From Chthonomonadales bacterium (GTDB lineage: Bacteria; Armatimonadota; Chthonomonadetes; Chthonomonadales; CAJBBX01): a stretch of 64,000 nt of DNA. Of this stretch, positions 1 to 64,000 are shown one piece after another. The stretch spans positions 1 to 64,000 of the forward strand of contig DAIDHP010000004.1 in assembly GCA_027459625.1 (NCBI GenBank), read 5' to 3'. The notes beneath the pieces were generated by a model, which saw nothing but the letters and a program-made list of their open reading frames with translations, had not been told where the DNA came from and did not search any database. The first letter of the stretch is position 1. Each line of letters opens with the position of its first letter. The position numbers and the translations under genes were made by a program.

Positions 1-79
1 TGAACCGCCCGGTGCGGACCCGCATGCCGGGTGGTGTGGGAGGCGGGATCAGTAATGACCCCGCCTACCCGATTGGTAT
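1..79 (+). mobile_element. 3' end of a probable group II intron (domains V and VI), partial
   Basis: Two consecutive GC-rich hairpins open the window. The first pairs ACCGCCCGG (5-13) with CCGGGTGGT (28-36) around a small inner stem, as expected for a domain V. The second pairs GGCGGG with CCCGCC around a short loop (about 42-66), as expected for domain VI, and ends in CTACCCGAT. This arrangement matches, from memory, the 3' terminus of bacterial group II introns that carry a reverse-transcriptase ORF; that ORF would lie upstream, outside the window. The exact 3' splice site is not certain. A structured RNA of another kind is possible. Confidence 0.5.
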
Positions 80-193
80 TTGCCAAGCACTATCGGGAAA
101 ATGAATGTCGCTTATCCTCATCGTTCGCTTGAAGGTTCATAAACCACCCTTCTCCTCGAATTTGTCCATGGTCCGATGATATAGTCATTTATC

Positions 194-1306
194 CTATTTG
201 TTCATGCTGATTTCCGATTTCCATAGTGCAATGGGGGGATCATCGTGCGCCATTCGAGGAGGCTCGTAAGGCCATCGAATCACACGTCCCTCCCCTGCGG
301 ATTGATAAGCTGCGAGGATGATTTTCAACACCTCCCTGCCATCCTCTCCGGTTTCGATGGGGGATTCCAAGTCTCTCACGCAATTTGCGAAATGCCGCAT
401 CTCCTGGGGAAACCCGTAGTTCCACGCCTCCTCAAACATGGTGAAGGTCCACCCTTTTGTCGAACCTGACTTTTCCACCGCGTATCCGTATCCTATTTCG
501 CTATAGGTTAGCAGGGCATTGCCTCGTAACAGGTCTGCGCGAGTGTTTCCTTTCGATCCGTATATCTCCGCTCGATCATCCACCCCTCCGGGTTTCGCCC
601 AGGAGTTCTCAGCAACGCCAACCTTGCCGCCCTCGTATTCCACGATGACGAAGGAGTGATCCTCTCCTTGTGTTTTGTCGGCGTGCACGTAGGTTCCGAG
701 CGTCGCGTGGACGCTGCGCACCTTAGGTTTTCCGAAAACGCATCGGGCGAACTCAATCGAATGGCAGCCCATATCCAACATCACCCCGCCGCCCGAGCGG
801 TTCACATCCCAAAACCAGGTCATGTGCGGACCATCATGTTCCTCCCACTGTTTCACGAGGAAAGGTTCGCCTAACGCCCCTTCATCCGCCAATTGTCTGG
901 CGCGGACGTATTTTGGCGCGAAAAGCAGTTCCTCCGCATAGAAAAGATACACCCCCGCTTCGCGGCACGCCTCTATCATGCTGTTGGCTTGCTCCAGAGT
1001 TCTGCAGAGCGGCTTTTCGCACACCACATGCTTTCCGCAGGCTGCGGCGTCCAGAGTTGCCTGGCAATGCAAATCGTTTGGAAGCGCTAGCAATACCATC
1101 TTAATTTCGGGCATCCTCAGGATATCGTGATAATCCACGAAAGCGTTTGGTATTCGCCTTTCCCGCGCGAACGACGTCGCCTTGCCAGGCGTGGGCGAGG
1201 CGACTGCGAGGATTTCAATCTCGGGCACATGCTGTTTGATGGAGTGAACGTGTATATCGGCGACGAAGCCGGTACCGATAACGCCTAGTTTCACAGTTGG
1301 ATTCAT
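194..1306 (-). CDS. Gfo/Idh/MocA family oxidoreductase
   Basis: A cytoplasmic NAD(P)-dependent sugar or cyclitol dehydrogenase of about 370 residues. The N-terminus carries the Rossmann motif GVIGTGFVADIH, and the family signature CEKPLCRT follows about 90 residues in, which holds the lysine usually acting at the active site. The C-terminal half is the alpha/beta substrate domain, with the GGGVMLDMGCHSIE stretch typical of the family. I chose the ATG at 1306 because AAGGATGG lies upstream at a workable distance, while the ATG at 1318 has AAGG directly against it. The gene stands alone on the minus strand. Substrate cannot be read from sequence. Confidence 0.9.
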   Translation of the reverse strand: MNPTVKLGVIGTGFVADIHVHSIKQHVPEIEILAVASPTPGKATSFARERRIPNAFVDYHDILRMPEIKMVLLALPNDLHCQATLDAAACGKHVVCEKPLCRTLEQANSMIEACREAGVYLFYAEELLFAPKYVRARQLADEGALGEPFLVKQWEEHDGPHMTWFWDVNRSGGGVMLDMGCHSIEFARCVFGKPKVRSVHATLGTYVHADKTQGEDHSFVIVEYEGGKVGVAENSWAKPGGVDDRAEIYGSKGNTRADLLRGNALLTYSEIGYGYAVEKSGSTKGWTFTMFEEAWNYGFPQEMRHFANCVRDLESPIETGEDGREVLKIILAAYQSAGEGRVIRWPYEPPRMAHDDPPIALWKSEISMNK

Positions 1307-1717
1307 GATTGATTCCATCCTTCTCAATGATATTCGCCAAAATACAAATATACCGATTCCAAGGGATTTTACCCGCTACCATCCCTCCGAGGCGTGTTTG
1401 CCAATGGGAGAGCTGGAAAAGTGGATGGAACCGTGGCTGTTTGAATACGTAATAACAATGTCAACAAGCGGGGGCGTCGAAAGTCGAAGAATCAGGTGTA
1501 AAAACGGGACTTGCGTCCCATGATATCGTAACATGCATTCCTTCCTTCGACAGCGGACGGCTGCGATTGTTAACCCCATTCAAATGTTATGTAGGTGGAT
1601 GTGATTGCGCACTTCGGAAAATGAGGTTATGATCGATAACCCGACGCTTGGCGACGCATCCGATTAGCATTTTAGCAGTTGCTTTTATGATCATCCTGAC
1701 CGTCATGAGGTGGCGCC
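1307..1717. other. Intergenic region between divergent genes
   Basis: About 410 bases separate the divergent Gfo/Idh and DUF2339 genes. Short open frames here have no ribosome binding site and no recognisable protein. It should contain promoters for both flanking genes, but I see no convincing -35/-10 pair. Confidence 0.5.
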
Positions 1718-4030
1718 ATGATATGTAGGAATTGCGGGGGCACCAACCCCTCGGATTATAACTTCTGCGCTCATTGCGGCGCCAAGTTGGAAAACGCTTC
1801 CGACGCTACATTGGACGAGGCGCGGAAATCAGGCGTCCCACCGGTGGGAAGAGATATGGAGGCGCTGTCCCGTAGAATGGATGAGATGTTGTTTCGGCTG
1901 GAGCGTATTGAACGCGCTCTCGCTATCTCCGACACACCACCGGTTGTCTCATCCTCTTTCGCCTCGCAGCCGTTAAGTCGTCCTTCGGCATCTCAGGTAC
2001 CCCCCATTCAGTCAAATCCACCTCCGGTAGCATATCCGCCAGCGCCTCAACCCTCCGCCTCTGTCGCTTCGTCCGCAACTCCATGGGAGGCCATTGTGGG
2101 AGGGAAGTGGACGCTTTGGGTGGGGGTGACCGCCGTGTTTCTCGCCATGGCTTTCTTCCTTGCATACGCATGGAAGTATCTTGGGATGGAGGCGCGTTTT
2201 GCGATTGGATTGGGTTTCGGGTTCGCATTTCTTGGCGCCGGGTATTGGATTCACAATCGTATGGAGAAAGCTTTCGGAGAGGTGATAGCGGGGACCGGAC
2301 TTGCTATTATCTATCTCACTATGTGGGCTGGGTTCAACGACTTCAAAATACTTGGGTTCCTACCGGCTTTTGTGATGATGTTCTGCGTATGTGCGGTTGG
2401 CGTAGCGTTATCTCTTTACTTTGACACACAGAACTTGAGTGTTCTATCAACTCTCGGAGGTTTCCTCACCCCGATTTTGATGAACACTGGCGGAGGGGCG
2501 CCATCCTCGCCATTCACTTTCCTTCTTTATGTGACTTTACTGCTATCCGGCGTTTTGGCGATATCGCTGTTTAAAAACTGGAGACCTTTGATCGCCATCT
2601 GTTTTGTCGCAACGTTTTTACTGCTGTCGGGCTGGTGGAGTTCGAACAGCGGAGCGATCCATACATATCGCTGGGAGGTGTTCGCCTTTATATCCATTGA
2701 CTTTGCCATATTCCTTGCGGCGGCGTGCGTAGGAAGTATCCTCAGGCGGGAGGAGATGGCTTCGGATTTGATAATCTTAATCTACTCCGACGCGTTCTTT
2801 TACACACTCTTCGGACACGATGTGCTTGTCCGAAGTCTACTTACCTATTACTACCTCACTCTTGGCGTGATTTTCGCCGTTCTAACCTGGATGGCGCATC
2901 GTGCGGTTCCCGGCAACAGGAACCTTAAATACGCTATGTTGATTCTCTCCGTGTTTTATATTACGATAACGATACCATTGCAACTTAACGAGGGATGGAT
3001 GGTGTCGGCGTGGATCATCGAGTCCGCTCTCATCCTTGATATCGGAGTGAGACTCAATAAACCCATCACTCGAGCGATAGGATATGTAATATGGGAGTTG
3101 GCTCTATTCGCCATGTTTTATGGTCTTTTCGAATTTGACACCGACAAAATGTTTCTCTATGTAAATGCTCGTACATTTCCCGTTTTGATTTGGGCGCTCG
3201 CCAACGGCTGGTTAACCTACGCCATGCTGAGAACTCCATCCAAGGAGGGTTTCCAGCTAAGTGGTCTGTTTTCCGCAGCGGCAGTCCTTGGAGGTGCGCT
3301 ATTCGTACCTTTGGAAACGGGGTTCGTATGCCATCGCGTTTTCCAATTCGATTATCAAACCGGATCCTTTTCCATAGCCTGTATCAGCGCGCTCATTCTT
3401 GGTTTGTATGCCATCGGCGTCTTTTCAATAGGTATGCGTGCTAACCATCTTGTTACAAGAGTGACCTCGTTTGCTGTCACCCTCTTGACATATGTTTATG
3501 TCACTTGGGCGTGCCAAATGTTCCCGAGCGATATGTTGAAACCGTTTTTGAATTTGAGAATCTTATCGTTTGTGGTTCTGTCATTGGCGTTTGTTACCAT
3601 GGCTGTGTCATATGCGCATGGCGGTGTAAATGTCGAAAAGAACGAGAGCGATCTCTCGAAAAGTTTAGGCGTCATCGCCTTGGTGGCTCTGCTTTACGGT
3701 CTCACACAGGAGCTATATCTCGCCTTCCAATATCATGCGGCTTCACTTGGTGATAATTGGAGCATCGCCGCGCAGATGGGAATCTCATTGATGTGGACGT
3801 TCTACGCTATTGCGGTGTTAGTGGGTGGGATAATAATGGCTGCGAGATCTTTTCGTATTGCCGGATTGATATTGCTTGGGGTGACCGCCTTGAAAGCCTT
3901 TCTCATCGATCTTAGCTTCGTGAACATGCCTTATCGTATCTTAAGCTTCGCCGGTTTGGGAGTGGGATTAATTATCATATCCTGGCTTTATGGCAGGTAT
4001 GGTATTGGCAAGCAGACGACCGAAACATAA
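1718..4030 (+). CDS. DUF2339 family multi-pass membrane protein with N-terminal zinc ribbon
   Basis: A 770-residue inner-membrane protein. Residues 3-21 form a CxxC...CxxC zinc ribbon (ICRNCGG and FCAHCGAK). A short predicted coiled coil (MDEMLFRLERIERAL) and a proline-rich linker to about residue 120 follow. The rest is a long run of hydrophobic helices, probably more than 20, beginning at GGKWTLWVGVTAVFLAMAFF. This order is characteristic of DUF2339 proteins, whose role is unknown. GAGGTGGCGCC just before the ATG is a good ribosome binding site. It is a single-gene unit ended by a perfect 12-bp inverted repeat that starts over its stop codon. Confidence 0.85.
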   Translation: MICRNCGGTNPSDYNFCAHCGAKLENASDATLDEARKSGVPPVGRDMEALSRRMDEMLFRLERIERALAISDTPPVVSSSFASQPLSRPSASQVPPIQSNPPPVAYPPAPQPSASVASSATPWEAIVGGKWTLWVGVTAVFLAMAFFLAYAWKYLGMEARFAIGLGFGFAFLGAGYWIHNRMEKAFGEVIAGTGLAIIYLTMWAGFNDFKILGFLPAFVMMFCVCAVGVALSLYFDTQNLSVLSTLGGFLTPILMNTGGGAPSSPFTFLLYVTLLLSGVLAISLFKNWRPLIAICFVATFLLLSGWWSSNSGAIHTYRWEVFAFISIDFAIFLAAACVGSILRREEMASDLIILIYSDAFFYTLFGHDVLVRSLLTYYYLTLGVIFAVLTWMAHRAVPGNRNLKYAMLILSVFYITITIPLQLNEGWMVSAWIIESALILDIGVRLNKPITRAIGYVIWELALFAMFYGLFEFDTDKMFLYVNARTFPVLIWALANGWLTYAMLRTPSKEGFQLSGLFSAAAVLGGALFVPLETGFVCHRVFQFDYQTGSFSIACISALILGLYAIGVFSIGMRANHLVTRVTSFAVTLLTYVYVTWACQMFPSDMLKPFLNLRILSFVVLSLAFVTMAVSYAHGGVNVEKNESDLSKSLGVIALVALLYGLTQELYLAFQYHAASLGDNWSIAAQMGISLMWTFYAIAVLVGGIIMAARSFRIAGLILLGVTALKAFLIDLSFVNMPYRILSFAGLGVGLIIISWLYGRYGIGKQTTET

Positions 4031-4064
4031 GGCTTCCCGAATTTCTGGCAATGGGAAGCCTTAT
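4027..4064. terminator. Convergent terminator hairpin
   Basis: ATAAGGCTTCCC (4027-4038) pairs perfectly with GGGAAGCCTTAT (4053-4064) across a 14-base loop. It lies between two converging genes. Neither side has a long T tract, so it may also act as an mRNA-stabilising 3' hairpin. Confidence 0.7.
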
Positions 4065-4094
4065 TGTACTATGGTTTCATCGATTGCTTTCGCT

Positions 4095-5045
4095 CTACGG
4101 CTTTTGGAATAGAATATTCCGCTGTGCATCATAAAGTGTTAGCGTGGATGGCTTGGAGGGGGTCTTGGCGCCGGTTTTTTTATCCTCCATGTTAGTTACT
4201 CCGAGCACCGCCCTAGGGCGCTCGTCCTTGTCGCAAACACTCACATCCGGACCGTACTTTCCCTCCTCCAATCGCACACGGGAAACACCTGATGCATCCA
4301 TCAAACTAAGATAAGGTCCATCGGAAAGAACGCCGATGCTTTCACGAGGCATTCCGGAGGAATCGCTGAAAAACATTCCCGTTCCAGATCTATCCGTGCT
4401 TAACTCGGTGCTTGTTTTCCCTGTTGGATCGATGAACTTCATTGTTGCGCTGTTGGACGTCCTCATCTTAAGCTTGTATTTGGAAACATTGTTCTTCAAA
4501 GCCATAAAGGGTCCATTATCATCCTCGCCTATTTCGCTGTAGTTATTATCAGCATCATCAGTATAAAACTCAGTGACTGAGCCATGCATATCAATGCCTG
4601 CGGATACATTGCTGTTTTTCCTCGAAAGGAACATTCCTTCACCCACCTTGCCATACAAACCTAACATGGCTTCATGCTTTCCCGTTGGATCGTTAATATC
4701 AATCTCCTGCAAGTGGGAGTTGGAACAAAGATTTACCGTCTTTTGACCATTGGGAGCGAACATCGACAGGTATGGTCCGTTTTTGTCACCGCTCGCGTAT
4801 CCCAATGCAACCTGTGGGGTACGATTATCGTCGCACATCACCAGTACAGGCCCTTTGTTCGGCACATAAGCAAGAACGGCGACCGGATTTCCCTGATCGT
4901 TGACGAGTGTGAACTTATGGGCGGTAATATTGTCCACCGCAGCAGGAGTTTGAGCGTTTACGGCGGTGGAGTTATGAAGAGCTAAAGCCCACATTCCGCT
5001 CCCCGCGAGCAGTAGCAGACATTTTGTGATCCAATCGGTTTTCAT
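4095..5045 (-). CDS. Secreted beta-repeat protein of unknown function
   Basis: A 316-residue exported protein I do not recognise. It begins with a signal peptide (KCLLLLAGSGMWALALH) and probable cleavage near AVNAQ. The rest is built from about 25-residue units with the loose pattern hydrophobic strand, D..G..R..LG, DGPYLSL, for example ESIGVLSDGPYLSL and SRVRLEEGKYGPDVSV. This suggests a beta-solenoid or propeller-like all-beta fold. The start, signal peptide and first 60 residues are closely similar to the next minus-strand gene at 5331, so the two are paralogs. AAAGGCGATCAGA precedes the ATG. Confidence 0.75.
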   Translation of the reverse strand: MKTDWITKCLLLLAGSGMWALALHNSTAVNAQTPAAVDNITAHKFTLVNDQGNPVAVLAYVPNKGPVLVMCDDNRTPQVALGYASGDKNGPYLSMFAPNGQKTVNLCSNSHLQEIDINDPTGKHEAMLGLYGKVGEGMFLSRKNSNVSAGIDMHGSVTEFYTDDADNNYSEIGEDDNGPFMALKNNVSKYKLKMRTSNSATMKFIDPTGKTSTELSTDRSGTGMFFSDSSGMPRESIGVLSDGPYLSLMDASGVSRVRLEEGKYGPDVSVCDKDERPRAVLGVTNMEDKKTGAKTPSKPSTLTLYDAQRNILFQKP

Positions 5046-5330
5046 TCTGATCGCCTTTCAATTTGTGGATATCGGAGAAAAGTATATTTGATATTTTCAA
5101 TTTATTATTTTATCATATTTACTAAATAAGAGCGCCTCAGCTTGTAATGGATATGTGCCTGTGAATAGTTGAGGGATGAAACAGTCGGATGAACGAATTC
5201 ATATGGCGCTTGGCGATGATACGGATGACCCTCCGAGGATTATAAATGCCAGGAAGAAGAGATGGGATATCACCGATTATGAATATTGAAAATCGTTAAC
5301 TGCGTTATTATCTCACCTCCAAAATGTCAA

Positions 5331-5789
5331 TCACGGCTTTCGATATATCGGATTTCCTGCGTCATCATTAAGACTTAATATCGGTTTGCCGTCTTTTTCA
5401 GTGGATAATCCCACTCGAATAACGCTTTGAGAATCGTACAAGGCGATACCCGGGGCGCCGTCCTTGAATACCATTATCGCAGCCTTTGGTACGCTTTGGT
5501 CATCGGAGAGGAACAATCCGGGAGTTCCTTCAGAGAGCAGTGTCATCTCCTCCCTCGATACATTGTGCGCATCGAACATACTGAAACTCGGCATGCCGAA
5601 CTTATTGATCTTCAATTCCGCCATTGCGGCGCCCTTGTCGTTCGTCAACAAAAATTTATGCGCCTTAATCACATCCGGGGTCGTCGGCGCCTGAGCGTTT
5701 ACCTGACGGGATCCATGCATTAACGCCAGTGCCCATAATCCACTGCCAATAAACGCCAACAACGCTTTGGTGGTCCAATCTCTATTCAT
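5331..5789 (-). CDS. Secreted beta-repeat protein, short paralog of the 4095 gene
   Basis: About 152 residues starting MNRDWTTKALLAF, with a signal peptide and the same mature opening as its neighbour (NAQAPTTPDVIKAHKF, ND.G). It has fewer copies of the repeated beta unit, ending at DDAGNPIYRKP. The ATG at 5789 is preceded by GAGGAGAGAG; the longer frame upstream adds residues that do not look like a signal peptide. A TATAAT at 5824-5829 (minus strand) lies about 35 bases upstream, without a clear -35 box. Function unknown; possibly a surface or periplasmic protein specific to this lineage. Confidence 0.75.
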   Translation of the reverse strand: MNRDWTTKALLAFIGSGLWALALMHGSRQVNAQAPTTPDVIKAHKFLLTNDKGAAMAELKINKFGMPSFSMFDAHNVSREEMTLLSEGTPGLFLSDDQSVPKAAIMVFKDGAPGIALYDSQSVIRVGLSTEKDGKPILSLNDDAGNPIYRKP

Positions 5790-6148
5790 CTCTCTCCTCG
5801 CGATTCGGCTTTTGACGCCGTTAATTATATTGGGCTTATTCCACATTCCACTCATTTATGCATATCCATGTAAGCGGCGCACACACCAGTGTCGTCCTTC
5901 GCCGTGGAAGTAGTTGAATTAGATGAGATAGTGGTGTATCCTATTAACGCTTGGTTTATTTCTTTTGATTTCAATTTGACCCGCGTATTCACTTCATATT
6001 CGATTTGGCATCGTCCCTAATCATGATCGGGTTCTCATCCGGCTCGCAGAGTGGATCTCAAATAATCATGCAGGGAATGGATGATCGAAAGGTTAAAGGC
6101 ATGGCTATATTCAATGTTTTTGGACGTGGTTCGGTTACTGAAATCGGA
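5790..6148. other. Divergent intergenic region
   Basis: The region separates the secreted paralog from the GH3 gene. It contains the minus-strand TATAAT at 5824-5829. It also holds in-frame upstream start candidates for the GH3 gene (TTG 6005, ATG 6101), so its right part may be coding if the GH3 start is earlier than called. Confidence 0.4.
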
Positions 6149-8722
6149 ATGCGCAACGAAAAGTCGCGTCGACAGGGGACGCACGGACGACGCATCCGAG
6201 TTCTGCTTCTTGTCTCTCTAGTTTGCGGTTTGGCGCTATCGGTGAATGGAGTTAAGTCGCAGGAGCAGCCGTGGATGAATTCCAAACTGCCGATTGCAAA
6301 GCGAGTTGATTTATTACTTCAGCAAATGACCCTTGATGAAAAAATAACGATGGTGCATGGATGGGGTGGTTCGCCCTATGTGGGGTATGTTCCCGCCAAC
6401 ACTCGTTTGGGAATCCCTGCATTAAACCTTGAAGATGGACCCTGCGGTGTGGCGGATGGCATGACGAACGTTACGCAGTTTCCCGCCGCGATAGCGATAT
6501 CCGCAAGCTGGAACTTGAATTTGATGAAGCGATACGGACGCGACATGGCCACGGAGGAGTTGGGAAAGGGCGCAAACATTCAGCTTGGTCCAACCGTCAA
6601 CATTCTCCGCAATCCGGTTTGGGGGCGCAGTTTCGAAAGCCTTGGCGAGGATCCATACCTGAATGGACAGATGGCTATCGCCGACATCGATGGAATTCAA
6701 AGTACCGGTGCAATGGCTTGCTTGAAGCATTACGATGCATACAATCAGGAATTCGACAGGGGCAACGGCAGTGCGAACGTTGACGAGAGAACGTTGCATG
6801 AGATATACATGCCTGCATTCGATATCGCGGTGAAGCAAGCGCACCCCGCCTCCATTATGACCGCCTATAACCGGATTAACGGCATTTTCTGCAGCGAAAA
6901 TCGGTACATCCTTACAAACGTGTTGTTTCACAGATGGGCGTATCCCGGTTTTACGATGTCTGACTGGGGCGGCACTCACAGCACCGTAGACGCTGCCAAC
7001 AATGGATTGGATATGGAGATGCCGGATGGGCAGTACTTTGGGGACGCTTTGAAGACCGCCATTCAGAACGGTACGGTTAGCGAAGCCACCCTTAACGACA
7101 AAGTGCGGCGAATCCTCTTCGAGATGTTCCGGTTCCATCTGTTCACTAAAAAGCCGATCGGTTCGCCTGCCGCTCATGTGGACACTCCTGAGCATGCGCA
7201 ATTCACTAGGATCGCGGCGGAACAGGGGACGGTGCTGCTGAAAAACGAGGGGAGCATTCTGCCGTTAAACTCCAACCGCGTTCATTCCATCGCGGTGATA
7301 GGGTTTGACGCCTCCACCAACCCGAAATCCGCCGGTGGGGGAAGCGCATCCGTTATCGCCCCTTATGTCATCACTCCTCTACAAGGGATTAAAAACAGAA
7401 TTGGCTCGAAGATCAGTGTCCAATATGCGGAAGGGGTCGCATCCAATACCGGAGCGATGCCTGCCATCCCATCGCAATACCTCTCCCCCTCCGATCAAAG
7501 CGCCGGGCATGGTTTGCAAGGGGAGTATTTCTCCAATACGAATTTGGAGGGGCAACCCACCGCAACCAAGACAGTGCCGAATATCGACTTTAACTGGCAC
7601 GGAGGACCTGCGGCAAGGGATGTTGGCGGAGATAACTGGTCGGCTCGATGGACGGGGACACTCACCCCGCCGAAGACAGGTGAGTATGTGTTTAGTCTTA
7701 CCAGCGATGACGGAAGCAGGCTCTACATCGGTAACCAACTTCTCATTAATAACTGGGGCAATCACGCCGCGCAGACAGTCACCGCTTCCATCAGCCTGAA
7801 CGCCAATCAAGCCTATCCCATTCGTGTGGAGTATTTCCAAGGTACCGGGGATAGTCTCATAACATTAGGATGGCGAATGCCCGGTGGCTTGTCCATGATG
7901 GACGAGGCAACCGCTCTCGCTCGAAAATCCGACGTTGCGGTTGTCTTTGCAAATGACTTTGAATCCGAAGGAGGGGATCGTCCCGACCTGAGTTTGCCGA
8001 ACAATCAGGATCAGCTTATCGAAGCCGTGTCCGAGGCGAATCCCAACACAATCGTCGTGCTTAATACGGGGGCTCCGGTGCTCATGCCCTGGATTAAACA
8101 GGTGAAGGGGATCGTTGAGGCGTGGTATCCGGGGCAGGAGGATGGCAATTCCATCGCCGCTGTGTTATTCGGGGATATGAATCCTTCTGGCAAATTGCCG
8201 ATGACTTTCCCCAAAAACGCTCAGGACATTCCTGCGAATACAGTCGAGCAATATCCTGGAGTGAATCAGGTGTCTCATTACACGGAGGGCATATTCGTGG
8301 GATATCGATACTACGACAAGAATGGGATTCAGCCGCTATTCCCGTTTGGTTTCGGACTATCTTACACGAAATTCGCTTTCAGCGGTCTACGGTTATCCTC
8401 CAGCCGATTATCCAAGAACCAAGGGCTAACGGTGACGCTTGATTTAAAGAACACCAGCAACCGCGACGGTGCGGAGGTTGTGCAGGTGTACGCCGGGGAT
8501 CCCGTCTCCACGGGCGAACCGCCGAAGCAACTGGCTGGTTTCTCCAAAGTATTTTTAAGGAAGGGCCAGACGAAGAGAGTGCAAATAGATATCGCACCAA
8601 GAGCGTTCGCCTATTGGAGCATGGCGAAGCATGACTGGGTGACGGCAAGCGGAAAGTATAAAATCATGGTGGGGGATTCGTCCCGAAATATCCTTCTGAA
8701 CGGAGCGGTGGACATCCACTAG
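6149..8722 (+). CDS. Glycoside hydrolase family 3 beta-glycosidase with PA14 insert
   Basis: An exported beta-glucosidase-type enzyme, about 857 residues from the ATG at 6149. An arginine-rich start and the hydrophobic stretch IRVLLLVSLVCGLALSV form a signal peptide. The GH3 N-terminal barrel follows, with the catalytic nucleophile Asp in GFTMSDWGG (residue about 272). The alpha/beta sandwich is interrupted at about 455-580 by a PA14 carbohydrate-binding module (GLQGEYFSNTNLEG, LTSDDGSRLYIG). The C-terminus is fibronectin III-like (ADGAEVVQVY type, here RDGAEVVQVYAGDP). The start is uncertain: ATG 6101 has the better ribosome binding site (GAAAGG), but 6149 gives the better signal peptide. 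It likely releases glucose or xylose from oligosaccharides outside the inner membrane. Confidence 0.92.
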   Translation: MRNEKSRRQGTHGRRIRVLLLVSLVCGLALSVNGVKSQEQPWMNSKLPIAKRVDLLLQQMTLDEKITMVHGWGGSPYVGYVPANTRLGIPALNLEDGPCGVADGMTNVTQFPAAIAISASWNLNLMKRYGRDMATEELGKGANIQLGPTVNILRNPVWGRSFESLGEDPYLNGQMAIADIDGIQSTGAMACLKHYDAYNQEFDRGNGSANVDERTLHEIYMPAFDIAVKQAHPASIMTAYNRINGIFCSENRYILTNVLFHRWAYPGFTMSDWGGTHSTVDAANNGLDMEMPDGQYFGDALKTAIQNGTVSEATLNDKVRRILFEMFRFHLFTKKPIGSPAAHVDTPEHAQFTRIAAEQGTVLLKNEGSILPLNSNRVHSIAVIGFDASTNPKSAGGGSASVIAPYVITPLQGIKNRIGSKISVQYAEGVASNTGAMPAIPSQYLSPSDQSAGHGLQGEYFSNTNLEGQPTATKTVPNIDFNWHGGPAARDVGGDNWSARWTGTLTPPKTGEYVFSLTSDDGSRLYIGNQLLINNWGNHAAQTVTASISLNANQAYPIRVEYFQGTGDSLITLGWRMPGGLSMMDEATALARKSDVAVVFANDFESEGGDRPDLSLPNNQDQLIEAVSEANPNTIVVLNTGAPVLMPWIKQVKGIVEAWYPGQEDGNSIAAVLFGDMNPSGKLPMTFPKNAQDIPANTVEQYPGVNQVSHYTEGIFVGYRYYDKNGIQPLFPFGFGLSYTKFAFSGLRLSSSRLSKNQGLTVTLDLKNTSNRDGAEVVQVYAGDPVSTGEPPKQLAGFSKVFLRKGQTKRVQIDIAPRAFAYWSMAKHDWVTASGKYKIMVGDSSRNILLNGAVDIH

Positions 8723-8737
8723 GAGGAACATAAATGC

Positions 8738-8787
8738 AGAGGGGGGACGTCACCTTGATTATTGAGGTGTGCTGTCGCTCCCCCCTT
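8738..8787 (+). terminator. Terminator after the GH3 gene
   Basis: AGGGGGGA pairs with TCCCCCCT, and an inner TCACCT pairs with AGGTG. TTTGTCCTTCTTTTC follows on the plus strand. The structure overlaps the last codons of the converging small membrane protein gene. Confidence 0.6.
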
Positions 8788-8947
8788 TGTCCTTCTTTTC
8801 GAACACGCTTATCAAACCCGCTATCGATATCAATGCTGTGATGATGAATATGATAGTCATCATGTTCATCACTCGCATAATACCATAAAGGGATAATACT
8901 CCCGCGATGATATAAAGCAACCCCGTCACCGAAATGCGTATCTCCAT
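8759..8947 (-). CDS. Small two-helix membrane protein
   Basis: A 62-residue protein with two hydrophobic helices (VTGLLYIIAGVLSLYGIM and MMTIIFIITALISIAGLISVF) and a charged tail FEKKDKGGSDS. GAGGAGG lies seven bases before the ATG at 8947, a strong site that selects this start. Its 3' end overlaps the plus-strand terminator. I do not recognise the family. Confidence 0.7.
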   Translation of the reverse strand: MEIRISVTGLLYIIAGVLSLYGIMRVMNMMTIIFIITALISIAGLISVFEKKDKGGSDSTPQ

Positions 8948-9126
8948 TCAAAACGCCTCCTCATAACGTCGTTATCCTATATATCCAATATACCCTTCCA
9001 TGTGCAAGAACCGTATGTATTACTGCGATAAACAAACTTTCAGGAAGGAAATGCCACTCCTATGAGTGTAATATCCGCATGTGGGTAATTGGGTATTGCG
9101 AAGCGCTGTCAAATATGATAAGGTAA

Positions 9127-9194
9127 TGGCAAACTCCTCTGTTCGATGCTTTCCTGTCATCACATGGGAGTTTCATGCCTCGTTTGCCATATTT
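9127..9194 (+). promoter_or_regulatory. Leader with mutually exclusive hairpins upstream of galT
   Basis: TGGCAAAC (9127-9134) can pair with GTTTGCCA (9182-9189), which is followed by TATTTTT like an intrinsic terminator. The same left segment GGCAAACTCC (9128-9137) can instead pair with GGAGTTT and GCC (9167-9179) with a 3-base bulge. The two foldings compete, as in an attenuator. About 150 bases remain to the galT start. The rest of the 8948-9338 gap shows nothing else clear. Confidence 0.35.
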
Positions 9195-9338
9195 TTCAAT
9201 GAATTCAGACGCTTTCACAAATTACTTCCACATCGCATAGTGATAAGGACTGGACATTTGCAGGGAATTAAAGGTATCTATTTTTGATATGCATTGGAAT
9301 AGGATGATATGCGCACATTTATGTAGGGGGAGGAAATA

Positions 9339-10364
9339 ATGTCTGAATTACGACAGGACCCCGCGACGAAAAGATGGGTGATCATATCCACGGAACGCGC
9401 AAAGCGTCCTCACGACTTTATTCGTAAATCCACAGTGGAAACGGAGCCGGAGCATCGAGATGACTGCCCGTTCTGCACGGGGAATGAACATAACACGCCT
9501 CCGGAACTGTACGCCATTCGAGATGGCACGGCTCCTGACACCCCTGGTTGGAAAGTGAGGGTGATCCCAAATCGCTTTGCGGCTCTCTCATCGTCCACCA
9601 CGCTGAATGTGGAATTTCCGAATATATTCACCACCATTTCGGGCTTTGGCGCTCACGAAGTGATCGTTGAGACGCCCGTACATAATCAAAGCATAGGGAT
9701 GCAACCTTTGGAGCAAGTGGAGAGGGTGATTCAAGCCACGGGGCACCGTATGACCGCCTTGGCGCAGGATCATCGAATACATTTCGTGGCGGTCTTCAGA
9801 AACCATGGACTTTCTGCGGGGACGTCCTTGGCGCATCCCCACTCTCAGATGATCGCCACGCCGATAGTTCCGACCAATGTTCGAGAGGAGATTGAGGAGG
9901 CGAGGAGATTTTACGATGACCGCGTGCAATGCGTCTACTGCAATCTTCTCAAGGAGGAGCTTGCAAAAGGCGAGCGAGTTATTTTCGAAACTGACGATTA
10001 CGCGGTGCTCGTCCCATTCGCCTCTCGTTATCCTTTTGAAATGATGATTCTGCCAAAGGAGCATGGCGCCTCTTTTCTCATGGATAGCAATGGAAATCGA
10101 CTGAAGTCGCTTGCGTTTGTGCTTAAGAGCGCTCTGCATCTGTTAAATGTGGCGGCGAATAATCCGGATTATAATTTAGTTTTACACAACGCGCCCACAC
10201 GCGATCGTTGCATGGATTATTTCCATTGGCATATCGAAATTCTGCCGAGAATGACTACTGCTGCGGGATTTGAATTGGGTACGGGAATATACATCACCAC
10301 CGCAATACCGGAGCAAACTGCGGAGTATTTGAGAGATAGTTACAATAAATTGAAAGAGGAGTGA
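9339..10364 (+). CDS. galT: Galactose-1-phosphate uridylyltransferase
   Basis: The Leloir-pathway enzyme exchanging UMP between UDP-glucose and galactose-1-phosphate. It is 341 residues, near the usual length. The N-terminus has the family opening LRQDPATKRWVIIS, followed by the zinc pair CPFC. The active-site motif is AHPHSQMIATP, where the second histidine of HPH carries the uridylyl group, and a second half motif HWHIEILPR lies near the C-terminus. GGGGGAGGAAATA precedes the ATG. The downstream zinc-ribbon gene begins 10 bases after the stop, so the two are probably cotranscribed. Adenylyl-transferring relatives of GalT share the fold, so UDP-glucose specificity is inferred. Confidence 0.92.
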   Translation: MSELRQDPATKRWVIISTERAKRPHDFIRKSTVETEPEHRDDCPFCTGNEHNTPPELYAIRDGTAPDTPGWKVRVIPNRFAALSSSTTLNVEFPNIFTTISGFGAHEVIVETPVHNQSIGMQPLEQVERVIQATGHRMTALAQDHRIHFVAVFRNHGLSAGTSLAHPHSQMIATPIVPTNVREEIEEARRFYDDRVQCVYCNLLKEELAKGERVIFETDDYAVLVPFASRYPFEMMILPKEHGASFLMDSNGNRLKSLAFVLKSALHLLNVAANNPDYNLVLHNAPTRDRCMDYFHWHIEILPRMTTAAGFELGTGIYITTAIPEQTAEYLRDSYNKLKEE

Positions 10365-10374
10365 AGGATCGGAC

Positions 10375-10740
10375 ATGCCGATATTTGAATTCATGTGCGA
10401 AGATTGCCATCGAAAATTCAGCGTGCTGGTTGGAGTTGTATCGAATTCACGCCAACCGGCTTGCCCCAAGTGTGGAGGCTCAAATCTCTCCAAACTGATA
10501 TCCCGTTTTTCGCGTTTGCGATCCGAAGAGGATAAACTGGAAAGCCTGGCGGACGAATCCTTGATAGGGGACATCGAAAATGATCCCAAGGCGATGCGCA
10601 AATGGGTGCGCGAAATGGGCAAAGCAATGGATGAGGATATGGGTGACGATTTGGAGGCTGCTCTGGAGGAGGAGATGTCCGGAGTAGCCTCGGAATCCAC
10701 CGGTGATGGTGTCGGCGGGGGGGCGGATTTAGCCGATTGA
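10375..10740 (+). CDS. FmdB-type zinc ribbon protein
   Basis: A 121-residue protein starting MPIFEFMCEDCHRKF, the typical FmdB/zinc-ribbon opening, with the second cysteine pair CPKCGG about 25 residues later. The C-terminal half is acidic and helical (EEDKLESLADES, DDLEAALEEEM), unlike the basic tails of many relatives. The family is called regulatory, but its molecular role is not established. It sits directly behind galT and before the TIM-barrel gene. Confidence 0.8.
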   Translation: MPIFEFMCEDCHRKFSVLVGVVSNSRQPACPKCGGSNLSKLISRFSRLRSEEDKLESLADESLIGDIENDPKAMRKWVREMGKAMDEDMGDDLEAALEEEMSGVASESTGDGVGGGADLAD

Positions 10741-10784
10741 CAAGGGATGGAATGTCAATCAACTCCATTTTGAGGAAATAACAT

Positions 10785-11624
10785 ATGCAGACTGCAATTT
10801 GTTCTTTTAGCTTTCACCGTCTGTTTGCGGCCGGGAAACAGGATATGTTTCAGTACATTCAGACGTGCAAGGAACTTGGGTGCACTCAGCTTGATCCTTG
10901 GAACGCATTTTTATCCGAGATTAAGAGCGGAGATGAGGTTTTGCACGCAGGACATAACCCTTCCGAATCACAACATCTCACGGCGGCGGGAGAAGGATAT
11001 ATCGACAAGGTCAAAGCTGCGGCAGATGCCGCCGGATTGCCTTTTGGCTGCATCGCCGTGGATGGCGCTCACATTTACGAACCCACTCTCGAAGCCAGGA
11101 TGGAGAATAGGCGAAGAGCCTATCTCTGGCTGGATATTTGTCATAGGCTTGGCGCGATACAGATGCGGGTGGATGCAGGCGGTCCGGTGGAGATGCCTTC
11201 GGATGTTTTCACGATCATCGTGGATGGATACACCGACATCGTTCGAAGAGCCTCGGATTTGGGCGTGCAAATCCTCATAGAAAATCACTGGGGACCTTCC
11301 GTCCTGCCGGATAATGTGATAAAGTTAGTGGAAGCCATTCCAGGTCTGGGCCTTTTGTATGATACGCATAACTGGAGGGAGGATGTTCGCGATGAGGGAC
11401 GAAAACGATGCGCTCAATACGCTGCGGCAACTCATGTGAAAACCTTCGATTGGGATGAGAAGGGGAACCCGATTTCCGATCGTCCTGACGAGGCGATAAA
11501 GTGTCTTCTTGATGCGAATTACAAAGGATGCTGGGGGGTTGAATCCTGCCCGCCTAACGGAAACGAGATTGAAGGGGCGAGAAACACCCTCAATCTTATT
11601 CATCGCATGGTTGATATGGCGTAA
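10785..11624 (+). CDS. Sugar phosphate isomerase/epimerase family TIM barrel
   Basis: A 279-residue xylose-isomerase-like TIM barrel (AP endonuclease 2 superfamily). The metal site typical of the family is visible as LIENHWG (Glu), YDTHNW (Asp and His), HVKTFDWDEKG (His) and GVESCPP (Glu) at the barrel ends. Such enzymes isomerise, epimerise or dehydrate keto sugars and often work with Gfo/Idh oxidoreductases, of which this window has three, though none is adjacent. GAGGAAATAAC precedes the ATG. The exact substrate is unknown. Confidence 0.85.
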   Translation: MQTAICSFSFHRLFAAGKQDMFQYIQTCKELGCTQLDPWNAFLSEIKSGDEVLHAGHNPSESQHLTAAGEGYIDKVKAAADAAGLPFGCIAVDGAHIYEPTLEARMENRRRAYLWLDICHRLGAIQMRVDAGGPVEMPSDVFTIIVDGYTDIVRRASDLGVQILIENHWGPSVLPDNVIKLVEAIPGLGLLYDTHNWREDVRDEGRKRCAQYAAATHVKTFDWDEKGNPISDRPDEAIKCLLDANYKGCWGVESCPPNGNEIEGARNTLNLIHRMVDMA

Positions 11625-11734
11625 AATATTTCGAGGTGAGAGATCGGATCGCCTCGGATTTCGGGATCAATTACGTCTTGATAGGATTTGTTCAAACATG
11701 CAGCCATTCATCCGTATATGGTTGCATGTCGGTT

Positions 11735-11944
11735 TTATTGGGAGATGACTTTTTTAAATATGCAGTTATACTCATAGGTTACCGGGCATTGTATCCAAAC
11801 CAATTCCCATCCATTGCTTCCTTCCTCCTTCAAAATCTCCTCAAAGGCCGTATTATTGCGAGCATGGAAAGATTTAATTTGGTAATCCCATCGGATTTCC
11901 GCTTTCTCAGGGGATGGAGTACTCTTCGTCACTTCTTCCAGCAT
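11735..11944 (-). CDS. DUF4177-like small protein
   Basis: 69 residues starting MLEEVTKST, chosen because AAGGAGACGCTC precedes the ATG at 11944; the longer frame upstream lacks a site. The core WDYQIKSFHARNN, then LKEEGSNGWELVWI, ends in FKK, which matches the DUF4177 pattern (strand, helix, GWELV strand, final strand). Function unknown; probably cytoplasmic and a single-gene unit. Confidence 0.65.
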   Translation of the reverse strand: MLEEVTKSTPSPEKAEIRWDYQIKSFHARNNTAFEEILKEEGSNGWELVWIQCPVTYEYNCIFKKVISQ

Positions 11945-12268
11945 GAGCGTCTCCTTCGTATTTGTCGCCAGAATTTGTGAAATGACACGTCTTTTCGCGC
12001 GTCTGACATAATAATTAGCGATTGTAAGGTTCAAAATGCACGGCGGCGTTGAACCCTAATGCATCCAAAAAAGATGTGGATAGTTTACGCCATATTGACA
12101 CCTATGTATTGAGGTGTTTGAAAACATGCAAATAGGGACTTATATCTCAAATCTTATGCTTGGTGAAATCTCAGAAAACGAATTCACCATTTATATGTAT
12201 TATAAGACGTAAAATACATCGTTTTGTTCCCATTCACTGGTGGTCAGGAACCCTCATGCCGCCTGTAA
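11945..12268. other. Divergent intergenic region before miaA
   Basis: No open frame here is supported. A short inverted repeat (ACACCT at 12098-12103 with AGGTGT at 12112-12117) is present, but too weak to name. The miaA promoter begins at its right edge. Confidence 0.4.
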
Positions 12269-12297
12269 TTGCATGCATTATGGCTTTGTGCTATACT
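12269..12297 (+). promoter_or_regulatory. Sigma-70 type promoter of miaA
   Basis: TTGCAT (12269-12274) and TATACT (12292-12297) are separated by 17 bases. Transcription would begin about 12304, only a few bases before the miaA ATG, which suggests a leaderless or nearly leaderless mRNA. Confidence 0.6.
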
Positions 12298-12306
12298 TAA
12301 AATCGG

Positions 12307-13251
12307 ATGGATCGTATGGTTTTTACGCGGGATGATGAACGCATTGTGTGCATAGTCGGCCCGACCGCCACTGGCAAAACGGCGGTCGCGGTGGATTTGG
12401 CTCGCGCAATTCACGGGGAGGTGATCAGCGCCGATTCCATGGCGATATATCGTGGAATGGATATAGGCACAGCCAAGCCGACGGTTAGGGAACGATCACT
12501 GGCTAAATTCCATCTTGTGGATGTCGCCGATCCGGAAGAGAGCTTTAATGTGGCTCGATTTAATCAGCTTGCGGAAGAGGCGTATCAACAAATACTGGCC
12601 AATAATGGAAGAACTATATTGGCGGGGGGAACGGGGTTGTACATCCGTGCATTCCTGGAGGGGTTTAACCTAACGGAGACACCCGGAGATCCTATGTTTC
12701 GCCAGACTCTTGTGGATCGCGCGGAGCGTGAAGGCGTAGCCAGCCTTTATGCGGAATTGTGTCGGGTGGATGCCGAAGCAGGGAGACGAATTCATCCTAA
12801 TGACCGTATACGCATTATACGAGCATTGGAAGTTCATCATCGTACGGGCGTACCGATATCCATCCAACACAAAAAGGACATGGAGAACAGAACCCCCAAA
12901 AAGGCTTTGAAGTTCGCACTCAATCTTGACCGTGAGACATTGTACTCCAGAATCAACGAGCGGGTGCAGAGGATGATTGCCGATGGTTTGGAGCTCGAGG
13001 TGCGTTCCTTGCTTGAATGTGGCGTGCCGACGAATTCACAATCAATGCGAAGCCTTGGTTACAAGGAGATGGCAAGTTATATCCGAGGGGAAATTGATCA
13101 CCCTTCAGCCGTGGAATTGATAAAGAGAAACACAAGGACATTCGCGAAACGGCAACTGGTGTGGTTTCGTGCGGATGCGGACCTGATTTGGCTTGAAGTA
13201 AAGGATATGGAATCCTATCAGGTGGCGCGGATGATTTTGTCTCATTTATAA
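12307..13251 (+). CDS. miaA: tRNA dimethylallyltransferase
   Basis: Adds a dimethylallyl group to N6 of adenosine 37 in tRNAs reading UNN codons. It has 314 residues, a normal length. The P-loop is VGPTATGKTAVAVDLA, followed by ISADSMAIYRGMDIGTAKP (DSxQ-like segment with Met in place of Gln), HLVDVADPEESFN, the GGTGLYIRA motif and NDRIRIIRALEV. No ribosome binding site precedes the ATG, in line with the close promoter. Hfq follows, as in many bacteria, but here with its own promoter. Confidence 0.95.
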   Translation: MDRMVFTRDDERIVCIVGPTATGKTAVAVDLARAIHGEVISADSMAIYRGMDIGTAKPTVRERSLAKFHLVDVADPEESFNVARFNQLAEEAYQQILANNGRTILAGGTGLYIRAFLEGFNLTETPGDPMFRQTLVDRAEREGVASLYAELCRVDAEAGRRIHPNDRIRIIRALEVHHRTGVPISIQHKKDMENRTPKKALKFALNLDRETLYSRINERVQRMIADGLELEVRSLLECGVPTNSQSMRSLGYKEMASYIRGEIDHPSAVELIKRNTRTFAKRQLVWFRADADLIWLEVKDMESYQVARMILSHL

Positions 13252-13290
13252 AAGTAGTCGCAAGGTTCAGCCGCGAACAGGGGATGGTCG

Positions 13291-13320
13291 TTGACCTTTC
13301 CGATTACTCATGCGTATGAT
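13291..13320 (+). promoter_or_regulatory. Probable hfq promoter
   Basis: TTGACC (13291-13296) and TATGAT (13315-13320) are separated by 18 bases, giving a start near 13327 and a leader of about 57 bases before the hfq ATG. Confidence 0.5.
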
Positions 13321-13383
13321 ACATGGCGGCAACCTGTTTGTTCTTTTTTGTATTTTATCTTTGTGGGAGGTCAGCATTTAATT

Positions 13384-13701
13384 ATGAATAAGCCACAACT
13401 CAATCTGCAGGACATCTTTCTCAACCAAGTTCGCAAGGAAAACATCGGCGTTACCATCTATCTTATGGGAGGCGTTCAATTACGGGGTGTCGTGCGTGGT
13501 TTTGACGCCTTTACCATCTTGTTGGATTCAGTGGGGCGTCCCACCCAGTTGGTGTACAAACACGCTGTCACTTCAATTGTCCCTACCCGACCCGTATCCA
13601 ATTTTTACGTGGAGGCTCACAGAGAAGCCCAATCCCAGGAGAGAGGGGCTATCCCTCAGAGAGTTGGCGTAGGGGCGGATGAAACGTTAGTTCAGGAATA
13701 G
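13384..13701 (+). CDS. hfq: RNA chaperone Hfq
   Basis: The Sm-like ring protein that pairs small RNAs with mRNAs. The ATG at 13384 gives 105 residues and an exact family start ([12 protein letters not shown]). Sm1 is [21 protein letters not shown] and is followed by TILLDS; Sm2 is [13 protein letters not shown], with the YKHA residues that bind poly-U in the proximal pocket. The tail beyond residue about 75 is long, polar and probably disordered. The extra upstream frame from 13291 overlaps the promoter and was rejected. GGGAGG lies somewhat far upstream of the ATG. Confidence 0.93.
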
Positions 13702-13904
13702 AAACTCTGCAAAACGAGTAATCGCTTGAGACATTCAATATATGATGAAATATGCGGTATCGAGCGTCGTAGAGCTATCGGATATTCAACCTTCGCCTTG
13801 AGCGTTTTCTATTCTCCAAATAAAAAAATAACCTCCGTTGCGGATTACACCCATTAATTTCGTGACGGGGGTTCGTTTCGTGTCTGATAAGAAGGAGTTA
13901 GATA

Positions 13905-14747
13905 TTGTTATTTACGAAAATGCAGGGAATCGGCAACGATTTTATTGTTGTGAATTGTCTGAATGACCCTCTTTTTGAAGATCGTTTGACGGAGATCAGC
14001 ATTAAGGTGAATGATCGTAAATTCGGCATCGGGGGGGATGGGTTGATCCTGGTACTTCCCTCGCGAATGGCGGATTTCCGTATGAGAATGTTCAACCCTG
14101 ATGGAAGCGAAGCGGAAATGTGCGGGAACGGAATTAGATGCTTCGCCAAATACGTGTATGACAGAAAGCTGGTATCCGATTCCCAGGTCAAGGTGGAAAC
14201 CCTCGCCGGCGTGAAGATGCTGAAGCTGATAACTCGTAGCGGGAAAGTGGAAAATGTGCGCGTGGATATGGGACAGCCTCGCCTTCGTCGCTCGGAAATA
14301 CCCATGCGAGGCGAGGATACGGAAAAGGTTGTGGGGGAACCCTTAAAGGCGGACGGGAAGAGGTATGAGATCACCGCCGTTTCCATGGGGAACCCGCATG
14401 TGGTTATTTTCGAGGACAATATCGACGCTTTCGATTTAGCGCGGGTGGGGCCGCAGATCGAAAATCATAAATCTTTTCCCCAGCGCACAAACCTTCAAGT
14501 GGTGAAGGTCTGCTCCAATTCCGAGATTATACTGCGCACATGGGAGCGCGGGGCTGGCGTGACTCTCGCTTGCGGTACGGGCGCGTGCGCGGCGGTGGTG
14601 GCGTCCGCATTGAATGGAAAAACGGTTAAACGCGTCAACGTTCATCTTCCGGGGGGTGACCTTTTGGTTGAATGGATGGGGGATAACCGAGTGATGATGA
14701 CAGGTGCGGCGGAGGAGGTTTTCGAAGGCGAGATTCCCCTTGAATAA
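13905..14747 (+). CDS. dapF: Diaminopimelate epimerase
   Basis: Converts LL- to meso-diaminopimelate for lysine and peptidoglycan. It is 280 residues, the usual size. The two catalytic cysteines are in EMCGNGIRCFAKYV and TLACGTGACAAVVAS, and the N-terminus MLFTKMQGIGNDFIVV is diagnostic. The start codon is TTG, with AAGGAG seven bases upstream. The gene is closed by the terminator hairpin shared with the converging lysine-rich gene. A loose inverted repeat around 13832-13880 lies upstream of it. Confidence 0.96.
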   Translation: MLFTKMQGIGNDFIVVNCLNDPLFEDRLTEISIKVNDRKFGIGGDGLILVLPSRMADFRMRMFNPDGSEAEMCGNGIRCFAKYVYDRKLVSDSQVKVETLAGVKMLKLITRSGKVENVRVDMGQPRLRRSEIPMRGEDTEKVVGEPLKADGKRYEITAVSMGNPHVVIFEDNIDAFDLARVGPQIENHKSFPQRTNLQVVKVCSNSEIILRTWERGAGVTLACGTGACAAVVASALNGKTVKRVNVHLPGGDLLVEWMGDNRVMMTGAAEEVFEGEIPLE

Positions 14748-14763
14748 TAGCGATTGGAAACAG

Positions 14764-14795
14764 AAAAAAGGTCGGAACGATTAAGTTCCGACCTT
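14764..14795 (-). terminator. Intrinsic terminator of the lysine-rich protein gene
   Basis: AAGGTCGGAAC (14768-14778) and GTTCCGACCTT (14785-14795) form a perfect 11-bp stem with a 6-base loop. Read on the minus strand it is followed by six U residues. It also lies where dapF transcription on the plus strand should end. Confidence 0.85.
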
Positions 14796-14807
14796 AATCA
14801 TTTGAAA

Positions 14808-15185
14808 CTATTTCTTGTCCTTGTGACCCATTTTTTTCGCCATCTTTTTGTGGGAGACGACTTTCTTGGTCCACTTCTTGTGGGAGACTTCCTTTTTTCC
14901 TTTGACCCATTTATGAGAAATCGGTCTCTTCTCGGTAACCCACTTGTACTCGGGTACTCTCTTTTTGCCTTCCTTTTTGTAACCAACGAGTTTGCGGACT
15001 CGAATGGTTCTCTCGGCAACTTCCTTCTTGCTCTTTTTAGCCCACTTGTGAGCCTCGGTCTTTTTGCCTTTGATGGTTCTTACCATCTTTTTGTGCTCAG
15101 GCTTCTTGGCGGCGCTCGCTTTAGACACGCCGAACAGGCTAACCGCGAAAACAAGAGCCAAAATGCTGTAAAGTAACTTCTTCAA
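14808..15185 (-). CDS. Lysine-rich secreted protein with degenerate repeats
   Basis: 125 residues starting with TTG (GGAGGGACATCAGCA upstream). It has a signal peptide (LLYSILALVFAVSLFGVSKASA), then about 100 residues of which roughly a third are lysine. Irregular units of the form SHKWVKGKKEV, SHKKWTKKVV and SHKKMAKKMG repeat along the chain, with histidine or tryptophan flanking lysine pairs. A very basic periplasmic or surface protein could bind polyanions such as teichoic-like polymers, DNA or lipopolysaccharide. No known family is recognised. It is a monocistronic gene with a strong terminator. Confidence 0.75.
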   Translation of the reverse strand: MKKLLYSILALVFAVSLFGVSKASAAKKPEHKKMVRTIKGKKTEAHKWAKKSKKEVAERTIRVRKLVGYKKEGKKRVPEYKWVTEKRPISHKWVKGKKEVSHKKWTKKVVSHKKMAKKMGHKDKK

Positions 15186-15354
15186 TGCTGATGTCCCTCC
15201 GATAGTGAATGTGAAATTGAAATTGTGGTCATTATTTCAACCGGTTGACAGTTAATTTCAATATATGAAGCGAAACTGCAACCCATAAAGTTCCACACGG
15301 AGTTAAATATTTTGACCTTTTCAGGGAATATTTTTTTGTGGGCTGAAATGGAAT

Positions 15355-15957
15355 TCAGGAGTTGGCGGTTTTTGGAGACGCAGGCTCATCGTGAGCCATA
15401 TTCCATTTACGCGTTAAACGCATAAATAGCCAGGCAAGGAATGCTCCAATGATCCATCCACCTAGAACATCGGACGGATAGTGGTAGCCCAGGTAGATGC
15501 GTGTGTACCCTATGAGCGCGGGGATGATGAACCATAGCCATTTTCTTCTGCTTTTGGTGAATTGCCAGCACACCACCGCCAGAGCCATCGTGTTTGCCGC
15601 GTGATTGGACGGGAAGGAGCCAGGTCCGGGACAGTTGCCCACAAGATGGATATCCGGCACCTGCATCGGTCCCCCAGGATACATACGATGACACGGACGG
15701 ATTCTATCAATAGGATGCTTGAGAAGCCGCGTGCAAAAGGAATCGGTAATGCCAATGGCGAGAAGGATGCAGAGCACCCAAGCCTTGCCTCTTCTCGTGC
15801 CTTTCCAAAAGATGGTCGCAACGAACAAAATGACAAGTATTTGAAACCATTTTTGTTGATGCAGAGTGGTGAGGAAGAAAAATAGATGATCGCAAAACGG
15901 ATTGGCGGGATCTCGGTTGAGAAAAATGAAAATGGTGTGTTCTATGTGTTCGGGCAA
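15355..15957 (-). CDS. PAP2 superfamily membrane phosphatase
   Basis: A 200-residue integral membrane phosphatase of the PAP2/undecaprenyl pyrophosphate phosphatase superfamily. The three signature motifs are present in order: KHPIDRIRP (KxxxxxxRP type), FPSNHAANT (PSxH) and TRIYLGYHYPSDV (RxxxxxHxxSD). It probably dephosphorylates a lipid phosphate on the periplasmic side. The start is TTG with AGGAG six bases before it. BcrC-like undecaprenyl pyrophosphatase is one possible role, phosphatidylglycerophosphatase another. Confidence 0.88.
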   Translation of the reverse strand: MPEHIEHTIFIFLNRDPANPFCDHLFFFLTTLHQQKWFQILVILFVATIFWKGTRRGKAWVLCILLAIGITDSFCTRLLKHPIDRIRPCHRMYPGGPMQVPDIHLVGNCPGPGSFPSNHAANTMALAVVCWQFTKSRRKWLWFIIPALIGYTRIYLGYHYPSDVLGGWIIGAFLAWLFMRLTRKWNMAHDEPASPKTANS

Positions 15958-16006
15958 AAGTAACTCCTGTGAAATAGACTGACTGAGGTCGGTGTTTCGG
16001 TGAGCA

Positions 16007-16750
16007 TCAAGAAATAACGAACAGGGAATTGGACAGATTTCCGTTCACTTGGATGTATTCATATGATGTGATAGCCGCGATGCTGCCATCGGCGTTCAAC
16101 ACCTCTATGCGTGTCGGTAACCATAATCCGGGCTTGATCTCCTTGGGTGATTTATAGAGAAAGGTCGCTTTTAACTTGTTACCCGCTCCATACCATTCCT
16201 TCTTTTCTATTAAATTGTTTGAGGTGTTCACCCAGATTTTATAGATCGAATCGGTATCTCCCTTGAAATTAAAATCGAAGATATCAATCTTGAAGCCATT
16301 GTCGGTTTCCGAACTGAGAAATTTACTCTCGATGTTGGTAAGACTGCTCGCCGGCAAGACACCCAAGTCCAACAACGAGTGCTTTTGGCTCATGTCGCTT
16401 GATATGTGATCGGTACGTTTGATGCCAAACATGGGTATTTGATAATATCGGGAATCTCCATTGATGATCATCAATGCGAACTTGTTCTCCATACGCAGTT
16501 TGTCCGGGTCTTTGTAATAGATATCCAGTTTTTTAAGACGATATATGATGGCGAAATCTCGATTGATCTTCTGCAGTTGCTGCTCATTCGCCATGTCCAC
16601 CACCACGCTCGCCTTGAAGTCCGAGATGTTGGATGTTGCGAATTGGTCCAAGGATGGAGTCAAACACGCGACCTTCGCACAACTCTCGCTCTTCGCCCCC
16701 ATCGTCAATAAAGTGAATACAACCGAAAACGCGACAAATAGCTTAGACAT
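16007..16750 (-). CDS. LolA-like secreted protein
   Basis: About 247 residues from the ATG at 16750, which has GAGGAG just upstream; the longer TTG start would overlap that site. A signal peptide (KLFVAFSVVFTLLTMGAKS) is followed by a mainly beta protein. Segments such as IYRLKKLDIYYKDPDKLRME and GLWLPTRIEVLNADGSI resemble outer-membrane lipoprotein-sorting LolA/LolB folds, in which a half barrel holds a lipid. Two cysteines (SCAKVAC) stand just after the signal. It converges on nothing and probably shares no operon. The assignment is to fold only. Confidence 0.55.
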   Translation of the reverse strand: MSKLFVAFSVVFTLLTMGAKSESCAKVACLTPSLDQFATSNISDFKASVVVDMANEQQLQKINRDFAIIYRLKKLDIYYKDPDKLRMENKFALMIINGDSRYYQIPMFGIKRTDHISSDMSQKHSLLDLGVLPASSLTNIESKFLSSETDNGFKIDIFDFNFKGDTDSIYKIWVNTSNNLIEKKEWYGAGNKLKATFLYKSPKEIKPGLWLPTRIEVLNADGSIAAITSYEYIQVNGNLSNSLFVIS

Positions 16751-16876
16751 ACCACTCCTCAACTTTATCCCTTTATTGCAGTATATCCCAAAGTGAATAT
16801 GGTTTCAACTCTATTTCCGTATTCGTTTACGGGGTGTGAAAATAAAATGAGCGGAAAGAGACGATGAGCCAGCATG

Positions 16877-16909
16877 AAAAAAGAGGACGCAGGAATGATT
16901 CCGCGTCCT
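16877..16909 (-). terminator. Terminator of the DUF2892/efflux unit
   Basis: AGGACGC (16884-16890) pairs with GCGTCCT (16903-16909), continued by GGAAT with ATTCC after one unpaired A. Six A residues at 16877-16882 give a U tract on the minus strand. Confidence 0.75.
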
Positions 16910-16920
16910 TCATAGCTTCC

Positions 16921-17115
16921 TTAAGAGCAGGGAGGCACTCCCATTCTCTCCAACGCCCACTTCACCGGGCACCAGTTTGTGAAACCGGATTGCAGCAGGT
17001 TTACTCCGACAAAGGCGGTGAAGGCGAACCACCAAGGGTTAACTGTTAATCCCAAGGTAATGGAAATCAGCACCGCGACGCCTGCGACCAGTCGTAACCA
17101 TTTTTCAATATTCAT
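16921..17115 (-). CDS. DUF2892 (YgaP-type) small inner membrane protein
   Basis: 64 residues from the ATG at 17115 (GGAGCCAATC upstream). The sequence MNIEKWLRLVAGVAVLIS, a second hydrophobic stretch, then GFTNWCPVKWALERMGV is the DUF2892 pattern, including the conserved N-x-CP motif. In YgaP this membrane part is fused to a rhodanese domain; here it stands alone. It ends the minus-strand run ArsR, adaptor, RND pump, DUF2892, a neighbourhood often seen with sulfur-stress genes. Confidence 0.82.
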   Translation of the reverse strand: MNIEKWLRLVAGVAVLISITLGLTVNPWWFAFTAFVGVNLLQSGFTNWCPVKWALERMGVPPCS

Positions 17116-17141
17116 GATTGGCTCCTTATTCATGGATTATT

Positions 17142-17182
17142 CGTCACCCTGGCAAGACGCGAGGTCTTGCCAGGGGGTGACG
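17142..17182 (-). repeat. Long hairpin between the RND gene and DUF2892
   Basis: CGTCACCCTGGCAAGAC (17142-17158) pairs with the segment 17164-17182, leaving two extra G as a bulge, with a 5-base loop. There is no U tract on either strand, so it more likely stabilises or processes the mRNA between the pump and DUF2892 cistrons than terminates it. Confidence 0.55.
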
Positions 17183-17191
17183 ATTGCACTA

Positions 17192-20100
17192 TTAGGCGCT
17201 TTCCTCCTTGTTCAATTTCTTCATCTCTTTTTCCTGTTTTTTCAGTTCCGAACTCTTCATGAGAAAATACAGTATCGGAACAGCCATCTGCGAGAGTATC
17301 GTGGAGGCGATAGCCCCCGCCATCAATGAAATTGCCATCCCTTGGAATATTGGATCGAACAGGATCACAAATGAGCCGACGATCACTGCAGCCGCCGTTA
17401 GCAGAATTGGACGGAACCTTAGCGCCCCCGCATCAATTACCGCCTGCTCCAAAGGAATACCTTCCTCCAAGCGCAACTCGATAAAGTCCACGAGCAATAT
17501 GGAGTTGCGCACAATGATACCGCCTCCAGCGATGAATCCGATCATTGATGTGGCGGTGAAATACGCACCCAATATCCAGTGCCCCGGCAACACCCCGATC
17601 AAAGTTAGCGCGATGGGCGTCATGATGATGAACGGCGTTTTGTAGGATTGGAACCAGCCCACCACGAGGATGTAGATTAGCACGAGGACGGCGGCGAACG
17701 CGATCCCCAGATCCCTGAACACCTCGTATGTTATCTGCCATTCACCACTCCATTTCATCTTCACCTGATTCGTGGTGGAGGGGATATGGGTGAACATAAC
17801 ATCCACTTTGTGTCCGCTCTCTCCGCGCAACTGGTCGATTCGCTTATCCATATTGAGAATGGCGTAGACGGGGCTTTCGAGCCTACCGGTCACATCCCCT
17901 GTGACATAGACAACAGAGTGCAGATTTTTACGGTAAAGGGACTTGTCCGTGTTGACTCTCACCGGATTGACCAACTCTTGCAGCGGCACTAGGTGCCCGT
18001 CACGGGCGGCGACATATAGTTGTTCAAGTTGAAGAAAACCGCTTCGTTCCGCTCTGGAGATACGAAGCTTGATCGGAATATCCTCGCGTGCGCTTGCGTC
18101 ATGCGCCAAACCCACGTCCTGACCCGATAATGCGAGCGCTAACGTGTCATTGACATTCGCGGTGTCAACCCCGTTTAATGCGGCTTTTTGTTTGTCCACT
18201 ATGAACCGGTAAGAGGGCTGATTGTCATCCACATACCAGTCCACGTCGCACACACCGTCCGTGGTGTTGAATATGTGCTTGATTTTTTTCGCAATATCCA
18301 AACGGTCTTTTTGCGTGGGACCGAAAACCTCCGCAACCAATGTTTCAAGGACTGGAGGCCCCGGAGGCACCTCCGCAACCTTCACCCGGATTCCCCATTG
18401 CTTGGCGATTCGGGCGATTTCGGGACGAATTCTCTTCACGATGTCATGGCTTTGGGTGGAGCGTTTACTTTTGCCCACAAGGTTCACTTGTATATCCGCC
18501 TGATACGGCCATTGGCGCATGTAGTAGTGGCGCACCAACCCGTTGAAGTTATATGGGCTTGCAGTGCCCACATACATTTCGTAGTCGTGCACCTCCGGCA
18601 CGGTGGCGATGAAATTCGCCATCGCCCTTGTGGCCGCCGCAGTTTGCTCCAAAGTGGTTCCCATCGGCATGTCGATAATGATTTGGAATTCGCTCTTGTT
18701 GTCGAACGGTAGCATTTTGACGACCACTAGCTTGGTCACAACAAGCAGGATGGATCCAATCAGCAATAACACCACCGTGATAAAGTATGTCAATCGCAAT
18801 TTCCACGATCGCAACATAGGTCGCATTACTTTCTTGTATATGCGCACCAAAAGCAAATCCTTTTCCCCTTCGGCATGCTTTGAATGCTTGTGCGGATGCC
18901 CCTCCTTCAGCAACTTAAACGCTGCATAAGGCGTTACGACAAACGCCACCATTAAAGAGAAGAGCATCGCTGCCGAGGCGCCAACGGGAATCGGTCGCAT
19001 GTAAGGACCCATCATCCCCGAAACGAAAGCCATGGGCAAGATGGCGGAGATGACTGTGAAGGTGGCGAGAATTGTTGGATTCCCCACTTCATCGACGGCG
19101 TATATCGCCGATTCCAAAGGAGGTTTCCTCTGTTCCAATGGCAATCGACTATGCCGCACAATGTTCTCCACCACCACTATCGCATCATCCACCAGAATTC
19201 CGATGGAGAATATCAGAGCGAACAGCGTAATGCGGTTCAGCGTATATCCGTACAAATAGAACACCAGCAATGTTAAAGCGAGCGTGACAGGAATGGCGAT
19301 TAACACAACCATGGATTCCTTCCATCCCAAGGTGATCGCAATAAGCAATGTCACCGAGATCACCGCAATAAGCATGTGGAACAGAAGATCGTTGGATTTC
19401 TCCTCCGCTGTGGCGCCGTAATTCCGCGTTACAGTGATATAAACATCGGATGGGATTAAGGTGCCTTTAAGACCGTCGACCTTTTGCATCACTGAGGAAA
19501 CCACATTGACGGCGTTGGATCCCTTCCGTTTGGCGACGGAGATGGTTACCGCGGGTTGTAGTCCTCGTGCATTCTCCGGTTTTTCGCTTCCCTTCCCATA
19601 TCCAAGGAAAACGTAATCCTTGGGTTCCTCGGGGCCGTCCTGAATCCGGGAGATATCGGAAAGATAGACCGGATGCCCTTGGAACACCCCCACTACGATA
19701 GAGCCGACATCCTCGATATTCTTAAGGAATGTTCCGGTTTTAATCGCCAATTCCGTGTTGTCATGCGAGAAGTATCCTGCAACGGCGGATTGATTCGCAC
19801 CTCCTAGAGCCTGCGCCACCTCCTCCGGGGCCAGGTTGTAGCCCGCCATCTTTTCACGATCCAGCGTCACCCGCACTTCACGTCGATCTCCGCCAATGAT
19901 ATGGGTCTCGGACACGTCGTAAACGGGCTTGATCTCATCCTCGACCCTCTCCGCAAGCAGCCTTAATTGATAGGCGTTATAATCTTTGCTGTGCAGAGTG
20001 AGAGCGAGAATGGGTACATCGTTAATGGATCGCGACTTGATGATCGGAAGCGACGCCCCCGGCGGAATGATATCATAATGAGATTGCAGCTTTTCCCGCA

Positions 20101-20437
20101 ACCGCACCAACGCATCATCCTCGTTCCATCCCACATAGAATTGAGCCACCACTAGACATTGTCCTGGACTAGATGTGGAATAGACGTATTCAATGCCTGG
20201 TATCTCCCATATCAACTTCTCCATGGGGATGGAAACCCTTCTTTCCACCTCCTTGGCGGAAGCTCCCGGCATGGAGACTAGGATATCCATCATTGGAACC
20301 ACTATCTGAGGGTCCTCTTCACGAGGCGTTTTCAACGTGGCGAACACCCCCAGCAATAGAGCTGTGATGATAATCAACGGTGTCAGTTTCGAGTTTATGA
20401 AAGCCGAAGCCAAACGGCCGGCTAGTCCTAGTTTCAT
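17192..20437 (-). CDS. RND efflux transporter permease (AcrB/CzcA type)
   Basis: The 1081-residue proton-driven pump of the inner membrane. The architecture is standard: one N-terminal helix ([18 protein letters not shown]), two large periplasmic loops, and twelve helices in two sets. TM4 holds the paired aspartates of the proton relay in [19 protein letters not shown]. The second loop and the C-terminal helices ([19 protein letters not shown]) are complete. It follows its adaptor gene after a 166-base gap and is likely transcribed from the ArsR end. No outer-membrane TolC-like partner lies nearby. Substrate is not readable; the DUF302, DUF2892 and ArsR neighbours hint at sulfur or metal stress rather than drugs. 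Confidence 0.93.
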
Positions 20438-20603
20438 GTTCAGCCCCTTATATTTTGAGGTTAGGCGTGACTTTATTTAGTGTTCTCGCAAGGTTCAAGA
20501 TGATTTCATCTTCCGTGTTTGGGTGATGCCGGACAAGCATATCGCACATTAGGATGACCCTCACGGGTATGTCTTAATGGATCAGCCTGCAATGGATTTT
20601 CCC

Positions 20604-22100
20604 TTACGACGAGACGGAGCCGTTTTGCACGATATCCCCGTCCTTAATCCTGTCCGTTCCGCTCATGATCACTTTCTCGCCCGGATTGACGCCGGAAAGA
20701 ATGGGGTATTCGTTTCCAATGGGTTGCCCGATGGTCACAATCCTCAGCCTTGCGATATTTTTGCTGTTAACCACGAACACATAATGAAGTCCCTGTAACT
20801 CAATTAGAGCGGAGGATGGAACCAGCAGACGTTTTTCCACGCCGAACTGAAATCGCACTCTGCCGTACATTCCGCTTCGGATATTGGCGTTTGAAGGCAA
20901 TTGGAGTTTCACAACAAACGTGTGGCTTGCCTGATTACCTTGAGGTGAAATCTCCACGACTTTCCCCATAACCTCATTGCCGTTCAGCGCATCAATGAAC
21001 ACAGGCTCCTTGTCGCCCAAATGAACGATTGAAAGCGCATTTTCGGGCACGACCGCCTCGATACGAAGCGCACCTCCCTGTATCATGAGCAAGGGAACTC
21101 CGGGATTAGCGAACGCACCCGGATCAGCCATTCTCTTTTCAACAACTCCGTCAAAGGGGGCTTGCACCGAGGCGTAGTCCTGTCCAACCACGGCGATTTG
21201 CAACGCGGCCTGAGCCTGTCGTACGCCCGCTGTGGCGCTCTGAACCTCTCCTTTAAGGACGTTCACCTGCAAGGCGCCTGCGATGGCTTGCTTGAGTCCA
21301 GCTTCGGCCTGATTATACGCCGCCATCGCTTGCCTCACGCCTTCGTTCGCCGCTTGAATATCCTCTTTGCGGCTGCCCTCCTGCGTCATGCTCTGCGACT
21401 GCACCGATGTATTATATTGCGCCTGAGCCACTTTTAGCTGGGTGTCGTAGGTGTCGTACTGTTGCTTGGATATCGCACCCTGCTGATACAGGTTTTTCAT
21501 GCGATCAAAGTTACTCTGCGCAAGCTCAAGTTCCGCCTTCGCCTGAATGACCCCAAGATTCGCTTGCTCTCTTTGCTGTTTTCGCGGGCCGTTTATTACA
21601 AGTTCCTGTTTGGCTTGCGCAGCCTTTAGCGCCGCTTGACTTACTCGGACTGCAGCCTGAGCGGACGCTATCTTCGCGTTGCTCATGGCATCACCCATTT
21701 TCACCGACACAATGGCGTTTTGGTAGCCCACCTTTGCGCTGTGAAGATTCGCCTGAGCCTGCTGTATGCCCGCTTGCAAATCCCGCATGTCCAGTGTGAC
21801 GAGGGTCTCCCCTTTGTGAACGACATCCCCCTCATGTACGTTGACCTTGGTTATCAACCCCATCACCCTTGAGGATACGGGGGCGTCGTATTCCGATTGC
21901 ACGGTGCCGATCACCTCCAACCATTTCGGGGTGGTAACGTACGATGCGGTCATCACACTTGCATCCACGAACTGCGAGGGGTTGTTCTCCACGCTTTCCG
22001 CCAACGCGGGATGCTTTTTCATGTTGGCAAAGGCATACCATATCCCTGCCACGATAACCAGTCCGATAAGAGAAAGCACGGTGATTTTTTTTGTATTCAT
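20604..22100 (-). CDS. HlyD/MFP family periplasmic adaptor of the RND pump
   Basis: About 498 residues from the ATG at 22100 (AGGAGATGTATCAA upstream). An N-terminal membrane anchor (VLSLIGLVIVAGIWYAF) is followed by a first lipoyl half (VMGLITKVNVHEGDVVHKG), an unusually long alanine- and glutamine-rich coiled coil of roughly 180 residues, the second lipoyl half (VQAPFDGVVEKRM) and beta-barrel and membrane-proximal domains. It bridges the pump to an outer-membrane channel. The extended hairpin is longer than in AcrA-type adaptors, which usually means a different fit to the outer-membrane partner. Confidence 0.9.
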   Translation of the reverse strand: MNTKKITVLSLIGLVIVAGIWYAFANMKKHPALAESVENNPSQFVDASVMTASYVTTPKWLEVIGTVQSEYDAPVSSRVMGLITKVNVHEGDVVHKGETLVTLDMRDLQAGIQQAQANLHSAKVGYQNAIVSVKMGDAMSNAKIASAQAAVRVSQAALKAAQAKQELVINGPRKQQREQANLGVIQAKAELELAQSNFDRMKNLYQQGAISKQQYDTYDTQLKVAQAQYNTSVQSQSMTQEGSRKEDIQAANEGVRQAMAAYNQAEAGLKQAIAGALQVNVLKGEVQSATAGVRQAQAALQIAVVGQDYASVQAPFDGVVEKRMADPGAFANPGVPLLMIQGGALRIEAVVPENALSIVHLGDKEPVFIDALNGNEVMGKVVEISPQGNQASHTFVVKLQLPSNANIRSGMYGRVRFQFGVEKRLLVPSSALIELQGLHYVFVVNSKNIARLRIVTIGQPIGNEYPILSGVNPGEKVIMSGTDRIKDGDIVQNGSVSS

Positions 22101-22227
22101 TTGATACATCTCCTGATGCTTAGCAATATATTTCCTCTGTTTCAACATTCATAATCGTCGTGGATTATAATCGACAAATCATAGTTCTTACCATGATACA
22201 ATGTACTGCAGGTATATATCATCCATT

Positions 22228-22557
22228 TCACATATTATGGGGTTTTACGCACATGCCATCATGCCTGCGGATGCATTCCAGTAGAAGAAGAACGCTTGGA
22301 TCGACAATGCAATAAAGCACGTTGTGACTGTCTCTTTTCGAAGAGATCAATCCTTGATCCTTTAGGATTCGAAGCTGCTGACTAACGATTGCTTGCGATG
22401 CCCCCGCCGCTTCGGTGATTTCGGTGACTGTTCGGGGCTCCTTCTCATGATGCAGGTAATCCAAAATGCGCAAGCGGAGAGGGTGAGCTGCGTTTCGAAT
22501 GACCGGCGCCACCCTCTCAAGCGTATCCATATCTATCAGTTCATCGTCAATAACCAT
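22228..22557 (-). CDS. ArsR-family transcriptional repressor
   Basis: 109 residues from the ATG at 22557, with AGGAG six bases before it. The winged helix is clear: AHPLRLRILDYLHHE, TVTEITEAAGASQAIVSQQLRILKDQGLI (recognition helix) and SKRDSHNVLYCI (wing). The classical ELCVCDL metal site of ArsR/SmtB is absent. Its three cysteines (83, 95, 103) all lie in the C-terminal third, so a thiol-based or C-terminal metal sensor is possible. The 7-bp palindrome upstream is a likely operator. It probably controls the adaptor, pump and DUF2892 genes downstream. Confidence 0.9.
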   Translation of the reverse strand: MVIDDELIDMDTLERVAPVIRNAAHPLRLRILDYLHHEKEPRTVTEITEAAGASQAIVSQQLRILKDQGLISSKRDSHNVLYCIVDPSVLLLLECIRRHDGMCVKPHNM

Positions 22558-22577
22558 GGAGTACTCCTGTATTCTAT

Positions 22578-22597
22578 ATATATGAATATACATATAT
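22578..22597 (-). promoter_or_regulatory. Candidate ArsR operator
   Basis: ATATATG (22578-22584) and CATATAT (22591-22597) form a perfect inverted repeat with a 6-base spacer, about 20 bases upstream of the regulator start. The size and AT-rich form fit ArsR-family operators, suggesting autorepression. Confidence 0.5.
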
Positions 22598-22893
22598 TAC
22601 GATGGTTTTGTCAACGATTCGGGAATTTTTTTCAAAATGTTTTTTGGGGCATTAAGATGCCTATGCTCAAGCATTTAGTGCGTCTCGGTTGTGTTTTCAA
22701 GAACCATGCAAACGTCCTCAGGCGCCTCAGGAACGTCGTCATTTCACCCTTCGGGTGGTGAGAACATAGGGAAGCATATATTGGGAATGGTGATGGATAG
22801 GTATGATGCTGTTGTGACGGATAGATATAATGCCGCCTGATCGTTTAGCGTAGGATGGTATCAAGCGGCTTAATGCAAGCGATTTGGTGTGCG

Positions 22894-23283
22894 TTAAGAT
22901 TTCAAATGTTGAATCGCACGAGCGAGTTTTTCTCTCACCTCATCAACGATAGGCTCCATCTCCTTGCTTGACAGCATCCGCATCATGATCGCAGGATCTT
23001 GCACCGCCACCTTGGTTTGTCCTTCGCATGCATGCACGAGAGCTGTGCATGGAAGCATCAAACCAATCTCATGCTCCGCCCGGAGAGCTCGGTACGCAAA
23101 GTTTGGATTGCACACCCCGAGAATCGTGTATGGTTCAATCTCTTTCCCAATCTTATCCTTGAGGGTTTTTTGCATGTCCGTTTCCGTTATTACACCAAAG
23201 CCTTCCGCTTGAAACGCGTCCTTGACTTTTTGCAACGTTTCCGCAAAAGGCAGGTTCAGGTTCGCTTTTAAATCATCACTCAT
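22894..23283 (-). CDS. DUF302 domain protein
   Basis: 129 residues from the ATG at 23283 (AGAGGAGATAAAG upstream). The protein shows the DUF302 course: FAETLQKVKDAFQAEGFGVITETDMQKTLKDKIG, YTILGVCNPNFAYRAL, GLMLPCTALVHA and QDPAIMM. The family folds as a small alpha/beta dimer of unknown function and commonly lies beside ArsR regulators, thioredoxin-like or sulfur-handling genes and efflux pumps. It is upstream of the ArsR gene on the same strand but 300 bases away, so a separate unit is likely. Confidence 0.88.
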   Translation of the reverse strand: MSDDLKANLNLPFAETLQKVKDAFQAEGFGVITETDMQKTLKDKIGKEIEPYTILGVCNPNFAYRALRAEHEIGLMLPCTALVHACEGQTKVAVQDPAIMMRMLSSKEMEPIVDEVREKLARAIQHLKS

Positions 23284-23498
23284 CTTTATCTCCTCTTCTA
23301 AGCGCAAAATTCCGCCTTACCATTCCTCGTAACGCGCATTTCAACGTTTCACTACGCGTAAAGAAGGGATGTAACCGCCACTTATACGTGCACTATCGTA
23401 CCTTTTAACGGTTAAGTGATGAAAAAGTTCCCGTCGAACACGATACCCGGCATGCAAACCGCGCTCCTGCGTTATGAATGTCAATTTTCATCGTAATC

Positions 23499-24035
23499 TC
23501 ACAGCTTAACGCCAACCGTTTTGAACTCCATCTTTCTGTGCGAGAGGGAGAGCTCCAAGGACTTACGGAATTCCGGGGACGATTTGGAAATGGCCGTTTT
23601 GAGAGCCGTTTCCGCCGCACGGGACGGGATTCGCTCCAAAGCCATGCGTGCAGCGTCCTGAGTGTCCGGATCCATCAGTTGCTTGGAAAGAGCTGGAACC
23701 GCTTCCGCGCCTCCCACATATCCCAGCAGATCAATAGCGAGTAATCGAAGGTTTTTGGGGGAGTGGTTATTGACGAGCTTGGAGAGTTCACCCGTCATAT
23801 TCCGGGCTTCCACCTTCGCACCGGGTCTCGCCGCGTGATGAGTCATCATTTTAAGCACTTCTCCTGCGGTTTTAGAGCGTACTCGATCATCCCCGCTGCA
23901 GACTTCAGCCACAATCGGCGTAGCCTCGGAGGGTAATTCACCGCCAACCGTGTTCGCTTGGAGTTTCGCGGTGTCGTCCCCTTGTATCATATCGTTAAGT
24001 ATCCGCTCAATTTTTTGGGAAAAATCAGTATCCAT
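23499..24035 (-). CDS. HEAT-repeat protein
   Basis: About 178 residues from the ATG at 24035 (GGAGGCAACCG upstream). Successive helical pairs resemble HEAT or PBS-lyase-like repeats: VAEVCSGDDRVRSKTAGEVLKMM, NLRLLAIDLLGYVGGAEAVPAL and LMDPDTQDAARMALERIPS. Such scaffolds bind other proteins. It begins over the 3' end of the Tat-exported Gfo/Idh gene: its ribosome binding site lies within the last codons of that gene, so the two are translationally linked. A regulatory or accessory role to that oxidoreductase is inference. Confidence 0.75.
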   Translation of the reverse strand: MDTDFSQKIERILNDMIQGDDTAKLQANTVGGELPSEATPIVAEVCSGDDRVRSKTAGEVLKMMTHHAARPGAKVEARNMTGELSKLVNNHSPKNLRLLAIDLLGYVGGAEAVPALSKQLMDPDTQDAARMALERIPSRAAETALKTAISKSSPEFRKSLELSLSHRKMEFKTVGVKL

Positions 24036-24046
24036 CGGTTGCCTCC

Positions 24047-25330
24047 TTATATCTGCCATGGGGCGCGATACTCTCCTCGGAGCATCCTTTTCGCCTCTTC
24101 GTCGTTTATAAAGGTTTCACGAGTGAAATCATAGGTCACCTTGCGCCCCAGAGTCCATGCGATATTGCCAAGGATGCAGAGGGTGACAACATGGTAGCCG
24201 ATCTCCACGTCCATAATGGGTTTGGTGTGTGTGCGGATTGCATTCAGCCAGTTATCCCGGTGATCATTGCTTACCGCCACTTCCTTGCCACCAGGAGGGA
24301 CTTTGAAATCCTTGGCTTTTGGCTGTGTGTCGCATCCTCCATCCCCTCCGAACTGGAGCAATTCTCCTTTATCCCCGTGATAGATCGCCCCCCACCCTTG
24401 TGGATTTTGCGAGGGAGGGTTCCCAGGTTGTCCCCATGTGAGCGTCCAGTCGGGATTTTGAAAAGTCCAAGTGACGCTCATCGTGTCCGGCACGTTATAG
24501 CAGCCCACCGTTTTTCTCTCTCCTGTTGCCTCGCATGTTACGACGCCCTTGTATTGATCGTTACCCATCGCCCAGGAGACGATGCTGAAGGCGTGCATCC
24601 CTCGGTCGCGGATAAACCCCGCACCGAAATCCATGAACCATCGGAAATTGAAGAAACAGCGGATGGGATTGTAGTCAACCCATTTTGCAGGGCCTAACCA
24701 CATATTCCAGTCCAATGAGGCGGGGACGGGTTGCGGATCGCCCCAGTCCGTGGTGGAGAAATTCAATACATGCCATACGTCCACCCGATTCACCTTTCCA
24801 ATCATCCCGTTCAAGACGTAATCAGCGATAGCCCTGCCAGATGAGGTGGATCGTCCCTGCGCTCCGATTTGCACTGTGCGATCATAATATCGAGCCGCAT
24901 TCACCATGGCTCTGCCCTCCTCAATGGTGCGCGATGTGGGTTTTTCACAATAGACATGCTTGCCAGCCTGGCACGCCATGACTGTCATTACAGCGTGCCA
25001 GTGATCAGGCGTGGCGATCATCACCGCATCGATATCCTTGCGGTCAAGAATACGCCGAAAGTCCTTGGTAAGGAAGGGCGTTCCTTGAGTCACTCGTTTC
25101 GCGGCGTTAGCCATGTGTCCATCGTCCACATCGCAAATAGCCGCGCTATCCGAAGCGACATGATTGATACCCATGCCTCCCACCCCAATGTTGCCAATGA
25201 TGATTTTGTCATTTGCGCCTGTTCTGCCTTTCCATCCGATCACCTCGCTTGGAACGAAATAGGGGATTGCAAATGCCATTGCGGTTTTGCCGATCATCTC
25301 TCTTCGACTGAATTTCCGGCTTGTAGTCAT
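24047..25330 (-). CDS. Tat-exported Gfo/Idh/MocA oxidoreductase
   Basis: About 427 residues. The ATG at 25330 follows GAGGAGGAGTAAG and gives a twin-arginine signal (KFSRREMIGKTAMAFAIPYF), typical of the glucose-fructose oxidoreductase-like group with a bound cofactor. The Rossmann segment (IIIGNIGVGGMGINHV) and CEKPTSRTIEEGRAMV follow; the C-terminal domain has FMDFGAGFIRDRGMHAFSIVSW. It should act in the periplasm on a sugar or glycoside, perhaps as a keto-sugar forming enzyme. The HEAT gene is coupled to its 3' end. Confidence 0.9.
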   Translation of the reverse strand: MTTSRKFSRREMIGKTAMAFAIPYFVPSEVIGWKGRTGANDKIIIGNIGVGGMGINHVASDSAAICDVDDGHMANAAKRVTQGTPFLTKDFRRILDRKDIDAVMIATPDHWHAVMTVMACQAGKHVYCEKPTSRTIEEGRAMVNAARYYDRTVQIGAQGRSTSSGRAIADYVLNGMIGKVNRVDVWHVLNFSTTDWGDPQPVPASLDWNMWLGPAKWVDYNPIRCFFNFRWFMDFGAGFIRDRGMHAFSIVSWAMGNDQYKGVVTCEATGERKTVGCYNVPDTMSVTWTFQNPDWTLTWGQPGNPPSQNPQGWGAIYHGDKGELLQFGGDGGCDTQPKAKDFKVPPGGKEVAVSNDHRDNWLNAIRTHTKPIMDVEIGYHVVTLCILGNIAWTLGRKVTYDFTRETFINDEEAKRMLRGEYRAPWQI

Positions 25331-25432
25331 CTTACTCCTCCTCTCATTTGAAGGCGTGTAATACGATTGGCGCCGATATGTTTGGTATGCGGGTCGCATT
25401 CTTTCAGACTAGAAAAGGAACGGATACGGCTT

Positions 25433-28400
25433 TTAGAAGTGCAAGTTGATATTGGCGTCCAGGGAATTCACCTGATAGTTGCTTGAACCGGTTGTGACGT
25501 CGGTGCTGATATTCTCCTGATATCTCCAACCAAGTGAAAAACTGGCGTTCTGCGTTAGACCGAAATCGATACCCAAGAGAAACGTCTTTTGTTCGGAAGC
25601 CAGATATCCCGTACTCAAAGCGTCATCGTACTCAAGGTAGGCGTTGCTTTTTAACCATACGGGATATTCAAATCTGGATGAGTAGGCGTTTAACTGTGTG
25701 TTCATTGTTGACGGGATGGTGATGGATCCCGGTATGGACGTGGTGGTGTTGGTTGCGCTGGAGCTCAAGGTGCTATTGGCAACCATGGATTGATAGCTTA
25801 ACGTCGTGGTGAGCTTTCCCCAAGGCTTGGTTCGGATATTGAAGAAGAAAAGGCTGCTGTTTGATCCTCCGTTATTGCCGAGGTAAATCATGTTCTGAGC
25901 GCTGATGCTGGCGTTGCATGCGAAACGCTCGCCGGTGTTATAGCTCCAGTTTAGTGTGACACTATTCTGTGTGCTGTTGTACAGGTAGTTCCCTTGGCTG
26001 CTGGACTGGCTCCAATCCAAATCGAATGACATGGTTCGCCAAGGTTGATAGCTGAGCAAGGCGCTAATCCCATTCGACTGCCCTGTGAAACTGGTGCTGT
26101 TGTAAGTGTTCGCACTGCTGTTGCTTAAAAGCCCGCTATAGTTCCCGTAACCGCCCACGGCGCTGTTATAGCCACCGCCCGCGTAGGTGGTGTCGGTGAT
26201 GGAACCGAGCAGACTCGTGCCCGTATTGGCGGTGGGTATATTGGGGAAGTTGTTATAAATGCTGGACGCATCTCTGACGGCGGGAGTTCCATATCGCAGA
26301 AACGGGAAACCCGGGAAAGCGTACATCATTTTGTTTGCGATCGCATTGGTGGCTAACGATGTTGTCGTAGTGGGGGTGGATGTTGTGGTCCCGTAAAGGG
26401 AATAGTTACCGGAGTTTTGATTTTGATAGCTCAGTTTCAAACTTACATTTCGCATCGGTTTGGTGTCCGCCGTCAAACTCATGTCGGTAGCGGAGGATTT
26501 CACACCTGTGTTACTAGTCATACTGCTATCCGCAAGGACTCCACTGAGATTCAAGTTCGATCCCGCCCGCCAGTGCATGTTTAAATTGGTGTTGAAGGAG
26601 TTGGTGCCTGTGACGGATAGCTGAGTGGGTGTGGTTGTGGAACCGGTCGTCGTGGATGCGGTGGTGACATATGAGGAGTAATTCTTGTTTTCGCCCATGT
26701 TGAGACCGAAGCCAAATGATTTGAAATTCCAATTCAACCCAAGGTTATCGGTCGTGTAGTTGGATTCACCCCCTGCGGCAAGGATCGTATCCATGCCGTT
26801 ATGAGAAAAGGAGAATTGACCAGCCCTGCCGATCTGCCAGTTTAATGAAGCTTGGATTTGCTTGAAATTATCCAACCCCGTGCTGTTGGCGGTTGTACTC
26901 GTTCCGGTGGTGTCATAACTGTAGTCAGGCTTTTTTGTGGATTCATAGGTTGTGGAGAGTTTCAAGCTATGGGTTATCTGGTAATCCATTCCAAGGGTGA
27001 CGCCCCTCTCGTTTTGTTGGAATCCCGTGCTTTCAATTGAGGTGTAATTGGATCCTATGTTCCGGAGGTACGTGGTGAAGTCAAGTTTCTGATTGAGGAA
27101 TGACATATTGCTGCGCACATTCCAGGCTGTTCCTGAGACCAATCCGCTGGTCATTTGCAGGCTGCTGGACGCCATTTCCGCGGATACATTTCCTAACTTG
27201 CCAAGGGAGAAAGTAGAGTCCATACCCCAAACGTTACGGTTTCCCGGCACATCGTTTACCACCTGCGGGGTGTAGGTGATCTTAATGATTTCCGAGCTTG
27301 GCACCGGATACGCGAAATAGACCTGATTGGGAATGCTCGGATCAACGATATAATCAACACCATAGGTTTTCAATGTGGCTCCGATATAAGCCTGCATGGG
27401 ATATTTCGGAGCCGCGCTCACAATCTGTCCTGCGGCATTATATTGGACGATAAGGTCCACGGGGTATGTCAGCACGTAAGGGGTGCCGGCGTTATTGTAA
27501 CCGTAGAATTGGTCTGTTTTGGTTTGCAGGGAACTGGATCCGTTAGGGGTCGTTTCCTGCATGTATGTCAGTCCTACTTGAGCACCTCTGAACGAGGTGA
27601 CATCGGCTCTCCATCCGTTGATCGTCCCCACCGACTGATTCAGACCATAGGTTTCGAAGGATACGGCGATCGTGTCCATCTCACTTATAATCATTCCGGT
27701 TTTAAAAGTTAGTTCGCCGGTGGTTGTATCCAAGGTGTAATCCGTGCCTTGCACCATGGGCTGATTGTTCACTCTCACCTGAACGGATCCGTCCACGATT
27801 TGTCCCCCGGCATACACGTAGTAAGGTCCGGGACCGTTTCCTCCGTGAATGGTGATGGTTTGAACCTGCGCTCGCGTTTGCGTGTAAAGCGAAGTTAGTT
27901 TCAACCCCTTCGTGACGTTCGCCGAGACTTGAACCCCTTGTAGGGATCGAGTGAAATTAATTAGAGAGTTGCCGCGAATGGTGCCGGTGATATCTCCTGC
28001 GTCCACCTTCAGATTTTTCGAGGCGTAGTTCAATGATATCTGGTTGTTGTATGGGTTGCCATAGATATTATTACTATAGTGTGTTTGAAAGTTTATGAGT
28101 CCGAGAACTTTCCCCTCCACGGTTAAATCCGTGTTATCGTACGATCCGGCTAATCCCTGCTGGCCGAAATAGTTGTCCGTTTGGTAGGCTGCGGTGCTGC
28201 CCGTGACGTTTTCCATATGAAAGCCTATCGTCTGCTGACCCTGCACCTTGATTTTGGTGTCAAGAGCGCGGCCGATTTTATGCATGCCATCGCCAACTCG
28301 AGTGAAAAAGCTTGTAACGCTTGAAAAGGGGGCCTTGCTTGGAGATGATTCCGGAATGGGAATGGGGCTGACATACCCTGGAGCGTGATAGGATTGAAAA

Positions 28401-28729
28401 TTCAACTTCTCCCATATTGTCTGCGGCTTTTCCGGGACCGTTGCGGCTGCGGAAGGGCGTCGATTTAACTGTTCCCATATGGTTACATGGGTGTTGGGCT
28501 GGATGGAAACAGGCGTGGGTTGGATGTTAACATGAGTGTTCGTTGTATTCAGAGCATGGGCGTCGGAAGGAGCGGGGAGGGGGGTGATTTTATTGCTCGT
28601 ATGGCTGCTAAGAGTCGAATAAGAATTGATCTTCTCCCATATTGTCTCATTTTGAGCCATGACGGGTTGAACACCGTCGAAATCTGCCAGGAGTATCAGG
28701 ATCAAGATGATGGATCGAAGGTATTTCAT
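25433..28729 (-). CDS. Large outer-membrane beta-barrel protein with TIWEKLN motifs
   Basis: A 1098-residue exported protein with a signal peptide (SIILILILLADFDG to VMAQ). Residues 29-110 are low-complexity and contain three copies of the same motif: TIWEKIN (29-35), TIWEQLN (83-89) and TIWEKLN (104-110). From about 160 onward alternating Ser/Thr/Asn-rich amphipathic strands dominate, ending in DANINLHF with the terminal Phe typical of outer-membrane barrels. A segment near 290-360 (VDGSVQVRVNNQPMVQGTDYTLDTTTG) looks like an immunoglobulin-like insert. No ribosome binding site precedes the ATG. Family not recognised; a transport or surface-anchoring role is possible. Confidence 0.75.
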   Translation of the reverse strand: MKYLRSIILILILLADFDGVQPVMAQNETIWEKINSYSTLSSHTSNKITPLPAPSDAHALNTTNTHVNIQPTPVSIQPNTHVTIWEQLNRRPSAAATVPEKPQTIWEKLNFQSYHAPGYVSPIPIPESSPSKAPFSSVTSFFTRVGDGMHKIGRALDTKIKVQGQQTIGFHMENVTGSTAAYQTDNYFGQQGLAGSYDNTDLTVEGKVLGLINFQTHYSNNIYGNPYNNQISLNYASKNLKVDAGDITGTIRGNSLINFTRSLQGVQVSANVTKGLKLTSLYTQTRAQVQTITIHGGNGPGPYYVYAGGQIVDGSVQVRVNNQPMVQGTDYTLDTTTGELTFKTGMIISEMDTIAVSFETYGLNQSVGTINGWRADVTSFRGAQVGLTYMQETTPNGSSSLQTKTDQFYGYNNAGTPYVLTYPVDLIVQYNAAGQIVSAAPKYPMQAYIGATLKTYGVDYIVDPSIPNQVYFAYPVPSSEIIKITYTPQVVNDVPGNRNVWGMDSTFSLGKLGNVSAEMASSSLQMTSGLVSGTAWNVRSNMSFLNQKLDFTTYLRNIGSNYTSIESTGFQQNERGVTLGMDYQITHSLKLSTTYESTKKPDYSYDTTGTSTTANSTGLDNFKQIQASLNWQIGRAGQFSFSHNGMDTILAAGGESNYTTDNLGLNWNFKSFGFGLNMGENKNYSSYVTTASTTTGSTTTPTQLSVTGTNSFNTNLNMHWRAGSNLNLSGVLADSSMTSNTGVKSSATDMSLTADTKPMRNVSLKLSYQNQNSGNYSLYGTTTSTPTTTTSLATNAIANKMMYAFPGFPFLRYGTPAVRDASSIYNNFPNIPTANTGTSLLGSITDTTYAGGGYNSAVGGYGNYSGLLSNSSANTYNSTSFTGQSNGISALLSYQPWRTMSFDLDWSQSSSQGNYLYNSTQNSVTLNWSYNTGERFACNASISAQNMIYLGNNGGSNSSLFFFNIRTKPWGKLTTTLSYQSMVANSTLSSSATNTTTSIPGSITIPSTMNTQLNAYSSRFEYPVWLKSNAYLEYDDALSTGYLASEQKTFLLGIDFGLTQNASFSLGWRYQENISTDVTTGSSNYQVNSLDANINLHF

Positions 28730-28871
28730 GAAATATATGCTAACATCGAATCACGCGGGTCATTGATTGTATAGAACAATGTCATCCGACATAAATCAGC
28801 GGATCAGACGATTGCAAAAATGCGACCGCAGTGTTTTTCCACAAGAGTGGAAAGTCATATGCAACCACCCG
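28730..28871. other. Intergenic region left of the palindromic element
   Basis: Together with the element at 28872 and the stretch to 29084, this 354-base gap separates the barrel gene from csaB. No open frame is supported. It contains the barrel gene's untranslated leader. Confidence 0.4.
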
Positions 28872-28956
28872 AGGTGATTGCAAAATTCAGGAAAGGCGAT
28901 TTATATCGCCGAAGTTACATTCGATGCGGCGCATGGATAGTGCTTTGCGATCACCA
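28872..28956. repeat. Nested palindromic element, degenerate copy
   Basis: The left end AGGTGATTGCAAAATTC (28872-28888) differs by one base from the left end of the perfect element at 37535. An inner palindrome GGCGAT/ATCGCC follows, and the right end TTTGCGATCACC (28944-28955) is the imperfect complement of the left. The total length, about 85 bases, is close to the 83 of the other copy. Confidence 0.6.
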
Positions 28957-29084
28957 GCTATTTATGGGATTTTGCACTCACCTTGGATATATGCACACTA
29001 TCCTTATCGTTGTGAATACTGCGGTTGAATACCAAATAGATTACTTTACGATGGAGTTCTTATTCCAGTGACGTCATGAATATA

Positions 29085-30191
29085 TCACTTTTCATCAAGA
29101 ATGGCAAGAGCCATTTTGGCGTTTTCAATTGCTCGCTCCCGTATTTGAACGATTTTCTCCGGAGTCACTCTTCCAGCATTCGGATCTTCGATCATCCGTA
29201 CGATATTTATAGCCGTATTGACAGGGTTAAATCCCTGCACGGCTTCGCAATAGATATCAAGATCAAGGCTCTTCATCAGGCTTACAATCTTGGGATCATA
29301 CGACAGCGAGTAAAGCTTGGAGCCTGTGCTCGCACCGAATATGAGCGCATGCAAGCGCATCGCCACGGTCGCGGTGAATGCGCTTATTACTCCCAACGCT
29401 TCCTCATAGTTCATTTTACTTCTTATAATGGACGAAGGGCAATTTAATTTTTCCTGGATCATGGATGAGAAGAAGATATCCGAACCGGAGTGCATCGGAA
29501 GAAACACAGGGTGATACTCCGTGAGTTTGCATATTTCCTCCACCATTGCGGTTAGATGCTCCAACGAGGGGTATTTCCAAGGTCTCATCGCGAATCCTAT
29601 CAGCTTCTTATCCTTGGGGACTCGGTTTTCCTGGAGGATGGCTCTGATTTTACCTGCATCCGCCGGTTCCAATAGAAACGCGGGGTCTGAAGTGACCGTT
29701 ATGGGGGGTGTGGCGACCTTTATCGCTTTCAGGAGTCCCTGGGATTCCTCGTCTCTTACCGTAATGAACCGAGTCTGGTTTAATACCCACCGCGTCACAT
29801 ACCGGGCTATCGGTCTTCGTATGGGTCCAATACCTTGCGCATATATGACCGTCGGTTTTTTACATTTAATGGCAAGATAGATAATGAAAAGATAATATAC
29901 CAGGGAATGCAGGCTTGTGGTGTCCTGTAACAGGCTGCCTCCTCCGGATATGAGCAGATTGCATCGGTTTATCATGTGATATACATCGCCGAAACGCATG
30001 CGATGAAGCGATGTGACATGATGCAAGTTCGCCGTTTCCGGGGGATTTTGCGAAAGGACGATATATTGCACCTCCAAATCGCTTCGGATCTTCTTCAGCG
30101 CGTAAAGCATTCCCCCCAGCACCGCCTCGTCGCCGATGTTGCCGCACCCGTAATAGCCGGAAATCAGAACTGTGGGAGACGCATTAGGCAT
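29085..30191 (-). CDS. csaB: Polysaccharide pyruvyl transferase CsaB
   Basis: Transfers pyruvate from phosphoenolpyruvate to a sugar of a cell-wall polymer, making the ketal that S-layer homology domains bind in many organisms. About 368 residues from the ATG at 30191. The opening LISGYYGCGNIGDEAVLGGML is the CsaB signature; GGGSLLQDTTS, VIYAQGIGPI and VAMRLHALIFGA follow in order. The start codon overlaps the stop of the DUF5693 gene (ATGCCTAA), so translation is coupled. The pair is common in Armatimonadota and Firmicutes. Confidence 0.93.
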   Translation of the reverse strand: MPNASPTVLISGYYGCGNIGDEAVLGGMLYALKKIRSDLEVQYIVLSQNPPETANLHHVTSLHRMRFGDVYHMINRCNLLISGGGSLLQDTTSLHSLVYYLFIIYLAIKCKKPTVIYAQGIGPIRRPIARYVTRWVLNQTRFITVRDEESQGLLKAIKVATPPITVTSDPAFLLEPADAGKIRAILQENRVPKDKKLIGFAMRPWKYPSLEHLTAMVEEICKLTEYHPVFLPMHSGSDIFFSSMIQEKLNCPSSIIRSKMNYEEALGVISAFTATVAMRLHALIFGASTGSKLYSLSYDPKIVSLMKSLDLDIYCEAVQGFNPVNTAINIVRMIEDPNAGRVTPEKIVQIRERAIENAKMALAILDEK

Positions 30192-32202
30192 TTCCTTCGA
30201 CCGTGCGCTTCCTCGGCGCCTGCTCCGCGCTTGCATCGTTCGATTTGGTTATCGGGAATATCTTCTCGCTCAACCAGAATAGAATCAATCCAATCGCCAC
30301 GCCAAACACCAAACCCGCCACGTCTCGAATGAAGGAGAGGTGCAAGGGGCTGTGGATATGACAGAAGGTGTTTAAAATCGAAACCTGACCCACGACTCCC
30401 GCCACAAACAGCGGTAGCGCCCATTTTTTCCGTCCGCGATACCAAAGAGCTATTGCCAAAATAAACAGCGGATGTCCAAAAAGAAACTCTTTCGTGCGAG
30501 GGCGCACGGGGAGGAAACGGTCCATTAGGGCGCGGAATTTAAGCTCTATGCCCGATACGCCGACGCCCGGGTCGTTGCCCGTTCGCGCGATCATCAGCGC
30601 TAACAGAAGCAAAGCCAGCAATGATAGAAGCAAAGGCCCCACTTTTGCGGGCTCCCCGAAGAAATCCGTAAGTCTTTTCTTGATCTTATCCCATTCATTT
30701 GGGAGGGAGCCGCTCAACGACGGGATGCCGGTTATGGCGAGGATGGCGATGAAAACGACGGGGGCCGCGATTGCCACCTTGATGCCGGTGAACTGATCGG
30801 CCTTGAGCATGAAGATTCGTGAGGCGAGAAAACCAACTACGAGACAGATGCCCAAAGACGTAATAGCGCACGCCTCCAATATGGTGTGAATCGCCTTCCA
30901 TCCGGCATCCTTCGCCGAGAGTTCCTCGCTCCGGAAATCTCTGTCAAGAATGTCATGCCGCATACAGGCGATTGTCGGAAAAATCAACGCCGCCATGAGC
31001 GCGTCCAACTTTCTGCCCATCAAACCGAACATGGGCAAAGCGGCGCAAATCAGAACCATAATAAACAACACCATCAAAAGAGTCTTGCCGGAAAACGGAC
31101 CCAAACGCATCAATCCAATCGTGGCGCCCCCCGCCACTCCAAGCCCCATGAGCAGGAAGAGAAATTTTGGAAGTTTCAGTGGATCAAATAGATGCGCCGT
31201 TCCGAAGCTCATCTCCCCTTTGCGAGCGATTTGACGGCAAATGCTGGCGATGAACTTCGCGTTTTCCTGCACCGGATCGCCGCCTTGCCATGTTATCATT
31301 CTTAGATAGCAAATACGGATGTTTCTGTCCCGTGCCGCCCGTACGAAACGTTCGATGACATCACTTGGCGACATCGTTCCCATCTCGGCGTCGGAGACGC
31401 TGTGCACTCTCACATAAGCGCCCTTCAACTCCTCTGAAAGCTGAGAATCCCCTCTTTGCTTCCCGAACTCGACCTGTCCGTATTGGATTCCGGACCGCAG
31501 GAACGCCTCCGCGGCGGCTTTTTGCTGTCCTCTGTATCCGAATACCTCGAGCCCTTGGAAGATTACAGTCTTAATCCCTTCGCGCTTCACGTCCATTAGC
31601 ACCTGATACATGCTGGATCCGTTGGCTCCTGGGAAGTTGTTGATCCGGGCGATGACATTCAACCCCATGCTTTTTAAAGCATCCACGCTGTGAGGATTTA
31701 CCCCTATGCCAAGGAGGTGGATCGAGTCGAAGTTGGTATTCAATACGGAAAAAAGCGTATTCGCCTTGGAATCTCCGCCCGGATTTGGAGAGAAGGCGAA
31801 TTGAATCCCAGCCTCGCTTGGGACCAGGCTCCGGTTTTGAAGACTATATCCTCGAATGATGAGGGCGTGTCTTATTCTGTTAAGCAGTTCCATGGAGCCT
31901 ACGTAAACAGTCGTGGTCCGACCGGAGTGAAAAATATGGATATTGCCATCGTTTTGAAGCGACGTTAGAGTGTCCTCCGGAATGGCGAGGGAGGTTAATC
32001 CCGCGTTTTTCAGACTGGATATGACCGAGGATAGGGATTGTCCGCTTGATGATGCAAGCTGTTGGACATCGTCATATTCCATCGCGATTTCAACCCTGCG
32101 ATTTTTGGCTTCCGACTGCGATCGTTTACCGGCGGCGTATAATCCGGCAAGTGTGCCGATGGCCACGAGAAGACACGAAACTATGGCTATTGTGCGTCGC
32201 AA
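30184..32202 (-). CDS. DUF5693 family membrane protein
   Basis: 672 residues, TTG start with AAAAGGA ten bases upstream. The N-terminal helix is followed by a soluble domain to about residue 320 (MEYDDVQQLASSSGQSL onward, an alpha/beta domain on the outside), then about ten membrane helices (PKFLFLLMGLGVAGGATIGLM onward). Its end overlaps csaB. This linkage indicates a shared job in pyruvylated polymer synthesis or export; the biochemical role of DUF5693 is unknown. Confidence 0.88.
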   Translation of the reverse strand: MRRTIAIVSCLLVAIGTLAGLYAAGKRSQSEAKNRRVEIAMEYDDVQQLASSSGQSLSSVISSLKNAGLTSLAIPEDTLTSLQNDGNIHIFHSGRTTTVYVGSMELLNRIRHALIIRGYSLQNRSLVPSEAGIQFAFSPNPGGDSKANTLFSVLNTNFDSIHLLGIGVNPHSVDALKSMGLNVIARINNFPGANGSSMYQVLMDVKREGIKTVIFQGLEVFGYRGQQKAAAEAFLRSGIQYGQVEFGKQRGDSQLSEELKGAYVRVHSVSDAEMGTMSPSDVIERFVRAARDRNIRICYLRMITWQGGDPVQENAKFIASICRQIARKGEMSFGTAHLFDPLKLPKFLFLLMGLGVAGGATIGLMRLGPFSGKTLLMVLFIMVLICAALPMFGLMGRKLDALMAALIFPTIACMRHDILDRDFRSEELSAKDAGWKAIHTILEACAITSLGICLVVGFLASRIFMLKADQFTGIKVAIAAPVVFIAILAITGIPSLSGSLPNEWDKIKKRLTDFFGEPAKVGPLLLSLLALLLLALMIARTGNDPGVGVSGIELKFRALMDRFLPVRPRTKEFLFGHPLFILAIALWYRGRKKWALPLFVAGVVGQVSILNTFCHIHSPLHLSFIRDVAGLVFGVAIGLILFWLSEKIFPITKSNDASAEQAPRKRTVEGNA

Positions 32203-32289
32203 TGCTTTTTTGTCCTTTTAAATGAATATCCGTTCACTTTCCATTGGGTGCAATGGAAACAGGATGATGAGGAGGAGTGTTAGGCCTAT

Positions 32290-33027
32290 TTATGGATCGT
32301 AATATCCCCGTTTTTTATATAGAAGGTTCCTGCCTCCCATCAGTAAAATCAAGATGACACCTGTGGCGAATCCACCGATATGCGCGAAATAGGCGATACC
32401 GCCTCCTTGCAGGTCGCCACCGCCAAGCCAACTGGCGTCAACGAACTGGAGCAGCGCCCAAAATCCAATCACAAGTACGGCAGGCACGTTCATAAGCATG
32501 CCGATAAAAAAGATCGGCACGATGGAGAGAATGCTGGCTCCAGGATATAATATCAGATATGCGCCCATCACCCCGGCAATGGCGCCGCTTGCACCGATAG
32601 TAGGCACTTGCGACAGAGGATTGGAATATATTTGCGCAAGGGCGGCGGCAAATCCCGCGACAAAATAAAAGAGTAGATATCGCGGTCGCCCCAGTGCGTC
32701 CTCGACGACACTCCCAAATATCCAGAGATAGAGCATGTTGCCGCCAATGTGCAACCAGTTCGCATGCAGAAACATCGATGAGAAAATGGTTAGCCAAGCT
32801 CCAGGCGCCCCAGTCGTGACATTGTACGGCACCATCGAGTAGTGCAGAGTGAGCGCACCAATATAGCTTATTGGACGTACAAACCCGTATTGCGTTAAAA
32901 TGGGATTCCCAATGATCTTGACGCGATTGAGCGAATCCATCACAAATACGATCACATTGACAACAATAAGTGATACCGTTAGGATGGGAAAGCGACGTGT
33001 AGGAATATTGCCTTTAAGGGGGATCAT
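32290..33027 (-). CDS. Rhomboid family intramembrane serine protease
   Basis: 245 residues, six membrane helices. The catalytic serine is in IGASGAIAGVMGAYL (GxSG) and the histidine in AHIGGFATG; the helix-2 segment ANWLHIGGNMLYLWIFG carries the conserved histidine and asparagine. The N-terminus (MIPLKGNIPTRRFP) matches the short bacterial type. GGAGGTCACGAGGA precedes the ATG. It cleaves membrane-anchored proteins within the bilayer; targets are unknown. Confidence 0.93.
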   Translation of the reverse strand: MIPLKGNIPTRRFPILTVSLIVVNVIVFVMDSLNRVKIIGNPILTQYGFVRPISYIGALTLHYSMVPYNVTTGAPGAWLTIFSSMFLHANWLHIGGNMLYLWIFGSVVEDALGRPRYLLFYFVAGFAAALAQIYSNPLSQVPTIGASGAIAGVMGAYLILYPGASILSIVPIFFIGMLMNVPAVLVIGFWALLQFVDASWLGGGDLQGGGIAYFAHIGGFATGVILILLMGGRNLLYKKRGYYDP

Positions 33028-33114
33028 TCCTCGTGACCTCCATACAATTTTGGCATATCTCTATATTTAGGTCAACACGAACGGCTTGTAAGTGACAAAC
33101 AAAGATATTTGGTC

Positions 33115-33131
33115 AGGTAATTGCAAAACTC
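33115..33131. repeat. Half copy of the palindromic element end
   Basis: AGGTAATTGCAAAACTC repeats the first 14 bases of the 37535 element end exactly, then diverges. No matching right end is visible before the FKBP gene, so this is a truncated or decayed copy. Confidence 0.45.
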
Positions 33132-33208
33132 GATTTTCGGTGTTTTATCGAACTGGGAAATAGTGTTAACAGTCGCGTTTATCCGAAATTCGCCATGTCC
33201 TCTGGAGA

Positions 33209-33544
33209 TTATTGGATATCGAGCAGTTCGACTTCAAAGATCAGAGTAGAGTTCGGAGGTATTACGCCTCCCGCGCCGCGCGATCCGTATGCCAATGCGG
33301 GGGGTATGGTGAGTTTCCTTTTGCCTCCAACCTTCATGCTCATCACGCCTTCGTCCCACCCGCGTATAACCTGTCCCATGCCGATTCGAAACGTGAAAGG
33401 CTCGTTTCGCGAGACGGAACTGTCAAATACGCGACCGTTCTCGAATGATCCGGTGTAATGCACCACGACGGTGTCTCCCGCCTTGGGGGAGGCGCCGTCT
33501 CCTTCTATGATATCCTCAATTACCAAACCCGATTCCGTAATCAT
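33209..33544 (-). CDS. FKBP-type peptidyl-prolyl isomerase
   Basis: 111 residues comprising a single FKBP domain with no signal peptide. Motifs are [59 protein letters not shown] and [16 protein letters not shown], essentially a complete active site with the conserved Trp and Tyr. It catalyses proline isomerisation, presumably in the cytoplasm. AAGGAAACAAC precedes the ATG. Confidence 0.95.
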
Positions 33545-33754
33545 GTTGTTTCCTTCACTTATATTTCCCGAATGTACGCCTATGCCTCCATAGCGCCGTG
33601 AAAAAACGCCTGGTTATGCTTTCTGCGTCGTTTGTAATGTGTTTCACATGCATCTTATTTGAAAACTGCGACGGATATGGGATTATCCGCCGCATAAAGA
33701 CAATGCATTATGACATCAATTAGCCCAAATTGCTTCCTTGCGATCCTCTTCGGC

Positions 33755-33853
33755 TTACGAATGCGTTTCCTCGCCTAATATAGGCGTTCCCCTTACAGTT
33801 AAAGGCGCTACTGCGAGGGGCGGCATTAGTCGAAACGGTTTTTTGCTTTCCAT
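33755..33853 (-). CDS. Possible 32-residue small protein
   Basis: An open frame in the FKBP/TPR gap on the minus strand. GGAG lies seven bases before the first of two consecutive ATG codons (33856 and 33853). The peptide starts MESKKPFRLMPPLAV and ends GEETHS; it has a basic leader and a proline-rich, uncharged core. No family is recognised, and a chance frame is quite possible. The rest of the 33545-34003 gap shows nothing else. Confidence 0.3.
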   Translation of the reverse strand: MESKKPFRLMPPLAVAPLTVRGTPILGEETHS

Positions 33854-34003
33854 CATTTGCTCCTATTTAAAAATCGCCGCACTCCACTTCTATCAAACGA
33901 TATCCGATCTGATTGTGACGGTTATGACAAAATATCAAGTTGCGCATATCTCAAGGAAGCCATGAAAATACCGATAATAACAGTATGCAATTGAGGATTT
34001 ACT

Positions 34004-35956
34004 ATGCAACACACTTCTAATAAACTTTTCCACTGGGCGTTGGCGTGCATTGGGCTTTTGGCTTTGCTGATTTATATTCCGTCCTTGAAGGGCATGCAGA
34101 TATGGGATGATTACTCTTTGATCGGCGGGCAAGGCATAGGCGGCGGGGATAGCCTTTTGCACTGTTTCACTCACCCCTTTATGAAGGACTATTTCCGCCC
34201 TCTCATATCCGTGAGCTTTTACCTTGATCATATGGTTTGGAACGGAATTCCTTTTGGCTTCCACCAAACCAACATTCTTTTTCATGTGTGTGCGACGGTT
34301 CTCCTGGGGCTTTTTCTTTCGCTGGTATTCAATGATCGCCGGATTGCTCTGCTCGGCGCCGCTTTGTTCGCGGTTCAGCCTGTGCAGGTTAGCACCGTGG
34401 CGTGGATCGGGGGCAGAACGGATTCCCAATGCGGAGTGTTCACGTTACTGTTTTGCATCGCTTTGTGGCGCTTGGTCCGTTCCGAACAAGGCGAAAGGAT
34501 GCGGTGGCTGTTCGTCACTTTGACGGCTTATTTGGCGATGCTTATGTGCAAGGAGCAGACGATTGGCCTTCTCCCATTAATACCTCTCGCATTTTTCAGC
34601 TTCTCCTCGAAGGATTTGCAGGATCGTTGGGATAAACGCACAAGGAAATACGCGTGGAAGGTTCTCGCTCTTTTCACTGTGGCATCTCTGGTGTTCGTGG
34701 TGGCGTGGTTAATCTACGGACCGCCAAGGTCCTCTTTGGAGCGTGGATATGCTTCCAGATTTCTTGTGCAGGGAGCGCAAACCGGCTTGTATTACGCCGA
34801 ACTTTTGTTCCTTCCGACTCCCGCCACCATGCATACTTTATGTCTGCAAAACATCGAGAATGAAGGCGTGATTGGAGTATTCCTGGGCGGCGTTATAGTA
34901 GTGGGATTTATCGCGCTTTTCTTCGTCATGCATCGACGAAAACCCGAGGCGGCATGGTTTTTAGCTTTTGTGATGCTCACGCTGGCTCCGGTGAGCAATC
35001 TTGTTCCTCTGCCTTCCCTTTTGGTCGCTCCGTATCGGGCGGGGGTGACGGGGCTGGGGATCGCGGCGTTTTTGGGCTGGTGGTTTATATCTTTGTTTGA
35101 TTACGCGCGCAACACTAAGGCGCAGTATCGTAAAGTTTGGAGGTTGGCGTTATCGGTATTTGTCGCGGGATATCTTCTTTACACTGGAATTCTTACATTT
35201 TGGGGTGTCGGACGCTGGAGGGATTCCCTAACCTTATTCTCGACAATCGCATATTACGATCCCTACAGTCTTATTAACCAGATGAATCTCAGTACTGTGC
35301 TGCTCGACAATGGGGAAATAAATCCCGCCATATACCATTTGAATTTCGTCCTGGATAGTATATACAAAACGTCAGATTGGATGCAAGGCGATAACGCAGT
35401 CACTCTTTACCGCACCGATCCGGATGTTCGAGATCGGATTATTGGAAATCAAGGAAACAGGGTTAAGTCATACCGATGGCTTGGAGCTTTGCTGACTCAA
35501 CTGGGTTTCGCCTATCTTCAGAAAATGGACCTGAATAGGAGTGAAAGCCTCTTCCGGCACTCCTATGAAATTTGTCCGCGCCTCCCTGACACTCTCAGCG
35601 GGTTAGGAGACTGCGCATTTTTAAAACACCGATACAATGTGGCCTACTCCTACTTTAATCGTTCCGTGGCGCTGGATCCTGGCGAAATCGAGGCACACGA
35701 GAAGCTGGGCGAGATATATTTACGAGAGAAAAAATGGAAAGATGCCAGGGATGAGTTCATTAACTGCGCGATATACCAACCTTGGGAGGGAAACGCCTAC
35801 CTTCGCCTTGCGGACACCCTGCGTCTAATGGGGGATGACAAGGATGCCGTGTATGTGTTGCATCAGATGCTTCTTAGAAATCCCAATCGTCCGGACGCCT
35901 TGCATATCCTCGCGGAAATACAATCGCCGCACTCTGAAATGCATGAAAAAAGCTGA
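34004..35956 (+). CDS. Membrane protein with C-terminal tetratricopeptide repeats
   Basis: 650 residues. The first 420 form about eleven membrane helices with an O-mannosyltransferase-like layout, including an early IWDDYSLIGGQG segment (acidic pair after helix 1) and HQTNILFHVCATVLLG. The remainder carries TPR helices, for example ARDEFINCAIYQPWEGNAYLRLADTLRLMGDDKDAV. The combination resembles TMTC-type or GT-C-like glycosyltransferases that act on exported proteins. GAGG lies eight bases before the ATG. Single-gene unit. Enzyme activity is inferred from fold only. Confidence 0.75.
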   Translation: MQHTSNKLFHWALACIGLLALLIYIPSLKGMQIWDDYSLIGGQGIGGGDSLLHCFTHPFMKDYFRPLISVSFYLDHMVWNGIPFGFHQTNILFHVCATVLLGLFLSLVFNDRRIALLGAALFAVQPVQVSTVAWIGGRTDSQCGVFTLLFCIALWRLVRSEQGERMRWLFVTLTAYLAMLMCKEQTIGLLPLIPLAFFSFSSKDLQDRWDKRTRKYAWKVLALFTVASLVFVVAWLIYGPPRSSLERGYASRFLVQGAQTGLYYAELLFLPTPATMHTLCLQNIENEGVIGVFLGGVIVVGFIALFFVMHRRKPEAAWFLAFVMLTLAPVSNLVPLPSLLVAPYRAGVTGLGIAAFLGWWFISLFDYARNTKAQYRKVWRLALSVFVAGYLLYTGILTFWGVGRWRDSLTLFSTIAYYDPYSLINQMNLSTVLLDNGEINPAIYHLNFVLDSIYKTSDWMQGDNAVTLYRTDPDVRDRIIGNQGNRVKSYRWLGALLTQLGFAYLQKMDLNRSESLFRHSYEICPRLPDTLSGLGDCAFLKHRYNVAYSYFNRSVALDPGEIEAHEKLGEIYLREKKWKDARDEFINCAIYQPWEGNAYLRLADTLRLMGDDKDAVYVLHQMLLRNPNRPDALHILAEIQSPHSEMHEKS

Positions 35957-36213
35957 GAAACAAGGCATAATCGTTAGAACCATTGGTTCCTTTCATCACA
36001 GTGAAATGCGATTCACGTCGGTTTGAATGCCTTTGCTTCCGCAAGAGATATCAGCGTGGGTGGATGAGATACTTGGAAAAAGACCTTGAATCTCGCCTAA
36101 GACATTTTGCATAAGACCCGATACCGCCATCGCGATGTCAAAATGCCAGGGTGGATACTGAATGATGATGCATTCGCATTTTATAGATGCGAGGAATGGC
36201 GAGGAGAGAGGAT

Positions 36214-37419
36214 ATGCTCCGGTTTCTGCTCTTATTGCCGTTACTGCTCAATGTGAAACCGCCCCGGATTCCAGCCGATCCGGACTATTTCATCATTTTG
36301 GGCGCACCCGACAGTTTCTCGAAAGATATACCTCCTTCACCGCCGGAGAGTCAGCGCAAGATAGGCTTCGGCATCGTACTTTTCACGCTTCGCACGCCTT
36401 GGTCTCAGCTCCGTCAACAGGTGGAGCAGGCTTTGGATACGGCGCAGAGAGCGAATTATCCGTTGCTCATCCATATGGATGATTGGAACTTTCCGCCAGC
36501 AAACGAAACCCCGGATTGGGCGGAGTGGATCGGATTCCCTCAGCCTGGCGAAAAGCACGGGCCTTTGGTGAAACGGCGTTGGTTCGACTGGGGGCAATGG
36601 GTCGTAAGCGGCCCGCCTCCGAATTACGAATGCCCCGAGTTTCGAGCCTATATGCGCCAGCAGATTGAAAATGGAGTCGTAAAACCGGTCGCGGAGCGGC
36701 TGAAGCGGTGGCGGCGGGAGGGGAGGAGCTATCTGTTTGCTGGTCTGGTGGTGGGATGGGAGTCCGGATATTACTCGATGCCGACCATGCCGATCCCCAC
36801 GCCGAAATCAGGATCAGTCGTTTTCGACCAAAGCGATGTGGTCACCACGGGTTACGCTGCGCTCTCGGACATTGGTTATAATGCGAAGAGACTCTACACG
36901 GAGGCGAAGAAGAAGGGGATAACGGAACAAACCCTCTTCCGCCAGCTTATGACGAAGGTGGTGCACGATTACACGGAGTATCTCTGTAGGCTGTGCGTGC
37001 AGGGTGGGATCCCGAGAAATCGAGTCTATACGCACTACACTCCGAGCGCGACCATCATGAGCCCCGAGCAAATAGCCTCCGATGGGCGATTATTACCGGT
37101 GAGCGCCGCGGTGAATCGCTATTCCCGCCCCGGATACACCATGACTCACGGATGGATGGACCGCGAAAAGACCCTAGCCGGGATATGGAAGGCTGGACGT
37201 AAAAGGTGGGGGGCGGTGGAGATGGAGATCGTGCCGGGATGCGACACGGAGCAGGAGTGCCTTAACCATTTTGACTGGCTTACAAACCATGGAGCGAAGG
37301 TGCTCTGCCTGTATGGATGGACGCAGGAGAAGGGTACGCAGTTCGCAGTGAACGGCAGCGGAGCCATGGGTGCGATTAGTAAATGGTTGGAGGGGGATAC
37401 TGGAAAAAGCCATCGTTAA
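36214..37419 (+). CDS. Exported protein of unknown function, possible TIM-barrel glycosidase
   Basis: About 401 residues from the ATG at 36214, chosen for GAGGAGAGAG upstream and the signal peptide LRFLLLLPLLLNVKP. The body looks like a (beta/alpha) barrel: LLIHMDDWNFPP, LFAGLVVGWESGYYS and WGAVEMEIVPGCD end in strands with acidic residues at the positions used by retaining clan A glycosidases (Glu in GWESG, Glu in VEMEI). Aromatic residues are abundant (WFDWGQWV). No family match is recognised. It stands alone between a TPR gene and a repeat-containing gap. Confidence 0.55.
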   Translation: MLRFLLLLPLLLNVKPPRIPADPDYFIILGAPDSFSKDIPPSPPESQRKIGFGIVLFTLRTPWSQLRQQVEQALDTAQRANYPLLIHMDDWNFPPANETPDWAEWIGFPQPGEKHGPLVKRRWFDWGQWVVSGPPPNYECPEFRAYMRQQIENGVVKPVAERLKRWRREGRSYLFAGLVVGWESGYYSMPTMPIPTPKSGSVVFDQSDVVTTGYAALSDIGYNAKRLYTEAKKKGITEQTLFRQLMTKVVHDYTEYLCRLCVQGGIPRNRVYTHYTPSATIMSPEQIASDGRLLPVSAAVNRYSRPGYTMTHGWMDREKTLAGIWKAGRKRWGAVEMEIVPGCDTEQECLNHFDWLTNHGAKVLCLYGWTQEKGTQFAVNGSGAMGAISKWLEGDTGKSHR

Positions 37420-37534
37420 TGTGCAAAAATAACCGCATTGATAATCATCCGTAACTGAAACATCATAAGCTTAGTTCTTATACGACCATTCACGAGAACG
37501 ATAGTGATTTATCCCTTGATAAATACTAATATAG

Positions 37535-37617
37535 AGGTAATTGCAAAATTCAGAAAATGAGGCTAATATCGCTCATTTCATGCTCGGCGAAATAAAAAGC
37601 GAATTTTGCAATTACCT
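37535..37617. repeat. Nested palindromic element with perfect 17-bp termini
   Basis: AGGTAATTGCAAAATTC (37535-37551) and its exact complement GAATTTTGCAATTACCT (37601-37617) bound an 83-base element. Inside, AAATGAG pairs with CTCATTT. The sequence lies in a non-coding gap. Imperfect copies exist at 28872 and 43308 and a half copy at 33115. Size and structure fit a MITE or a REP-type palindrome; no transposase is in the window. Confidence 0.75.
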
Positions 37618-38243
37618 GTGTAGTTAATATCTTTGGTTCCTCGCTGTTTTGTGTGGGTATACGACAGGCGGGTATCTCTGCATTGAACTCATTCCATCCC
37701 GAAAAAGCTGTCTACTGGAGTGTGCCGATACGCTTGCAAAGCTCGATGGAGGATGTGTTGCGGGCGAACCGAGCTATTAATATTCAACCCCTTTGGTGTT
37801 GGCGGATGGCTTTCAAGCCATTTGGGATATCGCACCTCGGGATTCATCCCGATGGGAATACGGAGCGGAACTATTATAAACGCCGTCTTATTTCATGTCG
37901 CCGCTTACTCATCCGTTCATTACCCACGGGAAACAGAGAAGAACCATATGATTTCTATTTAATGGATGTAAAGCTCGTTGGATTCTATAATTAATTCAAA
38001 CACCATCTGATAAAAGGTGACGGAAATCCATGTGGAATGGAGATAAGATCGTTTCATGGTTCATTTTGATATTCCACATCAGGATATAAAGAGTTTATGT
38101 GTGATGCTTGAGCACCTATTGCCTGCACAGTATGAGGTGGAACCTAAAATACATAAACATGTATGAAACCTCGCATACTATTCTTTACATTCCATAGTTT
38201 AGGCAAATCGATTCTCGGAGAAGAAACCATTCTTGATGACAGG
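37618..38243. other. Intergenic region, possibly with degraded coding sequence
   Basis: The stretch 37680-37960 can be read in two frames as WRMAFKPFGISHLGIHPDGN or as NPFGVGGWLSSHLGYRTSGF with few stops, but without ribosome binding sites. It may be an eroded reading frame or a chance one. Nothing else is supported. Confidence 0.3.
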
Positions 38244-41051
38244 TTATTGAGCGGAAGAGGGCGAGGTAGCCTTGTTTTGTTTTGGATCCTTAAACGAATC
38301 GTTCTCAGGCTCCACGACCGAGACCCAATCCTTAGCCAAAACGCTCTTGGCGAGGCTCATAATGTCTTTCTCCGTAACCGTATCCACCATATTGGGAAAA
38401 TGCGCGTCGTAATCATATCCCAAGCCCATTAACTCATAATACGCCGGGTAAAACGCCCTCATGGCTTGAGATTCATGATCAACCAGAAATCGTCCTATCA
38501 CATAGGCTTTGGCTCGCTCCATCTCCTCCGGAGTGGGAGGCGTGGTGAGTATCGAGCGCACCGTGCTCAGAAGTAATTGCTCCGCGTATTCCTCGGTGAG
38601 CGGCTTGCCGTCCATGCGAATTTTCCCCTCCCCGTATTCCAGAAAGGCGGTTAAAATTCCGTTCAAACGCGCACTCGTCATGGTGGCTCCAAGGGAGTAT
38701 CCAATTCCGCGTTCATCCCTTATCTTGCGGAACAGTCTGGCGCCCTTTCCGCCGCCAATTAGCGCTGTGAGAACCATGGCCGCAGGATAATCCGGAGAGG
38801 TGATGGAGGGAGCGGGGAACCCCGCTACGATGAGATAGGTGTCGCAGGGGAGGGTATGCACGCAACGGGTTCCGCTTGGTGCGAGCGTATTCGCCGGAGT
38901 TGGAGATATCGGGCGAGTTGTGCGATCGTAATCCGGATCCAATTGATCTCGAATAGATTGCAGGGCTTGATCGGGTCGGATATTTCCCGCGATGGAAACC
39001 ACGGTGTTCAACGGCGTGTAGGTTCGCCAGTAGTAGTTGATCAGATCGTTTTGCGTAAGCGAATTGACCGTATCCTTCACCCCCAAATGATCGGTTTTAT
39101 AGGGGCCCGAACTGAACATGATGTTGCGAAGCCATACTTGGACGGCGAGATGCGGAGTGGTTAAATCCTCCCGTATGCGATTCAGGATATCCTCTCTGGC
39201 GGAAGGGAGTATTTTCGAATTGAATTGCGCCGTTTTCAACGCCTCGCCGATAACGAACATCGCGTCCGGGAATCCCGATGCGGTTGTCGCGAAGGTGATC
39301 TTGGTGTAGTCCGGAGTGAATTGGGCGGTCAAACTTCCTCCTGCAAGCATGACATTTTGGTCCAACGACTCCTCCGACAAATCCAAGGTGCTGCTGAAGA
39401 GACTCCTCGCGGTTAAGGCTCCCACGCCGGACAGACCCATCTCCTCGGGCTGCCCCGCTTTGACAAGCACGCATATCGACACGTAACGGGAGTAGGGATC
39501 GGGCTTGATCAGAACCCTGACGCCGGTGGAAAGGGTTGCGCGGAGGAGCGGATACTGAGAGGAATCATTCCCTGTTTGAATGTTTGGAGTGGAAATGGAT
39601 GAGCTTGAATCCGTGGAGAATGCGCCGAAATTTCGGGAAACATCGTCATTTTCGATGAACCGCCTCCTTTGAGAGCTTCGTTTCTGCTCGCCTAGATTCC
39701 CCGGTTTCATCACCCGACCGGGGGATTGCAATGTCACTCCGGTCATGTTGCCGCGAGTGATGTAACGCGCCGAGAAGTTTTCGATATCAGATGCGGTAAC
39801 GCTTTGCATATCATCGAGGTAGGTTTGCAACATGCGATAATTCCCAAGTATCTCGTAACATCCTAGCGTCTTTGATTCGCTGTCCAAGGTGTCCACGTCC
39901 TTTAACAGGATTCCGATCGCCCTGCGCTTATAGTATTCTATCGCGTTTCTCGGAAATTCGACAATACTTAGCTTGTCCAATTGGGTATGAGCAAGTTCGT
40001 ACGCCTGATCCAGGTTGCCCTTATCCGTTTCCAGGAAGATTGAGAGGACTGAAGGCCCTAGCAATGAGAGGTAATCCGATTTGTATTGCACATCGATATG
40101 GTTCGCTTTGAATGTGCGAGAGAGCAATCCGTTGTTGGGATCATTCAAAATGTTGGTGATGATGTCCAGGATGCAATCCTCCTTCATGCCGCCTGGCGAA
40201 ACGGAACGTTGGAATTGAGGGATGACGTATCCGAATGCGCATGCGGTGTCGGCGGAGGTGATAGCAGGCATGGGTGGAAGGCTGGAGGGAATCGGATAGG
40301 AGGGTAACTTGGCAACTTCCTCCCCTGTTTCCCATGTGGAGAAATTTCTACTCGCCAGTTCAAATCCGCTTGAGGTTGAGATGTCGCCAGTGAGGATGAC
40401 GGTGACGTTTTGGGGCACGTACATCCGATGATAGAAGTGGAGCACCTCATCGCGAGGAAGGGTTTGCATGATAGCCGGAATTCCCAGCACTGGTCTGGAG
40501 TATGGTGAATCTCCTAACGCAGTATGGAACAGCTTGTCAAACGCTTGGCGGTGAAGGTCATTGCGATTGATCGCAAGTTCATCCATGATCACGGATCGTT
40601 CCTTATCCATCTCCACGGGGTCGAATATCGCGTTTTGCAAAGCTTCGCTCAGCACCTTCATTGCGGTGTTTGCGCCATCCGTGGGGATGGTTGTGAAAAA
40701 ATGAGCGTAGTCCCTGCTTGTCGCAGCGTTGAGGGTTCCTCCAAGGCTTTCGATCGTTTCGTCTATTTCACCTGGCTTAAGGGTCTTGGTGCCTTTGAAG
40801 ATGCAGTGTTCAATGAAATGCGCCGCACCGCTCTCATCCGTTTTTTCATATCCGGACCCGGCGCGAACGAAGATATCCACGCTGATCAGAGGCAAAGTGT
40901 GGTCAGGCTTGACGATGACCTTTAATCCGTTTGGAAGAGTCTCGGATTGTATCCCGGATATGAGATCGATCGTATCCGCATGGATTGTCCTAAGCGATAA
41001 AAGCATAAAGCATCCGGAAACGATCCATGGAAGCCATTTACGCAAATTCAT
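38244..41051 (-). CDS. Exported tandem M16 family metallopeptidase
   Basis: About 935 residues from the ATG at 41051, whose ATGA overlap with the upstream M20 stop fixes the start. A signal peptide (WLPWIVSGCFMLLSL) is followed by a complete M16 zinc site, HFIEH at 78-82, with the third ligand Glu downstream in ERSVIMDEL. The second half is another M16 module without HxxEH but with the R/Y pair region FRKIRDERGIGYSLGA. Both halves form the clamshell that degrades peptides in the periplasm, as in PqqL-type proteins. Last gene of the SIS/M20/M16 operon. Confidence 0.92.
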   Translation of the reverse strand: MNLRKWLPWIVSGCFMLLSLRTIHADTIDLISGIQSETLPNGLKVIVKPDHTLPLISVDIFVRAGSGYEKTDESGAAHFIEHCIFKGTKTLKPGEIDETIESLGGTLNAATSRDYAHFFTTIPTDGANTAMKVLSEALQNAIFDPVEMDKERSVIMDELAINRNDLHRQAFDKLFHTALGDSPYSRPVLGIPAIMQTLPRDEVLHFYHRMYVPQNVTVILTGDISTSSGFELASRNFSTWETGEEVAKLPSYPIPSSLPPMPAITSADTACAFGYVIPQFQRSVSPGGMKEDCILDIITNILNDPNNGLLSRTFKANHIDVQYKSDYLSLLGPSVLSIFLETDKGNLDQAYELAHTQLDKLSIVEFPRNAIEYYKRRAIGILLKDVDTLDSESKTLGCYEILGNYRMLQTYLDDMQSVTASDIENFSARYITRGNMTGVTLQSPGRVMKPGNLGEQKRSSQRRRFIENDDVSRNFGAFSTDSSSSISTPNIQTGNDSSQYPLLRATLSTGVRVLIKPDPYSRYVSICVLVKAGQPEEMGLSGVGALTARSLFSSTLDLSEESLDQNVMLAGGSLTAQFTPDYTKITFATTASGFPDAMFVIGEALKTAQFNSKILPSAREDILNRIREDLTTPHLAVQVWLRNIMFSSGPYKTDHLGVKDTVNSLTQNDLINYYWRTYTPLNTVVSIAGNIRPDQALQSIRDQLDPDYDRTTRPISPTPANTLAPSGTRCVHTLPCDTYLIVAGFPAPSITSPDYPAAMVLTALIGGGKGARLFRKIRDERGIGYSLGATMTSARLNGILTAFLEYGEGKIRMDGKPLTEEYAEQLLLSTVRSILTTPPTPEEMERAKAYVIGRFLVDHESQAMRAFYPAYYELMGLGYDYDAHFPNMVDTVTEKDIMSLAKSVLAKDWVSVVEPENDSFKDPKQNKATSPSSAQ

Positions 41052-42184
41052 GCAACCGACTCCGCCGCTGCAGTCATGCATATCGCCAGCGCCCATTGAG
41101 CGGATCGTACCAAGTCATCTATCAGAATATGTTCCGAATGCGTGTGAACCGCTCTCATGCCCGTGCCGATAACGCATGCGGGGATGCCGATACGGTTATA
41201 GATGTTGGCGTCGCTTCCGCCCCCTCCCGCGCGAAGTGCGGTTGGCAAGCCGATGCTTTCCGCCGCTTTTCTCGCCAAAACGATAACCGGATCATCTTCG
41301 CGAAGCATGTAGCTTTCGTATTCGCGCGCCATGCGAATATCCACGGATGCGCCCAACTCCTCCGCTGCGGATCGAAACACCTCGGACATATGTTCCACTT
41401 GATCGGCGAGCTTTTCCTTGTTCCTGCTTCTAGCCTCAGCCCGTAGGGTTACGAATTCCGGAATCACGTTGGTTGCCACTCCGCCTTGGATCACACCAAC
41501 ATTCGCCGTTGTCTCTTCGTCGATCCTGCCAAGATTCATCCTGCTGATCGCCAGGGCGGCGGCTTGGATGGCGGAAACCCCTTTTTCCGGTTCGAATCCC
41601 GCATGAGCCGCCCTCCCTCGAAAATCGACTTCGAATATATCGTGCGTCGGTGCAGTGTATATAATCGCACCGACAGGGGGGCCGGTATCCAAAACATATC
41701 CCATTCTCGCTTTGATTAGATCGTGGCTCATATTTGCGGCTCCGCGCAAGCCGATTTCCTCGGATACGGACAAGAGCAATTGAATATCCCCATGGGGCAT
41801 CTTATTTTCCACCAACACATGCACCGTCTCAAGAATTGCGGCTAATCCCGCTTTGTCGTCCGCCCCAAGGATGGAGTTGCCGTCGGTTTTTATCACACCG
41901 CGCTCGATAATGATTATGACATCCGGGTTTGGCTCCACCGTATCGAAGTGCGCGGAAAGAAAGATCGGAACGCCGGGTTTGGCGCCGGGTATGTTTACGA
42001 TAAGGTTCCCGCAGTTCCCCCCGGTCCTATGGTGCGCATCGTCTCTGACGCATTCCAATCCCATGCCCTCAAGCATATGTTGAACATAGTCCGCAATCGG
42101 TTTCTCCTTCAACGGAGGGGTGTTGATACGACATATATCCAAAAAGAGATTGGTCAAGCGCGATACGTCAATTGTTGATGTCAT
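41048..42184 (-). CDS. M20 family metallopeptidase (peptidase T-like)
   Basis: About 378 residues. Metal ligands appear in order: FLSAHFDTVEP, GADDKAGLAAILE, SEEIGLRGA (catalytic Glu) and YVLDTGPP, with AHAGFEPEKG in the dimerisation domain and the final His in AVHTHSEHI. This pattern fits PepT-like tripeptidases or related M20 amidohydrolases. I prefer ATG 42184 (GGGGTG upstream) over the GTG at 42196. Its stop overlaps the M16 start by four bases. Confidence 0.88.
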   Translation of the reverse strand: MTSTIDVSRLTNLFLDICRINTPPLKEKPIADYVQHMLEGMGLECVRDDAHHRTGGNCGNLIVNIPGAKPGVPIFLSAHFDTVEPNPDVIIIIERGVIKTDGNSILGADDKAGLAAILETVHVLVENKMPHGDIQLLLSVSEEIGLRGAANMSHDLIKARMGYVLDTGPPVGAIIYTAPTHDIFEVDFRGRAAHAGFEPEKGVSAIQAAALAISRMNLGRIDEETTANVGVIQGGVATNVIPEFVTLRAEARSRNKEKLADQVEHMSEVFRSAAEELGASVDIRMAREYESYMLREDDPVIVLARKAAESIGLPTALRAGGGGSDANIYNRIGIPACVIGTGMRAVHTHSEHILIDDLVRSAQWALAICMTAAAESVA

Positions 42185-42198
42185 GTTCTTCTTCACCC

Positions 42199-43236
42199 CT
42201 ATCGAGTCTGCGTAATTTTTGTCAATCCTCTCGGCGCATCCGGATCCTCCCCCCTGATCTTTGCCAAATGATACGCCATCAGTTGAGCCGGAAGGATATA
42301 GAGGATCGGAGTGAGATACTCCTCACAGGAGACGGGAAGTTGCATGAATTGCGTTCCCAGCTTGCCAATCTCCTTGCTTTCCGCTGTGATAACCATCTCC
42401 CCTCCCGCTTCCCGAATGCGCAACGCCAATTCCAGCATGAAGGAGTAGGATTGATCGTTCGGGGCGTAAAGGAAGCATGGAAACCCCTCATGAAGCATGG
42501 CGACAGGTCCATGCAGAAAATCGGCCCCGGAAAAAGGTCGCGCCACCACGTAACTTGTCTCCGTCATTTTTAAAGCCGCCTCCTGAGCGGTGGCGAGATT
42601 GATACCTCGGGCAAGCACCGCACACTCCTCCATGTAACGGAACCGCTCCATCGAACGAGAAATCTTCTCCTCCATCTTCAATGCCTGGCGCATCTTGTCG
42701 GAGATAGTCTTAAGCCCGTCCATAATACTGCGATTTCCTGACAGATGTCCCACGAGCATCGCTACGAGAGCGAGAGCGGTGGTGTATGTTTTGGTGGCGG
42801 CGACCGATCTTTCCTCTCCCGCATGACAGAGGAGAGAATAATCGCTGACCCGAGTGATGGGCGAATCCGCACTGTTGGTAAGGCATGCTGTCAAAGCTCC
42901 TGCGGATCTCGCCGCCGAAAGCACCTGCACCACATCGGTGGCTTGCCCCGACTGAGATATTCCCATGGCGAGGGTGTTGGATAAATTCAAATGTGCGTCG
43001 TAAAGAGTGAATACCGATGGCGCCGCCAAGGCGACAGGCATGCCTGTAAGGATTTCAAAAAGATATTTGGCGTATGTTGCGGCGTTATCCGACGTTCCTC
43101 TCGCGGCGATTAATACGTATCGAATGTCTCGGTCCCGTATGGCGTCGGCCAGTGCGAAAACCTTTTCCTGCTCCGCCTCGATGACGTAATCCATCCAGTC
43201 AGGTTGTTCCAGTATCTCCAAGCGCATGTTCTGCAT
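42199..43236 (-). CDS. SIS domain sugar isomerase/deaminase
   Basis: About 345 residues with two SIS domains, homologous to the isomerase half of glucosamine-6-phosphate synthase. Motifs are YVLIAARGTSDNAATYAKYLFE, GISQSGQATDVVQVL (phosphosugar-binding serine loop) and ALKMTETSYVVARPFSGADFLHGP. Relatives include glucosamine-6-phosphate deaminases of the NagB-II type and fructosamine deglycases. The ATG at 43236 follows GGAGACAGAT. It leads the operon that continues with the M20 and M16 peptidases, suggesting cell-wall or glycopeptide recycling. Confidence 0.88.
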   Translation of the reverse strand: MQNMRLEILEQPDWMDYVIEAEQEKVFALADAIRDRDIRYVLIAARGTSDNAATYAKYLFEILTGMPVALAAPSVFTLYDAHLNLSNTLAMGISQSGQATDVVQVLSAARSAGALTACLTNSADSPITRVSDYSLLCHAGEERSVAATKTYTTALALVAMLVGHLSGNRSIMDGLKTISDKMRQALKMEEKISRSMERFRYMEECAVLARGINLATAQEAALKMTETSYVVARPFSGADFLHGPVAMLHEGFPCFLYAPNDQSYSFMLELALRIREAGGEMVITAESKEIGKLGTQFMQLPVSCEEYLTPILYILPAQLMAYHLAKIRGEDPDAPRGLTKITQTR

Positions 43237-43307
43237 ATCTGTCTCCATTCAGGTTCGTATAAAATAACTATTTCAATGAGGCGATAGCAAGGATCGTAAC
43301 ATGATAC

Positions 43308-43386
43308 GGGAATTGCAAAAAACAAATGTGATGAACCATCAAGCGTGTCATAAGCGCCATTAGTTTTTTTGAATTTTACAATAGCC
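43308..43386. repeat. Degenerate copy of the palindromic element
   Basis: GGGAATTGCAAAA (43308-43320) and GAATTTTACAATAGCC (43371-43386) resemble the two ends of the 37535 element at nearly the same spacing (79 bases). The interior is not conserved. Confidence 0.4.
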
Positions 43387-43476
43387 ATTTTGGCTCATTA
43401 CGCAACTAGGATATACGTAAAAGCCCGATTAGCGAATATTGCGATTGCCAGATCTATCAACTCGAACGGTAGTCGT

Positions 43477-44655
43477 TTAAGCCAGGATGATGTCATTCGA
43501 CGGCAAATTATGGTATTCCATTAGGATCATTTCGCCAAGCGGTTCGGAGGAATCGATGGAGCATAACTCCCGCATTATCACTTCAACGCCTTTTTGCTTG
43601 ATGAACTGAGATAGCTTCATCGCGGATGGATCCTCCGGGGCGTCAAAATGCAATGCCGCAGCAATGACCTTCGCCAAAGCGTCCGTCTTCACTCCGTGTG
43701 TTTCGCATAAACGGGCGGCGCCCACAAGCCTATCGTCGGGGGCTAGTTTTCGCAACGGATCCCGTGCAAGACGAAAACAAGTGTCACCTAATTCAACATT
43801 GGCAAATCGCCTTAGGAGATCCATTACATGTCCGCGATGCTCTTTACGATCGAAACCGTGTTTGCATATTAACGCCTCGCTGGTTTCCTCCAAGACTTCA
43901 TCCAATATTTTCCTGACGGAGGGTGTCTCAAGGGCTTCATAGCCGAATTCGATCCCTTCCAGATATCCAAGATAACCGAGTGTGGCGTGAGCACAATTAT
44001 GCGTGTATAGCTTCCTCTCCACCTGCGCCTGAAAATTATCCACGGGAATCACTCCGACTATTTCGGGCAGCACACCCACGATGCATTTGAAGTCAACCGG
44101 CAATCTCTTATACGCCTCCACACGGATATCCAGCGAAAACGGATCGGTTTCCGAGGGAAACTGCAGCGGAGCCATTCTGCTAACCACCGCCTGTACGAAT
44201 CCGGTGCGAGCGATAATCGTTTCCTGCACGTCGGGGGGCAGATGGTTACGAACCATTCCGCGTAGATAATCGGAGGCATCGTGAAGGTTTTCGCATATGA
44301 GAATGTTTAAAGGATCGGAAGTGATCGCCATTCTTTTCATCAAGCCTTCGGCGATAAGAGGCGCGATGGCTTTGAGTGCGCCCGCCCCGACGGCGGTGGA
44401 GGCGATGGAGCAATTCGCCACCGCTTCCGCCACGCCCCTCGCATCATGTGCTTCCATGCCCTGTATGTTATCAATGGGGATGGTTGCCGCACCTTCCCCC
44501 ACTATCCGGATATTGTAATTTCCCAAGTGATTGATGGCGTCGAGAACGGTGGGCGATATATCCACGAAAATCACACGGTATTCGCTTTCATGGAACAACT
44601 GAGCGATAAATCCCCTGCCGATGTTGCCCGCACCGAATTGCACGGCTGTTTTCAT
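43477..44655 (-). CDS. mtlD: Mannitol-1-phosphate 5-dehydrogenase family protein
   Basis: 392 residues starting with the Rossmann motif VQFGAGNIGRGFIAQLF, followed by the middle and C-terminal polyol dehydrogenase domains, with KLYTHNCAHATLGYLGYL around the conserved catalytic region. It interconverts mannitol-1-phosphate and fructose-6-phosphate with NAD, or a related polyol phosphate. GGAGACGAGC precedes the ATG. It is divergent from the zinc dehydrogenase at 45115. No mannitol PTS is in view, so the polyol phosphate source is unknown. Confidence 0.88.
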   Translation of the reverse strand: MKTAVQFGAGNIGRGFIAQLFHESEYRVIFVDISPTVLDAINHLGNYNIRIVGEGAATIPIDNIQGMEAHDARGVAEAVANCSIASTAVGAGALKAIAPLIAEGLMKRMAITSDPLNILICENLHDASDYLRGMVRNHLPPDVQETIIARTGFVQAVVSRMAPLQFPSETDPFSLDIRVEAYKRLPVDFKCIVGVLPEIVGVIPVDNFQAQVERKLYTHNCAHATLGYLGYLEGIEFGYEALETPSVRKILDEVLEETSEALICKHGFDRKEHRGHVMDLLRRFANVELGDTCFRLARDPLRKLAPDDRLVGAARLCETHGVKTDALAKVIAAALHFDAPEDPSAMKLSQFIKQKGVEVIMRELCSIDSSEPLGEMILMEYHNLPSNDIILA

Positions 44656-45114
44656 GCTCGTCTCCTATGAGCGGCGAATTCGAAATCCCACCATCATGAA
44701 ACTAAAATCTATGATTGCCATGGATTGTTCTTCGCCTGTCGATTAAAATAATGTCGAACGTAAATAGCATAATCATCAAAACATAACTTTCCACGCCAAG
44801 TCGGATGGAAAATCCTTTGGTTTTGCGGTCACATCAGTTGTTGCGATAAAAACGCTTTATGCTTCTTTCTACAAGAGCGATATCGAGTGAAAGCCCATTC
44901 CTCGTTTTTTCGCGTTCACCTTACATGAATAATATTAGCTTACATCCGTCAAATTTCCTATGGTATGGGCTTATGAATTGTCAAGCAAACCTGGTTTGCA
45001 TGGAGAAAGACAGAAAGAGACTCTTTTCTCATCAGATCGCATCCATTGAAGCCGAAATATATCCTGGTGTGCCATGATATAAAATATACGCTTTTCAAAT
45101 GGGGGATGTGCATT
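44656..45114. other. Divergent intergenic region
   Basis: The 459-base gap between the mtlD-like and alcohol dehydrogenase genes must hold both promoters. A TATAAA at about 45078 lacks a partner at the right distance. Short open frames here are not supported. Confidence 0.4.
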
Positions 45115-46146
45115 ATGCTGGCGGCGGTTTTGAAGGATTACAATCGTTTGGAGCTTGAAGATGTTCCCGTTCCCGAACCTAAGCGAGGTGAGGCGAGGGT
45201 TCGAATTCGCTCCTGCGGATTTTGCGCCACGGATTATAAGGCCATCAAGGGGATCAGGCGCAATGTCGTCTTCCCGCTCATTCTCGGTCACGAACCATCC
45301 GGAGTGATAGATAAAGTGGGTGAGAACGCCGAAGGTTTTCAGCCGGGGGATGAAGTGATCGTGCAACCTAGCGGATACTGCGGCGTCTGCCCAAATTGCC
45401 GTATCGGAAAAACCCATTATTGTGAAAAATCTTACACCACCGGCGGGGATGGACCGGAGGACACGCGTCCTGGAAGCTTTGCAGAGTATACCGTAGTATC
45501 CCTGCGATCACTGTTCCGAAAGCCGAAATCCCTCAGCTTCGACGCAGCCTGTCAGACTGAGCCTATGAGCGGCGCTTGGAAGGGTGTCATTCACATGTCG
45601 GAGATGAGCGTCGGGGATGATGTGGTTATAATCGGCGTAGGTGGAATAGGAATGTATTGCCTGATGGTTGCCAAAGCGGCGGGTGCGGGTAGGCTTATCG
45701 CCGTGGATGTCAGCGATCACGCACTATCCACTGCCATAAGGCTTGGGGCGACGCATATTCTGAATCCCGCACGGGTGGATGTGAAAAGTGAAATCACCAA
45801 AATTCTGCCTGACGGCCCGGATTTGGTTGTGGAGGCGGCAGGTCCCATTGAGGCCGTCAACCTCATGGTAAGTCTGTTGCGACGAGGAACCCGGTGGAAT
45901 GTGTTCGGCATCACCACTCATGAGAAATTCGAGTTGGACGGCGGCTTGGCGCATTTCCTCGAAGCGCGGATGGACGCCAGTTTCGGCACCAACCCCCTGG
46001 CCATGCAGAACGCCATCCGTATAATGGAGAGGGGCGTCATTAATCCCGAATCGGTCATATCCCACCGTTTTCCTTTGTCACGCATACACGAGGCGGTTGA
46101 GATAATGGGCTCTCCGAATCGAAACAAGGTCATCATCAATCCATGA
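45115..46146 (+). CDS. Zinc-dependent alcohol/polyol dehydrogenase
   Basis: About 343 residues of the medium-chain dehydrogenase family. Catalytic zinc ligands are in CGFCATDYKAIKG and GHEPSGVI; the structural zinc site is CGVCPNCRIGKTHYC. The NAD-binding motif is VIIGVGGIGMYCLMVAKAAGAGRLIAVD. The ATG at 45115 has GGGGG upstream. Sorbitol or threonine dehydrogenase-like activity is likely. The SDR gene follows after 14 bases, giving a dehydrogenase pair for polyol or deoxysugar oxidation. Confidence 0.92.
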   Translation: MLAAVLKDYNRLELEDVPVPEPKRGEARVRIRSCGFCATDYKAIKGIRRNVVFPLILGHEPSGVIDKVGENAEGFQPGDEVIVQPSGYCGVCPNCRIGKTHYCEKSYTTGGDGPEDTRPGSFAEYTVVSLRSLFRKPKSLSFDAACQTEPMSGAWKGVIHMSEMSVGDDVVIIGVGGIGMYCLMVAKAAGAGRLIAVDVSDHALSTAIRLGATHILNPARVDVKSEITKILPDGPDLVVEAAGPIEAVNLMVSLLRRGTRWNVFGITTHEKFELDGGLAHFLEARMDASFGTNPLAMQNAIRIMERGVINPESVISHRFPLSRIHEAVEIMGSPNRNKVIINP

Positions 46147-46160
46147 CGAGGTGAAACACG

Positions 46161-46913
46161 ATGGATCGGTTCAAGGATTTTGCGAACCGCACCGCAGTGA
46201 TATCCGGGGGCGGCGAGGGAATAGGATTGGAGATCAGCCGATCCCTTGTGCGTCTCGGATGCAACGTGTGGTTTTGCGGGTTGGATCGCGGGAATGGCGA
46301 ACTGGCGGAGGAGATTTTAGGGGATCGCGCACGTTTTATCCGTGCGGACCTCGCGGAAAGCGAGGAGATAAACCGCTTCGTTCATGAGATATCGTGCGTG
46401 ACCGATTCCGTGGATTATCTGGTCAATAATATCGCAAACGATACGCGAATCCGTTTCGAGGATATCAACGAGGAGAACTGCGACGCACTTTGGAGGGTGA
46501 ACCTTCGCTCTCATCTGTTGCTCACCAGGGGATTGTTGTACCATTTGCGCAAAGGGAAAGGGAAAAGCGTCGTCAATCTCGGCACCACCAACTATATGCT
46601 AGGTTTGGAGCCATTCACGATCTACAACGCGACGAAAAGCGGCATCCTCGGTTTTACACGATCACTCTCAAGGGAGTTGGGTAGGGAGGGAATTCGTGTG
46701 AACATGGTGAGCCCTGGATGGGTGATGACGGAGAAACAGCTTAGGGAGCATGTCACCGAAAAGGACAAGGAGGAACTGCTTCGGGATCAATCCCTGAAAC
46801 AGTTGATCACACCCGAACAGATCGCTCCACCCATTCTATTTCTGTTAAGCGGCGACGCCTCGGCGATCACCGGCCAGAACCTTGTGGTGGACAATGGCAA
46901 GTACATGCAATAA
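46161..46913 (+). CDS. Short-chain dehydrogenase/reductase
   Basis: 250 residues of classical SDR layout. The cofactor motif is SGGGEGIGLEISRSLV; VNNIAND replaces the usual NNAG strand motif. The catalytic set is Ser/Thr region SVVNLGTTNYMLG, then YNATKSGILGF (YxxxK), with VSPGWVMTEK afterwards. The canonical serine is replaced here by Thr in LGTTNY, which may still serve. Likely partner of the preceding zinc dehydrogenase; substrate unknown. Confidence 0.92.
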   Translation: MDRFKDFANRTAVISGGGEGIGLEISRSLVRLGCNVWFCGLDRGNGELAEEILGDRARFIRADLAESEEINRFVHEISCVTDSVDYLVNNIANDTRIRFEDINEENCDALWRVNLRSHLLLTRGLLYHLRKGKGKSVVNLGTTNYMLGLEPFTIYNATKSGILGFTRSLSRELGREGIRVNMVSPGWVMTEKQLREHVTEKDKEELLRDQSLKQLITPEQIAPPILFLLSGDASAITGQNLVVDNGKYMQ

Positions 46914-46943
46914 GCGAGTGTGACATCGAACGAAGGATGATCT

Positions 46944-47330
46944 ATGGATACAATCCGAATAAAACAACTCGAGTTTTACGGTTACCACGGAGCCTCGGAC
47001 GCCGAACAAGAGGTCGGGCATCGCTACATGGTGGATATAATCCTGGAATTGGATACTCGTCCTGCCGCGAAATCCGATAACCTGCAGGATACAGTCAATT
47101 ACTCCCGTGTCGCAAAGCGAATTATAACCCTTGGCTCAAGCCTTAAGTGCAGACTCTTGGAAACCTTGGCGGATAAGATGGCGACGGAGATACTAAAGGA
47201 GTATCCAGTAGACAGTGTCACCGTTCATGTGCGGAAACTGCATCCACCCATGAACGCCATCGTGGAGTCCGTAGGAGTGGAAATAAGACGAACACGCGCG
47301 GATATTGCTGGTAAAATAGAGAACGGATAA
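46944..47330 (+). CDS. folB: Dihydroneopterin aldolase
   Basis: 128 residues, a full-length FolB of folate synthesis. Motifs are IRIKQLEFYGYHGASDAEQEVGHRYMVDI (catalytic His and Tyr region, Glu) and VNYSRVAKRI; KLHPPMNAIVESVGVEIRR ends the fold. It converts dihydroneopterin to hydroxymethyl-dihydropterin and glycolaldehyde. The start is 30 bases after the SDR stop, with AAGGATGATCT upstream; folP or folK is not adjacent. Confidence 0.93.
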   Translation: MDTIRIKQLEFYGYHGASDAEQEVGHRYMVDIILELDTRPAAKSDNLQDTVNYSRVAKRIITLGSSLKCRLLETLADKMATEILKEYPVDSVTVHVRKLHPPMNAIVESVGVEIRRTRADIAGKIENG

Positions 47331-47345
47331 GCGAAAACTGAATTT

Positions 47346-47377
47346 CAGACCCGAGTTCTCGGGTCTGTTGTTATATT
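47346..47377 (+). terminator. Terminator after folB
   Basis: CAGACCCGA (47346-47354) pairs with TCGGGTCTG (47359-47367) around GTTC and is followed by TTGTTATATT. Confidence 0.8.
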
Positions 47378-47436
47378 AGCGGATCGCGATATTTTTCACG
47401 AACACGAAAATCGATCGCATTCGCAGGGGGGTTGAA

Positions 47437-48528
47437 ATGTATCAACAATCACTCTCTTCGGAATACACCGATCTCTCCCTTGAGGAGACCGGAGAGCGTA
47501 TAGCATCTTTAAAGCAGAGTTTGGGTGACAAGATTATCATTCTCGGACATCATTATCAAAGAGATGAAATCATTCAATGGGCGGATTACCGCGGGGATTC
47601 GTTCTTGCTCTCTCGCATCGCCGCGCAACATGGCGAAGCGCCCTTTATTGTGTTTTGCGGGGTCCATTTCATGGCGGAATCCGCGGACATACTCACGAAC
47701 GACAACCAGGCGGTGATCCTTCCCAATCTGTCCGCCGGATGTTCCATGGCGGATATGGCGAGCATTCGGCAGGTCGAGCGTTGTTGGAAAGACCTGGTTT
47801 CCGTATTGCCAGAAGATCAAATCGTTCCCATCACCTATGTAAACTCCGCCGCGACTCTCAAGGCGTTTGTAGGGGCACATGGTGGTTCCTGCTGCACCTC
47901 GTCAAATGCGCGCAAGGTTATGGAGTGGGCGTTGCAATACGGCAAGAGGCTCCTCTTCTTCCCCGATCAGCATCTCGGCGGGAACACGGCGATGCAGATG
48001 GGGTACGATCCTGAGACTGATATGGTGTTATGGGATCCCTCCAAACCCTTCGGAGGCTTGTCTCGGGATCAAGTGGAGCGCGCGCAAATCTTTCTCTGGA
48101 AAGGATTCTGCTCCGTGCATGAAAGGTTCACCGTGGAGCAGGTCGCCAAGGCGAGGGCGGAGAATACGGGAATAAAGGTGATCGTGCATCCGGAGTGCAC
48201 GATGGATGTGGTGAAAGCGGCGGATATGAACGGCTCGACGGAATACATCATCAAGCAGGTGACCCAATCCCCCGCTGGAGCATCATGGGCGATTGGCACG
48301 GAGGTGAATCTCGTTCACAGGCTTAAGAACGAAATGCCGGACAAAACCATCTTCTGTTTGGATCCTATCGTTTGTCCATGCTCCACCATGTATCGTATCC
48401 ATCCGCACTATCTCCTTTGGGTGTTGGATAATCTCGCAAAGGGCGAGGTGGTGAATCGAATCGTGGTGGAGGAGCCTGTCAAGAGTGATGCACGGATATC
48501 ATTGGAGAGGATGCTGGAAATCTCCTGA
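47437..48528 (+). CDS. nadA: Quinolinate synthase
   Basis: The iron-sulfur enzyme condensing iminoaspartate with dihydroxyacetone phosphate in NAD synthesis. 363 residues. Cluster-binding cysteines expected of the family occur in LPNLSAGCSMADM, VHPECTMDVVKAAD and LDPIVCPCSTMYRI, and the opening is IILGHHYQRDEIIQWADYRGDS. GGGGGG lies before the ATG. nadB and nadC are not in the window. The gene has its own terminator. Confidence 0.95.
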   Translation: MYQQSLSSEYTDLSLEETGERIASLKQSLGDKIIILGHHYQRDEIIQWADYRGDSFLLSRIAAQHGEAPFIVFCGVHFMAESADILTNDNQAVILPNLSAGCSMADMASIRQVERCWKDLVSVLPEDQIVPITYVNSAATLKAFVGAHGGSCCTSSNARKVMEWALQYGKRLLFFPDQHLGGNTAMQMGYDPETDMVLWDPSKPFGGLSRDQVERAQIFLWKGFCSVHERFTVEQVAKARAENTGIKVIVHPECTMDVVKAADMNGSTEYIIKQVTQSPAGASWAIGTEVNLVHRLKNEMPDKTIFCLDPIVCPCSTMYRIHPHYLLWVLDNLAKGEVVNRIVVEEPVKSDARISLERMLEIS

Positions 48529-48589
48529 GAAAACCGTTTTCGCGTAATTCGACCGTGTATTACATATCAGCTTGATATTATCCGTGTGT

Positions 48590-48637
48590 TGGCGAGAGAT
48601 GGATAATGCAACTCTCGCCATATTTAATCTTTTTTGT
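48590..48637 (+). terminator. Terminator after nadA
   Basis: TGGCGAGAG (48590-48598) pairs with CTCTCGCCA (48612-48620) across a 13-base loop, followed by TATTTAATCTTTTTTG. Confidence 0.75.
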
Positions 48638-48748
48638 GATTTCATCGAAAAGAGGATATCACAATACAAGCATATCATGTCATAATGGAACGTTAGAAAT
48701 GATAAATGAGATATAACAGAGTAAAGTTATTAAAGGAGCTTTTCTCGA

Positions 48749-49102
48749 ATGCAAAGCTATGTGCCGTTTGTAATGTTCACTGCGATTGGTTTCGCCTTTA
48801 TTTTCGTCACTCTCTTGATGGCGCGCTTTGTGCGACCCTCGGCGCCGAATCCGAACAAGCAGGAGACCTATGAATGCGGTCCGGTCCCCGTCGGGGATGC
48901 CTGGAACCAATTCAATATTCATTACTATCTCTTTGCCCTTCTTTTTGTCGTGTTCGACGTGGAGGCGGCGTTTCTGTATCCTTGGGCGATGGCGTTTCGC
49001 ATGTTCGGGCTCTACGCGGTGGTTGAGATGATTATATTCGTCGCACTCCTCGGTGTGGGTTTGGTTTACGCATGGCGAAGGGAGGCTCTTGAATGGGAGT
49101 GA
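48749..49102 (+). CDS. nuoA: NADH-quinone oxidoreductase subunit A
   Basis: 117 residues, three membrane helices, with the conserved segment [40 protein letters not shown] (abridged: [21 protein letters not shown]). AAGGAG lies ten bases upstream. It opens the nuoABCDH run; nuoB starts within its last codons. It forms part of the proton-pumping junction of complex I. Confidence 0.95.
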
Positions 49103-49662
49103 AGGAAAAGTCTGTCACCAAGGAGGAGATGGAAAGCTGGCGCATTCCGATTCCGGGTGGGGCGGCTATTATCGCCCCCGTGGAGCGAATCGCCCAGTGG
49201 GCGCGCAAGAACTCCCTCTGGTCTCTCACATTCGGTCTTTCCTGCTGTGCGATTGAGATGATGTCCACGGCGGCTCCCCGATACGATCTGGACCGTTTCG
49301 GCATGATTTTCCGTGCGACCCCTCGGCAAGCGGACGTGATGATTGTGGCTGGGTGGGTATCCGTGAAAATGGCGCCCTACATCAAGAGGCTATACGATCA
49401 GATGCCGGAACCGAAATACGTCATCGCGATGGGAGGATGCGCATGCGCGGGAGGACCCTATCGCGATAGCGTCACAATCGTCAAGGGGGTAGATCATTTC
49501 GTTCCGGTGGATGTATACGTATATGGCTGTCCTCCTCGCCCTGAGAATCTCATCAACGGAATCCTGAAGTTGCAGGAAAAGATTGCGAGCGAACATGTCC
49601 TAACCCGTAACGGTGATAGAGCTCCGCATAGAGAACCCATAATCATAGGAGAGAACGCCTGA
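49093..49662 (+). CDS. nuoB: NADH-quinone oxidoreductase subunit B
   Basis: 189 residues binding cluster N2. Ligand cysteines are visible in [22 protein letters not shown] and [10 protein letters not shown]. The start overlaps nuoA by ten bases. It passes electrons to quinone at the interface with NuoD. The N-terminal extension of about 25 residues is modest and polar. Confidence 0.96.
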
Positions 49663-50159
49663 TGCCGACTCCCGAAGCCATAAGCAAACTTCAACAACTT
49701 TTCTCCGAAACCCAATTGAAAGTGGATTGGGCGGTGAAGGATTTGATACTGGATGTCGAATGCGACACTTTTAAGAAACTATGCCTGTTTTTAAGACGCA
49801 ATACGGATTTCGATTGTGATTTCCTAGCGGACATAACCTCCTGGGACACAGGCGAGAGCTTTCCTCTGTGGTATCGTTTTCATTCCATGAGTTTAAACCA
49901 CACCGTCATCGTCCGAACGAATGTGCCCAGGGATAACCCCATAATCGCCTCAGTAACGGATATCTGGCCCGGAGCCGACTGGCTGGAGAGAGAATGCTTC
50001 GATATGTACGGCATTGATTTTGAAGGGCACCCCTTCCAAGGGGATCTTGCACAGATGCGCATTCTAATGCCCAAGGATTGGGACGGATTTCCTTTCCGCA
50101 AGGATTATGAACCTGTGTTTAGCGGAGACCCGCTTCACGGACCACAGGAGAGGAACTAA
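49662..50159 (+). CDS. nuoC: NADH-quinone oxidoreductase subunit C
   Basis: 165 residues of the 30-kDa subunit, starting in a TGATG overlap with nuoB. The signature is WLERECFDMYGIDFEGHP followed by LMPKDWDGFPFRKDYE. It is a separate gene here, not fused to nuoD as in E. coli. Confidence 0.95.
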   Translation: MPTPEAISKLQQLFSETQLKVDWAVKDLILDVECDTFKKLCLFLRRNTDFDCDFLADITSWDTGESFPLWYRFHSMSLNHTVIVRTNVPRDNPIIASVTDIWPGADWLERECFDMYGIDFEGHPFQGDLAQMRILMPKDWDGFPFRKDYEPVFSGDPLHGPQERN

Positions 50160-50164
50160 ATATC

Positions 50165-51280
50165 ATGCCATTAACCAGCACGGAGATTTCAAGCCCCGGC
50201 ATGACCATCAACATGGGTCCTCAGCATCCCTCCACTCATGGCGTGCTAAGGCTTTTGGTGGAGCTTGATGGAGAAGTGGTGCATTCCTGCCGTCCCGTCA
50301 TTGGTTATCTTCACCGCGGTTTGGAAAAGATGTTTGAAGCCAGACCCTACCGGCAATGCATCCCTTTCACGGATCGATTGGATTATCTTGCAGCTCTCAA
50401 CAATAACCTGGCGATTTCGCAAGCCGTGGAACGAGTGGGGAATATTGCCGTTCCGGATCGCGCCCAGTATATCAGAGTAATGTTATGCGAAATGAACCGT
50501 ATCGCCAGTCATTTGGTATTCATTGGTACCTATGCGACGGATATAGGCGCCACCACGGTTTTCCTGTACGCCTTCCGTGACAGGGAGAAGATGCTTGATC
50601 TTCTCGAGATGATGACCGGAGCCAGGCTCACCTACAACTGGATCCGACCGGGTGGCGTTCCCACCGACCTCCCTGAAGGTTTTGAAAAGGCTGTGCGCTC
50701 TGTTTTCGAGGAGTTAAAGGTCACACTTGACGAGAATAATCGTTTGCTGACCGGAAATCGAATATTTAGAGTGCGAACAGAGGGAATCGGAGTTATCTCC
50801 AAGGAACATGCGATTGCCTGGGGGGCTACGGGGCCTGTGATACGCGGCTCCGGAGTGCCTTATGACATCCGAAAAATCGCCCCATACGAGGTTTACGATC
50901 GGCTGGATTTCGATGTACCTGTGTTTGATCAGGGCGATTGCATGGCGCGATATCTGGTGAGAATTGAAGAGATCCGGCAAAGCATGCGCATTGTGGAGCA
51001 ATGCTTCAAGGATATGCCGGAGGGCGAGATTATGACGAAAATGCCGAAAATCTTTCGTCCGCCGGCGGGTCAAGCCTATTCACGCACCGAATCCCCGCGA
51101 GGGGAGCTCAGTTTCTTTATGGTGAGCGATGGCTCCCTAAACCCGGTTCGCGTACATGTTCGAGCCCCTTCGTTCATTCATCTTAGCATGCTTCCCGATC
51201 TGCTAAAAGGGGTGAAAGTGGCGGACGTAATCGCCATACTGGGTAGTTTGGATACGGTTTTGGGGGAGGTGGATCGTTGA
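50165..51280 (+). CDS. nuoD: NADH-quinone oxidoreductase subunit D
   Basis: 371 residues of the 49-kDa quinone-site subunit. NMGPQHPSTHGVLRLL carries the quinone-binding His, IGYLHRGLEK and the C-terminal LPDLLKGVKVADVIAILGSLD are standard. GGAGAGGAACTAAAT lies before the ATG, and the stop overlaps the nuoH TTG start by four bases. Confidence 0.96.
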   Translation: MPLTSTEISSPGMTINMGPQHPSTHGVLRLLVELDGEVVHSCRPVIGYLHRGLEKMFEARPYRQCIPFTDRLDYLAALNNNLAISQAVERVGNIAVPDRAQYIRVMLCEMNRIASHLVFIGTYATDIGATTVFLYAFRDREKMLDLLEMMTGARLTYNWIRPGGVPTDLPEGFEKAVRSVFEELKVTLDENNRLLTGNRIFRVRTEGIGVISKEHAIAWGATGPVIRGSGVPYDIRKIAPYEVYDRLDFDVPVFDQGDCMARYLVRIEEIRQSMRIVEQCFKDMPEGEIMTKMPKIFRPPAGQAYSRTESPRGELSFFMVSDGSLNPVRVHVRAPSFIHLSMLPDLLKGVKVADVIAILGSLDTVLGEVDR

Positions 51281-52386
51281 GCGTTAGAGTGTATACTTCG
51301 AGCAAGTCATACCGTGCGGGACAGTTCTTCGGGGGGCTGATAGTCAGCTTGATCATCATTGCTGTGGCTTCCCTGCTGCCGCTTTTACCATGGTATAAGC
51401 TCAATCCGGTTCTGGATTTCATCGGATTGCATCCATGGTTGAACGCCTTTTTGAAGGCGTTTGTCGTGGTCAATTTCGTGGCTCTCCATGTTCTGTTTCT
51501 TATTTGGCTTGAGCGCAAATTTGCAGGATGGATGCAAGCCAGACTCGGTCCGAAGCATGTGGGGTGGCAAGGATTGGGCCAAACCTTGGCTGACGCAATA
51601 AAGCTATTTCTCAAGGAGGACATAGTGCCGGCGAAGGCTGATCGCCAGCTTTTTGCCATCGCTCCGTTCCTCTCCTTCATGCCGACACTCCTCACCTTCA
51701 TGGTTTTGCCTTTCAGCGCGGCTTGGATCGCCTACGACTATGATCTTGGAGCTCTGTTCGTCGTAGCGGTGTCAACCAATGTGGCTTTGGGAGTTCTGGC
51801 TGCGGGCTGGGGCGCAAATAACAAGTATTCCATTTTGGGCGGGGCGAGAGCCGTGGCGCAACTGCTCTCGTATGAGATCCCGATGGTCATGATGATTCTC
51901 GCCGTCGTCACGCTGTCGGATACGATGTCCATGAAACAGATCGTCCTCCGTCAGGCTCACATGTGGAATATCGTCGCCTACTGGCCGGTCATGATCCCCG
52001 CGTTTCTGATTTTCCTCACCTGCGCCTTGGCGGAATTGAACCGAACGCCTTTCGACCTGCCCGAGGCTGAATCCGAGCTCGTGAGCGGTTTCCACACCGA
52101 GTATTCCGGCATGCGGTTCGCCTTCTTCTATCTCGCCGAGTTTGCAAACAACTTCTTTTCCGCAGGGTTTGCGGTCACCTTGTTCTTCGGGGGATGGTAC
52201 GGACCGATTCTTCCGCCGGTCGTTTGGTTCACTTTGAAGACACTCATTCTGATTTGCGTGATGATGTGGATTCGCTGGACTTTGCCAAGGCTAAGGATCG
52301 ACCAGGTGATGGGTTTCTGCTGGAAGGTGTTGGTGCCGATCTCCTTGGTGATTTATTGCATCACGGCTCTTATAGCTCTTAAGTAA
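51277..52386 (+). CDS. nuoH: NADH-quinone oxidoreductase subunit H
   Basis: 369 residues, eight membrane helices, joining the arms of complex I. Conserved parts are LIWLERKFAGWMQARLGPKHVGWQG, KLFLKEDIVP and ELNRTPFDLPEAESELVSGFHTEYSGMRF (abridged). The TTG start has GGGGGAGGTGGATCG upstream and overlaps nuoD. The operon stops here with a terminator; nuoI-N and nuoE-G are not in the window. Confidence 0.95.
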   Translation: MSVRVYTSSKSYRAGQFFGGLIVSLIIIAVASLLPLLPWYKLNPVLDFIGLHPWLNAFLKAFVVVNFVALHVLFLIWLERKFAGWMQARLGPKHVGWQGLGQTLADAIKLFLKEDIVPAKADRQLFAIAPFLSFMPTLLTFMVLPFSAAWIAYDYDLGALFVVAVSTNVALGVLAAGWGANNKYSILGGARAVAQLLSYEIPMVMMILAVVTLSDTMSMKQIVLRQAHMWNIVAYWPVMIPAFLIFLTCALAELNRTPFDLPEAESELVSGFHTEYSGMRFAFFYLAEFANNFFSAGFAVTLFFGGWYGPILPPVVWFTLKTLILICVMMWIRWTLPRLRIDQVMGFCWKVLVPISLVIYCITALIALK

Positions 52387-52395
52387 TCCTCTCGG

Positions 52396-52430
52396 ATCGG
52401 ACTGATCTGACCGATCAGTCCGATTTCTTC
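52396..52430 (+). terminator. Terminator of the nuoABCDH operon
   Basis: ATCGGACTGATC (52396-52407) and GATCAGTCCGAT (52413-52424) form a perfect 12-bp stem with a 5-base loop, followed by TTCTTC. Confidence 0.8.
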
Positions 52431-52444
52431 GACAGCCTGCAAGA

Positions 52445-52474
52445 TTGACATTCACGCTCCATTAACACTAATAT
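52445..52474 (+). promoter_or_regulatory. Promoter of the GH4 operon
   Basis: TTGACA (52445-52450) and TAATAT (52469-52474) with an 18-base spacer. Transcription would start near 52481, about 35 bases before the GH4 ATG. Confidence 0.65.
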
Positions 52475-52515
52475 ATCTTCATCACACCATTACCCATCGG
52501 AAGGAGTTGATTATC

Positions 52516-53934
52516 ATGAAGATTGCGATGATTGGGGCGGGAAGCATCGTTTTCGCTAAAACCCTGCTGAATGATATGCTCGCCACTCCAGCGCTTTCCG
52601 GCACCACGTACGCTTTGATGAGTCCCACGGAATCCAAGCTGCGGCGTATGGAGGATTTCACCCGAAAAATGATACGGGAGAACGGGGTGGATGCTGAGGT
52701 TTATTCCACCACGAATCGACAGGACGCCATACGGGACGCGGATTTCATCATCTGCATGGTGAATGTGGGCGGGGCGAAGGCGTTTCAATGCGATTATGAG
52801 ATTCCGCTCAAATACGGGGTGGACCAATGCATCGGGGATTCCCTTGGACCGGGCGGTGTCATGCGCGGATTGCGCAGCATTCCTGTTTTGGCGGATATGG
52901 CAAGGGATATTAATACGCTGGCGAAACCCGGGGCATTGCTGCTCAACTACACAAACCCCATGGCGGCGTGTTGCTATGCATTGGGTCAGGTGTCCAATGT
53001 GCCCTTCATAGGTTTGTGCCATGGCGTTCAAACCACGCTTGATCTTATCTCAGGCTATGTCGGCGTTCCCAAACATGAAATCGACTACATCGCCGCAGGC
53101 ATTAATCACATGGGCTGGTTTTTGAAACTGGAGCATAAAGGAAAGGATATCTACCCGATATTCAAGGCGAAATGTGAGTTGCCGGAGTATTACGTCAATG
53201 AAAAGGTGCGGATAGAGGTTATGCGTCATTTCGGCTATTTTATGACGGAAAGCACCGGTCATCTATCAGAATACATCCCTTGGTTTCGCTCTCATAAACG
53301 CTCGATGGAACAATATTGCGACGAGCCGGCGTTCGGCGGGGAATCCGGCGCCTATTACAAATGGACGAAGCTGATTGACGAGAAGTATTCCCGCGTGGAT
53401 TATTTGGGGTATGAATCCCCGAAACTGGAACCGAGAAGCGCGGAATACTGCTCCTACATTCTGGAAGCTGCGGCAACCGGCAATCCCTTCCGGCTTCAGG
53501 GGAATGTCAAAAATGAGGGTTACATCACCAATCTTCCGCAAGGGTGTTGCGTGGAGGTGCCAGTGTATGTGGATCGGGAGGGGCTGCATCCTTTGCGCGT
53601 GGGTGATTTGCCCTTGCAGTGCGCAGCGCTTAACCAGAGCAACGTATCCGTGCAGACCTTGATGGTTGACGCCGCCCTCAATGGCGACCCGGAGCGAGTG
53701 ATGCAGGCTGTCGCCATGGATCCATTGACATCCGCGTGCTGCACATTGTCGGAAATACGAGAAATGACATCGGAACTTATGACGGCGGAAAAGGAGTGGC
53801 TGCCTCAATTTGTAGGAAAAAGCTTGAAACCCGTTCCGGTTATTAGCGTGTCGAAAGATGTCAAACACGCCGATGTGCCTTTGGATCCGGCACTGGCTAT
53901 CGGAAAAAGATTTGGAACTCTTGCTGAAAGATAA
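52516..53934 (+). CDS. Glycoside hydrolase family 4 (alpha-galactosidase/glucosidase type)
   Basis: About 472 residues. Family 4 enzymes use NAD and a divalent metal to oxidise C3 and eliminate the aglycone. The NAD-binding motif is KIAMIGAGSIVFAKTLL; the metal site lies in GLCHGVQTT and GINHMGWF, with NYTNPMAACCYAL between. The CHG cysteine and NH signature place it with MelA-like alpha-galactosidases rather than 6-phospho-glycosidases, though substrate needs testing. ATG 52516 has AAGGAG ten bases upstream, and a good promoter precedes it. The Gfo/Idh gene follows after 29 bases. Confidence 0.92.
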   Translation: MKIAMIGAGSIVFAKTLLNDMLATPALSGTTYALMSPTESKLRRMEDFTRKMIRENGVDAEVYSTTNRQDAIRDADFIICMVNVGGAKAFQCDYEIPLKYGVDQCIGDSLGPGGVMRGLRSIPVLADMARDINTLAKPGALLLNYTNPMAACCYALGQVSNVPFIGLCHGVQTTLDLISGYVGVPKHEIDYIAAGINHMGWFLKLEHKGKDIYPIFKAKCELPEYYVNEKVRIEVMRHFGYFMTESTGHLSEYIPWFRSHKRSMEQYCDEPAFGGESGAYYKWTKLIDEKYSRVDYLGYESPKLEPRSAEYCSYILEAAATGNPFRLQGNVKNEGYITNLPQGCCVEVPVYVDREGLHPLRVGDLPLQCAALNQSNVSVQTLMVDAALNGDPERVMQAVAMDPLTSACCTLSEIREMTSELMTAEKEWLPQFVGKSLKPVPVISVSKDVKHADVPLDPALAIGKRFGTLAER

Positions 53935-53963
53935 TTTAAGGAACTTTTATTGGGGAGAAGGAT

Positions 53964-55016
53964 ATGGCGAAAATCAAGTTAGGATTTGTGGGGGTGGGCA
54001 GCATGGGGCAGAACGCCCATCTGAAAAATTACGTTACCGTTCCGGATTGCGAGGTGGTCGCCATCGCCGAGGTGCGACAGGGATTGGCGAAGAGGGTGGC
54101 TGAGAAGTATCACGTGCCCCGCATATACAAAAATCATGAAGAGATGCTGGCGAACGAGAAGTTGGATGGAATTGTATCCGCTCAGCCTTTTACGCGTCAT
54201 GGCGTATTGCTCCCTGAATTGCTGAAAACCGGCATTCCTTTGATGACCGAGAAGCCCTTGGCCGGTTCGATTGAGCAAGGTAGGAAAATCATCGATGCTT
54301 TGGAAAAGGGCGGGGGATTTTGCATGGTTGGATACCACAAACGAAGCGACCCCGCAACGATGTACGCCAAGGGGGTGATAGATGAATGGAAGCAAAGCGG
54401 CGCCATGGGTGCATTAAAATATGTGCGCATCCTGATGCCCGCCGGCGACTGGGTCGCGGAGGGGTTTAATGATCTCCTCTCATCCGACGAGCCTTATCCC
54501 GCCTTGGAATGGGATTCTCCTGCGTCAGACATGGATAAGGAGACCAATGATAAGTACCTCTCCTTCGTGAATTATTACATCCATCAGGTCAATCTGATGC
54601 GTCACTTGCTTGGCGAGGAGTATCGCGTGGTATTCGCGGATAAAAGCGGTGTTTTGCTTGCGGTGGAGAGTGTTGGCGGGGTTACGGGTGCGATTGAGAT
54701 GACTCCCTACCGAACCACGGTCGATTGGCGGGAGTCGGCGTTGGTGGCGTTTGAAAAGGGATATGTTTGCGTGGATTTACCTGCCCCTCTTTCGAGCAAC
54801 CGCCCTGGAAGGGTGGAGGTGTTCGAGGATCAGGGAAGCGGTGTCACACCAAAAACAACAACGCCATCATTGCCGTGGATTCATGCAATGCGACAACAGG
54901 CGTTCAACTTTGTCGCAGCAGTCAAAGGGGAGCGTTCCCCGATGTGCACCGCTCAGGAGGCGCTATTGGATTTGAAAAACGCTCGGGAGTATATCCGATT
55001 ATGGACGGGGCGATAG
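53964..55016 (+). CDS. Gfo/Idh/MocA family oxidoreductase
   Basis: 350 residues, cytoplasmic. The Rossmann motif LGFVGVGSMGQNAHLKNY and the MTEKPLAGSIEQGRKI signature are clear; VGYHKRSDPA follows in the substrate domain. It lies downstream of GH4 in the same direction, so the two probably act on the same sugar, for instance reducing or oxidising a keto-sugar released from a glycoside. TTGGGGAGAAGGAT precedes the ATG. Confidence 0.9.
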   Translation: MAKIKLGFVGVGSMGQNAHLKNYVTVPDCEVVAIAEVRQGLAKRVAEKYHVPRIYKNHEEMLANEKLDGIVSAQPFTRHGVLLPELLKTGIPLMTEKPLAGSIEQGRKIIDALEKGGGFCMVGYHKRSDPATMYAKGVIDEWKQSGAMGALKYVRILMPAGDWVAEGFNDLLSSDEPYPALEWDSPASDMDKETNDKYLSFVNYYIHQVNLMRHLLGEEYRVVFADKSGVLLAVESVGGVTGAIEMTPYRTTVDWRESALVAFEKGYVCVDLPAPLSSNRPGRVEVFEDQGSGVTPKTTTPSLPWIHAMRQQAFNFVAAVKGERSPMCTAQEALLDLKNAREYIRLWTGR

Positions 55017-55076
55017 CCCCTGACACTTTTTCGAGTTGTTTATTGTCATTCCCGCACTTGACCAAAGGAGACACCA

Positions 55077-56144
55077 TTGAATAATATGCAGATCGTAACT
55101 GTGGGCACGTCGCTTTTGACAAACCGAGATGACCGTCCATGGTGCGGATGGACACGCAGCATCCCTCTGCCAGGTCAGAAACCTGTCGCAAATTGGCTTA
55201 TGGATTCCGATCCTAAAAAGGCCAGCGCGGAGTTGAACACACTGCACACCATCGGAGTGGATGAGACGGATCATCTGCGTTTTCTGCATTCGGACACTCC
55301 CGAAGGCGCGTTTTGCGCGGAAAGCCTTTGCACGTATGCCAAGAAAAAATGGGGGGTGCGAAATGCCGATATCACTTCGGTTGTTTCCTTGGGATACGAG
55401 CATGGAAGTTTCGCCCAGAAAGGATTGCGGAGCTTGGTGGACGTAGCCCTTAAAAGCTTGAAGGACGCTGAGATGAGACAGTTAACCCCTCTCTTTTGCG
55501 CCACCGGGGGATTCAAAGCGGAAATAGCTTTTCTAAACCTTCTCGGAGCGTTAATGAACGTTGAAGTTGTGTACATGCACGAATATTTCCGTGAGGTGGT
55601 TCGACTGCCGAGTTTGCCTCTCAAATGGGATGACGGATACGTACTTGAGAGAGAAGCCTTTTTTCAGTGGATCGACTCCGAACCGCGACAGCGACGAGAT
55701 GCCGAGAGTTGGCTCAAAGGCGATTCGTCGTTGGAACCATTGATTGAAACGGATAAGGAAGGTTATATCTACCTGAACGCGGCGGGGGATCTCCTGTACA
55801 AAGCCGCGCAAGTGAAACATTCAAACGAGATCGCATCTCAGCCGGAACCTTCGAATATAGCGTCGGAGGATAAATATCATATCTCCAACGTCGAACATCA
55901 TCGTTCGAAAAGATGGGAACAATATGTAGACAGGATATGCGACATCGATTTTGTGACTAGTGTTTTCTATGATACGGCAGCTTATGGGGGGGAATGGGTT
56001 AAAATTCTTGATGCAGACAAAGGATCACTCCTCGTTCGATATGGCTCAGCCGATATTTCTCTGCCGATTCGGATCGAAACCACCGCGAAAGGAGAGGCGC
56101 AAACTCAGTTCGCCATGGAAATCATTCGGAAAATAAAACGATAA
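55077..56144 (+). CDS. CARF-domain protein, putative CRISPR type III signalling effector
   Basis: 355 residues, TTG start with AAAGGAG upstream. The N-terminal 160 residues are a CARF domain of the APE2256/TIGR02619 type: the first ligand loop is TVGTSLLTN (8-16), the second is CATGGFKAE (141-149), then LNLLGALMNVEVVYMHE and REVVRLPSLPLKWD. These domains bind cyclic oligoadenylate. Residues about 219-242 (LEPLIETDKEGYIYLNAAG) look like a winged helix. The last 80 residues (SLPIRIETTAKGEAQTQFA) form an alpha/beta domain I cannot name; no HEPN RxxxxH or clear PD-ExK motif is seen, and a RelE-like or ring-nuclease role is possible. No cas gene or array is nearby. Confidence 0.75.
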   Translation: MNNMQIVTVGTSLLTNRDDRPWCGWTRSIPLPGQKPVANWLMDSDPKKASAELNTLHTIGVDETDHLRFLHSDTPEGAFCAESLCTYAKKKWGVRNADITSVVSLGYEHGSFAQKGLRSLVDVALKSLKDAEMRQLTPLFCATGGFKAEIAFLNLLGALMNVEVVYMHEYFREVVRLPSLPLKWDDGYVLEREAFFQWIDSEPRQRRDAESWLKGDSSLEPLIETDKEGYIYLNAAGDLLYKAAQVKHSNEIASQPEPSNIASEDKYHISNVEHHRSKRWEQYVDRICDIDFVTSVFYDTAAYGGEWVKILDADKGSLLVRYGSADISLPIRIETTAKGEAQTQFAMEIIRKIKR

Positions 56145-56206
56145 AGTCTCGTTCTTTCATCATGTTTCTCCGATGGGTGACAATGAATGCGTCATTTGCC
56201 AAGTAA

Positions 56207-56251
56207 AAAAAAGAGCGTCCGGTATTTGTAAAACCGGACGTTTCTTTCTTT
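56207..56251. terminator. Bidirectional terminator between the CARF gene and rplL
   Basis: CGTCCGGT (56216-56223) pairs with ACCGGACG (56233-56240). The plus side continues TTTCTTTCTTT for the CARF gene. On the minus strand the stem is followed by a run of U from the A tract before 56213, ending the rplJL transcript. Confidence 0.85.
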
Positions 56252-56261
56252 GCGATATGAA

Positions 56262-56645
56262 CTACTTGATCTCGACGCTTGCGCCTTCCGCTTCCAACTT
56301 CGCCTTGATGGATTCGGCGTCCTCTTTGTTCACGCCCTGCTTCACGGGTTGCGGGGCGCCTTCCACCAAATCCTTGGCTTCTTTCAAACCGAGAGCGGTG
56401 ATCTCGCGCACGACCTTGATCACTTGGATTTTCTTGTCTCCGACGCCGGTGAGGATCACATCGAAGGAGGTTTTCTCCTCCTCGACGGGGGCGGCTTCCG
56501 CCGCTGCGACGGGACCTGCAGCCGCAACCGCCACAGGCGCCGCCGACACTCCCCATTTGTCCTGAATAGCCTTTGTCAGTTCCACAAGTTCGAGTACGGA
56601 AAGTTTCTCGAGGGAACCGATGATTTCGTCTATGGATGCCATCAT
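56262..56645 (-). CDS. rplL: 50S ribosomal protein L7/L12
   Basis: 127 residues, the usual length. The N-terminal dimerisation helices ([20 protein letters not shown]), the alanine-rich hinge and the C-terminal domain ([38 protein letters not shown], abridged) are intact. It forms the flexible stalk that recruits translation factors. It follows rplJ by 32 bases. Confidence 0.97.
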
Positions 56646-56677
56646 ACACTCCTTGTTTAATAATCGACAGTTCGTTC

Positions 56678-57232
56678 TTACGCCGCTTGGGCGCCTTCGC
56701 TTTGCATTTTATCGGATAAAGCCTGCAATGTACGCACAAATTCCCCAAGCACGCCATTCATAGTGCCTGCGAAACCGCTCAAAGGTCCTTGAATCGCCCC
56801 GACCGCCTGACTTAAAACCACCGGTTTTGGTGGAATTTTAGATAGCGCGATCACCTGATCGGGACTAAAGACCTTACCGCTCATGAAACCGCCTTTTACG
56901 ATGATGTCAGGCTTTTTGGTCTCACGGATGAAGTCCAATACCGCTTTAGCGGTGGCAACAGCGTCTTCGCCTGCAAAGGCGATGGCAGTGGGGCCAGAGA
57001 GCAGACTCTCCAAATCGGGTGTGAGCTTATCCCCTAACGCTTTTTTAAAGAGCGTATTCTTCACCACGTGATATCCTCCGCCCGATTCGCGAAGCTTGCT
57101 GCGTAGATGAGTGATCTCAGCTACTGTGAGCCCGCGATACTCCGTTAAAATGGCGGCGGTGGATTGTCGAAAAATCGTTTCCAATTCGGCGACGGTCTGC
57201 ACCTTATCCGTTCGGGGATTTTTTTCTCGCAT
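56678..57232 (-). CDS. rplJ: 50S ribosomal protein L10
   Basis: 184 residues from the ATG at 57232, which follows GGAGGTG by five bases. The N-terminal RNA-binding domain ([31 protein letters not shown], abridged) and the C-terminal helix that binds L12 dimers are present. It is the base of the stalk and normally autoregulates its own leader. The gene is not preceded by rplK-rplA here, and rpoB does not follow rplL. Confidence 0.96.
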
Positions 57233-57296
57233 TTTTTCACCTCCAATCATCTTCCCTTATGATGGCTCTGCATGCCATCCGCAGGGAGTACGCAAT

Positions 57297-57405
57297 AAAA
57301 AAAGGAATCCCCGAAAACGGTGGACTCCCCTCATTACGGTGGCGCAATGGCACCTGCCGATATGGGATCTCCCCTCGGCGGGCGGTTTAAAAACCATTAT
57401 GTATT
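57297..57405 (-). promoter_or_regulatory. Probable ribosomal protein L10 leader with attenuator
   Basis: On the minus strand the leader contains CCGCCCGCCGAGGGGAG and later CGGCAGGTG, the paired GC-rich element with a CCGAGG core seen in L10 leaders. It is followed by a terminator: GGAGTCC pairs with GGGATTCC around a TTTT loop, then seven T (plus-strand A tract 57297-57303). L10-L12 binding to the first part could favour termination, reducing stalk synthesis. Confidence 0.6.
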
Positions 57406-57459
57406 GAGAAGATACACCCGCTGTCTTCGGATTGAATTCATTTTTCTATTGTGGGTAAC

Positions 57460-57489
57460 AGTATACCCATCGTATCCCGAATGTGTCAA
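57460..57489 (-). promoter_or_regulatory. Sigma-70 type promoter of rplJL
   Basis: On the minus strand TTGACA (57489-57484) and TATACT (57465-57460) are separated by 18 bases. Transcription would start near 57453, giving a leader of about 220 bases. Confidence 0.75.
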
Positions 57490-57628
57490 ATCAAATATTT
57501 CCAAAGCGATCCGATAACCCGAGTTTTTGTAATTTTTAAATACCCCTACGGAAACCGATAATATTAATGCGATTCCCCTGCAGTTCCCTGTTATCCCTTC
57601 CGATAATTGCTTTGAGAAGGAGAGAGAG

Positions 57629-58249
57629 ATGAGCGGTGCCTATGTTCCATTGGATGAAGTGCAAAAGGACGTGCTCCGTGAGATAGCGAATATCGGCGCG
57701 GGCCATTCCATGCGCGCTCTTTCGGAGATGACGAATGAAACATTTATTCTATCCGTTCCCGAGATATCCTTCAGATTCCTATCGGATTATCCGCTGGGAT
57801 TCGGGGATTTCGAATCTCTATCCACGGCTATATACATGCCTGTGCTAGGAGGGGCTCCGGGGCATACGGCATATATCTTTCCTTACGCCAGTTCCTGCAA
57901 ATTAGCCGCGCTATTGCTTGGAAGGGATGCGAAGGATGTGCAAACTTTGGAGGAGATGGAATTCTCCGCTCTTTGCGAGGTGGGAAATATCGTGATTTCC
58001 TCCTTCCTGAATGCGATTAGCGAATTAACAGGCATCTCATTTCATGCCACCCCTCCGGCGATCGCAGTGGATATGACCGGAGCCATTATTTCAAGCATAC
58101 TCTCAATCACGTCACAGGAGGATACGCACGTACTATCCGTTATGACGAGATTGGAGGATGCCAACAATCCCTTGGATGGATATTTTCTGTATGTGCCCGA
58201 GCCGTCCGCGTTGCCTGTATTATTTAAATCACTCGGTATGGAATTTTAG
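57629..58249 (+). CDS. cheC: Chemotaxis protein CheC (CheY-P phosphatase)
   Basis: 206 residues with the two CheC active-site helices: EIANIGAGHSMRAL and EVGNIVISSFLNAI (each E-x2-N). These hydrolyse phospho-CheY and are stimulated by CheD. AAGGAG lies before the ATG. The CheD gene starts at the base after the stop, consistent with their known complex. About 40 to 70 bases upstream is TAAA then ACCGATAA, resembling a flagellar sigma promoter but with a short spacer. Confidence 0.93.
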   Translation: MSGAYVPLDEVQKDVLREIANIGAGHSMRALSEMTNETFILSVPEISFRFLSDYPLGFGDFESLSTAIYMPVLGGAPGHTAYIFPYASSCKLAALLLGRDAKDVQTLEEMEFSALCEVGNIVISSFLNAISELTGISFHATPPAIAVDMTGAIISSILSITSQEDTHVLSVMTRLEDANNPLDGYFLYVPEPSALPVLFKSLGMEF

Positions 58250-58774
58250 ATGAGTAATTCGATTATGGTTGGAATGGGTGAAATAAAAATATCTCGCATG
58301 CCGGAAGATGTGTTGACTGCATTGGGGCTTGGTTCCTGTATCGGCGTGTGCGTGTACGATCCGATATGCCGAATAGCCGGGATGGCGCATGTGGTGTTGC
58401 CGTCGCACGTTCAAAATACGGGGGATCTGCCGGGCAAATTCGCAACCACGGCTATTCCTGCGCTCCTTGAGAGCATGCGTAGATGCGGCGCGAAAACCGG
58501 AAATCTGCGCGTGGCGATCGCGGGCGGGGCGCAGATATTCGCATTCGCAGGGGCCTCCGCTCAGTTGGACATTGGCAAACGTAATGCGACTGCGGTGCAG
58601 GAGATGCTTGCCAAGAACAATTTGCCAATTCACGCTCAGGATGTGGGGGGGAACATGGGGCGAACCGTGCAACTCTATTCCAACGACGGAAGGGTTTCCA
58701 TCAAAACAATCGGACAGGGCGTCAAGGAACTTGTCATTCTTGGAGATGCAAAATGCGTCCATGTCAATTCTTAG
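58250..58774 (+). CDS. cheD: Chemoreceptor glutamine deamidase CheD
   Basis: 174 residues. The catalytic cysteine is in LGLGSCIGVCVYD and the histidine in AGMAHVVLPS; the family also has NLRVAIAGGAQIF and VGGNMGRTV. It deamidates chemoreceptors and activates CheC. The ATG directly follows the cheC stop, so the two are translated together. Confidence 0.94.
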   Translation: MSNSIMVGMGEIKISRMPEDVLTALGLGSCIGVCVYDPICRIAGMAHVVLPSHVQNTGDLPGKFATTAIPALLESMRRCGAKTGNLRVAIAGGAQIFAFAGASAQLDIGKRNATAVQEMLAKNNLPIHAQDVGGNMGRTVQLYSNDGRVSIKTIGQGVKELVILGDAKCVHVNS

Positions 58775-58917
58775 TCAATAGGGGAAAGGCGAAATTCACG
58801 ATACGAGAAGTCTATCGCGGATGCCAAGCGGCGTTATTTCGCATGGAGTGAATTTTGCGTTTGCCCGAATTTCACAAAATAAGTAACCCACGCTGATTCC
58901 AAGTTGCTACAAACAGG

Positions 58918-59793
58918 ATGTATGGAGTGGGTAACGGGGAGTATGAAGTGCCTCTCTTAACGCTTGATCAGCTTGTTCAACATGTCAGAGAATTGCCGTC
59001 GCTTCCGGACACTACCATTAAAGTGTTGAAGATGACGGATGATCCGATGGCCTCCGCACGTTCGGTGAGCAGCGCCATATCCGTGGATGTGGCGCTGACA
59101 TCGAAAGTGCTTAAGATTGCGAATTCCGCCTATTACGGCATGCCTCGCAGTGTCGCGACCGTCAATGAAGCGGTATTAATATTAGGTATGCAGGCTTTAC
59201 GCAATCTTGCCTTGGCCGCCTCCACCTACGATATGCTCCGCAAGGAATGCGCCGGATATCGTTTAGCCGTGGGGGAACTGTGGAACCATTCGCTCGCATG
59301 CGCGATTGCCGCTCAAATGATCACCATGAAAAAGCGCGTCGGACGCCCCGAAGAGGCTTTCGTCGCCGGATTGCTGCATGACGTGGGGAAAGTGGTCCTC
59401 AATGTGCATGTGGCGGCGCAATTCCAGGCGATTATCGCTCTTGCGGAGTTGGACGCTGTGCCTTTTCATGAAGCGGAGAAGTTCATCCTCGGGTTCGACC
59501 ATGCAGAAGTTGGCGGTAAAGTGGCGGAACACTGGAATCTCCCCTCCCCGCTGTGCGAAGCGATTACGGGCCACCACTCCCTTTCAGGGGGTGCAAATAC
59601 ATCCTGGCTGACTGCGGCGGTGTATGTCGCAAATACTCTGTCTCATACGGTCAGTCAGGATGTGGATATTTTTGAGCCAAAGCCAATTGATCCGATTGCA
59701 TTGGAGATCCTGCTTCTTCAGGAATCGGATATTGAGGAGATAAGAGATGAGCTTGGGGAAAGGATAACCAAACTTCGCGTTGGTCTGGAATAA
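58918..59793 (+). CDS. HDOD domain signalling protein
   Basis: 291 residues comprising one HDOD domain, related to HD phosphohydrolases. ELPSLPDTTIKVLKMTDD, the SVDVALTSKVLKIANSAYYG helix and AGLLHDVGKVVLN (HD pair retained) are seen. Such proteins act in signal transduction and often accompany chemotaxis genes. The start has little ribosome binding site; ATG 58918 is the first in frame. Confidence 0.87.
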   Translation: MYGVGNGEYEVPLLTLDQLVQHVRELPSLPDTTIKVLKMTDDPMASARSVSSAISVDVALTSKVLKIANSAYYGMPRSVATVNEAVLILGMQALRNLALAASTYDMLRKECAGYRLAVGELWNHSLACAIAAQMITMKKRVGRPEEAFVAGLLHDVGKVVLNVHVAAQFQAIIALAELDAVPFHEAEKFILGFDHAEVGGKVAEHWNLPSPLCEAITGHHSLSGGANTSWLTAAVYVANTLSHTVSQDVDIFEPKPIDPIALEILLLQESDIEEIRDELGERITKLRVGLE

Positions 59794-59995
59794 GCTCTTC
59801 ATCGGATAATTGACCATGCTTTAGGTCATTGTATCGGTTATCCGCGAGGGATTCCGAGGGCGGACAACATATCCGCTATTTAATTTCGCGTCATTGAAAG
59901 TATGCTTCATTATTTCATTCAAGCAGGTGTATGATGGGGCGGGGATTATTATGGTTTATAGCCGGTAGTAGCGGATGACATGAGGTGATTGGAGG

Positions 59996-61135
59996 ATGGA
60001 TAAAACGGGTAAGGTTTTAGTTGTGGATGATTCCGCGTTTATGCGCAAGATGATAAGCGACATCCTCCGACAGGCGGATTTGGACGTCATAGCCACCGCG
60101 TATGATGGTTTGGATGCCCTAGACAAGGTACGGAAACTCCACCCGGACGTTATTACGCTTGACATCGAAATGCCACGAATGGACGGTGTGTCCTTTCTAA
60201 GGGAGCTGATGAGAACGGACCCCACGCCAGTGGTGGTTCTTTCCAGCTTAACTGCGGATGGCGCGGACTCCACGCTTCAATGTTTGGAACACGGCGCGTT
60301 TGACTGTCTGCGCAAACCCTCAGGCGCTATCAGCCTGGACATTGAATCCATCTCCAAGGAAATTGTAAAAAACGTGAAGGAGGCGATCCGTTCCCATGTC
60401 GGGGTGCAGAGAACAGGTCGCCCGGCAACGTTCAGGCATGACTTCCCCAAGTCCGCTCAAAGGGATTACTCGACGGGGAATCGTTTTTCCTCATCGAGAG
60501 AAGTCGGGAAAAGCGCACCCCCCATGAACACCAACTATTCCACGGTGGTTTTAATAGCCTCCTCCACGGGCGGCCCTGCGGCATTGCAGAAGGTCGTCCC
60601 GTTGCTGCCCGCAAATCTCGGGGCGCCCGTTATGCTCGTGCAGCATCTTCCTGTGGGTTTTACCGCTTCCTTGGCGCAACGCTTGGATGCCGTCTCCAAC
60701 TTGGTCGTAAGGGAGGCGAAGGAGGGCGATCAGTTGTCGCCTAATGTGGTGCTTGTGGCTCCAGCGGGGAGGCATCTGGCATTTGATGAACGGCGACGGG
60801 TGGTCTTGAATAGCGATCCGCCACTTTGGGGGGTGCGCCCCGCTGCGGATGTGATGTTCCTATCCGCCGCAGAGCGGTTCGGTTCCGGACTGGTGGCGGT
60901 TGTGATGACCGGGATGGGAAAGGACGGATCATTAGGGGCGAAGATGATACGACGTCAGTGCGGTGTCTGTATCGCCCAGGATGAAGCTTCATGTGTGATA
61001 TACGGCATGCCGAAAGCCGCGTTGGATGCAGGGGGAGTGGATAAATTGGTACCGTTGGATTCCATCGCGGGGGAGATTGTGGCTGCGGTGGAACAGATGG
61101 AGCGTTCACGCCCCGTCGTGATGAACGAAAAATAA
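59996..61135 (+). CDS. cheB: Protein-glutamate methylesterase CheB
   Basis: 379 residues. The receiver domain has VVDDSAFMRKM and the phospho-acceptor in VITLDIEMPRMDG; after a linker comes the methylesterase with Ser in ASSTGGPAALQ, His in LVQHLPVGFTASLAQRL and Asp in MTGMGKDGSLGA. It removes methyl groups from receptors for adaptation. GGAGG lies just before the ATG. Confidence 0.96.
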   Translation: MDKTGKVLVVDDSAFMRKMISDILRQADLDVIATAYDGLDALDKVRKLHPDVITLDIEMPRMDGVSFLRELMRTDPTPVVVLSSLTADGADSTLQCLEHGAFDCLRKPSGAISLDIESISKEIVKNVKEAIRSHVGVQRTGRPATFRHDFPKSAQRDYSTGNRFSSSREVGKSAPPMNTNYSTVVLIASSTGGPAALQKVVPLLPANLGAPVMLVQHLPVGFTASLAQRLDAVSNLVVREAKEGDQLSPNVVLVAPAGRHLAFDERRRVVLNSDPPLWGVRPAADVMFLSAAERFGSGLVAVVMTGMGKDGSLGAKMIRRQCGVCIAQDEASCVIYGMPKAALDAGGVDKLVPLDSIAGEIVAAVEQMERSRPVVMNEK

Positions 61136-61287
61136 CCATTTGTGCAGGTGTGCAAGTCGCTTTTTGCCATGCTTCAATAACGACACGGGAATTATAAATT
61201 CCTCATTCCGATTTATGTTAATGCTTTGACATATAATTATTAATCCTCACAAATTTGTGGAAAGATATCTTATCGGGAGATATTATA

Positions 61288-62094
61288 ATGCAGGATGAGT
61301 TGATATTAACCACTCAACAGCGAGAGGATTATGAATATTTCAAATTACATATCCTCCGAAAAACGGGAATTGATTTGAATCTCTACAAATCCCAGCAGAT
61401 GCATCGTCGTCTTAGAGGACTTGTGGATAGGGTCAACGCGGGATCATTCATCAAGTATTATCATATCCTTGAAACGGACCCCAAGGAGTTCGCGATCTTT
61501 CTGGACAGGTTGACAATCAATGTTTCCGAACTATTTCGCAATCCCGAAAAGTGGGATGAACTCAGGGAGAAAATATTACCTGACATGCTTCAGGCACGGA
61601 AGCCTTTGCGTATTTGGAGCGCAGGGTGTTCCTACGGAGCCGAGCCATACACATTGGCGATGTTTCTCGATCAAATGTCCCCGGGGATGAAGCACTATAT
61701 CCAGGCGACGGACATAGATCAGAAAATATTGGCGAAGGCACGGGAGGGGATTTTTACATCGGCGGATATAAAGAACGTCCCTCCATCATATCGCATGAAA
61801 TACTTGGAGGCACGGGGCGAGAATTATCAGGTGACAGCTTCACTTCGGGAGAAGGTCACATTCCGAGCGCATAATCTTTTAAGAGATCCATTCGAAAATG
61901 ATTTCGACCTTATCGTGTGCAGAAACGTTGTGATCTACTTCACGGATGAAGCGAAGGATAAGCTCTTCGCTCGATTCGCCCATGCGCTGAAACCTAGGGG
62001 CGTTCTTTTCGTGGGGGGCACCGAGAGAATTTTTAATAGCAGACAAATTGAACTGGATTCAAAATTACCGTTTTTCTATCAACGAATAAATTAG
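61288..62094 (+). CDS. cheR: Chemotaxis methyltransferase CheR
   Basis: About 268 residues from the ATG at 61288 (GGGAGA upstream). The N-terminal helical domain is followed by TINVSELFRNPEKWDEL, the SAM motif IWSAGCSYGAEPYTLAM, YIQATDIDQKIL and VCRNVVIYF. It methylates receptor glutamates with S-adenosylmethionine, opposing CheB. Confidence 0.96.
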   Translation: MQDELILTTQQREDYEYFKLHILRKTGIDLNLYKSQQMHRRLRGLVDRVNAGSFIKYYHILETDPKEFAIFLDRLTINVSELFRNPEKWDELREKILPDMLQARKPLRIWSAGCSYGAEPYTLAMFLDQMSPGMKHYIQATDIDQKILAKAREGIFTSADIKNVPPSYRMKYLEARGENYQVTASLREKVTFRAHNLLRDPFENDFDLIVCRNVVIYFTDEAKDKLFARFAHALKPRGVLFVGGTERIFNSRQIELDSKLPFFYQRIN

Positions 62095-62135
62095 CTTTTC
62101 CCACCTATAGGATGGGCAATATCTGGAGGAACGCC

Positions 62136-62498
62136 ATGGGTAAACGCATCCTGATAACTGACGACGCACTCTTTATGAGGGTGACCTTAAAAAATATTCT
62201 GACGAAGCAGGGCTATGAAATCGCCGGCGAGGCGACGAATGGAAGAGAGTCAGTGGAGCTTTACCAATCCACCAACCCTGATTTGGTGACAATGGATATC
62301 ACGATGCCGGAAATGGATGGCATTAGCGCGGTTAAAGAGATACGAAAAATCGACAGCAATGCTTGTATAATCATGTGCACGGCAATGGGGCAAAAAACAA
62401 TGGTGATGGACGCCATTACGGCTGGAGCAAAGGATTTCATTGTGAAACCGTTTCAACCGGAAAAGGTCTTGGACGCCGTTAAAAAACAGATAGGTTAA
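62136..62498 (+). CDS. cheY: Chemotaxis response regulator CheY
   Basis: 120 residues from the ATG at 62136 with GGAGG six bases upstream. A single receiver domain: ILITDDALFMRVTLKN, phospho-acceptor in LVTMDITMPEMDG, Thr in MCTAMGQK and Lys in DFIVKPFQPEK. It carries the signal to the motor, and CheC and CheX in this cluster can dephosphorylate it. Confidence 0.95.
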   Translation: MGKRILITDDALFMRVTLKNILTKQGYEIAGEATNGRESVELYQSTNPDLVTMDITMPEMDGISAVKEIRKIDSNACIIMCTAMGQKTMVMDAITAGAKDFIVKPFQPEKVLDAVKKQIG

Positions 62499-62515
62499 CG
62501 AAAGGCGTATCGACC

Positions 62516-62980
62516 ATGAAAGTCGAATATATCAACCCTTTCGTTGTGGCAGCCTTCAATGTGATTGAAAGTGTATTGGGCGAACAACCGTCCAAAGGGC
62601 AGCTTTCCATGAGACCGCTCACATTCACATCCCAGCAATGCAATCTGATGACGGGGGTTGTCGGGTCGATTGAGGGGCAGGTGATCTATGGAATGAGCCT
62701 TACAACGGCCGATAAGATTGCTTCCACGATGATTGGGCAACCTGTTAGAACTTTTGATCAGCTAGCGGCAAGCGCAATTGCCGAGCTAGGGAATATGATT
62801 ACCGGAAACGCAGTCACGCTCCTCTCCGAAGCAGGGTGCGTCTGCGATATAACGCCGCCGAGTCTCATCCGCGGCACGAATGTCAAAATCAACATGCTCA
62901 ATATTCCCGCCCTTGTTGTTCCCATCTGTCTTTCGCAAGGGACTATTGAACTCACGGTCAGCCTTAGAGAGAGAGGTTAG
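62516..62980 (+). CDS. cheX: Chemotaxis phosphatase CheX
   Basis: 154 residues with the CheX fold: VEYINPFVVAAFNVIESVL at the start and the single active-site helix AIAELGNMITGNAVTLLS (E-x2-N). CheX is a dimeric phospho-CheY phosphatase. It starts 17 bases after cheY. Confidence 0.92.
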   Translation: MKVEYINPFVVAAFNVIESVLGEQPSKGQLSMRPLTFTSQQCNLMTGVVGSIEGQVIYGMSLTTADKIASTMIGQPVRTFDQLAASAIAELGNMITGNAVTLLSEAGCVCDITPPSLIRGTNVKINMLNIPALVVPICLSQGTIELTVSLRERG

Positions 62981-62983
62981 TGA

Positions 62984-63199
62984 ATGAATCCGGTAGGAAA
63001 CGCAACAAATGCGGCGTTGTTATCAATGCTTGCTCGCAACACCGATGTCAGTAGTCCGGCATCGCTTTCCATTTTGAAGGATGCGATGAACATGGAAACA
63101 AACGCCGCGCAAACCATGCTACAGTCCTTGGACACCAGCAACAGCGGAACGCAATCGCTTCTTCAGTCCGCCGTGAAGGGCTTGGATATAAAAGCGTAA
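62984..63199 (+). CDS. YjfB-like putative motility protein
   Basis: 71 residues, helical and polar: ALLSMLARNTDVSSPASLSILKDAM and MLQSLDTSNSGTQSLLQ, the pattern of the YjfB family found near flagellar and chemotaxis genes. It begins four bases after cheX and is the last gene before a strong terminator. Function unknown. Confidence 0.75.
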   Translation: MNPVGNATNAALLSMLARNTDVSSPASLSILKDAMNMETNAAQTMLQSLDTSNSGTQSLLQSAVKGLDIKA

Positions 63200-63221
63200 G
63201 AACCCAATTCCACCTGTTATG

Positions 63222-63262
63222 CGCATAGGAGCGTCACCAGTGACGCTCCTATGTGTAACCCT
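63222..63262 (+). terminator. Terminator of the che operon
   Basis: CATAGGAGCGTCA (63224-63236) and TGACGCTCCTATG (63241-63253) form a perfect 13-bp stem with a CCAG loop. Confidence 0.8.
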
Positions 63263-63813
63263 ATTTTGATATTATCATTATTTCCTTTCGTCAAATCCTA
63301 CTTAATCCTCTTTGATTTGCATTCGCTCAACGCTCAAGTCTGCGCTTTCCCTCGCAAGATATTTGCATTCATTTATAATGCCTATGTTTCCAATCAGAAA
63401 GAGGTGAATTCGATAGGAAACATCTCGTTATGACATAACTGACTTGAACTGCTGTTGATTAGGTGTATGAGTGAATGTGAGATATTTGATTTTCAATCCA
63501 AAGTGCCATTCGAATCGGCATGACCACGAAACTCTGTGAAAAGAAGTGATAATTTGGATGGAATGATCACATCGGTGGCTAAAAACAATCTTGAAATTCA
63601 CAACAAAGATGATAACAGCGAGGAAAGTCCATATTGACTTAAGCGGGAAAAGTATTTAAAATGAAATTGTTCACCATTCATATTTGTCTGGATATCCCAA
63701 AGGATCTGCAAAGCGGAGAGTGTCCAGTATCTCGAGTCTATTTCATCGTTTAATTTTAATGGGTTCATCATATTTGAAAGCATCACGTCAATTTTGAAGT
63801 GCTGGAGAGGAAT
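63263..63813. other. Intergenic region before the GH38-like gene
   Basis: About 550 AT-rich bases without a supported frame. It should contain the promoter of the gene at 63814; no clear boxes were found. Confidence 0.4.
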
Positions 63814-64000
63814 ATGCAATTAAGGTTCGGGGTTTTTTGTCTGATAGGCGTTTTGCTTATTTTCTCATGCGCCAAGATTTACGCACAATCAGGAGGTCGA
63901 AACTACTTCCACGACGGTTACTTGGATATCGTTTCGTCAAGCCATCAGGATATCGCCTGGATGGATACGCCCCAAGCCTGCGAGGAGTATCGCATTGATC
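63814..64000 (+). CDS. Exported GH38-like alpha-mannosidase, 5' part
   Basis: Only the first 62 codons are in the window. ATG 63814 has GGAGAGG upstream. A signal peptide (FGVFCLIGVLLIFSCAKIYA) precedes YLDIVSSSHQDIAWMDTP, which is the H-x-D zinc-binding start of family 38 glycosidases (here HQD in place of the usual HWD). The cysteine in the signal region may instead make it a lipoprotein. The rest is beyond the right edge. Confidence 0.7.
   Translation, partial: MQLRFGVFCLIGVLLIFSCAKIYAQSGGRNYFHDGYLDIVSSSHQDIAWMDTPQACEEYRID

Follow-up and report, generated by a model that had tools for sequence, protein, structure and literature searches.

A dispersed family of palindromic elements in a Chthonomonadales bacterium, very probably MITEs of an IS1182 subgroup

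Prokaryotic MITEs, e.g., MITEAba12 and the QMITEs of Coxiella, are short, gene-less, IS-derived elements with inverted-repeat ends and target duplications that reach high copy numbers (PMC10969869); IS1182 is unmentioned in the text of that review. Within the IS1182 family, ISPse1 has 16/16 ends and a 4-bp duplication (PMC3281130). Two further relatives, ISUnCu17 of Aeromonas plasmids and the IS1182-annotated element of Comamonas pBHB, were used as a yardstick (L276-L277); both sit on plasmids, and in an Aeromonas plasmid ISUnCu17 lies between qacEdelta1 and aac(6')-Ib. REP sequences with their TnpA-REP (RAYT) enzymes provide another point of reference, being intergenic palindromes in many copies.

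We analyzed a window comprising 64,000 nucleotides of a Chthonomonadales bacterium genome (contig DAIDHP010000004.1), in which a palindrome had been singled out at positions 37535 to 37617. The element has every trait listed above for prokaryotic MITEs, with a different IS family behind it. Unlike the IS1182 elements, it carries no gene and has its own end-sequence variant, and the copies of its partner IS are broken; unlike REP sequences, it has exact inverted ends, target duplications, and a DDE partner. We consider the palindrome very probably a MITE that belongs to an IS1182 subgroup and was moved in trans by an IS1182-type DDE transposase. Such elements are already known as a kind, but this family appears to be undescribed, and a literature search for the end sequence found no paper.

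The palindrome and its dispersed family

The two 17-bp arms, AGGTAATTGCAAAATTC (37535 to 37551) and GAATTTTGCAATTACCT (37601 to 37617), are exact complements, and an inner AAATGAG/CTCATTT stem pairs 37555 to 37561 with 37572 to 37578, both as described in the sequence-only reading. Nowhere else in the window do perfectly complementary arms of 17 bp or more enclose a loop of 150 or less, and 10 Markov-1 sequences of the same composition contained no such repeat. The palindrome is thus real and far beyond chance, and its predicted fold is strong (z-score of −5.3 against shuffles). Elsewhere in the window, Rfam matches were obtained for a group II intron at 3 to 73 (45 bits) and a ribosomal protein L10 leader on the minus strand at 57288 to 57448 (46.4 bits).

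The mobile unit extends one base beyond the 83-bp palindrome at each end (G at 37534 and G at 37618), so that this plus-strand copy spans 85 bp (37534 to 37618; nhmmer E value, 2.5e-24). The canonical unit, G-AGGTAATTGCAAAATTC...GAATTTTGCAATTACCT-G (also given as GAGGTAATT...AATTACCTG), measures 89 bp, or 87 bp when counted from 17-mer to 17-mer inclusive. The window copy equals this consensus except for the loss of four internal bases near the right arm (...GAAATACCTGAAAAGC... to ...GAAATAAAAAGC...). Its left terminal inverted repeat, GAGGTAATTGCAAAATTC (37534 to 37551, plus strand), is an 18-mer that also terminates decayed IS copies on contigs C7 and C27 of the same genome; the right repeat (37601 to 37618, minus strand) reads inward as CAGGTAATTGCAAAATTC, with C rather than G as its outermost base in the subfamily to which this copy belongs. 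About 50 bp, with no transposase gene, separate the ends, and the inner stem (37555 to 37578, plus strand) is an internal part that varies between subfamilies.

The palindrome had been described as sitting alone in a gap, which is right only in part: a second dispersed repeat of 311 bp (37635 to 37945; ends, GGTTCCTCGCTGTTTTGTGTGG and GGTTCTTCTCTGTTTCCCGTGG) begins 16 bp downstream. It has about 20 copies in the genome, mostly at 87 to 94% identity and with no clear target duplications. Because ISL3-type transposase genes on contig C21 of this genome and in the sister species are bounded by the same ends, the 311-bp repeat is probably an ISL3-derived, non-autonomous element unrelated to the MITE.

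Copy number was assessed by pattern searches of the whole genome (G000; 4.55 Mb in 114 contigs) and of stretches extracted from it. With up to two mismatches, the 17-mer end gave 106 forward and 89 reverse matches (195 in all), and the same pattern read backwards gave none. BLAST with the 83-bp sequence returned about 40 full-length matches, of which 27 reached at least 90% identity. The family therefore comprises about 100 copies in its own genome, which answers the call for a search for further copies with the same ends and removes the possibility, raised at the outset, that this copy is the only one. A sister species of the same genus (G001) has about as many ends (174 matches at one mismatch), and ten further genomes of the same taxonomic family yielded no match with up to one mismatch.

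Of 47 extracted copies, 6 match the consensus exactly and others depart from it at 13 to 40 positions, so the family spread in several waves. Our genome also contains a second subfamily (with GGCGAATTGAGTTCATCTCACGCTTGATTGG inside) and a third, and the sister species has dominant subfamilies of its own. Within the window, a degraded, older copy of the third subfamily lies on the minus strand at 33114 to 33201 (E value, 4.3e-8), immediately beyond the stop codon of an FKBP-like gene (33544 to 33209), and belongs to the same subfamily as a copy on contig C5 at 149211. The window also holds a degraded older relative of 112 bp (28871 to 28983, plus strand; E value, 2e-8) and degraded copies at 1600 to 1682 (plus strand; 9.4e-7) and 43308 to 43386 (minus strand; 3.4e-5). 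At the right end of a sister-species contig (L179; G001:C173), a MITE lies between inverted rather than direct repeats (TGTATTCAG...CTGAATACA); at the extreme contig end, these flanks are probably an assembly fold-back.

Target duplications and the partner insertion sequence

Insertion was assessed by comparing the flanks of the 93 copies for which both were available, with re-paired flanks as the control. A direct repeat emerges in a single register, 4 bp long, once one base is skipped on each side (G on the left in 80 of 93 copies and on the right in 77 of 93), and this register outside the terminal Gs defines the 89-bp element. The 4-bp duplication is exact in 57 of the 93 copies (control mean, 3.2; maximum, 10), and the duplicated targets are A+T-rich. 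Two orthologous sites are empty in the sister species and have the target once: TTAAATC-AATA-TCCC (also written ATCAATATCCC) stands against AATA-G[element]G-AATA in our genome, and CCTTATAAGAC stands against TTAT-G[element]G-TTAT. These sites are direct evidence of insertion, and the target duplications that had been recommended for search are present. When the rule derived from the 93 copies is applied to the copy at 37534 to 37618, its flanks are TATA (37530 to 37533) and TGTA (37619 to 37622), with one base altered; that its own duplication matches at only three of four bases counts against the MITE/IS1182 reading. At its orthologous site, the sister contig (C182) breaks off.

Decayed insertion sequences with the MITE ends occur in both genomes and carry DUF772 and DDE_Tnp_1 domains or their remains. 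Among the DDE_Tnp_1 loci, those bounded by MITE ends are on contig C27 of our genome (985 bp) and contig C211 of the sister species (1,398 bp), and a protein search added a third with the same ends on contig C7 of our genome (1,427 bp). Stops or frame changes disrupt all three. Neither genome yielded an intact transposase with these ends, and the two fullest copies showed no clear target duplication, both of which count against the MITE/IS1182 reading. Past the common 16 to 18 bp, IS ends and MITE are also alike in their subterminal bases, a weak likeness given the tiny search space.

With its one stop read as X, the transposase has both DUF772 and DDE_Tnp_1. By NCBIfam, it falls between IS5 and IS1182 and reaches neither curated cut-off (76.5 bits against 140 for IS5; 75.7 against 270 for IS1182), with level scores for IS1182 and IS5_4, and a relative from another genome is placed likewise. 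Its closest annotated plasmid relatives, including ISUnCu17 and the Comamonas pBHB element, are IS1182-family transposases with 39 to 45% identity over at least 95% of the length. By these relatives, the mobilizing IS appears closest to the IS1182 family, though it is below the NCBIfam cut-off. The ends read for the two known elements, GAGGCTCTTGCAGAA (duplication TGGT) and GAGCCTCTTGCAAAA (duplication ATGA), share GAG....TTGCA with the MITE end GAGGTAATTGCAAAA, and the best plasmid relatives have GAGNNTCTTGCARAA ends; both end sequence and 4-bp duplication are therefore as in known IS1182 members.

Sequence comparison thus establishes the family, its ends, the duplication, the empty sites, the same-ended IS copies, and the intergenic bias described below; from the shared ends and the duplication length, we infer that an IS1182-type transposase did the moving. 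The proposal of a non-autonomous mobile element is supported by near-identical copies dispersed at about 100 sites, inverted-repeat ends, 4-bp duplications, empty sites, and a DDE transposase between the same ends, albeit in broken copies, as had been anticipated in the suggestion to look for such an enzyme. The transposase appears to have been active recently and, because its copies in both assemblies are broken, may now be lost or unassembled or may have been supplied from outside. We propose the following. An IS1182-family DDE enzyme from elsewhere in the cell, whose own IS ends in GAGGTAATTGCAAAA, would bind the two ends and relocate the 89-bp unit into another A+T-rich target, where gap repair would leave the 4-bp duplication. 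Repeated bursts would generate the distinct subfamilies of the two species, and intergenic copies would persist while insertions within genes were purged by selection.

Alternative movers and origins

Another DDE family might have moved the MITE, and an intact IS4-family gene does lie between degenerate ends of the MITE type in a genome of the same order (L094; G017:C70:1-2695). This gene is within the arms of a G017-type MITE, however, and fits a later insertion into that element, because the outer ends are degenerate and have no matching duplication. The MITE ends accompany remains of IS1182-type transposases in G000, G001, and G017 and, more loosely, in G040. We regard an IS4-type mover as improbable and have rejected it.

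The placement of the family also bears on its origin. None of 27 copies falls within crude open reading frame calls, compared with 523 of 600 random points, and with the element and one of its duplications excised from the sequence, an open frame of at least 100 codons spans only 53% of the junctions, compared with 93% of random points. Selection against insertions that disrupt genes suffices to account for the intergenic placement. This placement and the strong predicted fold would also suit a conserved regulatory or terminator hairpin of particular genes, multiplied by selection for RNA function, but the roughly 100 unrelated locations of the copies, their target duplications, and the sites empty in the sister species argue against it. 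Further, neighboring genes are 17 co-directional, 9 divergent, and 1 convergent, a mix resembling that of random intergenic points, and Rfam gave no match at the palindrome. Of the changes in the arms, 116 affect one side only and 6 affect both (about 2.6 two-sided expected), so compensation is scarce and nothing indicates that the hairpin is maintained as RNA. A regulatory hairpin is a very improbable origin and, as such, is refuted by these observations; individual copies could nevertheless have been co-opted.

Y1 chemistry leaves no target duplication. The proposal of a REP-type palindrome moved by a Y1 single-strand transposase (IS200/IS605-like, TnpA-REP/RAYT) that recognizes the hairpin suits a palindromic, intergenic, high-copy element in a genome with two Y1_Tnp genes, but it is very improbable and went unsupported, as neither Y1 locus has MITE ends nearby, the 4-bp duplication and perfect terminal inverted repeats are not Y1 products, and a DDE transposase was found between the MITE ends.

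Wider distribution and biological meaning

Beyond the two species, a genome of the same order (G017) has the same ends with AAAAGTC bounding elements of 197 to 268 bp, several of them with 4-bp duplications. The MITEs of this genome (L069-L074, L085) have G+C-rich palindromic repeats inside (CCCTCACCCCCCGACCCCC..., CCTAACCCCCCGGCCCCC...), and at a locus in another genome (L066; G062), an end of the MITE type is followed by a palindrome of the TGTCATTTCGAGCGCAGCGAGAAATCT... type. The G017 and G062 loci are cases of one kind of repeat nested inside another.

When GTDB genomes were scanned for GAGGTAATTGCAAAA...TTTTGCAATTACCT[C/G], elements of 88 to 113 bp with the same 15-bp ends emerged in seven MAGs titled Victivallales, Lentisphaera, Holophagales, Calditrichaeota, Parachlamydiaceae, Deltaproteobacteria, and "Verrucomicrobia SZAS-4." Exact 4-bp duplications occur at 6 of the listed copies, and 5-bp duplications were recognized by eye at four Lentisphaera copies. 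Since the transposase gave a match in only two of the seven, Holophagales and Deltaproteobacteria, and these matches were weak and fragmentary, a shared mover is something that we can only infer; mis-binning of single contigs may also have contributed. The end pair had no match among IMG/VR viruses and the element none among plasmids. We tentatively suggest, as a possibility somewhat short of even, that MITEs of 88 to 113 bp with the 15-bp end GAGGTAATTGCAAAA form a single group across phyla, with 4- to 5-bp duplications where these are readable and with one IS1182 subgroup as the mover. If so, the ends would have been conserved, or exchanged repeatedly among distant environmental bacteria, and the interiors replaced, sometimes by other palindromic repeats.

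For lineages represented only by MAGs, the present work adds a well-bounded MITE family, with its ends, 4-bp duplication, empty sites, and partner IS. It accounts for some hundred hairpins of this genome that lack annotation, and such hairpins should not be mistaken for terminators or regulatory RNAs. The family also offers markers with which recent movement can be followed between sister species.
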